Positions 1-64,000 of a stretch of 64,000 bases of DNA are shown here, piece after piece. The notes beneath the pieces were generated by a model. That model saw only the letters and a program-made list of their open reading frames with translations, did no database searches and was not told the DNA's origin. Within the stretch, counting starts at the first letter, position 1; each line of letters begins with the position of its first letter. The DNA is from Thermonema rossianum DSM 10300 (GTDB lineage: Bacteria; Bacteroidota; Bacteroidia; Cytophagales; Thermonemataceae), in NCBI RefSeq assembly GCF_000426825.1, contig NZ_AUGC01000001.1:186001-250000 (forward strand), in the 5' to 3' direction. Both the position numbers and the translations under genes were made by a program.

Positions 1-1085
1 CTTTTGAAGAATATCACTTTTTGATACAAGTGGTGCCTTACCGGTTTTATCATGGTGTAGAGCATACCGAAAGCACGGTGGTGGTATTGGGACCTTCCGA
101 AGCCATGGATACAAACGAAATGTATGACGAGCTGCTGGGCGTTTGCTCGCATGAGTTGTTCCATGTGTGGAACGTGTGCCGGGTTCGTCCCAAAGAACTT
201 TTTCCATATGACCTGACACGGGAGTGCTATTTCCCCACGGGGTTTGTGGTAGAGGGCATCACGAGCTATTACGGCGATTTGTTTTTGATACGTTCGGGCG
301 TGTGGAAATACAATCAGTACTTGCGTGAGCTGAACAAATACATCAAACGTCATTTTGAAAATTACGGGCGTCATCACCGCTCGCTGGTGGAGGCTTCCGT
401 GGACTTGTGGCTCGACGGATATACCGAAGTGACCCCCGGCCGCAAGGTGTCTATTTATGCCAAGGGGGCTTTGGTGGCACTCATTCTCGATTTTCTGATT
501 CGTAAGCACAGCAACGGCAAAGCCTCGTTGGATGATGTGATGCGTAAGATGTGGCACCGGTTTGGAAAACCGTTTAAGAAAGGCTATTCCTTGCGGGATT
601 TTAAAAACATAGTGGCAGAGGTGGCAGGCAATCCCTTGCATTCCTTTTTTGCCGATTGCATAGAAGGTATCACCCCACTTGAAAAATATCTGGAGCCTTT
701 GATGGAAGAGGTAGGTATCAGTTTTATTACCAACTATTTGAATAAAGGAACGGAATTGTTCAACTTTCAGCTGCAGGAAAAAGAAGGACGTTTGTTGGTC
801 AGTGCCATTGTGCCCGACTCGAACGCTTCGCAGCAGTTGCGCCTCAATGATGAGCTGATTGCCGTGAACGGCAAACGTGCCGAAACTATAGAGCAGGTGC
901 AGCGCCTCATAGGTGTTCAGACGGTGGCCCGCTTGACCGTATCGCGCCAAGCGTATCTTAAAGAAATAGAGCTGGAGGCTGACCCCGTAATTTCGTTCAA
1001 AGAATATTTCTTGCAGTTGAAAAGCAATCTTTCACAAGAACAGCAAAAGCGTTTATTGGCATGGCTTCACCAATCGAACAATTGA
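1..1085 (+). CDS. M61 family peptidase with C-terminal PDZ domain (5' partial)
   Basis: The reading frame is open from the first bases of the window, so the N-terminal part lies upstream; the TTG at 21 is not a real start. The gluzincin motif HELFH is encoded at about 150-164. The downstream VEGITSYYGD supplies the third metal ligand (Glu). Both match the M61 glycyl-aminopeptidase family. The last ~100 residues form a PDZ-like domain (LRLNDELIAVNGKRAETIEQV). The product is probably a periplasmic or cytoplasmic zinc metallopeptidase. Its stop codon lies 25 bp inside the next gene, gmhA, so the two may be translationally coupled. Family is clear; substrate is unknown. Confidence 0.9.
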   Translation, partial: FEEYHFLIQVVPYRFYHGVEHTESTVVVLGPSEAMDTNEMYDELLGVCSHELFHVWNVCRVRPKELFPYDLTRECYFPTGFVVEGITSYYGDLFLIRSGVWKYNQYLRELNKYIKRHFENYGRHHRSLVEASVDLWLDGYTEVTPGRKVSIYAKGALVALILDFLIRKHSNGKASLDDVMRKMWHRFGKPFKKGYSLRDFKNIVAEVAGNPLHSFFADCIEGITPLEKYLEPLMEEVGISFITNYLNKGTELFNFQLQEKEGRLLVSAIVPDSNASQQLRLNDELIAVNGKRAETIEQVQRLIGVQTVARLTVSRQAYLKEIELEADPVISFKEYFLQLKSNLSQEQQKRLLAWLHQSNN

Positions 1086-1663
1086 TAATACAAGAGTTGA
1101 ATACGGCAGCCCGGGTGCTTCAGCGCTTTATGAGCGAGGCAGCCAACATACAGGCTATTGCCGCTGCAGCAGAGCTGATGGCACAAGCTATGCGCCAACA
1201 GCGGAAAGTATTGGCTTGTGGCAATGGGGGGTCTTATTGCGATGCCCTGCATTTTGTGGAAGAGCTCACAGGGCGCTACCGCCAAGACCGCCCCGCCTTG
1301 CCTGCTGTTTTGCTGGGCGATGCGGCTCACTTGACCTGCGTAGGCAATGACTACGGTTTTGAATATGTTTTTGCACGTGCAGTAGAAGCATTGGGGCAGC
1401 CCGGCGATGTGTTGGTGGCCATCTCGACCAGCGGTAAGTCGGCAAATGTGTTGAAAGCAGCAGAAGCAGCCCGAAAAAAAAACATAAGTGTGATTGCCTT
1501 GACCGGAAAAGATGGCGGGCAACTGGCACAGATGGCCGATATTGCTTTAATCGTGCCCCATGGGGGCTATGCTGACCGCATCCAGGAGGTGCACATCAAA
1601 GTGATTCACCTATGGATTGCGCTGATAGAACAGCATTTGGGCTATGCCTCATTGCAGCAGTAA
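1061..1663 (+). CDS. gmhA: D-sedoheptulose 7-phosphate isomerase GmhA
   Basis: Cytoplasmic SIS-domain isomerase that converts sedoheptulose 7-phosphate to D-glycero-D-manno-heptose 7-phosphate, the first step of ADP-heptose synthesis for LPS. The 200-residue length is normal. The protein follows E. coli GmhA closely: CGNGGS loop, DALHFVEELTGRYR, STSGKSANV, LTGKDGG and GYADRIQEVHIKVIH. The zinc/catalytic residues H64, E68, the Gln of RIQE and the His of VHIKVIH are all present. A Tyr replaces the usual first His after CGNGGS, which is not a metal ligand. The gene overlaps the preceding peptidase by 25 bp and the convergent gene at its 3' end by 15 bp. No other heptose genes are nearby. Confidence 0.95.
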   Translation: MASPIEQLIIQELNTAARVLQRFMSEAANIQAIAAAAELMAQAMRQQRKVLACGNGGSYCDALHFVEELTGRYRQDRPALPAVLLGDAAHLTCVGNDYGFEYVFARAVEALGQPGDVLVAISTSGKSANVLKAAEAARKKNISVIALTGKDGGQLAQMADIALIVPHGGYADRIQEVHIKVIHLWIALIEQHLGYASLQQ

Positions 1664-2263
1664 CTCGATGAACTCATCGAAATGCCGGGCTTGGCTGTAC
1701 TGCCTGCCGGAGTAAATGCTGGCTACCACTTTGCAATAGGCGGGCAAATCATCCATTTTAATAAGCTCTAAGGTAACGTTGCCAAACTCTTGTTGATAGA
1801 CGCTGTCACTTTCACCCCAATTTACCCGGGGCTTGAGATGGTACTGCTCAATGGTTTCCACGTATTCGCCGCGGTCATACATTTTGTAACTGGCATCAGC
1901 CAAGCGGTAGTTTAGACTCAATACCCTGTCTTTGAGATACTCAAACAAAAAAATGAAATCTTTTTGCCCCAGTTCATGTGCGGGAAATGTCAGGGCAAAA
2001 CCATTGGCATAGGGCATTTGCAAGAGGTGGATTTCCCACGACATGGCTACGTTTTGCCGTTTGAGCCAGTAAGCCTCATACACACGACGCAAAGGCTCTG
2101 CAAACTTGCCTTCATTTACCCACTGAAAGTATTCTTGTTTGAAAGAGGGGCTGCGCCGGAGTACTTCGTGCACCAAGGCTTCTCTCTTTTCGGGAAGCTC
2201 AAAGCCCTCATCTGCTTTCGATTCGCCCAGCAAGCGTTTTAAAAACTTATCCCAGAAAGGCAT
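1649..2263 (-). CDS. Conserved hypothetical soluble protein
   Basis: A 204-residue protein that I do not recognise. It has no signal peptide or membrane segment. It is rich in aromatic and charged residues, including WEIHLLQMPYANGFALTFPA and a C-terminal half with IYSGRQYSQARHFDEFIELLLQ. The 3' end overlaps gmhA by 15 bp on the opposite strand. It is accepted as real because it fills the whole interval with coding-like composition and its antisense reading does not. Function unknown. Confidence 0.75.
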   Translation of the reverse strand: MPFWDKFLKRLLGESKADEGFELPEKREALVHEVLRRSPSFKQEYFQWVNEGKFAEPLRRVYEAYWLKRQNVAMSWEIHLLQMPYANGFALTFPAHELGQKDFIFLFEYLKDRVLSLNYRLADASYKMYDRGEYVETIEQYHLKPRVNWGESDSVYQQEFGNVTLELIKMDDLPAYCKVVASIYSGRQYSQARHFDEFIELLLQ

Positions 2264-2393
2264 AATCTTGCTTTTTATATTACATAAGGTGACAGAAACG
2301 CTCTGTTGAATGTCAATATTTTACAAAAATAGTTTTATTTTGTTTAAAGCTTTCTTTTCAACAAGGGAATTTGCTCTTAAAATACTTTACTCT

Positions 2394-2633
2394 ATGCGTA
2401 TATTGTCTTCTCAAAAATCCAAAAGGCGTTTGCTTTTGGAGCATAGCTACGAATACCAAATGCTCAAGCATGCCGAACGCATTGTGCGCACCTTGATTCG
2501 CCACAATATGACGAATCCCGAACAAGTGCTCGACCTCTTTGACAGAATGGTTGACTTCCCGCTCAAATATCATTCACACCAGTCGAGACCTTTTCACCGT
2601 TTGCCCGGAAAAGGGCGCCGTCCGCTTGAATAG
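2394..2633 (+). CDS. Small basic hypothetical protein
   Basis: A 79-residue ORF starting at ATG 2394 (MRILSSQKSKRRLLLEHSYE); an upstream in-frame start at 2310 would add 28 low-complexity residues and looks like AT-rich leader. The product is basic and rich in His and Arg, with a helix-like middle (YEYQMLKHAERIVRTLIRHN) and a basic tail. No family recognised and no membrane segment. It sits alone between a minus-strand gene and elbB, with no clear ribosome binding site, so it could be spurious. Confidence 0.4.
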   Translation: MRILSSQKSKRRLLLEHSYEYQMLKHAERIVRTLIRHNMTNPEQVLDLFDRMVDFPLKYHSHQSRPFHRLPGKGRRPLE

Positions 2634-2697
2634 TGTTTTTTGCGCGAGAAAGAGAATATTTGTAAATTCACTACATCACTAAAAATGATAAAAAGCC

Positions 2698-3402
2698 ATG
2701 AAACCTAAAGTAGCTGTACTCTTATCCGGATGTGGTGTGTATGATGGTGCCGAAATACACGAGGCCGTGTGCACTTTGCTGAGCCTGCAGCAACTGGGTG
2801 CCGAGCCTGTGTGTGTGGCCCCCGACATCCCGCAATACCATGTCATCAACCATTTGACCGGCGAGGAAATGCCCGAAAGCCGCAATGTGTTGATTGAAGC
2901 AGCGCGTATTGCCCGGGGCAATATTTTAGACATAGAAAAAGCAGCGGTGGAAAGCTTCGACGCTTTGGCTATGCCCGGTGGCTTTGGTGTAGCCAAGAAC
3001 TTCACCACTTGGGCATTTAAAGGCCCCGAAGGGGATATAGTAGATAGTGTAAAACAGTTTATTCAAGCTTTCTATAAAACCCAAAAGCCCATTGCGGCTG
3101 TCTGCATGTCGCCCACTACCGTGGCTAAAGCATTGGAAGGCACAGGTGCCCGCTTGAAGCTTACTATTGGAAGCACGACGGCGACTTCGCCCTATGATAT
3201 CGCCGGTATACAAGAGGGACTGCGAAAAGTGGGTGCTGAGCCGGTGAATAAAACCGTAAACGAAATTATGGTAGATGAGGAAAACCGCCTCGTCACTTCG
3301 CCTTGCTATATGATGGAGGCTTCTATTGTGGACATCTACGAGGGAGTCAAGAAAACCATGGAGGCGTTGATGTCTATGGTGCAGGCGCAGACCCCGGCAT
3401 AA
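2698..3402 (+). CDS. elbB: ElbB-like glyoxalase, DJ-1/PfpI superfamily
   Basis: The 234-residue protein matches the ElbB (isoprenoid biosynthesis protein with glyoxalase activity) family throughout. Landmarks are LSGCGVYDGAEIHEAV, VINHLTGEEMPESRNVLIEA, the MPGGFGVAKN loop, the nucleophile-elbow cysteine C136 in AAVCMSP, and ENRLVTSPCYM. The E. coli relative has glyoxalase III-type activity on small aldehydes; the physiological role here is inferred only. It is a cytoplasmic single-gene unit, followed by a hairpin with a T-tract at 3434-3460. Confidence 0.93.
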   Translation: MKPKVAVLLSGCGVYDGAEIHEAVCTLLSLQQLGAEPVCVAPDIPQYHVINHLTGEEMPESRNVLIEAARIARGNILDIEKAAVESFDALAMPGGFGVAKNFTTWAFKGPEGDIVDSVKQFIQAFYKTQKPIAAVCMSPTTVAKALEGTGARLKLTIGSTTATSPYDIAGIQEGLRKVGAEPVNKTVNEIMVDEENRLVTSPCYMMEASIVDIYEGVKKTMEALMSMVQAQTPA

Positions 3403-3433
3403 ACGTGACATTTTAATGGTTACATTGACATAG

Positions 3434-3460
3434 AAAGTCCCCCCAAGGGGGCTTTTTATT
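3434..3460 (+). terminator. Rho-independent terminator after elbB
   Basis: AAAG plus a C-run pairs with a G-run plus CTTT across a short AA-centred loop, with one bulged T, followed by TTTTTATTTT. It lies 32 bp after the elbB stop and before the aldo/keto reductase start. Confidence 0.7.
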
Positions 3461-3536
3461 TTCCTAGGAACATACCGGTTGAGCCGGCTTGTTTTAAACA
3501 CAAGACAATTTAAACAACTTAAAACCATTGAAGGAT

Positions 3537-4574
3537 ATGATGAAGTACAAACTATTCGGGAAATCCGGCTTGCGGGTGTCAGAACTTTGCTTGGGTACCA
3601 TGACCTTTGGCGAAGAGTGGGGCACGGGCGCCAACAAAGAAGAAAGCAGAAAGATATTTGAAGCCTTTGTAGAGCAAGGAGGAAATTTTTTTGATACCGC
3701 CAACCGCTATACGGAAGGAACCAGCGAGCGCTGGCTGGGCGAGTTTGTAAAACCACACCGCGACCGTTACGTAATAGCCACGAAATATACCCTCTACGAT
3801 GACCGCACTGACCCCAATGCCATGGGAAATCACCGCAAGAACATGATGCGCTCGGTAGAAGGGAGCTTGCGCCGCCTCGATACCGACTATATAGACATCC
3901 TTTGGGTGCATATGTGGGATTTTACCACACCTATTGAAGAAGTGATGCGGGGACTCGATGACTTGGTGTCGGCGGGCAAAGTACACTATATCGGCATTTC
4001 TGACACGCCGGCCTGGATTGTTGCCAAGGCCAATACGATAGCCGAATGGCGGGGATGGACACCTTTCACCGGCTTGCAAATTGAATACAGTTTGATTCAA
4101 CGTACACCCGAAGCTGATCTGTTGCCTATGGCACATCACTTCGATATGTGCATTACGCCTTGGTCGCCACTGGGTGCCGGTTTGCTTACCGGCAAATACA
4201 ATGATGGCAAAATAGAGGGGAAGGGGCGCCTTTCGCCACAGAGCCGCAAAGTAACAGAACGCAACTTGCGCATTGCAAAGAAAGTGGGAGAGATAGCAGA
4301 GTCCTTGGGAGTGCCTGCCTCGCAGGTAGCACTGAACTGGCTGCGCCGGCGGCATCCGCAAATCATTCCTATTGTAGGGGCGCGGCGTGTGGAGCAACTC
4401 CGTGAATCGATGGGATGTCTGAATTGGCAACTCCCGGAAGAGCACATGCAGCAACTCGATGAAATCAGCCGGGTCGATTTGGGCTTCCCTCATGAGTTTT
4501 TACGCTACGATACCGTGCAAGATGTGATTTTTGGCGATCATAAACACGATATTGTGAATCATAGAAAACAATAG
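3537..4574 (+). CDS. Aldo/keto reductase
   Basis: NADPH-dependent oxidoreductase of the AKR superfamily with a TIM-barrel fold, about 345 residues. Counted from MKYKLFG, the catalytic tetrad is D52, Y57 (DTANRYTEG), K82 (ATKYTL) and H124 (WVHMWD). The C-terminal cofactor-binding region contains IPIVGARRVEQL. The start is ATG 3537 or 3540: a TTG at 3528 is in frame, but AAGGAT just upstream suits the ATGs. The sequence resembles the YajO/YghZ-like class; the substrate cannot be told. It ends at a shared bidirectional terminator facing the TonB receptor gene. Confidence 0.92.
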   Translation: MMKYKLFGKSGLRVSELCLGTMTFGEEWGTGANKEESRKIFEAFVEQGGNFFDTANRYTEGTSERWLGEFVKPHRDRYVIATKYTLYDDRTDPNAMGNHRKNMMRSVEGSLRRLDTDYIDILWVHMWDFTTPIEEVMRGLDDLVSAGKVHYIGISDTPAWIVAKANTIAEWRGWTPFTGLQIEYSLIQRTPEADLLPMAHHFDMCITPWSPLGAGLLTGKYNDGKIEGKGRLSPQSRKVTERNLRIAKKVGEIAESLGVPASQVALNWLRRRHPQIIPIVGARRVEQLRESMGCLNWQLPEEHMQQLDEISRVDLGFPHEFLRYDTVQDVIFGDHKHDIVNHRKQ

Positions 4575-4582
4575 AGACAGGA

Positions 4583-4622
4583 AGTAAAAGAGCGGCGCTT
4601 TTGACTGCGCCGCTCTTTTACT
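4583..4622. terminator. Bidirectional terminator, perfect 16-bp stem
   Basis: Arms at 4583-4598 and 4607-4622 are perfectly complementary over 16 bp with an 8-nt loop. The outer part is A-rich on one arm and T-rich on the other, so it can terminate transcription in both directions. It lies between the convergent aldo/keto reductase and TonB receptor genes. Confidence 0.93.
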
Positions 4623-4628
4623 CTTGTT

Positions 4629-6772
4629 CTAAAATTCCATACGCAAAGTCACATAGCCATGTCTTCTTGCCTGGGGCAAACGGCTGTTATACCAGCCTTG
4701 GCTAATGCCATCGGGGGCTTCCCCCGCACTGGCATCGCGATAGCCTGCATGATAATAATCTGCATCGTTTAAATTGTACACTTTTATGCCTAAGGATAGC
4801 CCCTCTGCCAAAAAGTCATTATAGATAAGCGAGAGGTCGCTTACAACATATGCCCCTATGGATGAAATGGGGTTGGTGTTTACAGTGGGCGTTTCGCTTA
4901 CAAAGCGGGTAGGAACAGACACAGAGACTTTGTTGAACAGTAGGGCAGTGGGAATAAAGCGTACTTTGAATGGCGCTATGTTGCCGGTTGTTTCCATATT
5001 GGTGCCGTCCAGAGCCATTTTCGCTTTGGTGTAAGAGACGTAGGCATCAAGCTTTAGGTGGTTCACCCATTCGCCGTAAATTTCTTTGGCAAAACGAAAA
5101 TAAAGGTCTGCCCCTATAGTTTGATTTTTACCCACATTTACCGGTGCACCGGATTGGATACTGATTAAATTACTCCCTTGGTTCCAATAGCTACTTAATC
5201 CAACAGTGAAAAACTGGTTAATATGGGCTATAGATGCTTCGACGGTCTGCATCCGTTCCGGTTTAATATTGGGATTGGATAAGCTGCCTTCCCATCCACC
5301 ATAAAGTACACGAGGTGCTGGTTCAAGAAAGCCAGTGCCGTAAAAGCTTTTGAGGCTCCACCTTGGAGATGGGTTCCATATTACCCCAACGCGTGGCGTA
5401 AATATATCTTTCCAAATATCATTGTAGTCGTAGCGTACGCCCCCTATCATAATTAGCTTGCCCTCCTGTAGGTAATACTTACCCTGTACGTAAGTGCCTT
5501 GGTCATTGAGCGAGTAGTGATTGTCTTGATCCAAGGCAAAGATGCCCCGAATCGGAGGTTGCAGGGTGTTGAGTGGATAAGCCGTAGAGTCGTTGGCTAC
5601 CGGAGGACCGTCAACGGTCTCGTAAGTTTTTTGCAAATAGCGCGATTGAAACTTGACTCCAAAGTTAAGCTTGAACGATTCGCCGGCATCGAGACTGAAG
5701 TCCTGAAATAAAGTAAGCGAAAGGTTGGAAGTAGCCCAGTAGCTGGCATATTTTGTGTTGGCATCCCAACGCCCTACGAAGAAGCTGGTGCCGGGAACGC
5801 CACTTTGTCGAAAATGAACCAAGGTATTACTTTTAAGGCGATTTATTGTGCGTTTATAGTTAATGAAGAAGGTCTCTTCATCAAATTGCCAGCGGGCGTT
5901 GGGCTGTGAGCGATCAAAAGCAAATTCACTGCCATATCCACTTTCATGAAAGAAGCCCATAAAGCCAAATTGGAAATTACCTTGTTGAAAAGTCGCCTGT
6001 AGATAATTGGAGTTAATGGGGCTTCGATAACCAAAAAACTCTGTATTACGGAAAGGGCCCCATTGTTGAGGATCAGTCAAAATGGAGCTGCGCAGGGTAG
6101 GAGTTCTATCTACAATGTCAGAAGGAGCATTGCCACGCAGAAAGCGTGCATGAACAGAAAGTCCATTCCCTTTTTCGTTTATTTCGTTTAAGTTGAGCTC
6201 AATAAGATGGTTTTGGTAGGAACCTTTGGACAAGAAGACATTACTCTTGCCTTCTTTTTTGGTAATGATATGCACTACCCCCATAAAGGCATTGGCACCG
6301 TAAACAACCGATGCCGGACCGTACACTATCTCGATACGCTCAATGTTGTAAAGCGGATACATTAAATAAGCCTGCATCCGGTTGTTATACAAGTAGTTCA
6401 TAATCTTACCATCAATCATGAAAAGCATTTGACCGGATAAAGACACAAGATTGCCTCGCGTGTGGATGTAATACTCGTCGTCTCCGTATGCCCGCGACAA
6501 GTCAAAAGAAGGGAGATCGTTGAAAACATCGAAAAGGGAAGTATAACCACGCAAGCGAATGTCCTCAGCAGTAATAACGATGGTAGTAGCCGGAGCTTCG
6601 TTGAGTTTTTCGCTGTTTTTCGAGGCACTTTCTATCTCCTGATAGGCGATATCATCGATGGTAAGTGCGAAAAGCTCATTGCCCGCTTTTTTACGGCGGC
6701 AGGCTCTTCTTGTGCATAAATGCTTCGACTTATGCAAAAGAAAACAAGGCTAAAAGAAAGTAATGTTTTCAT
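4629..6772 (-). CDS. TonB-dependent outer membrane receptor, frame interrupted after the signal peptide
   Basis: Outer membrane receptor of about 710 residues. The plug domain contains EAPATTIVITAEDIRLRGY, MLFMIDGKIMN and IERIEIVYGPASVVYGANAF. The rest is a beta-barrel ending in GYVTLRMEF with a terminal Phe. There is no carboxypeptidase-like N-terminal domain and no SusD partner. The signal peptide, MKTLLSFSLVFFCISRSIYA, starts at ATG 6772 but lies in a different frame from the body. The frames join at AAAAAAG (6692-6686), where a -1 shift or one extra A restores the protein. Translation from the body frame's own ATG at 6737 would give no signal peptide. This may be a real indel, a sequencing error or programmed slippage. 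Substrate unknown; the divergent neighbour is a secreted phosphatase. Confidence 0.85.
6686..6692 (-). other. Slippery heptamer A AAA AAG at the frame junction
   Basis: In the signal-peptide frame the codons read GTA AAA AAG CGG, giving the -1 slippery sequence used in E. coli dnaX. A -1 slip here joins the signal peptide (zero frame) to the receptor body. Without slippage the product ends after 46 residues at 6632. A small hairpin (CTATC-AGGA-GATAG) lies about 45 nt downstream, which is farther than usual for a stimulator. It could equally be a homopolymer indel. Confidence 0.55.
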
Positions 6773-6994
6773 AAAGCATAGTATGTTTTGTTTTTGTATA
6801 TAAAATGAAATAATATTTTGAAATATTAACAAGTCGCTTGTCGAGTCTTTTGTATTGTTTGTCGAAATTGAAATTCAATATTTTGACTTTCCGTTCTTGA
6901 CGCATTTTTTTGGAGTGAAAATTGAAAATCTGTTTATCTATCCTTAATCATTAAGTAAGAGTAGTTGGCGTCATTCGCAGAAAAAAAGATAGAT

Positions 6995-9100
6995 ATGCAA
7001 GCCAACTACTTTCTCATGCTTTGTTGTTTGCTTGGTGTTTTGCAAGGAATTGCCCAGCCAAGTATTAGTCACACTCACTCACCGGCAACCTATTCATTGT
7101 CATTGGGCCGGGCTATTGGAAAAAGCAGTGCTACGGCACCTGATCCGGCCTTAGCGCCTTTTTACCATGGAGTAGCATCAGGCGACCCCCTGCCTGACAA
7201 AGTAATTATATGGACCAGAGTAACGCCTTCCGGTACAGTAGAAGCAGATTCTATTGAAGTACGTTGGATAATGGCACTTGACTCTGCTTGTCATAATATT
7301 GTGCAGAGCGGCCTTGCTTACGCAACGGCAAGTCGCGACTTCACAGTGAAAGTTGATGTGGATAACTTGCAACCGGCTACCACTTATTATTACTACTTTC
7401 AGGCATTGGGTGCCAACTCGGTAGTGGGGCGCACGCGCACGGCTCCGTCTGGTACCGTGCATCATTTGCGTTTTGCGGTAGTATCATGCAGCAATTTTGA
7501 AGCCGGCTTTTTCAATGCTTATGAAGCCATCGCTCGTCGCGAAGACCTGGATGCAGTCATTCATTTAGGTGATTATATTTACGAATATGGGCAAGGCACC
7601 TATGGTGCCGGTTTGGAAACACGCCGGCACCAACCTGCGCACGAGATTTTAACCTTGGCAGATTACCGCACGCGTTATTCCTTATATCGACTGGACCCCG
7701 CCCTGCGCAAAGCACACCAGCAGCATCCTTTCATTTGTGTATGGGACGACCATGAGTCTGCCAACGATGCTTATAAAGACGGAGCTGAGAATCATAACCC
7801 GGGCGAAGGGAGCTGGGAAGAACGAAAGCGAATTTCCAAACAGGTGTACTATGAATGGATGCCGGTTCGTGAGCAAGCAGAACATAAACTCTACAGAGTG
7901 TTGAATTACGGCGACTTGGCCGATATATTTATGATAGATACACGCCTTGAAGGTCGTGAAATACAAATTAATGATGTCACCAGCCCCGAGCTATACAATT
8001 CTGCGCGCACTTTACTGGGAGAAGCACAAAAGGCATGGTTAAAAGAAGGCTTGAAGAAAAGTAAAGCACAATGGAAGATGATTGGTAATCAAGTGATTTT
8101 TTCAGAATTGAATTTATGGTGGGCAGCCGCACCGGCTATAGGTACAGCCGAACAGATTGAAAGCAGCTTTTTGGATATTTGGGATGGTTATCCGGCGGAG
8201 CGAAAGGAGTTGCTTCATTTTATTGAACAGGAAAAAATTCACAATCTGGTATGGCTAACAGGTGACTTCCATTGCGCTTTTGCTTTTGATGTTCCTTTGA
8301 GGCCGGCAGCCTACACTGCTTCCGACTCGCTTGTGTCGGTTTTAAAACAAGTGCCTGTGCCGGCAAGTGGCGGGGCTACCTACGATGAACAAAGTGGGAA
8401 AGGTACTTTGGCTATAGAATTTGCCACGCCCAGCATTACTTCGGCCAACTTTGATGAGAATTTGACAAAACTCACCGGAGACTCAACACAAGGGGCGTTT
8501 TTAGCCAAGCAGTTAGAATATCAAATCAACCGCCCCTTACCCGCCTCGGCAGGACCGTTGGCAGGATTCAATCCCAACCCGCATTTAAAGTATGTGGATT
8601 TGACGCGGCATGGGTATCTGATTCTTGACCTTAAAAGTCAACGGGTGCAAGCTGACTGGTTTTATGTGCCTACTGTGTTACAACCGTCAATTGAAGAGTT
8701 CTTTGCCGCTTCTTATTATAGTGATGCCGGAACAAGCCGCTTGCGACGCAGCGAAAGCCCCAGCGAGCCCAAAAGCATACAGCCGCCTTTGGCCCCCTCC
8801 GAGCCCTTACCTTATGTGCTGACGGCAAGTGAGCAAAAAATAGCACCTGTGTTGCTTGGGCTGTATCCGAACCCTGCCAACATTTTGCTGTTGCTCAATT
8901 ATGCGGTGCTACGTCCGGGAGAGGTAAACATTGAGATATGGAGTATGGAAGGGAAACTGTTGTTTTCCTTGAAAAAACGACATCAAGCGGGTAACTACAC
9001 ACTCAGCATCGATACCGCCTCTTGGCAAGAAGGAGGCTATATCTTGCGCTTGCAGCAGGGGAATCAACGGATAGACAAGCGCGTGATTGTTCGACATTAG
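6995..9100 (+). CDS. PhoD-like alkaline phosphatase with type IX secretion sorting domain
   Basis: Secreted metallophosphoesterase of 701 residues. The start is ATG 6995, which gives a signal peptide (MQANYFLMLCCLLGVLQGIA); the in-frame TTG at 6965 does not. An N-terminal PhoD domain (GVASGDPLPDKVIIWTRVTP) is followed by the catalytic domain with SCSNFEAGFF, HLGDYIYEYG, WDDHESANDAYKDG, GNQVIFSELN and LTGDFHCAF, whose Asp, Asn and His residues bind Ca/Fe in the family. The final ~80 residues (LYPNPANILLLLNY to the end) are a T9SS type A sorting domain, implying export across the outer membrane. Known family members release phosphate from phosphodiesters and phosphomonoesters. It is divergent from the TonB receptor. 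Confidence 0.93.
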   Translation: MQANYFLMLCCLLGVLQGIAQPSISHTHSPATYSLSLGRAIGKSSATAPDPALAPFYHGVASGDPLPDKVIIWTRVTPSGTVEADSIEVRWIMALDSACHNIVQSGLAYATASRDFTVKVDVDNLQPATTYYYYFQALGANSVVGRTRTAPSGTVHHLRFAVVSCSNFEAGFFNAYEAIARREDLDAVIHLGDYIYEYGQGTYGAGLETRRHQPAHEILTLADYRTRYSLYRLDPALRKAHQQHPFICVWDDHESANDAYKDGAENHNPGEGSWEERKRISKQVYYEWMPVREQAEHKLYRVLNYGDLADIFMIDTRLEGREIQINDVTSPELYNSARTLLGEAQKAWLKEGLKKSKAQWKMIGNQVIFSELNLWWAAAPAIGTAEQIESSFLDIWDGYPAERKELLHFIEQEKIHNLVWLTGDFHCAFAFDVPLRPAAYTASDSLVSVLKQVPVPASGGATYDEQSGKGTLAIEFATPSITSANFDENLTKLTGDSTQGAFLAKQLEYQINRPLPASAGPLAGFNPNPHLKYVDLTRHGYLILDLKSQRVQADWFYVPTVLQPSIEEFFAASYYSDAGTSRLRRSESPSEPKSIQPPLAPSEPLPYVLTASEQKIAPVLLGLYPNPANILLLLNYAVLRPGEVNIEIWSMEGKLLFSLKKRHQAGNYTLSIDTASWQEGGYILRLQQGNQRIDKRVIVRH

Positions 9101-9125
9101 TCCGGATAAAGGTGCTACTGTATGC

Positions 9126-9159
9126 CGGCAGGTGCTCTCCTACAAAAGGGCACCTGCCG
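9126..9159. terminator. Hairpin between convergent genes, 10-bp stem
   Basis: Perfect 10-bp arms at 9126-9135 and 9150-9159 with a 14-nt loop sit between the PhoD stop and the 3' end of the YkgJ-type gene. The flanking T-tracts are weak, so the exact direction is uncertain. Confidence 0.6.
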
Positions 9160-9165
9160 CTGTTA

Positions 9166-9642
9166 TTATGGGCACTGCTCTACAATCCGGTTTACAATGC
9201 TGGCAGCCGCAGGACACAATTGTGCATTGCGCAAATGGAGAGATGCGTGTTTGCAAAAGTCCCGCATGTCTGTATGCGGGTATTCGGCGCATGCTTTGGG
9301 GCGTACTTCATAGATATTGCAGTAGTTCTGTTCGTCTAAGAAGGGGCAGGGGGTGGCTTTCATCACTTGGTCGCCGTCTTCATCTACTCGAAGGTAAGTA
9401 TCCGCGAAATCTCCCTCTTTCATGCCCAAGTATTTGGCAATACGGCGTGCGTCCTGCCCCGTAACAATAGGTGGTATGCTTTTGCAGCAGTTGGCGCAGG
9501 CAAGGCAGTCGGTGACGGCAAAGACCTCATGATGCAGTTCAACAGCTAATTGTTCAATATGGCGCTGTTTCCCTTTTTGCTTGAGTAGTTTTTTAAAAGC
9601 TTTTTTAACTTCTGCTTTGAGAGGTGCCGGCTTCATCTTCAC
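9166..9642 (-). CDS. YkgJ-family cysteine cluster protein
   Basis: A 158-residue protein with the cysteine pattern of the YkgJ (CxxCxxCC) family: CLACANCCKSIPP near residue 46, then TPCPFLDEQNYCNIYEVRPKAC and a late C-x-H-x-x-L region. These cysteines probably bind zinc or an Fe-S cluster. The N-terminus is Lys-rich and there is no signal peptide. The molecular function of the family is not established. It is convergent with PhoD across a hairpin and divergent from the glycosyltransferase genes. Confidence 0.9.
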   Translation of the reverse strand: MKMKPAPLKAEVKKAFKKLLKQKGKQRHIEQLAVELHHEVFAVTDCLACANCCKSIPPIVTGQDARRIAKYLGMKEGDFADTYLRVDEDGDQVMKATPCPFLDEQNYCNIYEVRPKACAEYPHTDMRDFCKHASLHLRNAQLCPAAASIVNRIVEQCP

Positions 9643-9671
9643 TCTACGACTTTGGGTTTAGATACAGGCTG

Positions 9672-9679
9672 CAAAGCTA
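9672..9679 (-). promoter_or_regulatory. Candidate -7 box (TAGCTTTG) for the YkgJ-type gene
   Basis: The minus strand reads TAGCTTTG, matching the Bacteroidota TAnnTTTG box, with a TTTG at 9706-9703 some 23 bp upstream. It lies 30 bp upstream of the start codon. Confidence 0.45.
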
Positions 9680-9689
9680 CAACTTTTCC

Positions 9690-9697
9690 TATCTTTG
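9690..9697 (+). promoter_or_regulatory. Candidate -7 box (TATCTTTG) for the glycosyltransferase operon
   Basis: An exact match to TAnnTTTG lies 28 bp before the ATG at 9726. No good -33 TTTG is seen at the usual distance. It sits next to the divergent candidate box at 9672-9679. Confidence 0.5.
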
Positions 9698-9725
9698 AAA
9701 GACAAATCTTGCCGGATTGTCTTCA

Positions 9726-10943
9726 ATGAAAGTACTTTATATCTCACCCGATGGCATGACTGATCCTTTGGGGCAGTCGCAAGTGATTCCTTACCTGAAC
9801 GGCTTAGCCGGAAAAGGGGCTGATATTACTTTGCTTAGCTTGGAAAAACCGGAGCGATACAGACACGGAGCCGCCCATATCGCTGCGCTTCTGCATCCTT
9901 CTATCGACTGGCAGCCTGTGAGCTATCTCCGCCGCCCCCCTTTGTTGGCTCAGTGGGCAAATGTTTACCGCCTGTACCGGAAAGCAATCCACCTGCACCG
10001 GCAGAAGGTATTTGATTTTCTGCATGCACGCAGCTACATGGGGGCGTGGGTTGCCCGGCGGATAAAAAAGCGCTATGGTATCCCTTTTCTGTTTGACATG
10101 CGCGGTTTCTGGGCAGATGAGCGCATAGATGGAAAGATATGGAAGCTGAACAACCCCTTCCACTATTGGGTATATCGCTATTTTAAAAGAGAGGAGCGCT
10201 TTTTTTTGCAAGAGGCGCATCATATAATATCGCTGACACATGCTGCCCGCGATTGGATGACTACTCATTGGGGAGTGGATGCCGGGAAAATAACAGTCAT
10301 TCCTTGTTGTGTGGATCTGGCACACTTCAATAAACTGCGCATGCCTCGTGTCTGTACAGCTGAAACACCCCTGCGCTTGATTTACCTTGGCTCACTGGGC
10401 ACGTGGTATCTGCTTGACGACATGTTGCGTTTTTTTCATCATGTGCGCCGGCGTTATTCGTCGGCTACCTTTTTAATTGTTACCCGCGAACCGGCAAGCA
10501 TCGTGAAGGAGGCTTGTTCCCGTTTGCAAATACCGTTTGAGGGGATAGAAGTGCGTCCGGCAGAGCGCCGGGAAGTGCCCGCACTTTTGGCACAAGCAGA
10601 CGCCGGGGTGTTCTTTATCAAGCCGGCATTCTCAAAGATAGCTTCTTCGGCAACCAAAATGGGCGAGATGCTGGCTTGTGGCTTGCCCGTGATTGCCAAC
10701 GAGCAGGTAGGCGACCACGACTTTTTGTTTTCTACTTACCCTTGTGGTGCCTTGCTTCGCTCAAAGCCCAGAAAGAAACCTTGGACCTATTGTTATGAAG
10801 AGCATGCGTTCGAAGAGGTGGTCCGGCAAATACCTTCTTTGATAAGCACCCCACCGGAGGTTTTTCGTACCGTAGCACAACAATATTTTAGCCTGGAAGG
10901 AGGGATAGAGCGTTACTGGAAGATTTATCAAAGCATGATGTAG
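9726..10943 (+). CDS. Glycosyltransferase, GT4-like (GT-B fold)
   Basis: A 405-residue cytoplasmic glycosyltransferase. The N-terminal Rossmann half begins MKVLYISPDGMTDPLGQSQV, a common start in GT4 enzymes. The C-terminal half has IYLGSLGTWYLLDDM, the nucleotide-sugar region FIKPAFSKIASSATKMGEMLACGLPV, and NEQVGDHDF. ATG 9726 was chosen over the upstream TTG at 9717. It is followed after 2 bp by a second glycosyltransferase. The pair probably adds sugars to a surface polysaccharide or glycolipid; donor and acceptor are unknown. Confidence 0.88.
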   Translation: MKVLYISPDGMTDPLGQSQVIPYLNGLAGKGADITLLSLEKPERYRHGAAHIAALLHPSIDWQPVSYLRRPPLLAQWANVYRLYRKAIHLHRQKVFDFLHARSYMGAWVARRIKKRYGIPFLFDMRGFWADERIDGKIWKLNNPFHYWVYRYFKREERFFLQEAHHIISLTHAARDWMTTHWGVDAGKITVIPCCVDLAHFNKLRMPRVCTAETPLRLIYLGSLGTWYLLDDMLRFFHHVRRRYSSATFLIVTREPASIVKEACSRLQIPFEGIEVRPAERREVPALLAQADAGVFFIKPAFSKIASSATKMGEMLACGLPVIANEQVGDHDFLFSTYPCGALLRSKPRKKPWTYCYEEHAFEEVVRQIPSLISTPPEVFRTVAQQYFSLEGGIERYWKIYQSMM

Positions 10944-10945
10944 TC

Positions 10946-12022
10946 ATGAAAAAGCGTATTTTGTTTTTAGCCCCTTACCCTGAAGGTGAGGCACCATCGC
11001 AGCGTTTTCGCTTTGAGCAGTATTATTCATGCCTGCGCGAGGCCGGTTTTGAAGTACATTTTCAAAGTTTTTGGGATCAACGGGCTTGGCAGGTGCTCTA
11101 CCGCCCGGGGGCCTGGGGCGCCAAACTTTTGGGAATGCTGCGGGGATTCGTGAGGCGCTTGACTCTGCTGTGGCGGGCACGCTGCTATGATTTCGTGTTC
11201 GTGCATAGAGAATTGGCACCCATAGGACCGCCTTTTTTTGAGTGGTGGATAAGTAAAATATTGAACAAACGCTTGGTTTATGATTTTGATGATGCCATTT
11301 GGCTGCCCAATACTTCACAACAAAACCGTATAGCTGCCTTTTTAAAGTGGCATTCTAAAGTGAAGCACATTTGCCGTTATGCTTACAAAATAAGTGTAGG
11401 CAATGATTATTTGGCAGCGTTCGCACGCCAATGGAATACAAACGTAGTGGTGATTCCTACTACCATTGATACCGGCTATCATCGCCCGGACAGCCAAAAA
11501 AAGCCGGACAGCAGCAAGCCCGTCGTACTTGGATGGACCGGCACGCACTCTACCTTGCCCTATTTGCAAACCATAGCGCCTGTTTTGTGGAAGCTGGCAG
11601 AAGCACATCCAATAAAGGTAAGGGTGATATGCAATGTTGCCCCCGACTTTGAATTGCCTTCCTTGGAATTTGTACCATGGAGCAAAGAGCGGGAAATAGA
11701 AGACCTGCAAGCCATAGACATTGGCTTAATGCCCCTGATAGAAGATGCATGGGCAAAAGGAAAATGCGGGTTTAAGGCTTTGCAATATATGGCCTTGGAA
11801 ATACCACCGGTGGTATCGCCCGTAGGGGTGAACGCCCGGATAGTCGAGCACGGACAACGAGGCTTCTGTGCCCGCTCCTTTGAGGATTGGCTGCATTATT
11901 TAGAGCTGCTCATAGAGAATCCAGCCTTACGAACAAAGTTTGGACAGGCGGGGCGGAATTTTGTGGAAAAACATTATTCCGTGCATGCCTGTCAAATGAG
12001 GGTTGTGCGTTTATTCGCGTGA
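10946..12022 (+). CDS. Glycosyltransferase, group 1-like
   Basis: A 358-residue GT-B-like protein starting MKKRILFLAPYPEGEAPSQR. The middle contains LVYDFDDAIWLP, then LGWTGTHSTLPYL, where the C-terminal domain begins, and the donor region KGKCGFKALQYMALEIPPVVSPVGVN. It starts 2 bp after the previous gene, so the two form an operon. The 3' end overlaps the convergent membrane-protein gene by 31 bp. Likely role: envelope or exopolysaccharide sugar transfer (inferred). Confidence 0.87.
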   Translation: MKKRILFLAPYPEGEAPSQRFRFEQYYSCLREAGFEVHFQSFWDQRAWQVLYRPGAWGAKLLGMLRGFVRRLTLLWRARCYDFVFVHRELAPIGPPFFEWWISKILNKRLVYDFDDAIWLPNTSQQNRIAAFLKWHSKVKHICRYAYKISVGNDYLAAFARQWNTNVVVIPTTIDTGYHRPDSQKKPDSSKPVVLGWTGTHSTLPYLQTIAPVLWKLAEAHPIKVRVICNVAPDFELPSLEFVPWSKEREIEDLQAIDIGLMPLIEDAWAKGKCGFKALQYMALEIPPVVSPVGVNARIVEHGQRGFCARSFEDWLHYLELLIENPALRTKFGQAGRNFVEKHYSVHACQMRVVRLFA

Positions 12023-13323
12023 TAACGCAATATATATAGCCCCGATACATAAAAAGGCATCATAGGAATTTTATACCGCACCAGTGTGCCGAAATTATAA
12101 CTATTTACCCCTACACCAAAAGAAAAGCTGATGGCAAACACGAGGCTCATCATGATAAGGGGTTCTTCAAAAAGGTAGCGTGTCAGAGTGATCAGCTTAT
12201 TGCGCATTTGCCACAACAGGCGGAAGGTGAGAAAAAAGAATGCCGTGGCTTCTAATGAAGCCAACAACATGACCGGGTTGCGCACTTCCCACAAGTAGGG
12301 GCGAAAGAGAGACACCCACACCGCCGCCGGAAATTTACTTATCACACTTTGCCATGTGCCGTCAAACTCCCCCAGGCTGTAGGCAGAACCACTTTCCATC
12401 GTACTCACATAATAAAGCCATTCGGCTGTGATCTGTGTGGTGCTTGCCAGCGACTCTATGGAGTAGCGCGTACCTTCAGTGATTTCACTCACAACCACAT
12501 AAGCAATAGGAGTGGCTAGCAGTAGAAGTAGGGGAACCACCAAAGCCCGGAGCACCCCCGGACGCATGCGGTTGCGGAACCTTAAAAATACCCACAATAT
12601 GAGGGACGGCAAAAAACACAGCAAAATATAAATTTTGATGCGGTAGATAAACCAAACAGCTATTACGAAGATAATAAGGTGGCGTACCATCTTTTTTTGG
12701 CGCACCACGCCCCAGTAAAAACTATAAAAAGCCCAGCCGAGTGCTCCCAAGGTGATGGTATCTTTCATGTAGCCCGACCCCCAAAAGAAAACAGAAGGCA
12801 GAAAAAAACAAGCCACTGCCAAGGGGCGGTGAAGCATGGGATACATGACAAAAAAGGTGCGGTACATCGCCCACACGCCTGTGAAGCTTACAAAAGCAAA
12901 GCACAGAGCAATGGCAGAGTAGTGATGCAAGGTGAAAATACCAAAGAGCGCCCCCAATCTGATGACGAAAAAGGTATTGGGGTCAATAGCAAAGTAAGTA
13001 TTACGCAAATACAGGTAAGTGTCTGCATCCTCAAAATCAGGACCAGAGAAAATAATGAAAAGCCCCTTCATGGGGTTGTCTATGAAGGCTTTCCAGATAA
13101 AATAACTATCGTGAAAGAAGTTGAAAGTATCGCCGCCACCGTAGTAAAACTGATAAATGAGCCCCAAAGCTATAGCCCCCAGCAGCTTTACACCCAAAGC
13201 CGGAAAATAATAACGCCGGCTGATGGGGTTGGTAACTGCCGGTTTGAGCAGGAATGCAAGCAGCAATATCAGCAACAGGAAGAAAGGAAAGAAAACGATA
13301 TCTTCAATAGTCATTCGAAACAT
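11992..13323 (-). CDS. Polytopic membrane protein of unknown function
   Basis: A 443-residue protein with about ten hydrophobic segments, beginning at residues 8-28 (VFFPFFLLLILLLAFLL). It includes periplasmic-type loops such as YQFYYGGGDTFNFFHDSYFIW and a large loop around TMESGSAYSLGEFDGTW. It may start at 13323 or at a second Met, 13314. The architecture recalls polymerases or flippases of surface-polysaccharide systems, but no motif proves this. Its 3' end overlaps the convergent glycosyltransferase gene, and its start is divergent from the PyrR-like gene 55 bp away. Confidence 0.82.
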   Translation of the reverse strand: MFRMTIEDIVFFPFFLLLILLLAFLLKPAVTNPISRRYYFPALGVKLLGAIALGLIYQFYYGGGDTFNFFHDSYFIWKAFIDNPMKGLFIIFSGPDFEDADTYLYLRNTYFAIDPNTFFVIRLGALFGIFTLHHYSAIALCFAFVSFTGVWAMYRTFFVMYPMLHRPLAVACFFLPSVFFWGSGYMKDTITLGALGWAFYSFYWGVVRQKKMVRHLIIFVIAVWFIYRIKIYILLCFLPSLILWVFLRFRNRMRPGVLRALVVPLLLLLATPIAYVVVSEITEGTRYSIESLASTTQITAEWLYYVSTMESGSAYSLGEFDGTWQSVISKFPAAVWVSLFRPYLWEVRNPVMLLASLEATAFFFLTFRLLWQMRNKLITLTRYLFEEPLIMMSLVFAISFSFGVGVNSYNFGTLVRYKIPMMPFYVSGLYILRYHANKRTTLI

Positions 13324-13378
13324 AGCTACTCATTTCAAGGCACATTTACTATCTTGCCGACAAAACAGGCATCTGACC

Positions 13379-13888
13379 ATGGCAAATACACAAGCTACAC
13401 GCATTCTGACAGATAAGCAAATCAGGCAAAAGATAGAGCGTATTGCTTTCGAAATTTATGAAGAAAATCACGCTTATGAAGAAATTGCATTTGTGGGCGT
13501 GGCGCCAACCGGCTACCACTTGGCAGAAGCGCTGTCCGGCGAGTATAAAAAAATAAGCCGGCAGGCTGTGGGCTTATATGAAATAGAAGTGGACAAGCAG
13601 GCGCCTGTGTGTGGCGATGTGCAACTAAAAGCCGCACCGGAGCTTCTAAGCAACCGCCCGGTGGTATTGGTAGATGATGTGTTGAACACCGGCCGCACCT
13701 TGATTTATGCCCTCCAGCCCTTTTACCGTATTGCCATTCCCAAACTGCAGATAGCCGTTTTGGTGTACCGGGATCATAAACTCTTTCCCGTAGTGCCTGA
13801 TTTTGTGGGCTTGTCGCTTTCTACCACCTTGCAGAATCATGTAGAGGTAAAAAAAGAAGGTAGCCTTTGGGCGTGCTACCTTTATTAG
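13379..13888 (+). CDS. PyrR-like phosphoribosyltransferase
   Basis: A 169-residue type I PRTase. The PRPP motif VVLVDDVLNTGRT is intact, and the C-terminal half (LQIAVLVYRDHKLFPVVPDFVGLSL) follows B. subtilis PyrR. The N-terminal half has LTDKQIRQKIERIAFEIYEE and VGVAPTGYHLAEAL. ATG 13379 is the natural start; the longer frame from 13223 runs back antisense through the membrane-protein gene. PyrR proteins have uracil PRTase and/or pyrimidine-operon attenuation activity. No pyrimidine genes or attenuators are in the window, so the role is uncertain. Confidence 0.85.
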   Translation: MANTQATRILTDKQIRQKIERIAFEIYEENHAYEEIAFVGVAPTGYHLAEALSGEYKKISRQAVGLYEIEVDKQAPVCGDVQLKAAPELLSNRPVVLVDDVLNTGRTLIYALQPFYRIAIPKLQIAVLVYRDHKLFPVVPDFVGLSLSTTLQNHVEVKKEGSLWACYLY

Positions 13889-13919
13889 CGATAGTAAAGA
13901 CAAGAGCAAGGCTTGCTTA

Positions 13920-14642
13920 TTACTTGTTGAGCAGTCCAAACACTTTTTGAAGCAAGTCGGTTACCCGCTCATTCAGATTGTAGCGTATGTCTTTCTCTTT
14001 GTCTTCAACCTTTGTAAACAAGCCGTCCAGGGCTTTATTGGTAACGTATTCCGACAGATCGTCCGGAATAGGTTGAGCACCTGCCAACTGGCCGGGCAAG
14101 CTATTGGCAAACTGATTGTAGGGAGTGGCAATTTGATTCCAAAGTGTGGGAAGCCCTACTTCATCCAAAGAAGCCTGCACCTTGGGGCTGTAGGCTGCAA
14201 ACAACTGACTGCGGGTTTGGGTTTCCAAGTAAACAGTTGCAGCGCTGTCGCTACCAAAAAGTATATCGCGGGCGTCTTGAATGCTCATGCCCGTAATCGC
14301 GTCTTTAAAAATAGGGGCGGCCTCAGCAGCTGCATCTTCAGCAGCACGATTCATCTTTAAAACCACTTCATTGAGCAACAAATTGGCACCCGGCACGGTG
14401 GTTTCAATGAGCTGCTGCACTTGCTGTACTTCGGGCGGAAGGAATATTTTTACTGCTTCGTCTTTGAAATAACCATCTGTTCTGTTAAGCAATGCCACGC
14501 TGCTATCGGTACCTACACGCAGTGCTTCTTTCAGCCCGCGGGCTATCTCTTCATCGGAAATACCTGTGGACGGCTCTTGCAGGAGATCACAACCGGCAAA
14601 TAAGCCGGGCAAAAGCAATAAAATCAAAAAATATCGTTTCAT
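13920..14642 (-). CDS. DUF4197 lipoprotein
   Basis: A 240-residue predicted lipoprotein. The start at 14642 gives MKRYFLILLLLPGLFAGCDL, with lipobox LFAGC; the longer frame from 14705 only adds residues before the signal. EEIARGLKEALRVGTDSSV and the repeated helical segments match the DUF4197 family of periplasmic proteins of unknown function. It is convergent with the PyrR-like gene and divergent from lysA. Confidence 0.88.
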   Translation of the reverse strand: MKRYFLILLLLPGLFAGCDLLQEPSTGISDEEIARGLKEALRVGTDSSVALLNRTDGYFKDEAVKIFLPPEVQQVQQLIETTVPGANLLLNEVVLKMNRAAEDAAAEAAPIFKDAITGMSIQDARDILFGSDSAATVYLETQTRSQLFAAYSPKVQASLDEVGLPTLWNQIATPYNQFANSLPGQLAGAQPIPDDLSEYVTNKALDGLFTKVEDKEKDIRYNLNERVTDLLQKVFGLLNK

Positions 14643-14671
14643 CTTCAAAAAAGATTTAAGAAAGGGACAAT

Positions 14672-14679
14672 CAAAGGTA
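14672..14679 (-). promoter_or_regulatory. Candidate -7 box (TACCTTTG) for the DUF4197 gene
   Basis: The minus strand reads TACCTTTG, 30 bp upstream of the ATG at 14642. A TTG lies 23 bp further upstream. It is divergent from the lysA box. Confidence 0.45.
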
Positions 14680-14718
14680 CTATCTGCAAAAACCAAACCA
14701 TGCAAGCGTAAAATACAC

Positions 14719-14726
14719 TATCTTTG
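14719..14726 (+). promoter_or_regulatory. Candidate -7 box (TATCTTTG) for lysA
   Basis: An exact TAnnTTTG match 33 bp upstream of the lysA ATG at 14760. No convincing -33 box is seen. Confidence 0.5.
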
Positions 14727-14759
14727 TTCACATTTGTTCATAATCATAAAAGCAAAGCT

Positions 14760-16049
14760 ATGGAACTTATTAACCGGCAATACTGCCTTCAGGGAATTCC
14801 ACTCACCGGGCTGTGTGAGCAATTTGGCACCCCCTTGTATGTATATGACGCATCGAAAATAGAAGCACAAGTTAAACACATGCAGCAGGCTTTTCGCCAA
14901 ATGCCGGTACAAATAAAGTATGCCCTGAAAGCGCTGAATAATCAAGCCATCTTGCAACTGATGAAGCGTTTGGGTGTGGGCTTGGATGCGGTGTCTATAC
15001 AAGAAGTAGAATTGGGCTTAAAGGCCGGATTTGAACCGCATGAGATTTTGTTTACTCCCAATAGTGTGGACTTTGAAGAAATTAAGCGCGCGGTAGATTA
15101 TGGCGTGGTGGTAAATATAGACAATATTTCTATTCTCGAGCAATTTGGACATGCCTACGGGGGCGAGGTGCCTTGCTGTATCCGTCTGAATCCGCACATT
15201 ATGGCAGGCGGCCATCACAAAATCTCGACCGGGCATATCGACTCTAAGTTCGGTATTTCCATCCTGCAAATGCGCCACTTGCAGCGGGTAATTCAAACCT
15301 ATGGTATCCGGGTCAATGGCTTGCATATGCACACAGGCTCCGACATCTTGGATGCGGAGGTCTTCTTGCAGGGCGCGCGCATCTTGTTCGACATTGCCCG
15401 GGAGTTTCCCAACCTCGATTTCATCGACTTTGGCAGTGGCTTTAAAGTAGCCTATAAGGAAGGTGACGTGGTGACGGACCTCGAAACGCTTGCCAAGCGT
15501 TTGCAGTCAGAATACAAGTCTTTTAGCAAGGAATATGGCAAAGAAGTAGAAATATGGTTTGAGCCGGGCAAGTACTTGGTCAGTGAAGCCGGCTATCTGT
15601 TGGTCAAAGCCAATGTCGTAAAAACAACACCTGCCACTGTGTTCGTGGGCGTTAACTCCGGCCTGAACCATCTTATCCGCCCCATGATGTATGATGCCTA
15701 TCACGAAATTGTGAATATATCCAACACCGAAGGGGCAAAACGTATCTATACGGTGGTAGGATATATTTGCGAGACCGACACCTTCGGATGGGACCGCCAG
15801 TTGCATGAAGTGCGCGAGGGCGATATTTTGGCAATATGCAATGCCGGCGCCTATGGCTTTACCATGAGTTCCAACTATAATGCGCGCCTGCGCCCGGCAG
15901 AAGTCTTGCTATACAAAGGAAAACCCTATTTGATTCGCAAGGCTGAAACACTCGACGACCTGTTGAGAAACCAAGTGCCGATGCCTTGGGATGAAGCAGA
16001 ACGCACGGCAAAGGAGGAAGCATTAAATGAAGGAAAAATCAAGGAATAA
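14760..16049 (+). CDS. lysA: Diaminopimelate decarboxylase
   Basis: PLP-dependent enzyme for the last step of lysine synthesis, meso-diaminopimelate to lysine. The 429 residues show the PLP lysine K57 in YALKALNN, the Gly-rich phosphate loop DFGSGFKV, FEPGKYLV, the catalytic-Cys region GYICETDTFGWDR, and the C-terminal GAYGFTMSSNYNARLRPAEVL. ATG 14760 is the start; the upstream in-frame TTG at 14724 falls inside the candidate promoter. Monocistronic, with a strong terminator right after the stop. Confidence 0.95.
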   Translation: MELINRQYCLQGIPLTGLCEQFGTPLYVYDASKIEAQVKHMQQAFRQMPVQIKYALKALNNQAILQLMKRLGVGLDAVSIQEVELGLKAGFEPHEILFTPNSVDFEEIKRAVDYGVVVNIDNISILEQFGHAYGGEVPCCIRLNPHIMAGGHHKISTGHIDSKFGISILQMRHLQRVIQTYGIRVNGLHMHTGSDILDAEVFLQGARILFDIAREFPNLDFIDFGSGFKVAYKEGDVVTDLETLAKRLQSEYKSFSKEYGKEVEIWFEPGKYLVSEAGYLLVKANVVKTTPATVFVGVNSGLNHLIRPMMYDAYHEIVNISNTEGAKRIYTVVGYICETDTFGWDRQLHEVREGDILAICNAGAYGFTMSSNYNARLRPAEVLLYKGKPYLIRKAETLDDLLRNQVPMPWDEAERTAKEEALNEGKIKE

Positions 16050-16052
16050 ATG

Positions 16053-16076
16053 AAGAAGGGCTACGCAGCCCTTCTT
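16053..16076. terminator. Terminator after lysA, 10-bp stem
   Basis: Perfect arms AAGAAGGGCT and AGCCCTTCTT flank the loop ACGC and are followed by TTATTT. It begins 3 bp after the lysA stop and is also placed to serve the convergent lipoprotein gene. Confidence 0.88.
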
Positions 16077-16096
16077 TTATTTCCGGGGAAGTGCCA

Positions 16097-16672
16097 TTAC
16101 GGAGTACTGTCAGAAGGTACCGCTTGCCCTTGCAGCTCGCGGTCTATCTCCTCCATGGAAGGCGGGGTGCCGCCGGCTTCTTTTATCATCTCTGTCAGGC
16201 GTTGCAGTTGCTCTTCGTAGTGTTTGAGCATCTCATCATGCCTTTTAAGCAAGTCTTGATGCTGCTTTTTAAACTTCTCTTCTTTCTTTTGCGCATACGC
16301 ATCATCTACTTCTTTTTTCTTGTGACGAAGCACCGTTTCGCCATGGGCATCGAGACGCACGACATGGTCGGACAAGAGCTGCGCATGCTCTTCGATGGTT
16401 TTTTGCAGCGCCCGGCTCAGCGAGTCGAAAGAAGCTGCCGGTGGGTTGGCTGTTTCCAAATAGCTATTACGCAAGCGTTGAAATAGCTCTTCATACTTAC
16501 GATGCTCTTCTACCCAACGGCTGTGCTCCCGGAGCCATTCTTGGTGACTTTCCTCGAGCCGTTGACTCATCTCCGGCGTATGCTTGAACTCTTTTTCTTC
16601 TTCTTTTTTTTCTTGTGAGCAGGCAAAGGCCATTCCTAATAATAAGGTAATCAGGAGATAATAAGCTTTCAT
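16097..16672 (-). CDS. Coiled-coil lipoprotein
   Basis: A 191-residue protein with the signal MKAYYLLITLLLGMAFAC and a lipobox-like Cys18, followed by SQEKKEEEKEF. Residues ~30-165 are almost entirely charged helix with heptad character (Glu, Lys, His, Leu), predicted to be coiled coil. The C-terminus is short and Pro/Ser-rich. Probably a periplasmic lipoprotein; function unknown. The start lies 62 bp downstream of the enoyl-CoA hydratase stop on the same strand. Confidence 0.8.
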   Translation of the reverse strand: MKAYYLLITLLLGMAFACSQEKKEEEKEFKHTPEMSQRLEESHQEWLREHSRWVEEHRKYEELFQRLRNSYLETANPPAASFDSLSRALQKTIEEHAQLLSDHVVRLDAHGETVLRHKKKEVDDAYAQKKEEKFKKQHQDLLKRHDEMLKHYEEQLQRLTEMIKEAGGTPPSMEEIDRELQGQAVPSDSTP

Positions 16673-16734
16673 TGTTTTCTTCTTTTTCTTATGAAGATAA
16701 GAAGAGTGAAAAGATGTTCCAAGAATAAGCTTCT

Positions 16735-17511
16735 TTATTTCCCCTGATATTTTGGTTTTCGCTTCTCGAAGAAAGCCTGTATCCCTTCGAGGAAATCTTT
16801 GGTTAGGAAGTTTTTGCCTTGATTTTCGGCTTCCAGGTTCAGCGTTTCTTCCAAGGTGCTTTCCATGCCTTTGCGCAGGTTGGCTTTGGTATGTTTGATG
16901 GCAATGAAGGGACCTTCAGCCAGCTGCTGCGCCAAGGCGCGGGTAGCTTCCTGCAGCTCGCCGGGGGTCTCGTACAAGCGGTTGAGCATGCCGTAGTGGT
17001 GGGCTTCTTCGGCAGGCACCATGCTTGCCAGCGCCATCCATTCGAAGGCTTTTTGATAACCCACCATCCGGGGCAAGAAATAAGAACCACCCCCATCGGC
17101 AGAGAGGGCTATATTGGTGAATATTTGACTAAAACGCGCATCCTTTGATGCCAGCAACATATCGCAAGCCAATGCCAGATTGCAGCCCAAGCCCACGCAT
17201 ACACCACTGATAGAAGCTATCACGGGAATATCGGTATTGCGTATGGCTAAAATGGTAGGATTTACGGCTGTTTTGAGGTAGGTGGTTACGTCGGCGCGCA
17301 ATTCGTCGCCTGCCATGAGGTCGGCACCGCTGCTGAAATTCCCTTCGGCGCCTTGCAACACAATTACCCGCGTATCGTCCTGTTCGGCTTGTTGAATGGC
17401 AGCCAGCAGGCCGGTCATCATGTCTTTGGTAAGCGCATTCTTGCGGCGGGGGTTGTTCAAGGTGATGTATTTGACCTGCCCCTCTTGTTGAATAAGCAGT
17501 TGTTCACTCAT
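16735..17511 (-). CDS. Enoyl-CoA hydratase/isomerase family protein
   Basis: A 258-residue crotonase-fold enzyme. The oxyanion-hole segments are NFSSGADLM and ISGVCVGLGCNLALACD, and SADGGGSYFLPRMVG carries the acidic residue typical of PaaG-like 2-(1,2-epoxyphenyl)acetyl-CoA isomerases. The second Glu of true enoyl-CoA hydratases is not obvious, so an isomerase-type reaction is likelier. No other phenylacetate genes are present. A flavin reductase gene lies upstream on the same strand, 27 bp away. Confidence 0.9.
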   Translation of the reverse strand: MSEQLLIQQEGQVKYITLNNPRRKNALTKDMMTGLLAAIQQAEQDDTRVIVLQGAEGNFSSGADLMAGDELRADVTTYLKTAVNPTILAIRNTDIPVIASISGVCVGLGCNLALACDMLLASKDARFSQIFTNIALSADGGGSYFLPRMVGYQKAFEWMALASMVPAEEAHHYGMLNRLYETPGELQEATRALAQQLAEGPFIAIKHTKANLRKGMESTLEETLNLEAENQGKNFLTKDFLEGIQAFFEKRKPKYQGK

Positions 17512-17538
17512 AGTAATACTTGTTTAAAGCAGAATGAA

Positions 17539-18426
17539 TTATTGGTTGTTTAATTGTAAAAGGTAGAGCCATGCTTTTTCTACTTCGTTGTTTCGCAGGT
17601 GCTGCTTGGCAAGGTCGTATATTGTTTCTTCGTCAGGCTTGCCGGCCAGTTGTTTGCGGTATTCTTCGCTTTGAGCAAAAGCTTTGACCTGTTCAGCAGG
17701 CGGCAAGGCTTCGTGCCGTGCCAGCTTGGCCAATTCGTTGGCAGTTAAGCGATCGGTTTCCAATAAAAAAGCCGGAAGTCCGTCGAATCCTATATTTTGT
17801 GTGCCACTGGGGTTGGGTACTTCAAACAGGGCATCGCCCGAAGCGCGCACATACCATAAGCCGCCCAAGCGCCCCACCAAATCAATTTTGTGCTGGTCTA
17901 TTTTTCCGCCCTCATCCAAAATGTCTTCTTTGATGTGTACCATGACTACCTCACAAATGATAAGGTTGCCGGCGCCCCCTTCTTCGCCGGTAGTGATAAT
18001 CTGTTTCACCTTGCACTCAAAAGCTACAGGCGACTCCCCTACACGGGGAGGCTTCACCTTCAGGGAAGGTACTTGTGTGAATCCGGCTTTAATAAATTCG
18101 TTGACGCCCTTGGGATACTCGGTGCTTGCCAGGGAGATTTGTTCTACCATGGCATAATTGACTACGTTGATTACCACTTCGCCCACTTCTTGAACATTTT
18201 CAAGTGTGTGTTTGGTGGTATTGTCACGCACCCGGCGTGCGGGCGAAAATATCAGGGTAGGCGGGTTGGAACCAAAAACATTGAAAAAGCTAAAAGGGCT
18301 TAGGTTTACATTGCCCCGGCTGTCGATGGTGCTGGCAAAGGCAATAGGACGCGGCGCCACTGCTCCCAGCAAATAGCCGTGCAGCTCCCGTGTGCTGATG
18401 TCTTTCGGGTCTATGGTTTTATACAT
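17539..18426 (-). CDS. Flavin reductase family protein (FMN-binding split barrel)
   Basis: About 295 residues. The N-terminal FMN-binding domain reads LLGAVAPRPIAFASTID, NLSPFSFFNVFGSNPPTLIFSP and NTLENVQEVGE-like segments, as in the flavin reductase/DIM6 family. The C-terminal ~90 residues are a helical extension of unknown role. The start at 18426 (MYKTIDPKD) fits the family better than 18435. It is probably co-transcribed with the downstream enoyl-CoA hydratase-like gene and could act in oxidative degradation of an acyl or aromatic compound (inferred). Confidence 0.87.
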   Translation of the reverse strand: MYKTIDPKDISTRELHGYLLGAVAPRPIAFASTIDSRGNVNLSPFSFFNVFGSNPPTLIFSPARRVRDNTTKHTLENVQEVGEVVINVVNYAMVEQISLASTEYPKGVNEFIKAGFTQVPSLKVKPPRVGESPVAFECKVKQIITTGEEGGAGNLIICEVVMVHIKEDILDEGGKIDQHKIDLVGRLGGLWYVRASGDALFEVPNPSGTQNIGFDGLPAFLLETDRLTANELAKLARHEALPPAEQVKAFAQSEEYRKQLAGKPDEETIYDLAKQHLRNNEVEKAWLYLLQLNNQ

Positions 18427-18438
18427 AGAAAACAAAGG

Positions 18439-18468
18439 TTTGTTTGATAAAATACTTATTTATCTTTG
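18439..18468 (+). promoter_or_regulatory. Bacteroidota-type promoter (TTTG / TATCTTTG)
   Basis: TTTG at 18439-18442 and TATCTTTG at 18461-18468 are separated by 18 bp, close to the known -33/-7 arrangement. The ATG at 18495 lies 26 bp downstream. Confidence 0.65.
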
Positions 18469-18494
18469 TCAAAGATAAAAGAAATCACAGAACT

Positions 18495-18854
18495 ATGGGA
18501 TTTGCACCAATCATCATCTGGTCGATAGCTTTGGTGTTTTTCGTAGCTATGGTTGGGTATTATAGCTTGAAAAGAGCACAGGGCGAATATCAGCAGGCGA
18601 TGGATGCCTGGAAGCAGCTGAAGGCAAAAAGCCGGCATCAGACCTTGGTAAAAGTGCTCGATGCGACACATTCCATTGAGCAAATGCAAGAGTCGGTAAA
18701 GCGCTTTTTTGATGAATCCGGCACAAGCGCTTTGGATGAAGAAATCAAGGCTTTGATTCTTGCCCGTAAGCAACTGCTTATAGCCGAGCGACGCTATCAT
18801 TACTACCGGACCCACCACCCGTCAAAAGCCATTGCCAAGCTGTTAGGCGTGTAA
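18495..18854 (+). CDS. Small membrane-anchored hypothetical protein
   Basis: A 119-residue protein with one N-terminal membrane segment (FAPIIIWSIALVFFVAMVGYY) followed by a charged helical cytoplasmic domain. ATG 18495 is preferred to the TTG at 18444, which lies upstream of the promoter's -7 box. No family recognised. The 3' end overlaps convergent miaA by 12 bp. Confidence 0.72.
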   Translation: MGFAPIIIWSIALVFFVAMVGYYSLKRAQGEYQQAMDAWKQLKAKSRHQTLVKVLDATHSIEQMQESVKRFFDESGTSALDEEIKALILARKQLLIAERRYHYYRTHHPSKAIAKLLGV

Positions 18855-19760
18855 ACGGCCAACTATGTGCTCAATGATTTGTGCGTGGGAGCGCCCTTCC
18901 ATGTCTATCCATTCGAACGCCGGATGCTGATGGCGGAACCACGTAAGCTGTCGTTTGGCATAGCGCCGGGTATTCCGCTTGATAAGCTCCACGGCAGTAG
19001 TGCGATCGTATTTTCCTTCCATGGCTTCAAATAACTCTTGGTAGCCCACGGTTTGCAAGGCAGTCAAATGGCGAAAAGGAAACAAAGCCTGTGCTTCTTC
19101 CCACAGCCCTTCTTGCATCATCATATCTACCCTTTGGTTGATGCGCTTGTAAAGGATGGGGCGGGGACGATGAAGCACAAAACCCACTATGCGGAAAGGA
19201 CGCTTTGCAGCTGCCCGGCGTTTGAAGTAGGCGTAGGGGCGACCGGATGCCCGGCATACTTCCAGTGCACGTAATACACGCCTTGGGTTCTGCAGGTCTA
19301 TCTCTGCGTAGCTTTCGGGGTCAAGAGCCAACAGCTCTTTCTGCAATGATTCTAAACCTTTTTGTTCAAGCTCTTGTTGCAATTGTTGCCGTATGCTCGG
19401 GGGAATTTCAGGGAAGTTGTCCAGTCCACTGCATACGGCTTTGATATACAAGCCGGAGCCGCCGGTAAGCAGCAGTGTGTCATAACGCTCGAATAAAGAA
19501 GACAGCAGCCGAAGTGCTTCGGCTTCGTACTTGCCGGCGCTGTAGTTGTCGTGGATGGAGTGCGAAGCTATGAAATGATGCACAACGCCGCCCATTTCCT
19601 CTTGTGTAGGGCGGGCAGTGCCTATGCGCATCTCGCGGTAGATTTGCCGGGCATCTGCCGATACAATTTCTGTTTGCAGCGCTTGGGCCAACTCCACGCA
19701 CAGCGCCGTTTTTCCTACCGCCGTAGGACCGGTAACTACCACCAAAGTTTTAGACTTCAA
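18843..19760 (-). CDS. miaA: tRNA dimethylallyltransferase
   Basis: Transfers a dimethylallyl group to A37 of tRNAs that read UNN codons. The 305 residues carry the P-loop GPTAVGKTAL (residues 10-19), the substrate motif SADARQIYREMRIGTARP, GGSGLYIKAV, and the tRNA-binding RRYAKRQLTWFRHQ near the C-terminus. Its start is divergent from the methionine sulfoxide reductase gene 46 bp away. Confidence 0.96.
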   Translation of the reverse strand: MKSKTLVVVTGPTAVGKTALCVELAQALQTEIVSADARQIYREMRIGTARPTQEEMGGVVHHFIASHSIHDNYSAGKYEAEALRLLSSLFERYDTLLLTGGSGLYIKAVCSGLDNFPEIPPSIRQQLQQELEQKGLESLQKELLALDPESYAEIDLQNPRRVLRALEVCRASGRPYAYFKRRAAAKRPFRIVGFVLHRPRPILYKRINQRVDMMMQEGLWEEAQALFPFRHLTALQTVGYQELFEAMEGKYDRTTAVELIKRNTRRYAKRQLTWFRHQHPAFEWIDMEGRSHAQIIEHIVGRLHA

Positions 19761-19806
19761 GGAAAATTTGTTTTAATTTATCAAGCAAAAATAAACAATT
19801 ACAGCT

Positions 19807-20304
19807 ATGGCAGAACAATTGACCATTCCTTCAACCGGCACAAAAAAAGACATTTATGCTGCAGTGGTGCCACAAATTGAAGCCTTGATTGCTTCGGAAT
19901 CTGACTTGGTTGCCAACTTGGCAAATATTGCAGCTGTTTTGAAGCAAGCGTTTGATTTCTTTTGGGTGGGCTTTTACCTGGTAAAAGACGGACAGTTGGT
20001 GTTAGGACCTTTCCAAGGTCCCTTGGCATGCACCCGCATTCCCTTCGACAAAGGCGTGTGCGGTGCCTGCTATCGCGAAAAACAAACACTCATAGTGCCC
20101 GACGTAGAAGCCTTCCCCGGCCACATTGCCTGCAGCTCGGAATCCCGTTCGGAAATAGTGGTGCCGGTGCTGCTCAATGGTGAGGTGCGCATGGTGATTG
20201 ATGTGGACAGCAAGGCCCTCAATGACTTTGACGAGCAAGACAAAGAGGGACTCGAGCAAGTGGCGGCAGCCATTAGTCGTTGGCTGGCAAAATACGGTGA
20301 CTAA
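19807..20304 (+). CDS. msrC: Free methionine-(R)-sulfoxide reductase (GAF domain)
   Basis: Reduces free L-methionine-R-sulfoxide, an oxidative stress repair function. The 165-residue GAF protein has cysteines C75, C85 and C109, with the same 10 and 24 residue spacing as E. coli C84, C94 and C118. Other matches are FFWVGFYLV, GPFQGPLACTRIPFDKGVCG and IACSSESRSEIVVPV. Cytoplasmic. It is followed by a porin gene 40 bp downstream. Confidence 0.93.
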   Translation: MAEQLTIPSTGTKKDIYAAVVPQIEALIASESDLVANLANIAAVLKQAFDFFWVGFYLVKDGQLVLGPFQGPLACTRIPFDKGVCGACYREKQTLIVPDVEAFPGHIACSSESRSEIVVPVLLNGEVRMVIDVDSKALNDFDEQDKEGLEQVAAAISRWLAKYGD

Positions 20305-20344
20305 TGCCGTCTAATAAAGCAGACACGACAAAACTTATCGTACC

Positions 20345-21412
20345 ATGAGTAAAAGCAATTTATTTTATCTGTTCTGTTTGTTTTTTCTTAGCGGCTATAT
20401 AACTGCCATTGCCCAAAACGACAGCTTGCCCATTCCTAAGGTCCGGTGGGAGGTTTACGGCGACACCTATTTCGCCTATGATGCCAATGACCCGCCACAA
20501 CAAAGCGTAGTGCACACATTGACGCATCCGGCTTATCACAACCAACTCTCCGTAAGTCTTGCCTACCTTAAGGCAAGCATAGCAGAAGAAAGCTGGCGTG
20601 CCACACTCGCCTTGGCTACCGGCACCTATATGGCTACCAATTACGCTTCTGAGCCCGATTGGGCACGCTATGTGCTGGAGGCCAATGCCGGCGTGCGTTT
20701 AGCCGGGCGTTGGTGGTTCGATGCCGGCGTTTTCTCTTCTTTTTTGGGCTTTGAGTCGCCTGTGTCCGCAGACAATGCCGTGTATAGCCGTTCCTTTATT
20801 GCCGAAGCCACCCCTTATTATGAGGCAGGGGTGCGCCTGACCTTCCTGCCTGCCGAACGCTGGCAAATCATTGCTTCTTTCCTGAATGGATGGCAGCGCA
20901 TTGCCGATAACAACCGGGACAAGGCACTGAGTGCTCAAATACAATATTATCCTGCACAAGGGCTTACGCTGAGCTATGCTACTTTTTATGGTAACGAAGG
21001 CGTGAACGCTACTTCTCTTTGGTGGGTGCACAACCCCTTTGTGTACTATGAAAAGGACAGCTGGAGCCTGCTCGTAGAAGGGCTATTGGCGACCGCCCGC
21101 AGCAGTCAACAAAAAAACGAGGCATGGGCTGTAAATATCACGGGAAATTATTACCTTACAGAAAAGTGGAGTATCAATGCCCGTATCGAGCATTTTCAGG
21201 ATGAAAATGAGATTTTTTATACTACGGCCACGCCCAACGGTTTTGTGAATACTTCATGGACTTTGGGAGCAGCCTATAGTCCCGTGAAACAGGTCAAGTG
21301 CCGTTTGGAGTGCCGTCCGTTTTATTCAAAAGATGAAATTTACTTGAAATCGAATACTACCACTTCTAACCAAAGCGTTTTAATATCAAGTGGAATTTCG
21401 TGGCGGTTTTGA
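20345..21412 (+). CDS. Outer membrane beta-barrel protein, OmpL-like porin-2 family
   Basis: A 355-residue protein with a cleavable signal peptide (SNLFYLFCLFFLSGYITAIAQ). Alternating aromatic/polar beta-strands run through the sequence, which ends in ISSGISWRF with a terminal Phe typical of outer membrane barrels. The start of the mature protein, VRWEVYGDTYFAYD, matches the BBP2/OmpL-like porin family. Substrate unknown. The 3' end overlaps the next gene by 13 bp, so they are probably an operon. Confidence 0.85.
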   Translation: MSKSNLFYLFCLFFLSGYITAIAQNDSLPIPKVRWEVYGDTYFAYDANDPPQQSVVHTLTHPAYHNQLSVSLAYLKASIAEESWRATLALATGTYMATNYASEPDWARYVLEANAGVRLAGRWWFDAGVFSSFLGFESPVSADNAVYSRSFIAEATPYYEAGVRLTFLPAERWQIIASFLNGWQRIADNNRDKALSAQIQYYPAQGLTLSYATFYGNEGVNATSLWWVHNPFVYYEKDSWSLLVEGLLATARSSQQKNEAWAVNITGNYYLTEKWSINARIEHFQDENEIFYTTATPNGFVNTSWTLGAAYSPVKQVKCRLECRPFYSKDEIYLKSNTTTSNQSVLISSGISWRF

Positions 21413-23100
21413 AGAATAAAAAGTGGCTGACAGTTGGACTATTGGGCGGAACCTCTTTACTCGCCCTTTTCTATGTGTTGCATCTGCCCATGCAGGCGCA
21501 TGAAGCCGGCACTAAGCGCTTGGTTATTTTTACCCTATGTAGCGAGCAGCTTTCAGATGAGGCGCTTCCCGAAGGGGACTATTACCGTTTGTATGAGCCC
21601 TTGCAGCCGGAAGAGGCTTCGCAAGGCGAAAAGCTGCTGAAAACACCCGGGCAATTGCGCCGGCTGGCACAGCATTACGAAGAACTCTATGTCTTGGGAG
21701 CCGGCTTGCCACCTGCTTTCTTGGCAGTGCTCGACAGCTTGCCCGTAAAAGTGCAATGGTTGCCGGCGCTTTGCGAGGGCGTACAGGCTGTGGAAGTGAC
21801 GCCCAAGTACATGCTCGATAGCCTGCAGGTGTCTGTTACCTGGACAGGCAAGCCCGAGTTGAGTATTTTATTGCCCAATGGTAGCCAAACATCTATAAAA
21901 ACCGCTGCTACTGCACAGCCCTTCAAAGAGCGCTTTTCCGTGGCTTTTTCGCCTTTGGCCTGGATGCCCATAGGCATTGTATATGAAAGTGATACGCTGT
22001 GGTGCAATCAACCGCAGTTGACACGGGGCAATGTTCGTACGCTGATTATTGAAGGTGCGCCACGGGCAGAAAGCAAGTTTCTGAAGTCATGGATAAAAAA
22101 GCAAGGCGGTGAGTATGCCTTGCGTTCCCATATGAGTGAGGGAGTTTATGCCGAAGAGTGGCATGCGAGTGAACCAATGTCTTTACAAAAAATTACGCCC
22201 GGGGTGCTGGCGCATTTTGACTGGCTTCTTATAGATGAAGCCGGTTGGCAGAGCCTGAGCAGTCAAGAGCAAGCTTGGGTGCTGTCAGAAGTGAAAAATA
22301 AGGGTTTGGGGGTGCTGTGGATATTTAGTGAAGGCAATACACGTTACCCGTCTTACCGGATGTTGCCTGCGCGTGTAAAGGAAGTGCGCGGTACGGTTCG
22401 CCTGGAAAACCACACTTTAGGGGAGTTGCCTCTTGGTGGGTGGCGCATTCGCACTGCGCGAGGGGTGCTCGTGCTTGCTGCCGATGAAAAAGGACAGGCA
22501 TTGACCGTTTGCGAAAACTATGGGCGTGGTAAGCTGGCTATGACCACCATCGACAACACCTACAGTTGGTTTTTGGGTGGAAATATAGAGTCTTACCAAC
22601 GCTATTGGTTGTTTGTAGCCGGTGCGCTGGCACGTCCTTATGCCCCCGAGGCTTTGTGGAAGCTCCCGGCAGTAGCCTTCGCCCGCCACCGGCTCGATTT
22701 CCGCCTTTACAGCAAGCAATCTGTGCGGGACGCTTATGTTTTGGAAGAAAATACCCGGCGCTACCCCTTGAACCTTACCCAGCAACTATCTGATACAACG
22801 GTTTGGCAGGGCGCGTGGTATCCGCCTCACGAAGGATTCTATCAATGGGTAGCCATTGCAGACAAAACCACGAAGGTAGCTCAAAGAGGTATGTGGATAA
22901 GTCGAATGCCCGCCTCTTGGATGGCTGCCGGGCGTTATGCTTATATGGAGCAGTGGTATCAACGGCAAGCCGGCCATCCGGCAAAAACAAAAGGAGCAGT
23001 AAAGAAAGCAGAAAATAAAAAAATGCCCGCTTGGGTGTGGGCATTCATTGCTTTGGGAGCTATGTCTGCTTTTTGGTTATGGGAGCGGCTTAGGACATGA
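21400..23100 (+). CDS. Double-membrane-anchored protein with GATase1-like region
   Basis: A 566-residue protein starting at GTG 21400 inside the porin gene (TTG 21409 is an alternative). It has a TM helix near residues 10-27, a large soluble region and a C-terminal TM helix (VWAFIALGAMSAFWLWERL). The segment VCENYGRGKLAMTTIDNTYSWF followed by YQRYWLFVAGAL resembles the GATase1-like region of BatA/vWA-type membrane proteins, but I see no catalytic Cys-His pair. The outer membrane porin partner suggests an envelope function. No firm family assignment. Confidence 0.75.
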   Translation: MAVLKNKKWLTVGLLGGTSLLALFYVLHLPMQAHEAGTKRLVIFTLCSEQLSDEALPEGDYYRLYEPLQPEEASQGEKLLKTPGQLRRLAQHYEELYVLGAGLPPAFLAVLDSLPVKVQWLPALCEGVQAVEVTPKYMLDSLQVSVTWTGKPELSILLPNGSQTSIKTAATAQPFKERFSVAFSPLAWMPIGIVYESDTLWCNQPQLTRGNVRTLIIEGAPRAESKFLKSWIKKQGGEYALRSHMSEGVYAEEWHASEPMSLQKITPGVLAHFDWLLIDEAGWQSLSSQEQAWVLSEVKNKGLGVLWIFSEGNTRYPSYRMLPARVKEVRGTVRLENHTLGELPLGGWRIRTARGVLVLAADEKGQALTVCENYGRGKLAMTTIDNTYSWFLGGNIESYQRYWLFVAGALARPYAPEALWKLPAVAFARHRLDFRLYSKQSVRDAYVLEENTRRYPLNLTQQLSDTTVWQGAWYPPHEGFYQWVAIADKTTKVAQRGMWISRMPASWMAAGRYAYMEQWYQRQAGHPAKTKGAVKKAENKKMPAWVWAFIALGAMSAFWLWERLRT

Positions 23101-23104
23101 GAAA

Positions 23105-23338
23105 CTAAGCCGGTGATTTCGTACGTTGCTTGACGGGCGTCGAGTACCACCGATCTACCAGCAAATCCTCTGTTCTTCCACCCGGCGGCAGGTCTATGAT
23201 AGGAAACCCCCCATTGCCGGGCAACCCTCCATCATCATCGCCATCAGAGGGGAAGTTGGGCTTGCCGATAGAGCGCACCATCACCCACGCTATCACAGAG
23301 AAGCAACACACGCACACAAGGAAATAAAGGGCAGCCAT
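23105..23338 (-). CDS. Small membrane protein with acidic Gly/Pro-rich tail
   Basis: A 77-residue ORF with an N-terminal membrane segment (AALYFLVCVCCFSVIAWVMV), then an acidic Asp/Gly/Pro stretch (DGDDDGGLPGNGGFPIIDLP) and a basic C-terminus. This layout is common in small Cytophagales proteins. It ends 4 bp from the convergent upstream gene. No family name; moderately likely to be real. Confidence 0.5.
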   Translation of the reverse strand: MAALYFLVCVCCFSVIAWVMVRSIGKPNFPSDGDDDGGLPGNGGFPIIDLPPGGRTEDLLVDRWYSTPVKQRTKSPA

Positions 23339-23412
23339 GTCATTAGCATCTAAATGTTACCTATGATAAAGGTACAAAATAAATTGTAAATAGTCAATAG
23401 CTGCGACAGAAT

Positions 23413-24273
23413 TTATTTTTGACTGTTTGCTTCTGCTTCGAAGAATATTAAACGCTTGATCTTGTATTGCTTATCCAGAAACTTGCGGACTTTTTTCTGT
23501 AGCTTTTTTCGTTCGTCTTCTTCTTGCATATGGGCAAGCTTGCGAAGCAAGAGGTACTCAGGGCTTAGTACAATGCTTGCTTCTTCTTTTTCTATTTCGG
23601 TCAGTGTCTGATTCATAACCGTAAGGTCATGCCAATGCCCCAGTTGGCGTGCCAGCCTTTTTAAGTAAGAATAAAATTCCGGAAGAGGCTCACAAGTAGT
23701 CTCTACAATGTACATGCTTTCTTTGAGGTACTTACGCACTTTGTGCATGCTCTCCTCATCGTTATTCTTGAGCTTTTTGTAAGTCTTCTGTTTCAGTTGC
23801 TTGAGATGCATGCGCAGCAAGCGGGCAGTTTGTGCGTCGTCGCTGTAATAAAGCAGCAGCTTGACACGCTTTTTGGTCTCTGTCAGTGGCTTCAGGTCAA
23901 ATTCATGCAGGCTGTCTTGTAGTTGGATGCGCGCTTTTTCCCGCTTCTTCTTCAGGTAATGATGATAAAACTCGAACCGGCTTTTCAGGTAATAAAACGA
24001 CTTGATAAGCTCTTCTTGCACTTGTGTATCTCTGATAATACCTAAGACAGGGTACACCGGCCGGAAGAGCCCCTTTATTGATTGCTTATCTATCTTGTCG
24101 GGGCGGATAAAATGTGCCAGATGCAACAGGGCACGAAAGCGTTTCATGCCCACACGCACATCGTGAATGGCAGTGGTTTCAAGCTGCAGGGCAGCCTCCC
24201 AATGACTCACAATTTCATGATGGGCTTCATCTAAACAGGTACTTATTTTTGAATAAAAATACCGGCTACTCAT
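23413..24273 (-). CDS. CHAD domain protein
   Basis: A 286-residue all-helical protein of the CHAD family, with paired conserved histidine/arginine helices (TAIHDVRVGMKRFRALL and SMHKVRKYLKESMYIVE) and RQLGHWHDLTVM. CHAD proteins bind polyphosphate and localise to polyphosphate granules in studied bacteria. There is no fused CYTH domain. The start overlaps the upstream PH-like membrane protein gene by 8 bp, and UbiB-like and phasin genes lie upstream on the same strand. Confidence 0.92.
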   Translation of the reverse strand: MSSRYFYSKISTCLDEAHHEIVSHWEAALQLETTAIHDVRVGMKRFRALLHLAHFIRPDKIDKQSIKGLFRPVYPVLGIIRDTQVQEELIKSFYYLKSRFEFYHHYLKKKREKARIQLQDSLHEFDLKPLTETKKRVKLLLYYSDDAQTARLLRMHLKQLKQKTYKKLKNNDEESMHKVRKYLKESMYIVETTCEPLPEFYSYLKRLARQLGHWHDLTVMNQTLTEIEKEEASIVLSPEYLLLRKLAHMQEEDERKKLQKKVRKFLDKQYKIKRLIFFEAEANSQK

Positions 24274-24799
24274 GGCGTATATTGGGGGTTTGTCTTACTT
24301 TTTGTTGAAAAGTAAGCTCATCTAAAAACATAATCAGGCGGGTATAGTCACGTATAGACAGCCATGAAATATTATAAGGCATGCTTTTTAGCAGTTGAAA
24401 ACCACGCTTGCGGTGTATTACCAACAGACGTTGCCAGCCGCCCTTTTGAAAACTGATTTCAAAACCGTTGAACTCTTCAAGGGGAATCGTGTTTTTCGTA
24501 AGCAGGCGCCGGCGCATCAACACCCACATCCACAGCATATTATAGCGAAAGGGTATATCTGTAATGCTTATGTTATTGCCTTCCACATGTAACTGAAAAA
24601 ATGAAGGCTTGATATAAATTTCCAACAAGCGGAACAGAACGGTAGCCAGCAATACGCCGGTGAAAACATGTGGATAAAGAACCGGCGTAAAGAAATAGTG
24701 GACAATTAAGGCAATGCCGGCAGCGTAGCGACTCAATGATACCAAATCGCTGAATAGCAAATAACCGACGTAGCGCTTCCTGTTGTGTACGATAAACAT
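24266..24799 (-). CDS. Membrane protein with PH-like C-terminal domain
   Basis: A 177-residue protein with two N-terminal hydrophobic segments (YAAGIALIVHYFFTPVLYPH and VFTGVLLATVLFRLLEIYI) followed by a soluble domain. In that domain NNISITDIPFRYN and KNTIPLEEFNGFEIS recall bacterial PH-like domains (inferred). It overlaps the downstream CHAD gene by 8 bp, so the pair is probably translationally coupled. Function unknown. Confidence 0.75.
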   Translation of the reverse strand: MFIVHNRKRYVGYLLFSDLVSLSRYAAGIALIVHYFFTPVLYPHVFTGVLLATVLFRLLEIYIKPSFFQLHVEGNNISITDIPFRYNMLWMWVLMRRRLLTKNTIPLEEFNGFEISFQKGGWQRLLVIHRKRGFQLLKSMPYNISWLSIRDYTRLIMFLDELTFQQKVRQTPNIRHE

Positions 24800-24828
24800 A
24801 GCTTTTTCCGAACCACCATCTAAGTTAG

Positions 24829-24836
24829 CAAAAATA
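24829..24836 (-). promoter_or_regulatory. Possible -7 box (TATTTTTG) for the PH-like/CHAD pair
   Basis: A TAnnTTTG match on the minus strand 30 bp upstream of the ATG at 24799, in the 43-bp gap after the UbiB-like stop. It is AT-rich and so could be fortuitous. Confidence 0.35.
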
Positions 24837-24842
24837 TGGCAA

Positions 24843-26528
24843 TCATTCTTTGCGCTTGAGGGTCAGCAGCAACAAAATGGTGGACAAGATGCCGGCAATG
24901 ATCCAGCTGATAAGCGTCACGTAAGAAATGCCCCATAATTGGGGAATGTGTTGTCCGTAATCTGCACGCAGGCTAAGACCGGAGAAGATAAGCAGGGCAG
25001 CAATAAGGATCGTCAATGACAAGCGCCGGATAAGCGATTCCATTTCACTGAGTAGCTCCTCATATCCGGTGACTTGCATATTGAAGTGCAGCTTTCCTTG
25101 GCGCAGCTTGCCTAAAATGGTACGTACATCATCCGGCATTTGAGCAACCAGGTAACCGATTTGCAGGAATGTGTTGGCAAATTCGGCACGCATGTTTTCC
25201 CAAGAAAACTGTTCTGCCAGTAGTTTGGCACCATAGGGCTTGACAGCCTCGAGTGTGTCAAATGCCGGGTATATTTGCAGCCCAATGCCTTCAAGAATAG
25301 CCAGGGCACGCAGTATGAGGAATATATTGCCCGGTATTTGCAAGCTGTGCTTGTAGGCAATGCGTTGCAGACGCTCGGTGAAAAGCGTCATGCCTGCTTC
25401 CCCCGTATCGAGTATGACCAAGTCTTCGATAAGCTCTTCGAGGTCCTGCTCCAGCTCTTTGATATCTTCTATTTCGTGTTCTATTGCCAGTTGCTGCAGA
25501 TTAAGCGCCATGCGTCGGGGGTCGCGCTGTGCCATGCCTATGAATACACCGGCAAAAGCAAAACGTTGAGCACGGCTTAGTTTACCTACCATACCGTAGT
25601 CAAGCAGGATAATATCCCCGTTGGGGCGCACCAATACGTTGCCGGGGTGGGGGTCTGCATGGAAGAAGCCATATTCAAAAATCTGCATGAGGTAAAGCTG
25701 AAGCCCACGTTGTGCCAGTATTTCGGGCGAGAGCCCCCAGGCGCGCAGCTGCTTGGTGTCGGTGATTTTGCAGCCGCTGACAAACTCCATCGTAAGCACC
25801 CGTTTGCTCGACAGCTCGCGGTAGGGCTTGGGAATATAGAGGCGGGGAACATGCTTGTATAGCTTCCGGAACTGCTCTATGTGACGAAGCTCATGTTGGT
25901 AGTCCAACTCACGTAGCAGGCTTTTTTCAAAAGTCTCTACTATCTCGTTGGGGTTCAGTATGCCAAGGTTTTTGAAGTAGTTCTCTGTGAGCTTCACCAG
26001 CTCTTTAATAAGCTGCAGGTCGGTGTGTATTTTGGTTTCTATGTCGGGGCGCTGCACCTTCACCACCACATCTTCACCGCTATGCAGGCGTGCGCGATGC
26101 ACTTGCCCGATGGAAGCCGAGCCCAAAGGGATTTTATCAAAGAAAGCGAACAACTCATCCACAGGGCGCTGTAGTTCCTCTTCTATAATGCGCAGGGCTT
26201 CTTCATAAGGGAAAGGGGGCACACTGCTTTGCAGCTTTTCCAGCTCTTTGATAAGCGGGTCGGGCAGCAAGTCTGGGCGGTTGCTTGCTACTTGTGCCAG
26301 CTTTACAAAAGTGGGGCCCAGCTCTTCTACAACCATGCGTATGCGCTCCCAGGTAGTATAGGAGAACACGGGGCGTTCGCCTCGAAACCAGTCAGACTGC
26401 TGGCGTGCAGGAATCAATTTGCGCAGTGGCGTGGTAGTGACAAATTCCTCAAAGCCGTACTTCAGCAAGATGTTGATTACTTGCCGCAGCCTGTTGATAT
26501 TGCGTATGGTTTGGAAGACGGTTGCCAT
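24843..26528 (-). CDS. ABC1/AarF/UbiB-family atypical kinase
   Basis: A 561-residue protein with the UbiB fold: the KxGQ-like helix GPTFVKLAQVASNRPDLLP, the Ala-rich loop PLGSASIGQVHRA, VVVKVQRP, the catalytic FFHADPHPGNVLVR and metal-binding ILLDYGMVGKL. Two C-terminal TM helices anchor it in the membrane. The third residue of KxGQ is Ala, not Gly. Bacteroidota make menaquinone, so a role in isoprenoid-quinone or lipid homeostasis is likelier than ubiquinone synthesis (inferred). It is transcribed toward the PH-like/CHAD genes. Confidence 0.92.
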   Translation of the reverse strand: MATVFQTIRNINRLRQVINILLKYGFEEFVTTTPLRKLIPARQQSDWFRGERPVFSYTTWERIRMVVEELGPTFVKLAQVASNRPDLLPDPLIKELEKLQSSVPPFPYEEALRIIEEELQRPVDELFAFFDKIPLGSASIGQVHRARLHSGEDVVVKVQRPDIETKIHTDLQLIKELVKLTENYFKNLGILNPNEIVETFEKSLLRELDYQHELRHIEQFRKLYKHVPRLYIPKPYRELSSKRVLTMEFVSGCKITDTKQLRAWGLSPEILAQRGLQLYLMQIFEYGFFHADPHPGNVLVRPNGDIILLDYGMVGKLSRAQRFAFAGVFIGMAQRDPRRMALNLQQLAIEHEIEDIKELEQDLEELIEDLVILDTGEAGMTLFTERLQRIAYKHSLQIPGNIFLILRALAILEGIGLQIYPAFDTLEAVKPYGAKLLAEQFSWENMRAEFANTFLQIGYLVAQMPDDVRTILGKLRQGKLHFNMQVTGYEELLSEMESLIRRLSLTILIAALLIFSGLSLRADYGQHIPQLWGISYVTLISWIIAGILSTILLLLTLKRKE

Positions 26529-26565
26529 GATGTTGTTCAGTGTGGTTTTTAAAAATAAGCATTTT

Positions 26566-26601
26566 TAAAAAAGAAGACCGATTGAATACCTTCAACCGGC
26601 C
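26566..26601 (-). terminator. Terminator after the phasin gene
   Basis: On the minus strand an 11-bp stem (two G-U pairs) with loop GGTA is followed by TTCTTTTTT. It lies between the phasin 3' end at 26639 and the UbiB-like start at 26528. Confidence 0.85.
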
Positions 26602-26638
26602 TTGCTTTCTATATGAAAGTCAAATCTTTACTTTTTGA

Positions 26639-27004
26639 TTAAGCTTTGGCTTCTTCTGATTTTTTAGCCTTGCCGGCTTTGCTGCCTCCTTGAGCAGCTG
26701 CTTGCTCTGCCAAAGCTTTTTCCAGCTTTTCTACACGTTTGAGCACTTCGTTCAAGTCGTCTTCTGTTACGAACTTAAGCTTTTTGCTTACTTTTTCTAC
26801 CAAGCTTTGCAGCTGAGTTTCAAACTCTTCGCGCTTGGTTTCGGTGTTCTTCAAGAACTCGTCTACGATTTTTTTGCCTTCGTCGGTAGAGAGTTTGCTT
26901 TCTTCTACCAGCTTATCTACCGTTTGCTTCAGCGTTTCAGCAGTGATGGAAACCAAACCTACGCTGGTGTAGATGAATTTTTTTACAACTTCTTGCATAT
27001 CCAT
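26639..27004 (-). CDS. Phasin-like granule-associated protein
   Basis: A 121-residue helical protein. Residues ~5-75 (YTSVGLVSITAETLKQTVDK and a following Lys/Glu helix) match the PhaI/PhaF phasin family, which coats polyhydroxyalkanoate granules. Residues 75-100 form a leucine-zipper-like coiled coil (LNEVLKRVEKLEKAL). The tail is basic and Ala/Lys-rich, as in DNA-binding phasins. No PHA synthase is in the window. It has its own promoter and terminator. Confidence 0.85.
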   Translation of the reverse strand: MDMQEVVKKFIYTSVGLVSITAETLKQTVDKLVEESKLSTDEGKKIVDEFLKNTETKREEFETQLQSLVEKVSKKLKFVTEDDLNEVLKRVEKLEKALAEQAAAQGGSKAGKAKKSEEAKA

Positions 27005-27039
27005 AATTATACTTTTTTAAGTGAAACTTTTATACAATA

Positions 27040-27071
27040 CAAATATAACCATTGTTTTAATTCATTGCAAA
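27040..27071 (-). promoter_or_regulatory. Bacteroidota-type promoter for the phasin gene
   Basis: On the minus strand TTTG (27071-27068) and TATATTTG (27047-27040) are spaced 20 bp apart. The ATG at 27004 lies 35 bp downstream of the -7 box. Confidence 0.7.
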
Positions 27072-27173
27072 TGAAAATGTTAATTTTTTTATATCAAAAT
27101 ATAAATATTATCTATTTTATTGTACTTTTTTTATATTCTCTTGAACTTTAAACTTGGGGTTTACTTTAGCAGG

Positions 27174-28805
27174 CTATTTTTGAAGCACGCTTTGCACTTC
27201 ATAGGGGGCAGAGAAACCCTGTGCCAACCCGCCCAGGTAGCTGCAGCTTTTTAGTGATTCCATACCTTGAAATGCCACCTTTTGTTTTTTATATCCGAAG
27301 GCATCTTCCAATGTTTGACGGGTTTTGATATCGCCCATACCCACTTCTATGTCTTCCATGGTCATTTGGCAGGGGTGCTCATAGCCGCAAGCGTGGGTAA
27401 GCTCCAAGAGCTCCTTCCGGAATACATTCATATAGTTTGCCAGACGATATGATTTGTTGGTAGGGTCCAAGCCTGACACCAACCACTTATTTTGTGTGGC
27501 AACTCCCACGGGGCAGTGGTTGTTATGACACTTTTGTGCCTGAATACAACCGATGGCCATCATGGCTTCGCGGGCTACGTTGATGATATCTACCCCCATG
27601 GCAAAAGCCATCATGGCACGTGCCGGAAGCCCCAGTTTGCCCGAGCCTATAAATACCACCCGGTCGGTAAGACCGCGCTCAAGAAAAATTTGATAAACGG
27701 CCGTAAAGGCAAAAATGAATGGCAGCGATACATGGTCGGCAAAGTGGGGGGGAGCAGCCCCGGTACCCCCTTCGCCGCCATCAATGGTGATGAAGTCGGG
27801 TCCGGTACCGCGCGCCATCATTAGGTCGGCAAGCTCTTCCCAGTATTCGAGTTTACCTACTGCCGCTTTGATGCCCACCGGCAGCCCCGTGTTCTCTGCA
27901 ATGGACTCCACAAAGTCCAGCAGCTCGGGTACATTGCGGAAGGCGGTGTGTGCCGAAGGTGAAAGTGCCGGTGTGTAGGGCTCAATGCCCCGTATCCGTG
28001 CAATTTCGGGCGTCACCTTCTTGGCAGGCAAGATGCCGCCCTTGCCCGGTTTGGCACCTTGCGATAGCTTGATTTCTATGGCACGAACAAAGGGATGTTG
28101 CTGCACCAAGTCCACCAGCTTGCTCATCGAAAAACGTCCTTGGGCATCTCTTACGCCAAAGTAACCGGTTCCAAAATGAAAAATCACGTCGGCGCCGTGG
28201 CAGTGATAAGGCGAGAGCCCGCCTTCGCCTGTATTGTGCCAGCAACCACACATCTTGGCGCCTTTATTCAAGGCTATTACTGCATTCTTTGATAAAGAGC
28301 CATAGCTCATTGCCGATATATTGATGATAGAGTAAGGACGCCAGGGGCGCTTTCGTCCATTGGCCAGCCCCATCACCTTGGCAGAGGGCAGAAAGTAGGG
28401 GTCGGTCGTATTGGGGTGCCCTTCCGGTGGCACATAAGGAAACAAGGATGGGTTTATGAACACATGACCTTGTGCATACACATCGGCATCGGTGCCGAAT
28501 CCTTGGTAGTTGTTTTGTTTTTTGGCAGAGGCATAAATCCAGGAACGTTCGGCACGGTTAAAAGGGCGTTCTTCACGGTTGTGTGCCACAATATATTGCC
28601 GTAGTTCCGGACCAATGGACTCAAGCAGATAACGTAGCCTGCCTACTACCGGAAAGTTGTGCTTGATGGTGTGCTTTTTATTGAAAAAGATGTCTTTGAC
28701 TGCCATATAAAGCAGGACAATGGGCACCAAGAACCACAAAAAGTGCAGGCTGAGTTCTTCCCAGCGTATAATGCTTTCCACAAATGATTGAATATTTTTC
28801 CACAT
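27174..28805 (-). CDS. FMN-binding glutamate synthase family protein
   Basis: A 543-residue protein with an N-terminal TM helix (HFLWFLVPIVLLYMAV) followed by the FMN-binding TIM barrel of the glutamate synthase large subunit: SAMSYGSLSKNAVIALNKGA, NTGEGGLSPYH, EIKLSQGAKPGKGG, TIDGGEGGTGAAP and FIGSGKLGLP. The 3Fe-4S ligands are in CIQAQKCHNNHCPVGVATQ. The amidotransferase and GXGXG domains are absent, so it is a stand-alone membrane-tethered synthase-like domain. Its substrate is uncertain. Confidence 0.93.
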   Translation of the reverse strand: MWKNIQSFVESIIRWEELSLHFLWFLVPIVLLYMAVKDIFFNKKHTIKHNFPVVGRLRYLLESIGPELRQYIVAHNREERPFNRAERSWIYASAKKQNNYQGFGTDADVYAQGHVFINPSLFPYVPPEGHPNTTDPYFLPSAKVMGLANGRKRPWRPYSIINISAMSYGSLSKNAVIALNKGAKMCGCWHNTGEGGLSPYHCHGADVIFHFGTGYFGVRDAQGRFSMSKLVDLVQQHPFVRAIEIKLSQGAKPGKGGILPAKKVTPEIARIRGIEPYTPALSPSAHTAFRNVPELLDFVESIAENTGLPVGIKAAVGKLEYWEELADLMMARGTGPDFITIDGGEGGTGAAPPHFADHVSLPFIFAFTAVYQIFLERGLTDRVVFIGSGKLGLPARAMMAFAMGVDIINVAREAMMAIGCIQAQKCHNNHCPVGVATQNKWLVSGLDPTNKSYRLANYMNVFRKELLELTHACGYEHPCQMTMEDIEVGMGDIKTRQTLEDAFGYKKQKVAFQGMESLKSCSYLGGLAQGFSAPYEVQSVLQK

Positions 28806-28889
28806 AGTATCCCTTTTTAGAGCTTAGTTACGATAGAAAGGAATTTACTAAATTTCAGGAGATAGACAGGGGCATTTAAAGAAAAAGGT

Positions 28890-29150
28890 ATGGAAAAAAT
28901 TCACTGGAAAGAAGAAAACAATGCCTTGCACGCCGAGTTGCAGTTCGCTGATTTCAAACAGGCATTCGCTTTTATGGTGCAGGTAGCCTTGCTTGCCGAG
29001 CAGCTGAATCACCACCCCGATTGGCGCAATGTGTATAACCGTCTGGAAATAAAACTAAGCACACACGATGCCGGCAATGTAATTACCGAACAAGACCGCC
29101 GGATGGCAGAGGCCATTAGTCATTTATATGCTCAATGGGGCAAAAAATAA
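28890..29150 (+). CDS. 4a-hydroxytetrahydrobiopterin dehydratase
   Basis: An 86-residue PCD/DCoH-family enzyme that recycles the 4a-carbinolamine pterin made by aromatic amino acid hydroxylases. The active-site histidines H41, H42 (NHHPDW) and H59 (LSTHDAGNVIT) are present with the family's 17-residue spacing. The 3' end overlaps the convergent membrane-protein gene by 19 bp. No phenylalanine hydroxylase is nearby. Confidence 0.93.
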   Translation: MEKIHWKEENNALHAELQFADFKQAFAFMVQVALLAEQLNHHPDWRNVYNRLEIKLSTHDAGNVITEQDRRMAEAISHLYAQWGKK

Positions 29151-30583
29151 AGGGCAGGAGCATGCCGTTGCATGCGCTTGGCAAAGGTGAGGGCTTCTTC
29201 ATAACTGTGTCCTTGAAATTCGGCACTTTCCAAATGCAAAAGCGGAAAGCCCAAGAAAGGATGCGGAAGCACCCATATTGCTTGCTTACGCAGTTTTTGA
29301 AGTTGGGCTTCCGGATAAAAAAGCAGGGCTGCATCGCTTACTAAAAGGGGGCGGTATGCAAGCGCTTGATGAAAGTGCACATGCAGGCGAACATCAGGGG
29401 GCAGGTGCAAAGCCGTAGCCAAAGCAAGCACACTGTGTATTTCGCCTTTGCCTTTGGTGTAGCTTACAAGCCGTTGAGCTGCTTCTTTATAAGGTGCATG
29501 GAAGGTAGCATAAGGCAACAAACGTTGTGTGGAAACCCAGCAAGCCCATCCCACGCCCAAGCTCATCAACAGGCTTTGCAGGAGCACACGAGAGGCAAGC
29601 ATGTGTGTCATCAATTGCACCAAAGCCACATAAGCAATGAACACACTCAACAAAATGCCGCGGGGAGCCTTGGGCAAAAAGCTCATCAGCAGCAATAGCC
29701 ATAAGGCAAGAAAGTAAAGTATTGACTCTTGTCTTTGAGAGGGTATGTCTTTCAGGTGTAGCCACCAAAACAAAAGCAGCAGCACCCCTGCCAACGCCAA
29801 TGGCTCATATTGCAAAAGATATTTGAAGTGAAAAAGTATGTCCAAAGAGCTTGCCTGCCGGAGATAATCTTTTCGGAAAAACAATGCCACCCAAGCAGCC
29901 GGATAACGCCACCAGGGAATTCCTTGCAAAGCACCTGTAAACATTAGCAAGAAAGGCACCCACAGCATGTGAACGCCTTGGCGCAGATAGCGTATCAGAT
30001 GACCGTGATGGCGGCCGGTCATAAGCCAGTAACCGTCGTGTAGCCATAAGCCGGTAAGCCAAAAGATGGACTTATACTCGAGCGTCAGGCAAATGCCCCA
30101 CCAAAGCGCTTCGGCAAGCGTAGGCAACAGCCGGTTTGAGCGATTCTTATAAAGCCGCCACCACACAGTAAATCCCAGCAGAAAGAAGGCGGTTGTTTGT
30201 ATGCCCCCATTGTGATAAAACAGCAGTGGGGTAAATTGCAATAAGACAAACAAGCTGAGGCGCTGCCACCAGCTACAAGCTACTTGAAAGCACCAATAAA
30301 CGCTAATGAGCGCATAGAGCCCGGCGGTGAGTACTATCCACGCCTCTATGGATGCAAACAAGCGCCAAACAGCAGCCAAAATCAGCTGATACAGAGGGGC
30401 TAAGTGATGGAACAGCTCGTTAAAGTGCCCTGTTGCCAGCTGCTGGGCATTCCACGCATAGCGATGGGCGTCGTAGTCGGGCAGGTGAAAGCCGGGTGCG
30501 TAGTAAAGGTGTAGTATGACCATGCCGGCTATTGCCAGGCAGCTTATGCCGGCATTCATCAGGCTTGTTTTAAGATTGTTCAT
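29132..30583 (-). CDS. Polytopic membrane protein, glycosyltransferase-39-like layout
   Basis: A 483-residue protein with about eleven hydrophobic segments. An N-terminal loop after TM1 carries acidic residues (HLPDYDAHRYAWNAQQLATG), a position where GT39/PMT-like enzymes keep catalytic Asp. A C-terminal soluble region of ~100 residues follows. A lipid-linked sugar transferase is possible but not shown. The start may be 30583 or 30559; the former overlaps the upstream XRE regulator gene by 14 bp, so the two are probably co-transcribed. Confidence 0.75.
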   Translation of the reverse strand: MNNLKTSLMNAGISCLAIAGMVILHLYYAPGFHLPDYDAHRYAWNAQQLATGHFNELFHHLAPLYQLILAAVWRLFASIEAWIVLTAGLYALISVYWCFQVACSWWQRLSLFVLLQFTPLLFYHNGGIQTTAFFLLGFTVWWRLYKNRSNRLLPTLAEALWWGICLTLEYKSIFWLTGLWLHDGYWLMTGRHHGHLIRYLRQGVHMLWVPFLLMFTGALQGIPWWRYPAAWVALFFRKDYLRQASSLDILFHFKYLLQYEPLALAGVLLLLFWWLHLKDIPSQRQESILYFLALWLLLLMSFLPKAPRGILLSVFIAYVALVQLMTHMLASRVLLQSLLMSLGVGWACWVSTQRLLPYATFHAPYKEAAQRLVSYTKGKGEIHSVLALATALHLPPDVRLHVHFHQALAYRPLLVSDAALLFYPEAQLQKLRKQAIWVLPHPFLGFPLLHLESAEFQGHSYEEALTFAKRMQRHAPALYFLPH

Positions 30584-32051
30584 AATGTTGCACCAATTGT
30601 TGCAAAGCTTTCAAGCGTGCCTGATGACGCTGCTTTTCTTCCAGTACAACCGCAGGTGCCGCACGTTCCTTGCAATCGGGAGCGCTGCAACGTTCGCAGG
30701 TTTCACCCACTTTCCGGCCGCTCAGCTGTGCATTTTCAAGAAAGCGAAGCTTTTGTTTTGTGTTATCGTTAAGCAAAATGCCTATGGACACACTGCTTAA
30801 AGTAGCCGGTGTGGGGTACATGGAGCGCGCCATGGTGAGCACCCAATAGCGGTTGGGGCTGTCTATGTATTCCGATATTTGGGCATCGCAAAGGTAGCCT
30901 TCGTGCCGTTGGTTTTGCATGGACTGCAGCACCTGCAGCGATACCCAGCGCCGGCAGTAATGTTCATGCAAGGCAGTAGCATGAGGGTTGTGCAATTGCC
31001 CCAAGTGCATTTCTTTGGTTAAGCGCACTTTTTGGGAGGCGGTGTCCATACTAAAACGCAAGAAAAACAGCTCTTGCAGCCCCAAAAAATGAGGCAAAAG
31101 ATTGGTGAAACGATGCAGCAATGTTTCGGGTGTTACCACATAGCGCTCGAGCAGTGCCAGCCAAGCCGAGGGTTGCCATCCGGGCATGTTCAGGAGCGAC
31201 TCTATTTGAGGAAGCAAACTTGCCACAGGCAGCAGCAAAGCACCGGCAAAATAAGAGGCTTTGAAGTTGTTTAAAACTTCTTCAAAAGAACTGATGGTAA
31301 CCCATGAAAAAGTATAGGGGCGTGGCGAAAGAGACAAGTGGGCAAAGCCCAGCTCACGTGCCAATACGAAGCGTCTTTGGGCTTCTGACAAACGACGGTT
31401 TATTACCAACAGGCGTTTCTTAGGAATAAAAACAGAACGCAAGGCATACAACGCTTCTTGTTGGAAATTTTCATAAATGACCTGAATCCCCATGTGTTCG
31501 CGCAAAACGCCGGCAAGGGTATGACTGTCCGTCTCTTGCGAGGGCAGGTATTGTTGGCGAAAGTGGGTCGCTGCTTCTTCCAGGTCTTCAAAGTAGTTGT
31601 TGTGCATTTCTTGGTAGGAACGCAGCACAGAAAAGAAAAACTGCTCTACCTGCATGTCATAGTTCCGGCTGATTTCGATCAGGGTGCTTACAAAAGCGCT
31701 GAGCTTGGCCGGTGCATCGGCCAGCAGCTCAATAAGTTTGGCTTTGTCTATGCCCAATACTTCTAAAGGAAGCTCCTGCAACAAATTGGACTGCAGAAGC
31801 TCGGTCAGTGGGGCCAACTTGGGGTGCAGCTGAAGCGACACCAGCCAGTCGTAGCTTACTTCGAGGGCTTCTGCCAGGGCAGCAATTTTATCGGCTTTGG
31901 GGTATTTTTTACCTTTTTCTATTTCGTTCAAATAAGACACCGAAATGCCGGTGCGCTGCGAAAGTGTCTGCAACGACAAGCCTTTTTCCTGGCGCAATTG
32001 TCGAAGCTTAAGACCAAAGGTTAACCGGATGTTTTGTTCGTGCAGTGCCAT
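30570..32051 (-). CDS. XRE-family regulator of the short-chain fatty acyl (RamB/ScfR) type
   Basis: A 493-residue DNA-binding regulator. Residues 10-68 form a Cro/C1 helix-turn-helix (LRQEKGLSLQTLSQRTGISV, SYLNEIEKGKKYP). The middle resembles the IrrE/M78-like domain, but with LARELGFAHL in place of HExxH. The C-terminal part matches the ScfR family and ends in a Cys cluster, CERCSAPDCKERAAP. Relatives such as RamB of Corynebacterium and MccR/PrpC-type regulators control acetate, glyoxylate-shunt and propionate genes. It is divergent from aceB-aceA across an inverted-repeat operator, so it very probably controls that operon. Confidence 0.88.
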   Translation of the reverse strand: MALHEQNIRLTFGLKLRQLRQEKGLSLQTLSQRTGISVSYLNEIEKGKKYPKADKIAALAEALEVSYDWLVSLQLHPKLAPLTELLQSNLLQELPLEVLGIDKAKLIELLADAPAKLSAFVSTLIEISRNYDMQVEQFFFSVLRSYQEMHNNYFEDLEEAATHFRQQYLPSQETDSHTLAGVLREHMGIQVIYENFQQEALYALRSVFIPKKRLLVINRRLSEAQRRFVLARELGFAHLSLSPRPYTFSWVTISSFEEVLNNFKASYFAGALLLPVASLLPQIESLLNMPGWQPSAWLALLERYVVTPETLLHRFTNLLPHFLGLQELFFLRFSMDTASQKVRLTKEMHLGQLHNPHATALHEHYCRRWVSLQVLQSMQNQRHEGYLCDAQISEYIDSPNRYWVLTMARSMYPTPATLSSVSIGILLNDNTKQKLRFLENAQLSGRKVGETCERCSAPDCKERAAPAVVLEEKQRHQARLKALQQLVQHYEQS

Positions 32052-32162
32052 GTCTGTGTTTTATTCGGCTTTTGTGCTGTTTTACCGCTTTTTATTGCGA
32101 AGGCAGCGGCATGCCCGCTTGCCTTTTACATAGGTTTGATTGCACAAAATAAAGAAGTTTTT

Positions 32163-32209
32163 GCGAAAAAATAAATTTAGCGAAAATTCGCTTGTTTTTT
32201 ATTTTTCGC
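32163..32209. promoter_or_regulatory. Nested inverted-repeat operator for the glyoxylate-shunt operon
   Basis: Four GCGAA half-sites are arranged symmetrically: GCGAA at 32163-32167 and 32180-32184, TTCGC at 32187-32191 and 32205-32209. The inner pair forms GCGAA-AA-TTCGC, and the outer arms extend into A/T runs that also nearly mirror each other. The site overlaps the -33 region and spacer of the aceB promoter, as expected for a repressor. The likely ligand protein is the divergent XRE regulator (inferred). Confidence 0.7.
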
Positions 32210-32222
32210 TTTTTTACATTTG
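32192..32222 (+). promoter_or_regulatory. Promoter of aceB-aceA
   Basis: TTG at 32192-32194 and TACATTTG at 32215-32222 are 20 bp apart. The ATG of aceB is at 32262. The promoter is embedded in the inverted-repeat operator. Confidence 0.65.
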
Positions 32223-32261
32223 AATCATACAACACAAACTATCAATTAAAAACATTGAGCC

Positions 32262-33872
32262 ATGTCCACACCTGTTACCACCGAAGGCATTCGTATCACA
32301 GCCCCCTTGCATGAACGCTATGAAGAGATATTGAGTCCGGAAGCCCTGCGCTTTGTGGCTCACCTGCACCGCACCTTCAATGCCAAGCGCAAAGCACTTC
32401 TGGCAGAGCGGGAGGCGCGTTTCCAAGCCATCAGTGAAGGGCAGCCCCTTACTTTTCCAAAAGAAACAGAAGAAATAAGGGGCGGCGATTGGCAGGTAGC
32501 GCCCATACCGCAGGACCTGCAGGACCGCCGGGTAGAGATTACCGGTCCGGTTGACCGCAAAATGATTATCAATGCGCTCAACTCGGGGGCTAAAGTATTC
32601 ATGGCGGATTTTGAAGACGCCAATTCGCCCACGTGGACCAACTGCGTCGAGGGGCAAATCAATCTGTATGATGCCATCCGGCGCCAAATAGACTTTACTG
32701 CCCCCAATGGCAAACAATACAGCCTTAAAGAAAAAGTGGCGGTGTTGAAAGTGCGCCCCCGCGGCTGGCATCTACCCGAAAAGCATGTACTCATTGACGG
32801 CGAGCCTGTCTCGGCTTCCTTATTTGATTTTGGCTTGTATTTCTTCCATAATGCCAAAGAGCTGTTGGCTCGCGGTTCCGGTCCCTATTTCTATCTGCCC
32901 AAATTGGAAAGCTATCAAGAAGCTGCCCTGTGGAACGAGGTTTTTGTGGAGGCACAACAATACCTTGGCATTCCCGTGGGCACCATCAAAGCCACCGTGC
33001 TGATAGAGACCATCACGGCGGCTTTTGAAATGGAAGAAATCATTTATGCCCTGCGCGACCACATGGCAGGCTTGAATGCCGGACGTTGGGACTACATCTT
33101 CAGTGCCATCAAGAAATTCAGAAACCGGCCGGAGGTGCTCTTCCCCGACCGCGCCCAAGTAACCATGACCGTGCCTTTTATGCGCGCCTATGCCATGCGT
33201 GTGGTGCAGGCTTGCCATTTGCATGGTGCCCATGCCATTGGCGGCATGTCGGCTTTTATTCCCAGCCGCAAAGATGAGGAAGTGAATCGCCGCGCCTTCG
33301 ATAAAGTGTATCAAGACAAGGCGTTGGAAGCACATACCGGCTACGATGGCACTTGGGTAGCGCATCCCGACTTGGTGCCTGTGGCATTACAGGCTTTCAA
33401 AGAGGTGCTTGGCGACAGCGTGCATCAAAAAGACGAAAAGCGTTCGGCGGCTTATGTCATTACCCCCAACGACCTGACCAACTTCCATGTAGAAGGTGGA
33501 AAAATTACCGAACAGGGCGTGCGCACCAATATCAATGTGGGGATTCTCTACATTGAGTCCTGGTTGCAAGGCGTGGGGGCGGCTGCACTTTATAATTTAA
33601 TGGAAGATGCGGCGACTGCCGAAATATCGCGCGCCCAGCTGTGGCAATGGTTGCACAATCCGCGTGCCATATGGGACGACGGGCGCCGCCTCACCCCCGA
33701 GCTTTACGGGCGTCTGAAAGCCGAAGAAGTAGAAAAGATAAAACAGCTGCTGGGCGCCGACCGTGTGGCAACAGGCAAGTTGCAACAGGCAATAGAGCTT
33801 TTCGACCGTTTGGTGCTGGAAAAAGACTTTATCGACTTTCTGACCCTGCCGGCTTATGAACTTTTGGACTAA
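32262..33872 (+). CDS. aceB: Malate synthase A
   Basis: Condenses glyoxylate with acetyl-CoA to malate, the second step of the glyoxylate shunt, in the cytoplasm. The 536-residue length is typical of isoform A. Landmarks: [68 protein letters not shown] with the catalytic region, and [18 protein letters not shown]. First gene of an operon with aceA 60 bp downstream, controlled by the divergent operator. Confidence 0.97.
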
Positions 33873-33932
33873 GTCTCTTGAATCTGAACCCCTAAGAAAC
33901 CCCTTATAAAAACCTTAAAAACACGAACCCCT

Positions 33933-35207
33933 ATGAACAAGCAAGAAAGAATCGCTCAATTGGTCAACGAATGGAACACCAATCCGCGTTGGAAAGGCAT
34001 TGAACGCCCTTATACTGCCGAAAAGGTGGTGTCTTTGAGTGGCAGTGTGCAAATAGAGTACACCTTGGCAAAGCGTGGTGCCGAAAAGTTGTGGAAACTG
34101 CTGCACACCGAGCCTTTTGTGGCCGGTTTGGGGGCGCTGACCGGCAACCAGGCGGTGCAGGAAGCACAAGCCGGCTTGAATGCCATTTACGTGAGTGGGT
34201 GGCAGGTGGCTGCCGATGCCAACCTGGCCGGTGAAATGTATCCGGACCAAAGCCTGTATCCTGTCAACAGTGTGCCCATGTTGGTAAAACGCATCAACAA
34301 TGCTTTTATGCGGGCAGACCAACTGCAGACACTTTCGGGCGAAGGTAATATTGATTACTTCTTGCCCATTGTGGCAGATGCAGAAGCAGGCTTTGGTGGC
34401 AACCTGAATGCCTTTGAGCTGATGAAAATGATGATTGAGGCAGGCGCGGCCGGTGTGCATTTCGAAGACCAACTGTCGTCGGCAAAAAAATGCGGTCATT
34501 TGGGCGGCAAAGTGTTGGTGCCTACCCAAGAAGCCATACAAAAGTTGGTGGCGGCACGTTTGGCTGCCGACATCTGCGGGGTGCCCACTGTCTTGATTGC
34601 ACGCACCGATGCCGATGCCGCCAATTTGATTACCAGCGACATTGACCCGCGCGACCGGCCTTTCATTACCGGCAAACGCAGTGCAGAAGGCTTCTATTAT
34701 GTGAAAAACGGAATAGAACAAGCCATTGCCCGCGGTTTGGCATATGCCCCCTATGCCGATTTGTTGTGGATGGAGACTTCGCATCCGGACTTGGGCGAAG
34801 CTCGTGAATTTGCACAAGCCATCCATGAAAAATATCCGGGCAAGCTCTTGGCTTACAACTGCTCGCCTTCGTTCAATTGGGCAGCGAAGTTGTCTGAGTC
34901 GGAGATGGCTACTTTCCGTGAAAAGTTAGCCGAAATGGGCTATAAGTTCCAGTTCATCACTTTGGCAGGTTTCCATGCTTTAAATACGGCCATGTTTGAA
35001 TTGGCAATGGCTTACAAGCAGCACGGCATGTTGGGCTACTCACAGCTGCAGCAACGCGAATTTGCTTTGCAGGAAAAAGGCTTCAAGGCAGTGAAACACC
35101 AAAGCTTTGTGGGAGTACCTTATTTCGATGCCGTTCAAGAAACAGTCACCGGGGGCCTGGCTTCCACACTCGCCTTCAAAGGCTCTACCGAAGAAGAGCA
35201 GTTTTAA
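33933..35207 (+). CDS. aceA: Isocitrate lyase
   Basis: Cleaves isocitrate to glyoxylate and succinate, letting the cell grow on acetate or fatty acids. The 424 residues include the signature KKCGHLGGK at 185-193 with catalytic C187, [24 protein letters not shown] and YNCSPSFNW. Length is normal. It follows aceB by 60 bp without an obvious promoter, so it is co-transcribed, and ends at a terminator at 35257. Confidence 0.97.
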
Positions 35208-35256
35208 GCTTTGTTTTCAACAGTTTTTAAAATCCATATAACGAAAGATAGGTTTT

Positions 35257-35289
35257 AAAAAGGCAGTCCTTACTGAGGGCTGTCTTTTT
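35257..35289 (+). terminator. Terminator after aceA, 14-bp stem
   Basis: Arms at 35257-35270 and 35276-35289 pair over 14 bp with two G-U pairs and a 5-nt loop. The A-run and T-run flank the stem. It ends the aceB-aceA operon. Confidence 0.87.
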
Positions 35290-35376
35290 GCTTGTTTTGG
35301 GGGCAATTGTTTGGGAAAAGCCATGTTTACGAATGGTTTCGAAAATCTCATGGGGCATGCACGATAAGAAAAGCCT

Positions 35377-35384
35377 TACTTTTG
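35377..35384 (+). promoter_or_regulatory. Candidate -7 box (TACTTTTG) for queG
   Basis: An exact TAnnTTTG match 35 bp upstream of the ATG at 35420. No good -33 box seen. Confidence 0.45.
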
Positions 35385-35419
35385 TGTTTACATTGGTAGC
35401 GCTTACAAAGGAAAAAACT

Positions 35420-36382
35420 ATGCACCGGGACGGACTGAAAGAGCGGCATACTGCCATCGTCAAACAGATAGCCGCAGACTTGGGCTTTGACTTTTGCGGC
35501 ATATCGGAGGCTACTTTTTTGGAAGAAGAAGCCCCCCGCCTGGAAGCATGGCTCAAAAAGGGCTATCATGGGCAAATGCGCTACATGGAAAATCATTTCG
35601 ACAAGCGCCTTGATCCGCGCAAGTTGGTAGAAGGCGCACGTTCGGTGGTTTCTTTGCTTTACAACTACTATCCGCCCGAAACCTTGCCCGAAGAAGACAA
35701 TTTTAAGATTTCGAAATATGCCTACGGCAGAGATTACCACAAGGTGATTAAAAAGAAACTGAAGCATTTTATGCAACGTCTGCAAGCCGAAGTGGGGGAG
35801 GTGCACGGGCGTGCTTTTGTAGATTCAGCCCCGGTGATGGATAAAGTGTGGGCAAAACGTAGCGGCTTGGGTTGGATAGGCAAGCATTCCAATCTCATCA
35901 ACCGTAAGATGGGCAGCTTTTTCTTTATTGCAGAGCTGATTATTGACCTTGAATTGGTGCCCGATGGTCCCATAAAAGACTACTGCGGCACTTGTACACG
36001 CTGCATGGAGGCATGCCCTACCGATGCCATCGTGGCGCCCTATGTGGTGGATGGCAGCCGTTGCATTTCGTATTTGACCATTGAGCTGAAAGAGCAGCTG
36101 CCGGCTGCCTTCAAGGATAAAATGGAGGGATGGGTGTTCGGTTGTGATGTGTGTCAAGATGTATGTCCGTGGAACCGTTTTGCGCGCCCACACCACGAAC
36201 CGGACTTTTTGCCTTCGGAACAGCTCAAACAGATGCGCCGCGGCGATTGGATGGAACTGACCGAAGAAGTATTTGAGACACTGTTCCGGGGCAGCGCGGT
36301 GAAGCGTACTGCCTATGAAGGCTTGAAACGCAACATCCGGTTTGTAGCAGGTGAAAAAAAAAGAGCCGCCACCGGCAGGTGA
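35420..36382 (+). CDS. queG: Epoxyqueuosine reductase
   Basis: Cobalamin- and Fe-S-dependent enzyme that reduces epoxyqueuosine to queuosine in tRNA. Two 4Fe-4S cluster motifs are visible, [16 protein letters not shown] and [13 protein letters not shown], along with [16 protein letters not shown], the catalytic [20 protein letters not shown] and a C-terminal HEAT-like segment. About 320 residues. ATG 35420 with AAAGGA upstream is preferred to the frame's TTG at 35288, which lies in the aceA terminator. The last codons contain the terminator of the convergent sensor gene. Confidence 0.95.
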
Positions 36383-36390
36383 AGGCTCTT
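36353..36390 (-). terminator. Terminator of the PAS/GAF sensor gene, inside the end of queG
   Basis: On the minus strand AAGAGCC pairs with GGCTCTT around a loop with an inner CACC/GGTG pair, followed by a T-run of nine. It overlaps the last queG codons and stop. Confidence 0.8.
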
Positions 36391-36410
36391 GAAACCGGCT
36401 GTGCTACTTT

Positions 36411-39400
36411 TTAGTTTTGGGGCTCTTGACGGAAGGAGAAGGCAAAGCCTAAAATATCGTCGTTTTCGTCGATGATTGGTTCTACATTCACAATTACATC
36501 CACGTGTTTGCGCCCGAGTGTTATTTTCCTGAAAATGCTCCTTCGTTCTTTCATGACTTCGTCCAGTATGCCTTCAACAGCCTTCCGGTCGGCTTCTATG
36601 GGTATGGCATTGAGTAAGGAGGTTCGCTTTTCAATGCCCACAGCATAAATGCTTTCTATTTCTTGGCGGAAGCCCTTATTGAAGTTGAGCAGGCGCGCAT
36701 CCAGGTCCAAAGTAGCAATGGGCAGGGTGCGTTGTTCGATGAGCTGCTCGGTAAGACGCAACACAGCCCGCATGGCTTTTTCTATTTGCTGACGCTCGAT
36801 TTCTTCCATGCGCAGGCTTAGCAAGTCCATCATAGAAGTTACAAAGCTTTGCTCTTCAATATGCCACTCGCGTGGGGTGCGCACGTGTTCACAGGCAATC
36901 ATGCCTTTCAGACGGTTGCCTATGCGTATGGGGTAGCACAAGAGCGAAGTAATGCTGGCTGCTGCCAAATACTCCATGGTGAGTTCTTTGGTGCGTGGGT
37001 CCACTTGGGCATATTCTGCCACTATGACGGGCTCTTCTTTGAGCGTTTTGAAGAATTTAGGTGCTTTGTCTTCCAACAATATCTTTCCGGAAGTATGTCT
37101 GTCGACGGTCTTGTCATAGAGGTCCACGCACTTGAGCTGTCCGTCTTGATATTCCCATACGCTTACGCGCGCCACATTGACCGTATGTGCTACGGCTTTA
37201 GTTACTTCTTGCGCAAAAGGACGCAGCCCCTCTTCATCGACACGCTGCGCGCCCAAGGTAGTCAGTATTTCTATTTGCTGACGTAGGCGCTCTTTGCTTT
37301 CAATAATAGCCTCTTCATTCTCTTTCTGCTCGGTGATATCCTGGTAAGTGCCGATGATGCCAATGATATTGCCTTCGCTGTCGGTAAATGGTATTTTGCT
37401 TACGCGCAGCCATACTTGTTTGCCGTCGGCCTGCACAATAGACTGCAGCACATCGATTTCAGGGATGCCCGTTTCCATTACTTTTTGGTCAGAAGCAATG
37501 TAAAATTCTGCTTCGTGTTCATCCCAGAGGTCATAGTCAGTTTTGCCAATGATGTCATCTATACTTTTAGCGCCGATGATTTGTAAGAAACGCTGATTGC
37601 AACCTAAGTAGATGGAGTTGCGGTCTTTCCAGAAGACACTGTGCGGCAGGGTGTCGATGATTTTCTGCAGCGTGTCTTTTGACTTGCGCAGTTCTTCTTG
37701 CACCTCTTTTTGGCTGGATATATCGCGTACCGAGAATATGCGGATGCGTTGTCCGGCATATTCATGCACTTTGTTGTGTATTTCTATGGGGATGCCTTCG
37801 CCGGCTTTGTTTATCAGTATAGCCTCAAAGGGTTTGGCATAGCCTAACTGCATGTTGATGATGGCCAGTGCTTTGCTTTCAGGGTCTAAGTAGTCAAAGA
37901 AATACTGTCCGATAAGCTCTTTTTCTGAATAGCCGATAATGCGGCAGAAAGCACTGTTTACATCCTTAATAAAGCCTTTGTCGTGAATGATAATACCTTC
38001 TGTGGTGGCCTCGGAAATGGCTTTGAGCCGTTGCTCGCTCTTTTGAATGGCTGTTTCTGCCAGTTTTTGCTCTGTAATGTCTTTGGTAAAGCAAACGATG
38101 CCGGTTAGTTGGCCGGACTTATCGTACATCGGGTTGTAGAAGCGAAGATAATAATACTCGTGCTCGATAATTTCGGTTTGTTTTTTCTTTTTACTGAGTC
38201 CGACCTCTTTTGTTTCTTTGTAGGTATCTATTTTAGAAAAGGCACCTTTTTCAAGCGCACGTTTAAAGTCCTCTTCGAGCTGGGCTTTCAGTTCAGAGCG
38301 TTTGTATTCGAAATCATTGAATATATGTTGCCCTATGGCAGGCATGCTTCCTGTTTCCCGTTTCATGAATTCTGCCCAGCGGGTATTGAAAGAAATAATG
38401 CGGAATTGCTCGTCCACAGCCACTATTTCATCTTCGGTGCTCTCCAGGATGGCACGCATACGGGCACTTTCCAGCTCGCGCTCTTTCTCTATCTTTTGCT
38501 TTTCGGTAATGTCGCGCAGGATAAGCGCCAAAGCTACTATTTCGTTGCGGGCATCCCGTACAGCTATCACATTACCGATGCAATACACCGGCAAGAAGGT
38601 GCGCTGGCTGATAATTTCCAGCTCGCCTTCCCAAAAACCTTTTTCCAGCGCTTGCGGAATGGCCTGTTGAGTAAAGCGTTTCCACTCTGCTTTTTCGAAG
38701 AGGTCCTGCAGGCGGGCGCCTTTGCTTAGGGCAATACCATATTGCTTTTCACTGATTTTGTTGGAATAAGTAATGTGGTATTGCAGGTCGGTCATTAAGA
38801 TGAGGTCGGTGGTGTTGTCGATGATGGCAACAAACTTTTCTTGTTCGGCCTTTTGGCGCTCCAGCTCTTCGTTTTGCTGGCGAATACGGTCTTCTATGCG
38901 TTTTTGGCGCGTAATGTCTTGAATGGTACCGTACAGGAAACGCACTTTGCCCCGGTTGACATCCATTTCTTTCTTGATGGACAGCGTAACGTAACGTATT
39001 TCGCCATCGCTTTGGCGGATTCGGAACTCTGCGAAGCCCTCATAATTTACGTCTTGCGTTTTGATGGCTTCGGCTAAGGTATCGGAGACCAGCTTGCGGT
39101 CTTCTTCTACCACGAACTTGTTGAGGAAGCGGGTAGTGGGCAATTGATAGCCGTTCTCTACTTCACGGTTGGTTTTTAGCAGGTTGTAAAGGTGTTCGTT
39201 GGCAATTATCATTTCTTGCTCTATGTCGAGCTTCCAAGGTGCCAAGTTGGCCAGTCGCAAGGCTTCTGACAGCTGCGCTTCTTTTTCTTGCAGTTCCATT
39301 GTGCGCTGCCGCACTTGCCGCTCGAGGTTTTCTTTCATGCGCTCCAGCTCTTGCTTGTTGCGCTCCATCTCTTCTTGCGTTTGCGCCAGCTTTTCCAAGC

Positions 39401-40985
39401 TTTTACGCATCACTTGCTCCTGTTTGCGCATTTGTTCGGTGGCTTCTCGCGATTCTTCCAGAAGCTTGTTCATGCGCGCCGTACGCTTGATGGTGGCAAT
39501 GGTCGAAGCCACGTTTTCCGCCACCTTTTGCACAAACTCTACTTCATGCTCTTCGAGCTTTTTGAAAGAGGCTATCTCTATGGCACCGTAAGTTTCTTCA
39601 TGGTCAATGAGGGGCACAATCAGCAAATTTTGTGGTGTGGCTTCGCCCAAGCCGGACGATATTTCGAGATAGTCTTCGGGCAGTTTGTCTAAGTGCAAAG
39701 TGTCTTTTTCAAGTACAGCTTGCCCCACGAGGCTTTGCCCCAACTCCAAGCGTTTTTGAAGGTATTTACGTTGGTTATAGGCAAAACCGGCTTTTAATTC
39801 AAGATAGCGGTTTCCTTCTTCGTCTTCTTCCAGCACAAACAGACCACCTTGGTCGGCGCCCAAATATTTCACCAAAGAGGCAATGACCTGATAAGCAAGT
39901 TCTTCGCTGTCGTTGGTATATTCGCGCAAAATGCCAATAAGCTGTGCAAAGCCTTCGTTTGCCCATTGGCGGCGCTGTTCTTCCTCGGCCAGCTGACGTA
40001 ACTGCTCGCGCAGCTCCACCAGCGATTTTCCGAGAGCATCTTTGGGGCTTCGGGGTGAAAAGTCAAAATTGAAGTTTCTTTTTCGCAGCTGCTCGGTAAA
40101 GCGGGTGGTCTCACGCAGACTGTTGGTGAGGGCATTCAGGTGTTCTGCCAGCTTGCCCAGCTCGTCGGGGGCTTCATACAACACTTTTTTTTCCACGTTG
40201 CCTTGTGCCAGCTCGGCGGCCGTCCGGCTGAATGCTTCAACAGGCTTGATGAAGGCGCGGGTAAAGTAAATATAGCCTATGACACAAAGGGCCAGCAGCC
40301 CCAACGCCCCCAGTACCATTGCCAGGCGAATGAGAAACTGACGCTTGATATAGTCTTGCACGAGCAACTCGGTGAGTTGGTGGTGGCTTTCTTGCAGTCC
40401 GGGATATTGTTCAATAATATTTTGAAAGGCGCGCTCCACTTCCGGGTTGAGCTTTTTCTGCACCTTGGGCGCCACCGTTTCCAATACGATGGTTTGTACT
40501 TCCTCGAAGTCTTCAAATACTTCATTGGGCATCTTCATCTGCTGCTCATTCACAACGGTATCCAACACCACTTGTTTTTCAAGCAGCACATTCAGCTCAT
40601 CGCGATAGCGCTCCCATTGTCTTTTGATTTTATCTAAGATTACCCGTTCGGCGCCTTCAAGAGGAATAACCCGGATACGCTCTGTTTGTATTTGTACCAC
40701 CCCGCCTTTGTCCAAATAGTTGAGGTTATGGCTGTACTGCTCTATATTCTTTCGTAGTTCTCTTTTGGCTTCCAGCTCTTCGTTCAAAATAAGCGTGGCA
40801 TAAAAAGTGGTTTCGCGCAGAAGCCGCTCATTGCTACGCGACAGTTCAATAGCGCCGGCATCTTTGCGCAATTCCATGCTCTGCCAAAAAACAATCGAGT
40901 AGCTGCACAACACAACCAAAAGCATGGCACCAAAAAGCACTGCCAGCTTTTGTTTTAGACTCAGTTGCTTTATTTTTTGTATCAT
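36411..40985 (-). CDS. Multi-PAS/GAF transmembrane sensor without a kinase domain
   Basis: A 1524-residue sensor. TM1 at ~14-35, a periplasmic helical domain to ~216, TM2 at ~218-240, HAMP at ~241-292, GAF at ~350-500, a coiled coil at ~500-575, five PAS domains to about residue 1235, a second GAF to ~1390 and a final PAS to the C-terminus (ILGFAFSFRQEPQN). PAC-type tails such as GTIQDITRQK, ILRDITEKQK and GTYQDITEQK mark the repeats. No histidine kinase, GGDEF, EAL or methyl-accepting output region is visible. Output must be through a partner or the coiled coil. It stands alone. Confidence 0.9.
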   Translation of the reverse strand: MIQKIKQLSLKQKLAVLFGAMLLVVLCSYSIVFWQSMELRKDAGAIELSRSNERLLRETTFYATLILNEELEAKRELRKNIEQYSHNLNYLDKGGVVQIQTERIRVIPLEGAERVILDKIKRQWERYRDELNVLLEKQVVLDTVVNEQQMKMPNEVFEDFEEVQTIVLETVAPKVQKKLNPEVERAFQNIIEQYPGLQESHHQLTELLVQDYIKRQFLIRLAMVLGALGLLALCVIGYIYFTRAFIKPVEAFSRTAAELAQGNVEKKVLYEAPDELGKLAEHLNALTNSLRETTRFTEQLRKRNFNFDFSPRSPKDALGKSLVELREQLRQLAEEEQRRQWANEGFAQLIGILREYTNDSEELAYQVIASLVKYLGADQGGLFVLEEDEEGNRYLELKAGFAYNQRKYLQKRLELGQSLVGQAVLEKDTLHLDKLPEDYLEISSGLGEATPQNLLIVPLIDHEETYGAIEIASFKKLEEHEVEFVQKVAENVASTIATIKRTARMNKLLEESREATEQMRKQEQVMRKSLEKLAQTQEEMERNKQELERMKENLERQVRQRTMELQEKEAQLSEALRLANLAPWKLDIEQEMIIANEHLYNLLKTNREVENGYQLPTTRFLNKFVVEEDRKLVSDTLAEAIKTQDVNYEGFAEFRIRQSDGEIRYVTLSIKKEMDVNRGKVRFLYGTIQDITRQKRIEDRIRQQNEELERQKAEQEKFVAIIDNTTDLILMTDLQYHITYSNKISEKQYGIALSKGARLQDLFEKAEWKRFTQQAIPQALEKGFWEGELEIISQRTFLPVYCIGNVIAVRDARNEIVALALILRDITEKQKIEKERELESARMRAILESTEDEIVAVDEQFRIISFNTRWAEFMKRETGSMPAIGQHIFNDFEYKRSELKAQLEEDFKRALEKGAFSKIDTYKETKEVGLSKKKKQTEIIEHEYYYLRFYNPMYDKSGQLTGIVCFTKDITEQKLAETAIQKSEQRLKAISEATTEGIIIHDKGFIKDVNSAFCRIIGYSEKELIGQYFFDYLDPESKALAIINMQLGYAKPFEAILINKAGEGIPIEIHNKVHEYAGQRIRIFSVRDISSQKEVQEELRKSKDTLQKIIDTLPHSVFWKDRNSIYLGCNQRFLQIIGAKSIDDIIGKTDYDLWDEHEAEFYIASDQKVMETGIPEIDVLQSIVQADGKQVWLRVSKIPFTDSEGNIIGIIGTYQDITEQKENEEAIIESKERLRQQIEILTTLGAQRVDEEGLRPFAQEVTKAVAHTVNVARVSVWEYQDGQLKCVDLYDKTVDRHTSGKILLEDKAPKFFKTLKEEPVIVAEYAQVDPRTKELTMEYLAAASITSLLCYPIRIGNRLKGMIACEHVRTPREWHIEEQSFVTSMMDLLSLRMEEIERQQIEKAMRAVLRLTEQLIEQRTLPIATLDLDARLLNFNKGFRQEIESIYAVGIEKRTSLLNAIPIEADRKAVEGILDEVMKERRSIFRKITLGRKHVDVIVNVEPIIDENDDILGFAFSFRQEPQN

Positions 40986-41249
40986 ATTCTACACTCGAGT
41001 TAGCTTTCGCATTTATTTTACATCTAAACCCTAAGATAAGGAAAAAATAAAGATTTTATGCCGTGGAGCACGCTGTTTCCTGCAGCAAAGAACCGGAGCA
41101 CCAAGCGGGAGTTCCGTTGTGTTTGAAAAAAAGAAAGCCATGTTTTGAATGTTTTTTCTCAAAAATCTATTGTATATTTACTACGGGATGTCCTGTGGCA
41201 TTGTTCTTGGTTGTATGCTTTAAATAAGAAAGAAAAAACAAAAGTTATT

Positions 41250-41687
41250 ATGAAAAGGGAATGGATCTACAAATTGGTATTGGGTTTGTGCTTGCTTATA
41301 GGAGTGGAAACCCACGCACAGCATAGCACAGCAGGTATTGTCTTTTTTGAGGGCTCTTGGCAGGAGTTACTTGCCGAGGCAAAGAAAACGGGGAAACCTT
41401 TCTTTGTGGATTTCTATACCGACTGGTGCGGACCTTGTAAAATGCTTGAAAAAAATACCTTCCGGAATAAAGAAGTAGGTGATTTTGCCAATAAAAATTA
41501 TATTGCCTACAGGATAAATGCCGAAAAAGGCGAGGGCATAGAACTGGCCGATAAGTATCGCATACGTGCCTATCCGAGCATTTACTTCTTTGATTCAGAA
41601 GGGCGACTGGTTGAAAAAGTGATAGGCTATCACACACCCGATCGCTTCTTATACGTGATGGAGCAAATCTTAGCAAAGATCAAATAA
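41250..41687 (+). CDS. Secreted thioredoxin-like protein
   Basis: A 145-residue thioredoxin-fold protein. The start at 41250 gives a signal peptide ending at about THAQ (MKREWIYKLVLGLCLLIG). The active site is WCGPC with C60 and C63, and the cis-proline region is YRIRAYPSIYFF. Likely a periplasmic thiol-disulfide oxidoreductase. The longer frame from 41145 runs into AT-rich leader and is rejected. Bidirectional terminator follows. Confidence 0.9.
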   Translation: MKREWIYKLVLGLCLLIGVETHAQHSTAGIVFFEGSWQELLAEAKKTGKPFFVDFYTDWCGPCKMLEKNTFRNKEVGDFANKNYIAYRINAEKGEGIELADKYRIRAYPSIYFFDSEGRLVEKVIGYHTPDRFLYVMEQILAKIK

Positions 41688-41714
41688 AGGCTTGCAGGGG
41701 CAAGCATAAAACAA

Positions 41715-41749
41715 AAACGGCGGAAAGCTCTCATGGCCTTCCGCCGTTT
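41715..41749. terminator. Bidirectional terminator, 11-bp stem
   Basis: Perfect arms AAACGGCGGAA and TTCCGCCGTTT flank a 13-nt loop, followed by TTTACTTTTAA. It lies between the convergent thioredoxin and lipoprotein genes. Confidence 0.88.
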
Positions 41750-41772
41750 ACTTTTAATTACGGGTTGGTTTT

Positions 41773-42198
41773 TTATTGCCACATGATGCTGATTTTTTCG
41801 GGGCTTATTTCCTTGAATTCGATGACCCACTGCTCGTCACCCACCCGGACGCGCACTTTGCGCTCATCTATCTTTTCCCAACTGCCTTTGACCATCTCAT
41901 GCGCATCGTTGGGGGCAAGGGTCAGCCAATGAAAGGTGCCGTCTTCATCGAACTTCATGCGTTCGCGAAAGCGGGCCGGCGGCAACGACGTGCCTTCCTT
42001 GACATAGACTTCCATGCCATTTTGGTCTTGCTCACGCGCGTGCACCCAAGTCGATTGAAAAATGATACTTTCGTATTGCTTATTTTGCCCGTTGCTGCTG
42101 CTTTGTTGGCTTTTTTTACTACATTGATGAGCGGAGGCCACTACCCAAAGGCAGCCGAGCATCGTCAAGATAAACATTTTACAGGATGGTGTTTGCAT
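41773..42198 (-). CDS. Small exported hypothetical protein
   Basis: A 141-residue protein with an N-terminal hydrophobic segment (FILTMLGCLWVVASAHQC) that could be a lipoprotein signal. Ser/Gln-rich linker, then a beta-rich domain (MKFDEDGTFHWLTLAPND, KVRVRVGDEQWVIEFKEISP) of lipocalin-like flavour. No family recognised with confidence. Its start is divergent from the PolX-like gene, 38 bp away. Confidence 0.72.
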   Translation of the reverse strand: MQTPSCKMFILTMLGCLWVVASAHQCSKKSQQSSSNGQNKQYESIIFQSTWVHAREQDQNGMEVYVKEGTSLPPARFRERMKFDEDGTFHWLTLAPNDAHEMVKGSWEKIDERKVRVRVGDEQWVIEFKEISPEKISIMWQ

Positions 42199-42236
42199 AG
42201 GAAACTTATATTAAATCGTACTTTACAAGCAAGATA

Positions 42237-43937
42237 ATGAATCAAATAGATATGGACAACCGGGCTATAGCACGCCAATTGGAATTATATGCACAACTGC
42301 TTGACCTGCACGGAGTGGAACAGAAAGCGCGCGTGTACCATGCTGCTGCTTTCCGGATAGAAAAGCAAGAGGTCCCCGTAGCCGGACTGGCCGTGTCTGA
42401 CTTGACAAAGCTGCCGGGTATCGGAAAAAGCATTGCCGAAAAAATCAAAGAAATTGTTGAAACAGGTAGTTTCAAAGAGTTGAACGAGCTGTTGGAGCGC
42501 ACACCCCAAGGATTGCTTGACCTGTTTCAGGTCAAGGGGTTGGGTGTGAAAAAAATCAGGCGGTTGTGGGAAGAGTTGGGCATTGATTCTTTGGAAAGCC
42601 TTGAAAAGGCCTGTTTGGAGGGAAAGGTGGCTGCTTTGCCCGGTATGGGTGAAAAGACCCAGCAGGCCATCATGGAAAGCATTGCTTTTTTGAAGCAGAC
42701 ACAGGGCAAGCGCTTGTGGGTACAGGCAGCAGCACGTGCAACCGGCCTGCAAGAGGAAATACAAAACCAATTGAAAACCGAAGTGCAATGTGTAGGGCAG
42801 CTGGCACGCAAAGAGCCGGTGGTGTCTGCCATTGAACTGATGGTATTGACTGAGTCGCCGGCTGCCCTGCATGCCTGCTTGCGTAAGATTGACTACCTGA
42901 AAGAGACACCTGAAAGCAGTGGGCTTTTCTGTTGGCGGGGCATAGATGAAGGGGCGCAGTTGCCGGTCGAGGTGCATACCGTCACGCCGGAACACCGTGC
43001 TTCCATGCACTTGATACTGACGGCCACAGAGGCGCATTTGGGGTATCATCTGAACGGCCAAACCTTGCTTCAAACAGCGCTCAACATGCCGGCTGCCCCA
43101 TCGGAACAGGCCATTTATGCGCGCTTGGGGGTGCCTTACATCATTCCCGAAATGAGAGAAGGAAAGCACGAATGGGAGTGGGCAAAAAAATACACACCGG
43201 AGCAGCTTGTGGAGCGGGAAGACCTGCGGGGGGTGGTGCACGCTCACACAACCTACAGCGACGGCAAAAATACCCTTACCGAAATGGCAGAAGAGGCACG
43301 GCGCTTGGGTTACGAATACTTGGGCATCACAGACCACTCGCAGTCGGCTTTTTATGCCAACGGGTTAAGCGAGGAGCGCGTGCGCAAACAGTGGCAAGAA
43401 ATCGAGCAAATCAACAGCCGGCTACAGGACTTTCAGTTGTTGAAGGGCATTGAGGTGGATATCTTGGCAGATGGCAGCTTGGACTACCCCGATGACTTTC
43501 TGGCGCAGTTCGATTTTGTGATTGCTTCTGTCCATTCGGCGCTTTCCACGAGCCGTGAAAAGGCAACTCAACGCTTATTGAAGGCCATTGAAAATCCGCA
43601 TGTTGATATTTTGGGACACTTGACCGGGCGTATTTTGCTTGCGCGCGAAGGCTATCCGCTCGATATGGAGCAAGTCATACGGGCGTGTGCCGAACATCAG
43701 GTGGCCATTGAGGTGAATGCCAGCCCTTCGCGCTCGGACCTGGATTGGGAGTGGATTTTTTATGCCATGGAGCAGGGGGTGAAACTACTGATTACGCCTG
43801 ACGCACACAGCTGCGAAGAACTGCAGTATATGGATTGGGGCTTGCAATTGGCACGAAAAGGCGGCATGACCAAAGAGGTGTGTCTGAACTGCTTAAGCAG
43901 CACGGCTTTTTTGAGTTTTTGCGCAAAAAAAGGCTGA
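42237..43937 (+). CDS. PolX-like protein: degraded polymerase domain fused to intact PHP domain
   Basis: A 566-residue protein with the bacterial PolX layout: N-terminal helix-hairpin-helix (LTKLPGIGKSIAEKIKEIVE), a second HhH (LPGMGEK), a palm-like region and a C-terminal PHP domain. The PHP metal ligands look complete: HAHTTYSDG (H335, H337), ITDH (D366, H367), GIEVDILADG, SVHSAL, EVNAS and TPDAHS. The palm residues are lost: aligned to B. subtilis PolX, D193 and D195 become A198 and E200, and D240 becomes E245. So it is likely a nuclease or scaffold in DNA repair, not a polymerase. asnB-type gene starts 6 bp downstream. Confidence 0.9.
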   Translation: MNQIDMDNRAIARQLELYAQLLDLHGVEQKARVYHAAAFRIEKQEVPVAGLAVSDLTKLPGIGKSIAEKIKEIVETGSFKELNELLERTPQGLLDLFQVKGLGVKKIRRLWEELGIDSLESLEKACLEGKVAALPGMGEKTQQAIMESIAFLKQTQGKRLWVQAAARATGLQEEIQNQLKTEVQCVGQLARKEPVVSAIELMVLTESPAALHACLRKIDYLKETPESSGLFCWRGIDEGAQLPVEVHTVTPEHRASMHLILTATEAHLGYHLNGQTLLQTALNMPAAPSEQAIYARLGVPYIIPEMREGKHEWEWAKKYTPEQLVEREDLRGVVHAHTTYSDGKNTLTEMAEEARRLGYEYLGITDHSQSAFYANGLSEERVRKQWQEIEQINSRLQDFQLLKGIEVDILADGSLDYPDDFLAQFDFVIASVHSALSTSREKATQRLLKAIENPHVDILGHLTGRILLAREGYPLDMEQVIRACAEHQVAIEVNASPSRSDLDWEWIFYAMEQGVKLLITPDAHSCEELQYMDWGLQLARKGGMTKEVCLNCLSSTAFLSFCAKKG

Positions 43938-43943
43938 GCGGTT

Positions 43944-45773
43944 ATGTGTGGGGTTGCCGTTATATGGGACAAGCATGCCCGCCTCAACGACCACCCTATG
44001 CGGCAAATGCTCAAGCAGCTGAGCAAGCGTGGTCCCGATGATGAACATTTCCTGCAACTACCTCTTACTCATGGACAGTTGTTTATGGGGCACACTTTGC
44101 TTCGCTTCTATGAGCATGCGCCCCGCCAACCGGTGCGCAACCCGGCGTATCCGCTTTATCTGGTTTACAACGGGCAGATTTACAACACTACAAAGCTAAG
44201 CAGGCGCTTCTCTTTGTCTCATGTACCTTCCGATACGGAGCTGCTTTGGTACTACCTTTATGCACAGACTAATGGAGAGAGTGTACCGGCATTGGAAGGC
44301 ATGTATGCATGGGTAGCTTACGACCACCTAAATAACCGTTTGCTGTTGGGACGTGATGAACAACTCATCAAGCCCTTATATTACTATGAAGATGAAAACT
44401 ACTTGATTATTGCATCGGAAATCAAGGCGATTCAGGCAAGTGGTTTGTGTCGCCTTACGCTCTGTGCCCGGCAAATACAGCACTATTGGCGGTTCCGGGC
44501 ACCGGAAACGGGCAACACTTTCTTCCGGGAAATCAAAGCTTTGCCGGCCGGCATGTGGCAGTTCCCGCTTCAGCCACAAAGGCAACTCACACACCACAAG
44601 AAGCGGCTGGGCGAGGTAAACCCTTTGCACTTTACCTATACGCACCTGTCCGAAACACAAATAGTAGAAAGTGCCTATGGTTGGTTATTGGAGGCGGTAG
44701 CCATGCAAAGCCGGGTGGGTAGTCCGGCAGTGTGGTTAAGTGGGGGCGTTGATTCTTCTTTGCTGTTGGCTCTATTGCATGAAGGAGGAGAAAAAGCAGT
44801 GCCGGCACTGACCATCGTGCCCGGGCAAGAGGGAAAAAGACCGCGCACTGCCACGAAAGATGTTTATTACGCGCAGAAAGTAGCACGTTATTTTCAAGCC
44901 GAGTGGCATCCGGTGGAGGTGCGAAGGGATGAATTCCTTGAACAACTGCCCGGCTTTTGGCAGCTTGCAGACCAACCTATTGCCGACCCGGCTACTGCCT
45001 TGGTGCACCTATTGGCAGCGCAAACCGCCCCCATAAGCCGCTGTGTGTTGGCGGGCACCGGGGCAGATGAATGGTGGGCCGGTTATGAACGGCACCGGGC
45101 ATGGGCTTATTATTTGAACCATACCGCCTGGTGGCACCGGCTTGCACGCCTCGCCAAACCATGGGTAAAGCGACTGCCTTTGATGCATGACCGGGTGCGT
45201 CAACTGAAAAAATGGCTCTTCCCTCTGACCGGCACGCCGCCCGAATATTTGTACTACGAATGGGCTTCTTTGCGCTTGCCTGCTGCTTTGCCCAAGTACC
45301 TGCCACCTTTGCACACAACGGCAGCCGCCCTGCAGTTTGACCGCAATTTTTATTTGCCGCAGGTGCTACTGTCTGCCCAAGATTACTATGCCGGCCGGCA
45401 TGCCGTGGAAGTACGAGTGCCCTATTTGATGCCTTTTATTTTACGCTTACTGCAACGCTTGCCTGCCGATATGCTTTTAGCCAAGGGCAAGAAGTGGGTA
45501 TTGAAAACACTCTTGCAGCGCTTAGCCCCCGGCTTGGCACCGGTAGCCAAGCGCAGAAAAGAAGGCTTCGGGGTGCCTCTGGGAGACTGGATGCGCCAAA
45601 CGGCTGACGCCTCTTTGTGGGCTGTGTTTCGAAATGCCCAAGCCCCTGTTTATGAGCATATTGACTTTGAAGATGTGCAGGCATTATGGAAACAACATCT
45701 TCACCACCACGATGACTTTACGCATGAACTATGGGCGGTGCTGCAGATGAATGCGTTTTTGCAGGCTCAATAG
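43944..45773 (+). CDS. asnB: Asparagine synthase (glutamine-hydrolysing)
   Basis: A 609-residue class II glutamine amidotransferase. The N-terminal nucleophile Cys2 (MCGVAVIWD) and LSKRGPDDE start the glutaminase domain; the synthetase domain has PP-loop SGGVDSSLLLAL, GTGADEWWAGY and the C-terminal KRRKEGFGVPL. Asparagine synthesis is the likely reaction, although other AsnB-like ligases share these motifs. The gene begins 6 bp after the PolX-like stop and ends at a terminator overlapping its stop codon. Confidence 0.9.
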   Translation: MCGVAVIWDKHARLNDHPMRQMLKQLSKRGPDDEHFLQLPLTHGQLFMGHTLLRFYEHAPRQPVRNPAYPLYLVYNGQIYNTTKLSRRFSLSHVPSDTELLWYYLYAQTNGESVPALEGMYAWVAYDHLNNRLLLGRDEQLIKPLYYYEDENYLIIASEIKAIQASGLCRLTLCARQIQHYWRFRAPETGNTFFREIKALPAGMWQFPLQPQRQLTHHKKRLGEVNPLHFTYTHLSETQIVESAYGWLLEAVAMQSRVGSPAVWLSGGVDSSLLLALLHEGGEKAVPALTIVPGQEGKRPRTATKDVYYAQKVARYFQAEWHPVEVRRDEFLEQLPGFWQLADQPIADPATALVHLLAAQTAPISRCVLAGTGADEWWAGYERHRAWAYYLNHTAWWHRLARLAKPWVKRLPLMHDRVRQLKKWLFPLTGTPPEYLYYEWASLRLPAALPKYLPPLHTTAAALQFDRNFYLPQVLLSAQDYYAGRHAVEVRVPYLMPFILRLLQRLPADMLLAKGKKWVLKTLLQRLAPGLAPVAKRRKEGFGVPLGDWMRQTADASLWAVFRNAQAPVYEHIDFEDVQALWKQHLHHHDDFTHELWAVLQMNAFLQAQ

Positions 45774-45797
45774 CGAGGTGCTTTTTAGCACCCCGCT
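45772..45797 (+). terminator. Terminator at the end of asnB
   Basis: AGCGAGGTGCT and AGCACCCCGCT pair over 11 positions with one mismatch, around a TTTT loop, with TGTTTTTTG downstream. The stem includes the stop codon. Confidence 0.75.
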
Positions 45798-45861
45798 TGT
45801 ATGTTTTTTGATAAAAAAGCCCTTCCGGCGCGTTGTTTTTCATGCCAAAATTCCTTAGCTT

Positions 45862-45900
45862 ATCTAAACATTTAGATTTTATTTTTAAACCATCTAAACA
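45862..45900. promoter_or_regulatory. Operator-like repeats upstream of the YciO/YrdC-type gene
   Basis: ATCTAAA-CA-TTTAGAT (45862-45877) is a perfect 7-bp-arm palindrome, and ATCTAAACA recurs at 45892-45900, ending 8 bp before the ATG at 45909. Three half-sites on two faces suggest a regulator-binding region, though an AT-rich chance arrangement cannot be excluded. Confidence 0.4.
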
Positions 45901-45908
45901 CAAGGCTT

Positions 45909-46535
45909 ATGGCAGCAGAACTGTTGAAAATACACCCGCAAAATCCGGAAGAGCGCAAAATACGGAAGGTAGTGGAATGCCTGAAGGAAGGGGGCGTGAT
46001 TATTTACCCTACCGACACGGTTTATGGCATTGGTTGCGATATCCACAAGAAGCAGGCTGTGGAACGTCTATGCAGAATCAAAGGTGTGGACCCCAAAAAA
46101 GCACGGCTTTCTTTTATTTGTCATGACCTGAGCCATATTGCCGAGTATGCCAAGGTGGAAACGCCTATTTTTAAAATCATGAAGAAAGCACTGCCCGGAC
46201 CTTTTACCTTTATTTTGCCTGCCAACAGCAAAGCCCCCGACGGCGTGCTTTATAAGCGCAACACCGTAGGTATTCGTGTGCCCGACCACCCCATTCCGCG
46301 CATGATAGTAGAGCAGCTTGGAAATCCCATCATCACTTCGTCGATTCATGATGAAGACGAAATCATAGAATACACCACAGACCCACAAGAAATTTACGAG
46401 CGCTTTAAGCATTTGGTGGATATTGTCATTGATGGCGGACCGGGCAACAACGTGCCTTCTACTATTGTGGATTGCTCAAATGGAGAGGTAGAGGTAATAC
46501 GCGAGGGTGCAGGCGACATTTCCATGTATGTATAG
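45909..46535 (+). CDS. Sua5/YciO/YrdC-family protein (L-threonylcarbamoyladenylate synthase-like)
   Basis: A 208-residue protein with the YrdC fold: [18 protein letters not shown], the basic [36 protein letters not shown], and PSTIVDC near the end. Sua5/YrdC enzymes make threonylcarbamoyl-AMP for t6A37 of tRNA. The KARLSFIC region and length fit the YciO-type subgroup of uncertain activity. A small ORF follows 12 bp later. Confidence 0.9.
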
Positions 46536-46547
46536 GCAGAGAAAGCA

Positions 46548-46757
46548 ATGCAGTTTGTAGTAAAGGTAATATCCATAGAACAAGGAAAAACCCTTTTTAT
46601 TCATCGTTTTCAGCGTTTCGAGCAAGCATATGAATTTTATTGGATGCTCAATGGAACGATTTTTTTCGAAAAAGTATGTGTAAAACTGTTGACTGCCGAC
46701 TACGAGTTGATTAGTTCGTTTGAGAGCCGTGCGCCCGACCAAATCAACAATCGTTAG
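46548..46757 (+). CDS. Small hypothetical protein
   Basis: A 69-residue ORF beginning MQFVVKVISIEQGKTLFIHR and ending with polar residues. It starts 12 bp after the YciO/YrdC-type stop in an operon-like position and ends overlapping the convergent gene by 4 bp. No family, signal or membrane segment recognised. Coding-like amino acid use makes it plausible. Confidence 0.45.
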   Translation: MQFVVKVISIEQGKTLFIHRFQRFEQAYEFYWMLNGTIFFEKVCVKLLTADYELISSFESRAPDQINNR

Positions 46758-47578
46758 GCTGTCAGCAGCAGTAGAAATGGATACAGAAAGGCGCTATCGC
46801 TCACGATGCGGTAGCGTTCTTTTTTAGAAAAAAAAGAAGGATAGCGAACCACTGCCCACAAGGTAGTTGCCATTGCCCAAAGCACAAGCATCAAAGCCGG
46901 GTGTTGCCACAAAGCGGCAGCCAGCAAGGCTGCCCAGATGATGAGCGTAACAATCAAACGGTGCATGTGCCGGTCAGGCAACCATTGAGCCAGCGAGCGT
47001 TGTCCGTCTTTTTGGTCGGAATGCCGCTCATACATGGCAATGATGAGCAAATTGGCCCATGCCAGCAGCAGCAGACTGCCCCCCAGCAAGTAAGTGTCGC
47101 CTGTAAGGCAACGCAGCCGGCAAGCTGCCCAGTGCCACAAGCCGGCGCCGGCTATATAAATAGCAGCCACGCGCAGCTCTTTACTGACATCAACCCAGCA
47201 ATAAGGCAGCAGTTCCAAAGCAAAGTGTATGGCTGAAAACAGCCCTAAGCCCAAGCCGGCATAAATAACCGGAGCAGGTGCCCACCGCCATAAAAGCCAC
47301 ACATCGACCACCAACAACAGTCCGCCCACCGCAGTTAGAGGCTTAAAAAAACGTTGGTGAACACGATGACGGAAGGTATGTGCACGATGACGGATGCGCA
47401 GGGCATCCCATAAGTGGTCAGCCGTGTAAATAAGCCACACCGAAATACCCAGTATCAAATAGGGGGGCAGTTGTGTGAGTGCTTGCTGCGACAAGTAGCT
47501 GAAAGCATACAGAACCGCACAGGCACTCAAACAAACATCGATGCTTAGGGCACGCAGCCATTTCCATAAGGTGCACAT
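46754..47578 (-). CDS. Polytopic membrane protein, UbiA-like
   Basis: About 274 residues with eight or so hydrophobic segments. The Asp motif IYTADHLWDALR (DxxxD) and the late RIVSDSAF resemble the two Asp-rich motifs of UbiA prenyltransferases, but the match is partial. The start at 47578 (MCTLWKWLRAL) is preferred because a candidate -7 box at 47595-47602 lies just upstream; the frame from 47608 would place that box inside the gene. Its substrate, if any, is unknown. Confidence 0.72.
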   Translation of the reverse strand: MCTLWKWLRALSIDVCLSACAVLYAFSYLSQQALTQLPPYLILGISVWLIYTADHLWDALRIRHRAHTFRHRVHQRFFKPLTAVGGLLLVVDVWLLWRWAPAPVIYAGLGLGLFSAIHFALELLPYCWVDVSKELRVAAIYIAGAGLWHWAACRLRCLTGDTYLLGGSLLLLAWANLLIIAMYERHSDQKDGQRSLAQWLPDRHMHRLIVTLIIWAALLAAALWQHPALMLVLWAMATTLWAVVRYPSFFSKKERYRIVSDSAFLYPFLLLLTA

Positions 47579-47594
47579 GTTCACAGGCTTTTTA

Positions 47595-47602
47595 CAAAAA
47601 TA
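47595..47602 (-). promoter_or_regulatory. Candidate -7 box (TATTTTTG) for the UbiA-like gene
   Basis: A TAnnTTTG match on the minus strand 17 bp upstream of ATG 47578. It is AT-rich and has no strong -33 partner. Confidence 0.35.
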
Positions 47603-47637
47603 GTGCATTGAAATTTCTACCTTTCATCAAAAGCCTG

Positions 47638-47645
47638 TACATTTG
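47638..47645 (+). promoter_or_regulatory. Candidate -7 box (TACATTTG) of the metH riboswitch transcript
   Basis: An exact TAnnTTTG match that would place the transcription start at about 47652, one base before the first riboswitch base pair. This supports both calls. Confidence 0.6.
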
Positions 47646-47652
47646 TTGAAAC

Positions 47653-47765
47653 GACTTATCCAGAAAGACCGAGGCAATGGGGCCGTTGACGTCTTAGCAA
47701 CCATGCACGCCCGTGCATAAGGTGCTAATTCCCACCCTCTCGCTGTGTGGAGGGAAAGATAAGTC
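47653..47765 (+). promoter_or_regulatory. SAM-I (S-box) riboswitch upstream of metH
   Basis: P1 is an 8-bp perfect stem, GACTTATC (47653-47660) with GATAAGTC (47758-47765). P2 pairs AAGAC (47665-47669) with GTCTT (47691-47695) and precedes the conserved TTAGCAACC. P3 is ATGCACG/CGTGCAT (47703-47718). The core GGTGCTAATTCC (47721-47732) is the S-box signature, and P4 is CCCTC/GAGGG (47735-47754). It senses S-adenosylmethionine and lowers metH expression when SAM is abundant (known for the class). A possible terminator, TCAGC/GCTGA then TTTTT, lies at 47764-47789. Confidence 0.92.
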
Positions 47766-47878
47766 AGCTTCGAGCCGTCGCTGATTTTTCTGTGCATAAG
47801 TCCACCGGTGGTATCACCTTTTTTCTGCTTGCCAAACAGAAAGAAGTTTGTTTTTACTTTTTAATTAAACCAACAGCT

Positions 47879-50800
47879 ATGAGTGTACATCCTATTGAAG
47901 AGGCATTGAAGCAGCGCATCTTGGTATTAGATGGTGCCATGGGCACCATGATTCAGCGCTACAAGCTCACCGAAGCCGACTATCGCGGTGAGCGCTTCCG
48001 CGATTTCCCCCACGAGCTTAAGGGAAACAATGACCTCTTATCTTTGACACAGCCGCATATCATTCAGGAAATTCATGAGCAGTATTTGAAGGCCGGTGCC
48101 GACATCATCGAAACCAACACCTTCAACAGTACCGCCATCTCACAAGCCGACTACCATTTGCAAGAGGTGGTATATGAGCTGAATTATGCTTCGGCGCGTT
48201 TGGCGAAAGAGGTAGCCCGCCGCTTTACGGACAAGCCCCGCTGGGTGGCCGGTTCCATAGGACCCACCAACCGGACTGCTTCCCTTTCGCCCGACGTGAA
48301 CCGGCCGGCTTATCGTGCCATTACCTTCGACGAGCTTGTGGAGGCCTACTACGAGCAGGTGCGCGGACTGGTAGAGGGGGGCGTCGATTTACTGCTGGTT
48401 GAAACCGTCTTCGACACACTGAACGCCAAAGCAGCTCTTTTTGCCATTGAAAAGTACTTCGAAGACAGCGGCAAAGCCCCTTTGCCGGTGATGCTTTCGG
48501 GCACCATTACCGATGCCAGCGGGCGCACCTTGTCGGGGCAAACCGTTGAAGCTTTTTTGGTGTCTTTGTCGCACTTCCCCTTGCTAAGCATTGGACTGAA
48601 CTGTGCCTTGGGGGCAGACCTGATGCGCCCCTATGTGGAGACCTTGGCCAAACAAGCCCCTTTTTTCACTTCGGCACATCCCAACGCGGGTTTGCCCAAT
48701 GCCTTTGGACAATATGACCACACGCCCGAAATCATGGGGCAAATGATAGAGGAGTTTTTGCGCGAAGGCTGGTTGAATATCGTAGGGGGGTGTTGTGGCA
48801 CCACGCCGGAACATATCCGCCTGATTGCCGGGCTGGCACAACGTTATGCCCCGCGGCAGCGCCCTGCCAAGCGCCATGTGACAGCGCTGAGCGGCTTGGA
48901 GCCCTTGTATGTAAACGAGGTCACGGGCTTTGTCAACATAGGGGAGCGCACCAACGTATCGGGCTCTCGCAAGTTTGCCCGCTTGATTCGGGAAGGGAAC
49001 TACGAAGAAGCCCTGTCGGTAGCACGCCAGCAGGTGGAAAACGGTGCGCAGATGATCGACGTCAATATGGACGAAGGCATGCTTGATGCCGAGGCTGCCA
49101 TGACCCACTTCCTGAATCTGATTGCTTCGGAGCCGGACATTGCCCGTGTGCCGGTGATGATTGACTCTTCGAAGTGGAGTGTATTGGAGGCAGGCTTGAA
49201 ATGTGTGCAGGGCAAGGCAGTGGTTAATTCTTTGTCTTTGAAAGATGGCGAGGAAGAGTTTTTACGGCGTGCGCGCTTGGCACGTCGCTATGGGGCTGCC
49301 GTGGTAGTGATGGCTTTCGATGAGCGGGGGCAAGCCGACACCTTCGAACGGCGCATTGAAATTTGTGAGCGTGCTTACCGCTTGCTCACCGGGCGCCTGA
49401 ATTTCCCCCCGGAGGATATCATCTTCGACCCCAATGTGTTGACTGTGGGCACCGGCATTGCCGAGCACGCCAACTATGCCCTTGACTTTGTGCGGGCTGT
49501 GGCATGGATAAAGCAAAACTTGCCCCATGCCAAAACCAGTGGTGGCATCAGTAACGTATCTTTTTCTTTTCGTGGCAACGACCGCGTGCGCGAAGCCATG
49601 CACTCGGCTTTCTTATATGAAGCCATTCGCGCCGGCTTGGATATGGGCATTGTGAATGCCGGCATGATAGAAGTGTATGAAGAAATTCCCAAAGACCTGC
49701 TCGAACACGTCGAAGATGTGTTGTGGAACCGCCGCCCCGATGCCACCGAACGGCTCATTGCTTTTGCCGAAACGCTCAAGAGCGATGGGGCGCAAGTCGA
49801 AAAGCAAGCCGAAGCCTGGCGGGAAGGCAGTGTCGAGGAGCGCCTTAAACACGCTTTGGTCAAAGGCATCACGGACTACATAGAAGCCGACACCGAAGAA
49901 GCACGCCGCAAGTACGGTTCCCCTTTAAAAGTCATAGAAGGTCCACTGATGGACGGCATGCGGGTTGTGGGCGATTTGTTTGGCGCCGGTAAAATGTTTT
50001 TGCCACAAGTGGTAAAAAGTGCCCGGGTCATGAAAAAATCCGTGGCTTACCTGATTCCTTTTCTTGAAGCAGAAAAACAGCAAAACCCACACAACAGTGC
50101 CGCCGGCAAAATACTATTGGCTACCGTGAAAGGCGATGTGCACGACATAGGAAAAAACATCGTAGGCGTAGTGCTGGCTTGCAATAACTACGAAATCATC
50201 GATTTGGGCGTGATGGTGCCTGCCAATAAAATCATCGAGGAAGCCAAAAAACAAAAGGTAGATATCATCGGGTTGAGTGGCCTGATTACCCCCAGCCTTG
50301 ACGAAATGGTGCATGTAGCAAAAGAAATGGAGCGCGAAGGCATGAAAGTGCCTTTATTGATTGGAGGGGCTACCACTTCACGGGCGCACACAGCCGTGAA
50401 AATAGCGCCGCACTATAGCGCGCCGGTGGTGCACGTACTGGATGCCGGGCGTAGTGTGCCGGTGGTGAGCGCCCTGTTGGGCGAAGAAAAAGCTTCTTTT
50501 GTGGATAGCATATCGAAGGAATACGAAGCCTTGCGGAAGCAATATGAGCGTAAGCAGCACACCAAAGACCTGTTACCCATAGAAGAGGCACGTGCCAACC
50601 GCCCGGCAATAGATTGGCAGCTTTCGCCTATCTATGAGCCACGGCAGCCCGGCATTCACTATCTGATGGACTACCCCATAGAAGAAATTGCCGCCTACAT
50701 AGATTGGACGCCTTTCTTCTGGGCATGGGAGTTGAAAGGCAAATACCCCGCCATTTTGGAAGATGAAACCTATGGGCAAGAAGCCCGCAAGCTCTTGTCC

Positions 50801-51583
50801 GATGCCCGGCAGATGCTACAGGAAATTATTCAGAAAAAGCGTTTGAAAGCCCATGCCGCTTTTGCCCTGCTGCCTGCCAATGCCGTGGGCGATGATATTG
50901 TGGTATATGACACACAAGCCAAAGTCCAAGGTCCTGTCGTTTATGCGGGCATTTCCTTGCCTTTGCCTGTGAAAACAGTTTTTCACATGCTGCGCGAGCA
51001 AAAACGAAAGGCGCAAGGCTTGCCTAATCTGTCATTGGCTGATTTTGTAGCGCCCGTTACTTCCGGCCGTGTCGATTATATCGGTTGTTTTGCCGTGACT
51101 ACCGGCATCGGCTTGGATGCGTGGGTTCAGCAATTGGAAGCGGAGCACGACGATTATCGCGCCATCATGGCTAAAGCACTGGCAGACCGTCTGGCAGAAG
51201 CCTTTGCTGAGTTGTTGCATGCGCGTGTGCGGCGTGAGTTCTGGGGATATGCTGCCCAAGAAAAGCTATCGATGGAAGAGATTATTGCCGAGAAGTACCA
51301 AGGAATTCGTCCGGCAGCCGGCTACCCCGCTTGTCCCGACCATACGGAAAAGCGCTTGATTTTCGACTTGCTCCGGGCAGAAGAAAAGCTGGGCGTCGCC
51401 TTGACCGAAAGCTATGCCATGTATCCTACTGCTTCGGTGAGTGGCTGGTATTTTGCCCATCCCGAATCGCGCTATTTTGGTATAGGTAAGATTGGCTCCG
51501 ATCAGTTGCAAGATTATGCAAAGCGTAAGGGCTTGGAATTGAGTGAAATGGAAAAATGGCTCCGCCCTTATTTGAATGAATAG
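47879..51583 (+). CDS. metH: Cobalamin-dependent methionine synthase
   Basis: Transfers a methyl group from methyltetrahydrofolate to homocysteine through cobalamin. The 1234-residue protein has the full domain order: homocysteine-binding ([10 protein letters not shown]; zinc Cys in GLNCALG and [11 protein letters not shown]), pterin-binding ([15 protein letters not shown]), the B12 domain with [20 protein letters not shown], and the C-terminal SAM-binding activation domain ([15 protein letters not shown]). ATG 47879 is the start; the frame from GTG 47747 runs through the riboswitch. Expression is controlled by the SAM-I riboswitch. Length is normal. Confidence 0.97.
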
Positions 51584-51658
51584 AAACGTGGGAAGTGTGT
51601 AAGTTTAAGGCATGGATTTTGCTGTTTTTATCTTGTTCAACCCTAAATTCTCAAAATT

Positions 51659-52315
51659 ATGAAAAGGTTTTTGTATCCTTTATTTTCTTTGACTCTGATG
51701 ATATTGTTGCTGACTGCCTGCAAAGGCGACAAAGGCGACCCGGGTATTCCGGGACCTGCCGGTGCGCAGAATGACAGCTCTGCACTATTGTTTGATGTGG
51801 GTGAAGTACAAGTTGTGTTGCGTGATGCTTATTACGCCGATAGCACACCGGTGGGGGGAACGCCCGACCCCGATACGCTGCTTGTGAAGTATCATTTCGG
51901 AAAGCCTTTCCTTGAGCTTAAACCTTCCGGACCGGGCTATCCATCAGGAATAGATATAGATTTGATAGATTCAACCTTGCTTAACAATGTGAGAATGTAC
52001 ATGGAGTTTTTACAAGGGGCTTCTCTTGAGAGCATCACTATAGAAGAAGTACAAAGCCTAAATATTGAAGTAACCCACGACATAAAAACGCAGGGTAAAG
52101 TTAAGCGCTGGCAGGGCAATGTTTATTTTTTCCCAGGAGGGCAAAATTTGACAATCAATAAGCTTGCATATGATGCTGCCACGGAAATGCTTTCTTTTGA
52201 AATTACATTGACCTTTGACCAGGTAGCATCGGACCCCCAAGGGCTCAACTCCAAGAATACAAGTGCTGTCGTTTCCGGTAAGGTGCACGTGTTGGAAGTT
52301 GTTTACAGACCCTGA
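51659..52315 (+). CDS. Lipoprotein with short collagen-like segment
   Basis: A 218-residue lipoprotein. The signal ends in the lipobox LTAC (Cys21), followed by a short Gly-X-Y stretch (KGDKGDPGIPGPAGAQ) and then a beta-rich domain with no recognised family. The collagen-like repeat is only about five triplets, so it is probably a flexible linker. It stands 75 bp after metH with its own terminator, so it is probably independent. Function unknown. Confidence 0.8.
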   Translation: MKRFLYPLFSLTLMILLLTACKGDKGDPGIPGPAGAQNDSSALLFDVGEVQVVLRDAYYADSTPVGGTPDPDTLLVKYHFGKPFLELKPSGPGYPSGIDIDLIDSTLLNNVRMYMEFLQGASLESITIEEVQSLNIEVTHDIKTQGKVKRWQGNVYFFPGGQNLTINKLAYDAATEMLSFEITLTFDQVASDPQGLNSKNTSAVVSGKVHVLEVVYRP

Positions 52316-52342
52316 TTTTATAAATGCTTTAAAACGTGAATG

Positions 52343-52376
52343 CCCTCGAAACCTTTCTTGGTTTTGAGGGTTTTTT
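52343..52376 (+). terminator. Terminator after the collagen-like lipoprotein gene
   Basis: Arms at 52343-52353 and 52360-52370 pair over 11 bp (one G-U) with loop TTTCTT, then six Ts. Confidence 0.9.
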
Positions 52377-52415
52377 GTATGTTTACTATCAAAAATACTT
52401 TTCGTGTACAGCAAT

Positions 52416-52625
52416 ATGTATATCATCAAAGTAAAGGGCAAAGCAAAAATTCCGGATTATATTCAAATCCGCGACGATAACTTTGTATTGGTTGCTTATT
52501 TCCGCGCCGATCGCCCGCTGAAAGATAAAGATTTGGAAAAGCTGAATCTTGTAGGTAAAGAAGCAGCACTCAGACAGTTGATAGAGCAGATTCCCTATGG
52601 GAAGCTGCAAAAATTAGACTTGTGA
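52416..52625 (+). CDS. Small conserved-looking protein upstream of ftsE-like gene
   Basis: A 69-residue protein (MYIIKVKGKAKIPDYIQIRD to QKLDL). ATG 52416 is preferred to the upstream GTG. No signal or membrane segment. The stop is 2 bp before the ATP-binding protein gene, so the two are probably co-translated. No family recognised, but the tight linkage makes it likely real. Confidence 0.6.
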   Translation: MYIIKVKGKAKIPDYIQIRDDNFVLVAYFRADRPLKDKDLEKLNLVGKEAALRQLIEQIPYGKLQKLDL

Positions 52626-52627
52626 AT

Positions 52628-53341
52628 ATGATGGACAACCACCCGGATATAGTTGTGAGCGTCAAAGGGGCTACTATTTATCAAAATGGTATGCCGGTGC
52701 TCAGCGATGTGTATTTCGACGTGCACAAAGGCGAGTTTGTGTATATCGTAGGGCGTACGGGCAGTGGTAAAAGCTCGTTGCTGAAAACCCTGTATGCCGA
52801 TTTGCCACTTTACAAAGGCGATGCACAAGTGGCCGGCATTCAATTGTTCAATATCAAGCGAAAAGAAATACCGAAACTGCGCCGGCGTATTGGTATTGTC
52901 TTTCAGGACTTTCAGCTATTGATGGATCGCAGTGTGGCAGAAAACCTCTTTTTCGTGATGCGGGCAACCGGCTGGCGCAGTACAGCCAAAATGAAACAAC
53001 GCATGAATGAAGTATTGCTACGGGTGGGGTTAAGCGGGGCGGCTGCCAAGATGCCCCATCAGCTGTCAGGCGGTGAGCAGCAGCGGGTGGTTATTGCCCG
53101 TGCTTTATTGAATGAGCCGGCTATTCTCATTGCCGACGAGCCTACCGGCAATTTGGATCCGGCAGTGGGGGAAGAAATTATGGATTTGTTTATGAAGATT
53201 AACCGTAGTGGCACGGCTGTCTTGATGGCAACCCACAATTACCACTTCATAGAACAATTCCCGGCACGTGTGCTGAAATGTGAGCATGGCACCTTGCTTG
53301 ATTCCAACCTGCAGGATTTCGACTTGAAAACCTTATTATAG
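52628..53341 (+). CDS. FtsE-like ABC transporter ATP-binding protein
   Basis: About 237 residues with Walker A GRTGSGKSS, Q-loop FQDFQLL, signature LSGGEQQRVVIARALL, Walker B ILIADEPTGNLD and H-loop ATHN. The short, single-domain form and overall pattern match FtsE, the ATPase partner of FtsX that controls septal peptidoglycan hydrolases. FtsX is not next to it, which is common in Bacteroidota. Start ATG 52628 or 52631. The gene ends at a bidirectional terminator. Confidence 0.85.
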   Translation: MMDNHPDIVVSVKGATIYQNGMPVLSDVYFDVHKGEFVYIVGRTGSGKSSLLKTLYADLPLYKGDAQVAGIQLFNIKRKEIPKLRRRIGIVFQDFQLLMDRSVAENLFFVMRATGWRSTAKMKQRMNEVLLRVGLSGAAAKMPHQLSGGEQQRVVIARALLNEPAILIADEPTGNLDPAVGEEIMDLFMKINRSGTAVLMATHNYHFIEQFPARVLKCEHGTLLDSNLQDFDLKTLL

Positions 53342-53377
53342 CTTAGCTTAATCACCGGCAGGTATTTGGCAAAATAA

Positions 53378-53408
53378 AAACAGGTAAGAACCCGGTTCCT
53401 ACCTGTTT
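53378..53408. terminator. Bidirectional terminator after the FtsE-like gene
   Basis: AAACAGGTAAGAACC pairs with GGTTCCTACCTGTTT with one mismatch and a tight loop; A- and T-runs flank it on either side. It separates the FtsE-like gene from the convergent SPOR-like gene. Confidence 0.8.
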
Positions 53409-53434
53409 CTTTATGGTTGTTTGGCAACAGTGTT

Positions 53435-53962
53435 TCATTGCATACCGCGCAGCTCATCTACCGGGCGACGCTCACCGTCTTTGTATCCTTGCACATAAGC
53501 ATCTTTGATGCCCAGCTTGCGCACGGCATCGCGGAAAGCGACGGCATCTTCATAGCTGCGGAAGATGCCAAGTGTATAATAGCGGTTGACGGTATTTCCC
53601 GAGGCGTCTTCATCGGTAAAAGAGAGCTGTACTTTGAAGAAGATACCTTTCTCTTCGTTTTTGCGCTGTGCGTTCTCCTCTATTTGGCGCTTCAGCTGCT
53701 GGTTACGGCTTTCCAAGGCGCTGATTTGATTGTCTTTGGTTGCCAGCTGGTCGCGTAGCTCTTGAAGCTCTGCCTCTAAGGTACGCAGTTCTTGGTTAAG
53801 CTGGTCTTTTTCCTCGTGCATGGCTTTCAAATCCTCTAAGGAAGTGGATTTGAGTTTCTTTTTCCACTCCTTATAGATTTTCTTTTCTTCTTTGCTCATG
53901 CGCTGTGCTTGCAGGTGGCCACCTACAAGAACAAAGCTTATTATCAGTAAAATAAATCTCAT
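53435..53962 (-). CDS. Exported coiled-coil protein with SPOR-like tail (paralogue 1)
   Basis: A 175-residue protein: signal peptide (MRFILLIISFVLVGGHLQAQ), a Lys-rich segment (MSKEEKKIYKEWKKKLKSTS), a coiled coil at ~50-100, and a C-terminal ~75-residue domain (FKVQLSF, YYTLGIFRSYEDAVAFRDAVRKLGIKDAYV) resembling SPOR-type alpha-beta domains. Closely related in layout to the next two genes. Likely a periplasmic peptidoglycan- or envelope-associated protein; function not established. Confidence 0.8.
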   Translation of the reverse strand: MRFILLIISFVLVGGHLQAQRMSKEEKKIYKEWKKKLKSTSLEDLKAMHEEKDQLNQELRTLEAELQELRDQLATKDNQISALESRNQQLKRQIEENAQRKNEEKGIFFKVQLSFTDEDASGNTVNRYYTLGIFRSYEDAVAFRDAVRKLGIKDAYVQGYKDGERRPVDELRGMQ

Positions 53963-54011
53963 GATTTTATGGCGTTTAAATTCTTTTTATTCGATTCAAC
54001 ATAAAGCTTTT

Positions 54012-54602
54012 TTATAGAATGCCTTCCAAGGCTTCCTTGATATCCACGCGCACACCATCGCGATAGGCCACAATCCAGGCATCTTTGATACCCATGCTTT
54101 GTAAATATTTTTTGAATTTGTCGGCCTCCCAATAATCATTGAAATATCCGATGGTGTATTTTTTTATCCCCCCTTCATCTTCCACCTTCATATCGGCCTC
54201 TTGTGTAATGCGGCTGCTTAGGTCAATACGCTCATAGGCTCCTACCTGTACCCGGAAGTACACACCGCGCTCGTCCGGTCCCTGGCGGCTGGTGGCATCT
54301 ACTTCTTGGCGCTGTTGCTCCAGCTGTTGGTTCTCTTCACGCAGCTGAGCAAGGCGGCTATCTTTCTCACTTAGCTGTGAGCGTAGCATTTCCAACTCTT
54401 GTCTGGTTTGATTGATTTTTTCCTTGATTTCTTCTTGTTCTTCCACCATTTGCTTAAAAGCCAGTGGGTTCATGGCTTTCTTTTTCTTTTTCCACGCTTT
54501 TTTTTCTGCTTTGCTCATTTGAGCAAAAGCCGGCGAGGAGGGATTCAGGCATAAAAAACCCCCCAGTAGAAGCATGAGTAAGCTTGTTTTAAATACTTTC
54601 AT
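54012..54602 (-). CDS. Exported coiled-coil protein with SPOR-like tail (paralogue 2)
   Basis: A 196-residue paralogue. Signal peptide to ~AFAQ, then MSKAEKKAWKKKKKAMNPL, a Glu/Gln-rich coiled coil (~50-105), and a C-terminal SPOR-like domain (YFRVQVGAY, KYTIGYFNDYWEADKFKKYL, MGIKDAWIVAYRDG). It is 49 bp upstream of paralogue 1 in transcription order and probably co-transcribed. Function unknown. Confidence 0.8.
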   Translation of the reverse strand: MKVFKTSLLMLLLGGFLCLNPSSPAFAQMSKAEKKAWKKKKKAMNPLAFKQMVEEQEEIKEKINQTRQELEMLRSQLSEKDSRLAQLREENQQLEQQRQEVDATSRQGPDERGVYFRVQVGAYERIDLSSRITQEADMKVEDEGGIKKYTIGYFNDYWEADKFKKYLQSMGIKDAWIVAYRDGVRVDIKEALEGIL

Positions 54603-54690
54603 AGGTCAGTAGATTCTAAAAAACAGACAGAACATTTGAAAATTACGGTTAAAGTACGAAAAAGTTGTCATTTATGTGGTAGTAATTACA

Positions 54691-55299
54691 TTATCTTTTG
54701 CTGCAGTCTTCTACCTCGCCGCCCAAAATAATGGCAAGTGCATCTTTCATATCCATAGGGATACCATTGCAAAAAGCAATGATTTCGGGATTGGGAATGC
54801 CCAGCTGCAGCAGATGTTTCCGGAAGTTTTCAGCCAGCCAATAATCTTTGAAGTAACCCACTACATAAAAGGTTTCATTGTCATATTGATAGGCATGCAT
54901 ATCTGTATTTTTTAATATTCTGTCAGGGATTTCCACGCCCTTGACCACGCCCTGAAAGCGTATGCGCATATAAACCCCCTGACGCACACTCGGAAGCGGG
55001 CGCGAGGCGTTAATTTCACGCACTTCTTCTTCCAGCAACCGGTTCTCGTTACGAAGCCGCATAAGTAGCTGCTCCTTTTCTATAATAGCGGTACGGAGTG
55101 CCTGTACTTCTTTTTGTTTGTTTGCTTTTATGCGTCGTAGTGAGTCGTTGCCTTCTACAAGTGCCTTGAATTCAAGAGGTGATGTTTTTTTGTAAATATT
55201 GTACCAATGCTTGGCTTCTTCGCGTGACATCTGTGCAATTGCACCGGGGGCGTTTGCCAAAAAGAAGTATATAGTAAGAGAAAAAAACAAAAGCTTCAT
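54691..55299 (-). CDS. Exported coiled-coil protein with SPOR-like tail (paralogue 3)
   Basis: About 202 residues. The start at 55299 (MKLLFFSLTIYFFLANAPGAIAQ) gives a clean signal; starts at 55308 or 55326 are possible. Then MSREEAKHWYNIYKKTSPLE, a coiled coil, and a C-terminal domain (YMRIRFQGV, YVVGYFKDYWLAENFRKHLL, LGIPNPEIIAFCNG). It ends in Cys-Ser-Lys-Arg. First of the three paralogues in transcription order, downstream of the fumC terminator. Confidence 0.8.
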   Translation of the reverse strand: MKLLFFSLTIYFFLANAPGAIAQMSREEAKHWYNIYKKTSPLEFKALVEGNDSLRRIKANKQKEVQALRTAIIEKEQLLMRLRNENRLLEEEVREINASRPLPSVRQGVYMRIRFQGVVKGVEIPDRILKNTDMHAYQYDNETFYVVGYFKDYWLAENFRKHLLQLGIPNPEIIAFCNGIPMDMKDALAIILGGEVEDCSKR

Positions 55300-55343
55300 A
55301 AAGGGCATTTTTTTAGTCCTAAACACCTACGCCAACAAAAAAT

Positions 55344-55373
55344 AAAAAGTTGCTTGGTGCCAAGCAACTTTTT
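55344..55373 (-). terminator. Terminator after fumC, 14-bp stem
   Basis: AAAAAGTTGCTTGG and CCAAGCAACTTTTT pair perfectly around TG; on the minus strand the stem is followed by ATTTTTTG. It separates fumC from the paralogue cluster. Confidence 0.9.
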
Positions 55374-55398
55374 ATTGGAAAATATGATGTTTTTTGAG

Positions 55399-56793
55399 CT
55401 ATTCTAAGCTTCCAATCATTTTCTTGGGATCCACCCATTCGTCGAACTGTTCGGCGGTGAGCAAGCCCAGCTCAATAGCCGCTTCTTTTAGGGTTTTTCC
55501 TTCTGCATGTGCCTTTTTGGCTATTTTAGCTGCGTTTTCATACCCAATATAGGGGTTAAGAGCGGTTACCAGCATCAAAGAGTTATTGAGGTGATGTTGA
55601 ATGCGCTCATAGTTGGGCTCAATGCCTACGGCACACTTATCGTTGAATGACTCGCAAGCATCGCCCAACAGGCGGGCAGAAGTAAGCAGGTTGAATATCA
55701 TCATAGGACGGAACACGTTCAGTTCAAAGTGCCCGTTCATGCCACCAATATTGATGGCGGTATCGTTGCCAATCACCTGAGCACATACCATGGTCATGGC
55801 TTCCGACTGCGTGGGGTTCACTTTGCCGGGCATGATGGAAGAGCCGGGTTCGTTGGCCGGGATATTGATTTCACCAATGCCACAGCGGGGGCCCGAAGCC
55901 AACATGCGTATGTCATTGGCTATTTTCATCAGGCTGACGGCTAATTGTTTCAGTGCACCCGAGGCTTCCACGATGCCGTCGCTGGCAGCCAAGGCTTCAA
56001 ATTTGTTGGGCGCAGTGACAAATGGCAAGCCGGTGAATTCGGCAATACGGGCAGCTACTTTTTCGGCATATCCTTTGGGTGTGTTCAAGCCCGTACCTAC
56101 GGCAGTGCCGCCCAGCGCCAATTCGCGCAGGTGTTCGAGGCTGTTGCGCAGGGCACGCAATCCGTGGTTTAGTTGGGCTACATAGCCGGAGAACTCATTG
56201 CCCAGTGTCAGAGGGGTGGCATCCATGAAGTGGGTGCGCCCAATCTTGATTACATCTTTGAAAGCCTCGGCTTTTTGCTGTAAAGTATCGCGCAGTTTTT
56301 CGATATGGGGAATGGTGTGTTCTACAATCATCTTGTAGGCGGCAATGTGCATGGCTGTGGGGAAGGTGTCATTCGATGACTGCGACTTGTTTACATCATC
56401 ATTGGGGTGCAAAAACTTCTTTTTGTCGGTCAGTTGTCCGCCTTTAAGCACATGTCCGCGGTTGGCAATCACTTCGTTTACGTTCATGTTGGTTTGGGTG
56501 CCCGAGCCCGTTTGCCACACGACCAGAGGAAACTGATCGTCAAGCTTGCCTTCGAGTATCTCGTCACACACTTTGGCAATCAAATCGGCTTTTTCTTGCG
56601 AAAGCACCCCCAATTCGGCATTGGTGAGGGCAGCTGCCTTTTTTAATATGGCATAGGCACGGATTACCTCTATGGGCATGCGGTGCCCGCCGATTTTAAA
56701 GTTTTCCCTTGAGCGTTGGGTTTGCGCACCCCAATACTTATCAGCAGGCACTTTTACTTCGCCCATGGTGTCGTGTTCAATGCGATATTCCAT
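55399..56793 (-). CDS. fumC: Class II fumarate hydratase
   Basis: TCA-cycle enzyme that interconverts fumarate and malate; iron-independent homotetramer. The 464 residues show [43 protein letters not shown] and the signature [16 protein letters not shown] with the mobile catalytic Ser loop. Length is normal. Monocistronic, with a -7 box upstream and a strong terminator. Confidence 0.97.
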
Positions 56794-56843
56794 AGTTTTA
56801 CTTTGTTTTAATTGTTGAAAAAATGAAAGTGTTTTATTCAGAG

Positions 56844-56851
56844 CAAAGATA
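56844..56851 (-). promoter_or_regulatory. Candidate -7 box (TATCTTTG) for fumC
   Basis: An exact TAnnTTTG match on the minus strand 51 bp upstream of the fumC ATG. No -33 box at the usual distance. Confidence 0.5.
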
Positions 56852-57003
56852 ATAGCTATGGCAAATATGTGGGAATGACATATCTCAAAAGCACAATAAA
56901 AAACGAATTTGAAAGAAAAGCTTTGAAAAAGAAGGGAATATATTTGCCGGATTGCGGGGCAGGGGGTATCTTTATGAAAATCAAAGAGATGGTAAAATAT
57001 AAA

Positions 57004-57032
57004 AACTTCCGAACAGCAAAGCCGCCCGGAAG
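57004..57032 (-). terminator. Terminator of the panC-panD-flippase operon
   Basis: On the minus strand ACTTCCG pairs with CGGAAGT across a 15-nt loop, followed by TTTTATATTTT. It lies 84 bp beyond the flippase stop. Confidence 0.65.
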
Positions 57033-57115
57033 TCCCAACCTAACTTTATGAAAACTACAAATGAAAAAGCAATTTTGTTGTCTATGGTGAATATAACGAT
57101 AGTCTGAAAAAAAGG

Positions 57116-58144
57116 TTACACTTTTTTAGAATTTTTTACCGGTGCCGTGCTTTGGCTTTTAATGAACAAACTGCCAATGAAACTCAACCCACCCAAGATA
57201 ACGACTGCCAAGGTTTGAATAGTATGCATGAAGGTAGCAAAAGACAGGGAAAAGTCCTTGGGTAATCCATACATCATGAAGGCGTTCATAACAAGGAAAT
57301 GATAAGCCCCAATGCCTCCCTGAACAGGGGCTGCAATGCCCAAGCCACCCAATACCAAAATACTGAGCCCGGCAAGTATGCCCAGTTGTGCCGTTTGCGG
57401 ATGACAGAAGAAGAGCACATAAGCCATCAGATAGTACATCAGCCAAATAAGAACAGTAAAAAAGAAAAAGGCAGGCTTGTTTTTTACTTTGCGTACGCTG
57501 AGCACACCGGCCCATAACCCTTCGAGCAAGCGCAGCGCCTTTTGTATAAAGGCAAGGTGGCGGTAACGCTTGGCAATAAAAAACAGCAAGACAAAGCAGC
57601 CCACTGCACCGGCCGTCAACACTACCCATGCCCATACGTTATTTTGCAGGCTTGTGATCCACTGATTGGCTTTTTCACCAAATAAGTTTAAGATAAATTG
57701 CCCGATACGCGCCGACTCCATGACAAGGGTAAGCATGACCAAGCCCAGCAGGATGAACAAATCAATGATGCGCTCGGTAATCACCGTGCCAAACGACACA
57801 TTGGCCGGCACCCTGTCGGTTTTTTGCAGTAAGGCACAGCGGGTAACCTCACCCATGCGGGGCAGCAGCAAGTTGGCAAAATAGCCGGTCATGACCGCCA
57901 CAAATGAATGGCTTATTTTCACCCTGTAACCCAGCGGATCAAGCAGATAAAGCCAGCGATAGGCACGTGCCCAATGCGATACAAAAGCAAAAAAGAAGGA
58001 AAGAAGTATCCAACCAATGGGTGCCTGCTGAAAGAGGCTTTTTACCTGGCTCAGGTCTTGATCGCGAAAGGTATAAATAAGAAGTCCTATGCCGGCAACT
58101 AAAGGCAGGGCATAGGACAGCAAATAACGCACTACTTTTTTCAT
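57116..58144 (-). CDS. Flippase-like membrane protein, lysylphosphatidylglycerol synthase TM family (UPF0104)
   Basis: A 342-residue protein with eight or so TM segments. GYFANLLLPRMGEVTRCALL and the late GGLGIAAPVQGGIGAYHF are signatures of the AglD/UPF0104 lysylphosphatidylglycerol synthase-type TM family. The catalytic aminoacyl transferase domain is absent. The start ATG overlaps the panD stop as TAATG, so it is translationally coupled; the frame's longer extension from 58285 runs through panD and is rejected. Substrate unknown. Confidence 0.88.
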   Translation of the reverse strand: MKKVVRYLLSYALPLVAGIGLLIYTFRDQDLSQVKSLFQQAPIGWILLSFFFAFVSHWARAYRWLYLLDPLGYRVKISHSFVAVMTGYFANLLLPRMGEVTRCALLQKTDRVPANVSFGTVITERIIDLFILLGLVMLTLVMESARIGQFILNLFGEKANQWITSLQNNVWAWVVLTAGAVGCFVLLFFIAKRYRHLAFIQKALRLLEGLWAGVLSVRKVKNKPAFFFFTVLIWLMYYLMAYVLFFCHPQTAQLGILAGLSILVLGGLGIAAPVQGGIGAYHFLVMNAFMMYGLPKDFSLSFATFMHTIQTLAVVILGGLSFIGSLFIKSQSTAPVKNSKKV

Positions 58145-58491
58145 TAAGGTAAGCGGTTGTTTTCGTCGGGAAAAATAACAGTGGGTTTGAAGTTCTTGGC
58201 TTCTTCCACGCTCATGAATGCATAGGATATGATAATGACCACATCGCCCACTTGCACTTTGCGCGCCGCCGGACCATTGAGGCAAATCATACCGCTGTTG
58301 CGTTCCCCTTTGATAACGTAGGTCTCCAGCCGCTCGCCATTATTGATATTGACCACTTGCACGCGTTCGCCCTCAATCAGGTTGGCTGCTTCCATCAGAG
58401 CTTCGTCGATGGTAATGCTTCCCACATAATGCAGCTCGGCTTGTGTTACCTTTACTCGGTGAATTTTAGATTTAAATACTTGAATCATCAT
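58144..58491 (-). CDS. panD: Aspartate 1-decarboxylase
   Basis: Pyruvoyl enzyme that makes beta-alanine for pantothenate. The 115-residue proenzyme has the self-cleavage site YVGSITID (Gly24-Ser25), plus [16 protein letters not shown] and [12 protein letters not shown]. It lies 27 bp after panC and overlaps the flippase start by one base. Confidence 0.96.
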
Positions 58492-58518
58492 GACTCTTTG
58501 GGGTTTGAGGCAGCAAAG

Positions 58519-59373
58519 TTAAGAAAACAACAACACATTGTCTATCAATCGTACTTCGCCCACATAGGCAGCAATACACAAAACTACTTCCTTATGACGG
58601 TGTATGTCTTTTACTGCGCTAAGAGTATAACCATCTGCCACCTCAAAATATTCCAAACGGATGTCTTTTTTTTGTAAAGGTGCGAAGACCGACGCCACCC
58701 ACTTTTTGACTTCTTCTACTGAAACACCATTGAGAAGACGCTGCTTGGCTTCTTGCAGTGTTTGATGGAGGATGACAGCCTCGCGGCGTTGCGCCGGCGT
58801 CAGGCGCCGGTTCCGTGACGACATGGCCAAGCCGTCGGCTTCACGCACAATGGGGCAGGGCACCACTTCTACCGGAAACGACAGGTCCGCTACCAGTTGA
58901 CGAATGATAAGGTATTGTTGATAATCCTTTTGCCCGAAATAAGCCTTATTGGGCTGAACAATATGAAATAGCTTGGATACCACCAAGGCTACGCCATTGA
59001 AGTGCCCCGGGCGGTGCGCTCCTTCCATCACTTGCTCTAAGTGCCCAAATGAAAAACGAAGCACCGGCGGGGCAGGATACATCTCTTGTTCTTGGGGGGC
59101 AAACAGCAAATCGCAGCCTACAGACTCCAGCAGCCGGCGGTCTGCTTCCAACGTACGCGGGTATTTGGCCAGATCGGTAGGGTCGTTGAACTGAGTAGGG
59201 TTCACAAAGATGCTGCACACCACCACGTCATTTTCTTCCTTGGCGCGGCGCACCAAGGACAAATGCCCCTCGTGCAAAGCCCCCATGGTAGGTACAAAGC
59301 CGATGCTTTTCCCTTCTTTTTTAAAAGTCAGGCATTGTAAATGAGCCTCTTGCGGGTTTTTCAAAAAGAGCAT
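58519..59373 (-). CDS. panC: Pantothenate synthetase
   Basis: Joins pantoate and beta-alanine, using ATP, to make pantothenate. The 284 residues carry GFVPTMGALHEGHLSLVRRA, SIFVNPTQFNDPTDLAKYPR, the HxGH-type region, AYFGQKDYQQYLIIRQL and GLAMSSRNRRL. First gene of panC-panD-flippase; divergent from the glycogen synthase gene. Confidence 0.97.
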   Translation of the reverse strand: MLFLKNPQEAHLQCLTFKKEGKSIGFVPTMGALHEGHLSLVRRAKEENDVVVCSIFVNPTQFNDPTDLAKYPRTLEADRRLLESVGCDLLFAPQEQEMYPAPPVLRFSFGHLEQVMEGAHRPGHFNGVALVVSKLFHIVQPNKAYFGQKDYQQYLIIRQLVADLSFPVEVVPCPIVREADGLAMSSRNRRLTPAQRREAVILHQTLQEAKQRLLNGVSVEEVKKWVASVFAPLQKKDIRLEYFEVADGYTLSAVKDIHRHKEVVLCIAAYVGEVRLIDNVLLFS

Positions 59374-59431
59374 AGATTAGGCATTATAGCATGAATCGAG
59401 CGCAATAATAAGGCTTTTTTGAAAAAAACAA

Positions 59432-59461
59432 TTGAAAAGACAAATTTTTTTAGTAAATTTG
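59432..59461 (+). promoter_or_regulatory. Bacteroidota-type promoter for the glycogen synthase operon
   Basis: TTG (59432-59434) and TAAATTTG (59454-59461) are 19 bp apart. The ATG at 59540 follows after a ~70-nt leader. The in-frame TTG start at 59432 is therefore excluded. Confidence 0.68.
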
Positions 59462-59539
59462 CATGAGTTTAAGCGACTTAGCACACTTCTGCTTCAAGTG
59501 TTTGCCAAGTTGTATTCGTCCATCAAAACGATTACCGAG

Positions 59540-60361
59540 ATGTCAAAGCTTAAGATCCTTTACGCAGCGAGCGAAATCAACCCTTTCCTTCAAACCTCCA
59601 AGGTAGCTGACTTTGTGCGCCGCTTGCCCCAGGCAATGCAAGAGCGCGGGATGGAAATTCGTATTCTGGTGCCCCGCTTTGGTATTATCAACGAGAGAAA
59701 AAACCGCTTACATGAAGTAGTTCGCTTGTCAGGGATTAATATATCGGTGGGCGACGAGGAGAAACCCTTGATTATCAAGGTGGCTTCGGTGCCCAATGCC
59801 AAAATGCAGGTTTATTTTGTCGATAATGACGATTACTTCCAAAGAAAGTCTGTTTTTGTAGATAAAAACAATCAATTCTTCGAAGATAACGACGAGCGGG
59901 CAGTCTTTTTCTGCAAAGGGGTGCTCGAAACGGTGAAGCGCCTCGGTTGGGCTCCCGACATTGTGCATTGCAACGATTGGATTACCAGCCTTATTCCCAT
60001 GTACATTAAAACCGTGTACAAAAAAGATCCCCTCTTCCAGCATACAAAAACGGTCTTCACTGTGTACAATAATTTTTATTCTTATAAATTTGGGGATGAT
60101 TTAATTGAGAAAGTGAAAATGAACGACATGGACGATGCCAGCCTGGAAGTATTGAAAGGGGCTGATATGAGTGCCCTCATCAAGGCAGGTATGGCATATG
60201 CCGATGTGGTTCTTCGCACAAATGAAGATTATGATGAAAAACTTCAGAAGCTATTCGAAGAGCTGGAAGCACAAAACAAACCTATTGGGCAAATCACTGA
60301 CGAAGAAAACATGCCCGACTACCATTACAACTTGTATAATGAGTTGGCAGGCGAAAAGTAA
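59540..60361 (+). CDS. Glycogen/starch synthase catalytic N-terminal domain only (GT5)
   Basis: A 273-residue protein matching the N-terminal GT5 domain of glycogen/starch synthase: KILYAASEINPFLQTSKVADFVRRLP, RILVPRFGIINERKNRLHEV, APDIVHCNDWITSLIPMYI, and a tail YDEKLQKLFEEL. The C-terminal nucleotide-binding GT-B half of full-length enzymes (~480 residues) is missing. This short form is typical of Bacteroidota near panC and DUF4270. Whether it makes glycogen is unknown. The next gene starts 23 bp before its stop. Confidence 0.85.
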   Translation: MSKLKILYAASEINPFLQTSKVADFVRRLPQAMQERGMEIRILVPRFGIINERKNRLHEVVRLSGINISVGDEEKPLIIKVASVPNAKMQVYFVDNDDYFQRKSVFVDKNNQFFEDNDERAVFFCKGVLETVKRLGWAPDIVHCNDWITSLIPMYIKTVYKKDPLFQHTKTVFTVYNNFYSYKFGDDLIEKVKMNDMDDASLEVLKGADMSALIKAGMAYADVVLRTNEDYDEKLQKLFEELEAQNKPIGQITDEENMPDYHYNLYNELAGEK

Positions 60362-61751
60362 GCTGCCGTTATTTTTTGCACTTCTTTTTAGCCATCTTCT
60401 TTTTTCTTGTCAAGACAACATAGAAGTAGGACAACCGCCCCGCAATATGGCGGTTGTCTTTACTGATACCGTGACGGTAAAGACCAGCACCGTACTTATC
60501 GACTCTGTGCAAACCAGCAATGGGGCTTACCTTTTAGTGGGGCAGTACAACGACCCCTACTTTGGCAAAATAACCGCCAAGTCTTTCTTTGCCCTGTCGC
60601 CACGGCCGGTTGCACATGACTTTGGCAGCAATCCGCAGTTTCAAAAGCTGACCATGGTGTTGTATAAGCAGTATGCTTATGGTGATACTACCCGCTCGCA
60701 AACGGTCTATGTGCACAAAGTGGCAGAACCTATCGTAAAAGACGGGCGCTATTATTCGTTTGAGTCCAAAGCCATAGACCCCACGCCTTTGGGAAGCAAG
60801 ACTTTTGCCGCTAAAGATATTTTTGGCAGAGTAGTGGAAATAGACCTGTCTGACAGTTTTCGCGACGAGATTGTAAGCCTGTTGCAAAGCACCGACTCTT
60901 TGACCCAAGAGCAGCTGGACGGCGTGCTCAACGGTTTGGCGCTTGTGCCCGATGCCGGCGACGATGCCGCTATCTTGGGTTTTTCTGCTTCATCGGCATT
61001 GCTTTCTTTTTTACGCCTCGAATACCTCGACGATAATGGTGACACACAGTATTATTACATAGGCGTGCGTCCGGCAAGCATCACCACCGGTGAGACTGCC
61101 CCGAAAGCCGTGCGATTCAACCAAGTGACAGCAGACCGCAGCGGTACCGCCTTGGCCGGTGTGGGGCTTTATGAGCCTGTGCCTGAAACATCTTTGGGCA
61201 ATGCCGCTTATATGCAGGGGCTTCTGGGCGTGGGCACAAAAATAGAGTTCCCCTACTTGGCAGAGTTTCACAAGTTGGGTTTGATTGCCATCAATCAAGC
61301 TTATCTGCTTTTTTCGCCCATCGTAGATGTGGAAAATCCTTTTTATTCCCTGCCCGCCACTTTCCATTTCATAGAGCTTGATGCTGAAGGTAAGCCGGTG
61401 AAAATACCTGTTACACGCAGTGTTTCCGGCTCCACCATCGTATGGGAAGATACTACTTACCGCAAGGTGCAAACCGAAGGCTTCGATCCTTTGGGTGTTA
61501 GTCAAGATATGCTTGTGTACTACGACCCTCTGACGCGCTCCTATAACGCCAATATCACGAGTTATACGCAGTATGTGATGAATGGCCTGAGCGCACGCTA
61601 TCAGGGCAATGCCAAAAAAGACAATTACGGATTGCTGATTGCACCCTCTACACTCAATAATGAAGTAAATCGCATCATTATTGGTGGACATTTGCACCCG
61701 CAAAAACGTTTACATTTAAGACTCTTTTATTCAATCATTCAAAACGAGTAG
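60339..61751 (+). CDS. DUF4270 outer membrane lipoprotein
   Basis: A 470-residue lipoprotein of the DUF4270 family. The start at 60339 gives MSWQAKSKLPLFFALLFSHL followed by the lipobox LLFSC; it overlaps the glycogen synthase 3' end by 23 bp. Conserved features include DTVTVKTSTVLIDSVQTSN, GQYNDPYFGKI and a beta-rich remainder. The longer frame from 60171 is antisense-like and rejected. Surface-exposed function unknown. glmS follows after 3 bp. Confidence 0.85.
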   Translation: MSWQAKSKLPLFFALLFSHLLFSCQDNIEVGQPPRNMAVVFTDTVTVKTSTVLIDSVQTSNGAYLLVGQYNDPYFGKITAKSFFALSPRPVAHDFGSNPQFQKLTMVLYKQYAYGDTTRSQTVYVHKVAEPIVKDGRYYSFESKAIDPTPLGSKTFAAKDIFGRVVEIDLSDSFRDEIVSLLQSTDSLTQEQLDGVLNGLALVPDAGDDAAILGFSASSALLSFLRLEYLDDNGDTQYYYIGVRPASITTGETAPKAVRFNQVTADRSGTALAGVGLYEPVPETSLGNAAYMQGLLGVGTKIEFPYLAEFHKLGLIAINQAYLLFSPIVDVENPFYSLPATFHFIELDAEGKPVKIPVTRSVSGSTIVWEDTTYRKVQTEGFDPLGVSQDMLVYYDPLTRSYNANITSYTQYVMNGLSARYQGNAKKDNYGLLIAPSTLNNEVNRIIIGGHLHPQKRLHLRLFYSIIQNE

Positions 61752-61754
61752 TTT

Positions 61755-63596
61755 ATGTGTGGAATTGTCGCTTATATTGGTCATAGAGAAGCATACCCTG
61801 TCATCATAAAAGGACTCAAGCGTCTGGAGTACAGAGGATATGACAGCGCGGGAGTTGCGCTGCTCAATGGCGGCTTGAAAGTGTATAAGAAAAAAGGCAA
61901 AGTTGAAGAGCTGGAAAAGCTACTTGCCAATGTTGACGACTTGCACAGCCACATAGGCATTGGGCATACACGCTGGGCAACTCACGGTGAACCTACCGAC
62001 AGCAATGCACATCCCCATGTATCAGGCGATGGCAAGATGGCTATTATCCATAACGGTATCATTGAAAACTATGCTACGCTGCGCCAAGAGCTCGAAAATA
62101 AAGGACATGTATTTCAATCTGATACCGACACGGAAGTACTGATTCATTTTATAGAAGAAATTAAAAAGCAAGAAAACTGCTCGCTGGAAGAAGCCGTACG
62201 TTTGGCTTTGAACAAGGTAGTCGGGGCGTTTGCCATCGTGGTATTGTCGCAAGATGACGAGCGTAAGCTGATAGCGGCACGCCGCAGCAGCCCCATGGTA
62301 ATAGGCGTAGGCGATGGCGAATATTTTGTAGCATCCGATGCCGCGCCAATTATTGAGTACACCAATAAAGTAATCTTTTTGAATGACGACGAATATGCCG
62401 TCATTACGGATCATAGCTTGGATATCCGCACCCTGCAGGATGTGCCTACCACCCCCTACATCGAACAGCTGGACATTGAGCTGGAAGCCATCGAGAAAGG
62501 GGGCTATCCGCATTTTATGCTGAAGGAAATTTTTGAGCAACCGCGCTCTATCTATGACAGCATGCGCGGCCGCTTGGATGCTTCTACCGGACGGCTTACT
62601 TTGGGGGGGCTCATTGAATATCAAAACCGCTTGGCCAATGCCGACCGTATCATTATGGTGGCTTGTGGCACTTCATGGCATGCCGGCTTGGTGGCAGAGT
62701 ATATTTTTGAAGAGCTGGCACGTATTCCCGTAGAGGTTGAATACGCTTCAGAGTTTCGTTATCGCAACCCCATCATTCGTGAAAATGATATAGTTATTGC
62801 TATCTCTCAGTCCGGCGAAACTGCCGACACCATTGCGGCTATTCAGATAGCCAAAGCAAAAGGTGCTCTTATTTTAGGTGTTTGTAATGTGGTGGGCTCT
62901 ACCATTGCCCGCATGACCCATGCCGGTGCCTATACCCACGCCGGGCCGGAAATTGGGGTTGCCAGCACCAAAGCCTTTACGGCACAGCTTACTGTCTTGA
63001 CCATGATGGCGCTGTTTACAGCCCATAAAAAGGGAACCATTTCAGAGGCCCGCTTCCGTCAGCTATTGGTGGGCTTGGAAACGCTGCCGAAGAAAGTAGA
63101 AGAAACGCTCGAGCGGGTGCATGAGCCTATTAAACAAATTGCCGCCTTGTTCAAAGATGCCCGCAACTTCCTTTATCTGGGGCGTGGGTGTAATTTCCCC
63201 GTGGCTTTGGAAGGGGCTCTTAAGTTGAAAGAGATTTCCTACATTCATGCCGAAGGGTATCCGGCAGCCGAAATGAAGCATGGGCCCATTGCTTTGATTG
63301 ACAAAGAAATGCCCGTGGTTTTCATTGCCCTGCAAGACAGCTCCTATGAAAAGGTGATTTCCAATATTCAAGAAGTGAAAGCGCGCAATGGACGTGTGAT
63401 TGCTATTGTGAACGAAGGCGATGAGGTGGTAAAAAATATGGCGGAATTTGTGATTGAAATCCCCAAAACCGAAGAGATTTTATCACCTATTCTTTCTGTG
63501 CTTCCTTTGCAGCTGCTGGCATACCATATTGCCGTGTTACGTGGCTGCGATGTGGACCAACCCCGCAACTTGGCTAAATCGGTAACTGTTGAGTAA
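61755..63596 (+). CDS. glmS: Glutamine--fructose-6-phosphate aminotransferase (isomerising)
   Basis: Makes glucosamine-6-phosphate for peptidoglycan and LPS. The 613 residues have the nucleophile Cys2 (MCGIVAYIGHREAYP), the glutaminase region HTRWATHGEPTDSNAHPH, two SIS domains (GTSWHAGLVAEYIFEELARI; GRGCNFPVALEGALKLKEIS) and the C-terminal PRNLAKSVTVE. Length is normal. Third gene of a glycogen synthase-DUF4270-glmS-ridA unit with tight spacing. Confidence 0.97.
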   Translation: MCGIVAYIGHREAYPVIIKGLKRLEYRGYDSAGVALLNGGLKVYKKKGKVEELEKLLANVDDLHSHIGIGHTRWATHGEPTDSNAHPHVSGDGKMAIIHNGIIENYATLRQELENKGHVFQSDTDTEVLIHFIEEIKKQENCSLEEAVRLALNKVVGAFAIVVLSQDDERKLIAARRSSPMVIGVGDGEYFVASDAAPIIEYTNKVIFLNDDEYAVITDHSLDIRTLQDVPTTPYIEQLDIELEAIEKGGYPHFMLKEIFEQPRSIYDSMRGRLDASTGRLTLGGLIEYQNRLANADRIIMVACGTSWHAGLVAEYIFEELARIPVEVEYASEFRYRNPIIRENDIVIAISQSGETADTIAAIQIAKAKGALILGVCNVVGSTIARMTHAGAYTHAGPEIGVASTKAFTAQLTVLTMMALFTAHKKGTISEARFRQLLVGLETLPKKVEETLERVHEPIKQIAALFKDARNFLYLGRGCNFPVALEGALKLKEISYIHAEGYPAAEMKHGPIALIDKEMPVVFIALQDSSYEKVISNIQEVKARNGRVIAIVNEGDEVVKNMAEFVIEIPKTEEILSPILSVLPLQLLAYHIAVLRGCDVDQPRNLAKSVTVE

Positions 63597-63598
63597 AT

Positions 63599-63982
63599 AT
63601 GAAAAAAGCAATAGAAAGCAAACAAGCCCCCGCCCCCATAGGCCCTTACAGTCAAGCTGTATTGGCGGGCAATACACTTTACGTATCCGGGCAGATAGCC
63701 ATAGACCCGGAAACCGGCGACTTACTTACTTCCAACTTGGAAGAAGAAGCCACGCGGGTCATGGAGAATATAAGGGCTATTTTGGCAGCAGCAGGCATGG
63801 ACTTTTCTCATGTGGTGAAGTGCACCATCTTTCTTAATAACATGCAGGATTTTCAGCGTATCAACCAAGTATATGGGCGCTACTTCGAAGGCATGGTGCC
63901 TCCCGCACGCGAAACCGTGGAAGTCAGCTGTCTGCCCAAAAATGTAAATGTGGAAATATCGTGTATTGCAGTGAAGGCTTAG
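63599..63982 (+). CDS. ridA: RidA-family reactive intermediate deaminase
   Basis: A 127-residue enzyme that hydrolyses reactive enamine/imine intermediates (for example 2-aminoacrylate). Family landmarks are APIGPYSQAVLAGNTLYVSGQIAIDP and the catalytic Arg in PARETVEVSCLPKNVNVEIS. It begins 2 bp after glmS and ends 18 bp before the window end. Confidence 0.95.
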   Translation: MKKAIESKQAPAPIGPYSQAVLAGNTLYVSGQIAIDPETGDLLTSNLEEEATRVMENIRAILAAAGMDFSHVVKCTIFLNNMQDFQRINQVYGRYFEGMVPPARETVEVSCLPKNVNVEISCIAVKA

Positions 63983-64000
63983 TAAAAACGCTTTACTGCT

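Follow-up and report, generated by a model that had tools for sequence, protein, structure and literature searches.

The DNA between aceB and its divergently transcribed neighbour raises two questions: is the cluster of short inverted repeats found there the operator of the neighbouring regulator, and is that regulator reserved for the glyoxylate shunt? In the window, by which we mean the whole 64-kb stretch of DNA analysed, aceB encodes malate synthase A (32262..33872, plus strand; TIGR01344, 778.2 bits, cut-off 594.5) and aceA isocitrate lyase (33933..35207, plus strand; NF011645, 755 bits, cut-off 562). The regulator gene (30570..32051, minus strand) encodes a protein of 493 amino acids. 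The four half-sites of the original prediction are indeed present, GCGAA starting at 32163 and 32180 and TTCGC at 32187 and 32205, and they form the two nested dyads around 32186 that had been claimed, the inner with its centre at 32185.5, the outer with its centre at 32186. AGCGAA-AA-TTCGCT, the 14-bp inverted repeat formed by the inner half-sites, makes up the core operator palindrome AGCGAAAATTCGCT (32179..32192, no strand assigned). The outer left half-site (32163..32167, plus strand) lies inside TTTGCGAA, and the outer right one (32205..32209, minus strand) falls within the promoter spacer. The block from 32138 to 32239 (102 bp) has 3 differences from the sister species (G007), and the remaining intergenic DNA is far less similar. 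A fifth GCGAA, at 32097, was considered as part of the operator and dropped; it is not kept in the sister species and is probably there by chance.

Flush with the core operator stands a TTG (32192..32194, plus strand), and after 20 bases follows TACATTTG (32215..32222, plus strand), of the form TAnnTTTG; the two together we take to be a -33/-7 promoter of Bacteroidota type. The dyads had been said to cover the spacer of this promoter. This is correct for the outer right half-site, but the inner dyad only abuts the TTG from upstream. How regular the arrangement is can be judged from 83 operators with an exact GCGAANNTTCGC in other regulator-ace regions and in the window. TTG follows directly after the inner TTCGC in 60 of them, and a TAnnTTTG box (at least 5 of 6 letters) stands at an offset of 34-36 from the operator start in 55, against 5.5% in shuffles; in 19 no such box was found within the range searched. 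An additional TTCGC occurs 17-19 bp downstream of the inner one in 50 operators (at exactly 18 in 41), and in 25 there is an additional GCGAA on the upstream side, likewise at 17-19 bp. The operators that lack any exact third half-site number 33. If the centre of the -7 box is taken as -7, the core dyad would be centred near -40, and the aceB transcript would be expected to begin near 32229. Three species of one distant genus (g116; L273-L275) have a divergent regulator-aceA pair with a promoter resembling TTGACA/TATGGT, which is not of the Bacteroidota type, and the operator there lies at most 2 bases from its usual place relative to the TTGACA box.

The divergent gene had been predicted to encode an XRE protein of the ScfR type, and our profile searches and structural models agree with this. 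The N-terminal helix-turn-helix (residues 16-70; 31842..32006, minus strand) matches Pfam HTH_3 at 1.3e-15, and the same XRE domain, expected of ScfR/IsaR regulators, is seen in 11 of 11 homologues; the sensor half, IrrE-like and GAF-like, matches Peptidase_M78. Homologues of the protein occur both within the order and elsewhere in the phylum. The AlphaFold model (pLDDT 75.9) is predicted to have the sensor fold of MtPrpR (Foldseek E 2.4e-12; Z 23.0-23.2 with 283-286 residues aligned, rmsd 4.5-6.2), and among the structures compared the next best for the sensor half are IrrE/PprI, at Z 12.9-15.0. A C-terminal C-X2-C-X4-C motif (C452, C455, C460; 30672..30698, minus strand), as found in ScfR/IsaR regulators and described for MtPrpR in the available text of PMC6765138, would together with C366 supply the ligands of a [4Fe-4S] cluster. 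In 177 homologues C366 is invariant and the set C452, C455, C460 is kept in 99%, and the most conserved part of the protein is a run of ten residues from position 43, covering the end of the recognition helix. R144, R205 and F228 are kept in at least 175 of the 177 and align with R159, K217 and F240 of MtPrpR (numbers counted by hand from the alignment of the sensor half); the residue aligned to F240 is F in 175 and that aligned to K217 is R in all 177. Position 140, which corresponds to F155 of MtPrpR and to a His of MtRamB, has F in 105 homologues and L in 42, and position 313 (H319 in MtPrpR) is H in 71, Y in 53 and Q in 49.

To call this protein RamB would nevertheless be wrong, since it scores 66.8 bits against the NCBIfam equivalog NF038139, for which the cut-off is 700, and the Pfam ScfRs C-terminal domain is also under its gathering score (17.4 bits, cut-off 24, E 0.0043). 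Among the homologues 11 of 11 match NF038139 at E up to 1e-5 (best 1.5e-19), and 7 of 11 match ScfRs at E up to 1 (best 0.0014). When the whole alignment was used as a profile against the PDB, the matches were to the helix-turn-helix only; the sensor half alone gave a weak match to MtPrpR (E 0.0014). Because both family models stay below their cut-offs, the best reading of sequence and fold is in our opinion a distant Bacteroidota branch that would function like the ScfR/IsaR (PrpR/RamB-type) proteins. An M78 peptidase activity was considered and rejected: no HEXXH was noticed in the translation, and the corresponding stretch reads ARELGFA.

Whether the operator belongs to this regulator was examined at loci from three sources: 57 from the order, 51 from the phylum, counted without G155, and 80 named ones, which were the best 80 of at least 525. 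Pooling the regulator-ace intergenic regions of 12 to 1500 bases gave 95 and, after removal of 4 identical ones, 91 distinct regions. The dyads whose presence upstream of orthologous ace operons had been proposed as a check are found there: an exact GCGAANNTTCGC occurs in 83 of the 91 (the named part being drawn from the best 80 of at least 525), and the reversed pattern in none. By source the figures are 17/18 for the order (window included), 38/39 for the named set (again from the best 80 of at least 525) and 28/34 for the phylum. Of the 8 misses, 5 carry AGCGTACGTTCGCT, which is one change away, L189 has another palindrome, AGCGGAATTTCCGCT; the forms at L063 and L278 are degenerate. AGCGAACGTTCGCT is seen in named Flavobacteriia (Tenacibaculum, L172 and L183; Empedobacter, L187) and in many loci of the phylum set. 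In the named set taken by itself, the best 80 of at least 525, the exact site is in 40 of 41 divergent aceB regions, and these 40 cover 12 genus names and unnamed MAGs. Hymenobacter and Pontibacter contribute 18 of the 40 (of the best 80 of at least 525 loci), hence the named rows are not independent, and because many rows are close relatives the counts overstate independence in general. The site is kept even where the regulator proteins share only 35% identity.

The site also follows the regulator through whole genomes. In a sample of 148 genomes of the order, 54 have a regulator match below 1e-70 (split or cut off in G085 and G111). GCGAAWWTTCGC occurs at least once in all 54 and in 36 of the 94 others (Fisher p 2e-16, kinship ignored). 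Set against sequence length, there are 164 sites in the 288 Mb of the regulator genomes and 66 in the 363 Mb of the others; the reversed controls give 46 and 30. Where the sites fall differs as well: of 67 inspected in regulator genomes 49 are at promoter positions, 16 inside genes and 2 at neither, and of 23 in the other genomes 5 are at promoter positions and 18 inside genes, these being sites from loci at hand and not a random sample of the 164 and the 66. A relaxed pattern with up to 2 mismatches was uninformative in the own genome (96 matches, 111 in the control), and therefore exact sites alone were used further.

In some of these genomes gene order is broken. aceB adjoins the regulator in 18 of the 54 genomes; of the remaining 36, 20 have aceB on another contig or far away, and the exact site stands at most 400 bp upstream of it in 20 of 20. 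Among 75 of the 94 regulator-less genomes, which were searched for aceB, there were 11 matches (9 strong, 2 weak), and none of these 11 has the exact site upstream; of the 9 strong cases 8 belong to one family (f2), and the ninth (G002) is a draft at 81% completeness from the window's own family. Judged by these genomes, the site tracks the presence of the regulator and not gene order, in line with the predicted tie between the aceB-aceA operator and the divergent gene. The 36 genomes in which the regulator is unlinked include 16 that gave no aceB match, and hence the regulator must have other work in these. Of 296 Bacteroidota genomes sampled from 140 genera, 55, in 29 genera, have a regulator match at E up to 1e-40. 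By this survey the regulator-operator pair is phylum-wide, yet most sampled genomes lack the regulator at that threshold.

The exact sites outline a predicted regulon. The own genome has four GCGAAWWTTCGC: one stands upstream of aceB, one 86 bp from pyruvate carboxylase, one 286 bp from a 2-oxoacid dehydrogenase E1-type gene and one 15 bp from a serB-serA fusion. The sister species also has four, before the same genes. The E1 site (L012) is the weakest of the four: it overlaps the end of another open reading frame, though it is kept in the sister species. At the pyruvate carboxylase promoter of both species (L013:1501, L195:1501) one reads GCGAAAATTCGC and then TTCGC 35 bp on, approximately two steps of 17.5 bp, within a block that the two species share without change. 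In both species of the genus, AGCGAATATTCGCT stands 15-27 bp before the fused phosphoserine phosphatase/phosphoglycerate dehydrogenase gene (L014:1501, L222:1587). Among relatives the site is found upstream of aceA at 6 loci and of PEP carboxykinase at 4, and likewise upstream of unlinked aceB, glutamate dehydrogenase, 2-oxoglutarate dehydrogenase E1 and a PhaE-like gene. At the loci of deep-branching regulators it separates the regulator gene from a fatty-acyl-CoA ligase gene that diverges from it (L277, L280, L282, L284, L285, L286; the ligase identified from the translation at all 6 loci and checked by model at 2), and at L272 between such a regulator and aconitase. Within the 700 bp upstream, an exact site occurs at 31 of the 93 regulator loci that lack adjoining ace genes; the other 62 have none.

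Two further observations concern genus g35. In four of its genomes the site is conserved between two divergent genes, one for a formate/nitrite transporter and one for cation efflux (L102, which equals L240, and L106, L238, L239). The operator is also found 165-221 bp upstream of the regulator gene itself (L041, L044, L047-L051), which suggests autoregulation there.

The idea of a dedicated glyoxylate-shunt switch therefore has to be given up. Because the same site precedes other genes of acetate use and gluconeogenesis, such as pyruvate carboxylase and, in relatives, PEP carboxykinase, aconitase and fatty-acyl-CoA ligase, the regulator is, as far as its predicted regulon goes, not dedicated to the shunt.

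Several explanations of the site have to be weighed. A chance palindrome in AT-rich DNA might be considered because 7 of 100 shuffled windows hold at least one GCGAANNTTCGC; the window itself has one, where the shuffles lead one to expect 0.08. None of 100 shuffles has the four-half-site array, and since 83 of 91 linked regions have the exact site and none the reversed pattern, a chance origin can be excluded; co-occurrence with the regulator speaks against it equally. It is very improbable that the repeats act as an RNA hairpin or a terminator-like element rather than as a protein site. The array can fold (-14.9 kcal/mol, z -1.83), but 7 of 200 shuffles fold as well, the half-sites would lie upstream of the transcription start expected from the promoter, and it is the primary sequence that is kept, beyond what pairing alone would need. 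On these grounds we rejected the hairpin. That some unlinked transcription factor binds the site while the neighbouring regulator has other targets is improbable too, if less so. It would agree with aceB not being seen beside the regulator in 36 of 54 genomes of the order, but it leaves unexplained why, in the genomes searched, aceB has the site in 20 of 20 cases with an unlinked regulator and in 0 of 11 without the regulator, and why all 54 regulator genomes have GCGAAWWTTCGC, against 36 of 94 others. Two regulator-less genomes rich in sites (G075 with 12, G070 with 7) were looked at for another binder; 11 of the 15 sites inspected, out of 19, are inside genes, and hence they give no argument for one.

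The reading we prefer, with a probability of about 0.65, is that the site is the operator of the divergent ScfR/IsaR-branch regulator, which would repress aceBA until an acyl-CoA binds. The serious alternative keeps the same regulator and operator and reverses the sign: the acyl-CoA-bound protein at about -40 would recruit RNA polymerase. This is a real possibility, though a clearly less probable one. A core dyad near -40 fits a class II activator, the fixed operator-promoter geometry would also suit contact with the polymerase, MtPrpR is described as an activator (PMC6765138), and RamBPd activates ms-icl, from further upstream and needing both boxes (PMC10370305). Against activation, the third half-site, present in 50 of 83 operators, has an awkward location in the spacer, C. 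glutamicum RamB represses aceA and aceB (PMC4448153), and for MtRamB repression is given as the likelier role (PMC6765138). Near-consensus -33 and -7 elements at fixed spacing, together with the TTGACA box in one genus, argue that the promoter would need no activator; because these elements also carry half-sites, we favour repression over activation.

In the repression mechanism that we propose, the helix-turn-helix dimer would grip AGCGAA-NN-TTCGCT, and the other two such domains of a tetramer would reach the outer half-sites, one step of 17-18 bp on either side. Operator conservation, co-occurrence with the regulator, fixed promoter geometry, the predicted fold and the cysteine set are what we computed; from these we infer the physical binding and the tetramer. 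Protein on the -33 element and in the spacer would block RNA polymerase and thus keep aceBA low and, at the other sites, the anaplerotic and gluconeogenic genes. A short acyl-CoA would then enter the IrrE/GAF cavity, gated by the [4Fe-4S] cluster, alter the oligomer and free the promoter when the cells grow on acetate or fatty acids; ligand and cluster are proposed from the fold and the residues alone. In this way the palindromic switch and its regulator probably signal to Bacteroidota when to feed on acetate or fatty acids.

It seems to us somewhat better than an even bet that this is an undescribed, Bacteroidota-wide acyl-CoA switch, in which one ancient pair sets the change from growth on sugar to growth on acetate or fatty acids via a multi-half-site operator built into the -33/-7 promoter that is the phylum's own. 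If so, its scope would comprise the glyoxylate shunt, anaplerosis, gluconeogenesis and fatty-acid activation. Light-responsive transcription of the glyoxylate shunt has been reported for Dokdonia MED134, in the context of marine Flavobacteriia (as cited in PMC9040609), and the pair could be its missing controller. With an exact site sequence, a fixed geometry and a named protein the question is testable at once, and the regulon can be read from genomes.

Control of the glyoxylate shunt is described for Proteobacteria (IclR and RamB class 2; PMC10370305) and Actinobacteria (RamB; PMC4448153). A literature search judged by titles and abstracts, with subscription papers mostly outside it, gave no recognisable Bacteroidota glyoxylate regulator or GCGAA operator. 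The closest relatives appear to be MtPrpR and MtRamB of Mycobacterium tuberculosis (IsaR clade; PMC6765138), which share the predicted fold (Z 23), the C-X2-C-X4-C motif and targets in acyl-CoA pathways; the MtRamB gene lies upstream of icl1, which we count as a likeness, and their boxes, TTTGC(A/G)AA, have GCGAA in common with the Bacteroidota half-sites. The motif had been expected to differ from the actinobacterial one. This is so in the arrangement of the core, AGCGAANNTTCGCT, but perhaps not wholly in the outer left half-site, which contains TTTGCGAA. MtPrpR is unlike our regulator in other respects: identity in the structural alignment is 21-22%, and its published site consists of two boxes one base apart (PMC6765138), whereas the site described here is an inverted repeat, AGCGAA-NN-TTCGCT, whose outer half-sites stand off by 17-18 bp and which is fused to a promoter of Bacteroidota type.

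RamB of Paracoccus denitrificans (class 2) resembles the present case in being divergent from ms-icl, in controlling the glyoxylate cycle and, as further likenesses, in having two boxes with an 18-bp spacer and a protein that binds CoA esters (PMC10370305). It differs as an activator with a site 82 bp upstream of ms, and its boxes, of the TGACAAAC and TGACAATA type in our own reading of the mutant oligonucleotides in the available text of PMC10370305, contain no GCGAA. Instead of the two direct boxes of class 2 we find an inverted core at the promoter, so that the steps of 17-18 bp are similar to the 18-bp spacer only in distance. RamB of Corynebacterium glutamicum (class 1; PMC4448153) has a different 13-bp site, AA/GAACTTTGCAAA, but as a repressor of aceA, aceB and pta-ack with a wide carbon regulon it is like the regulator proposed here.
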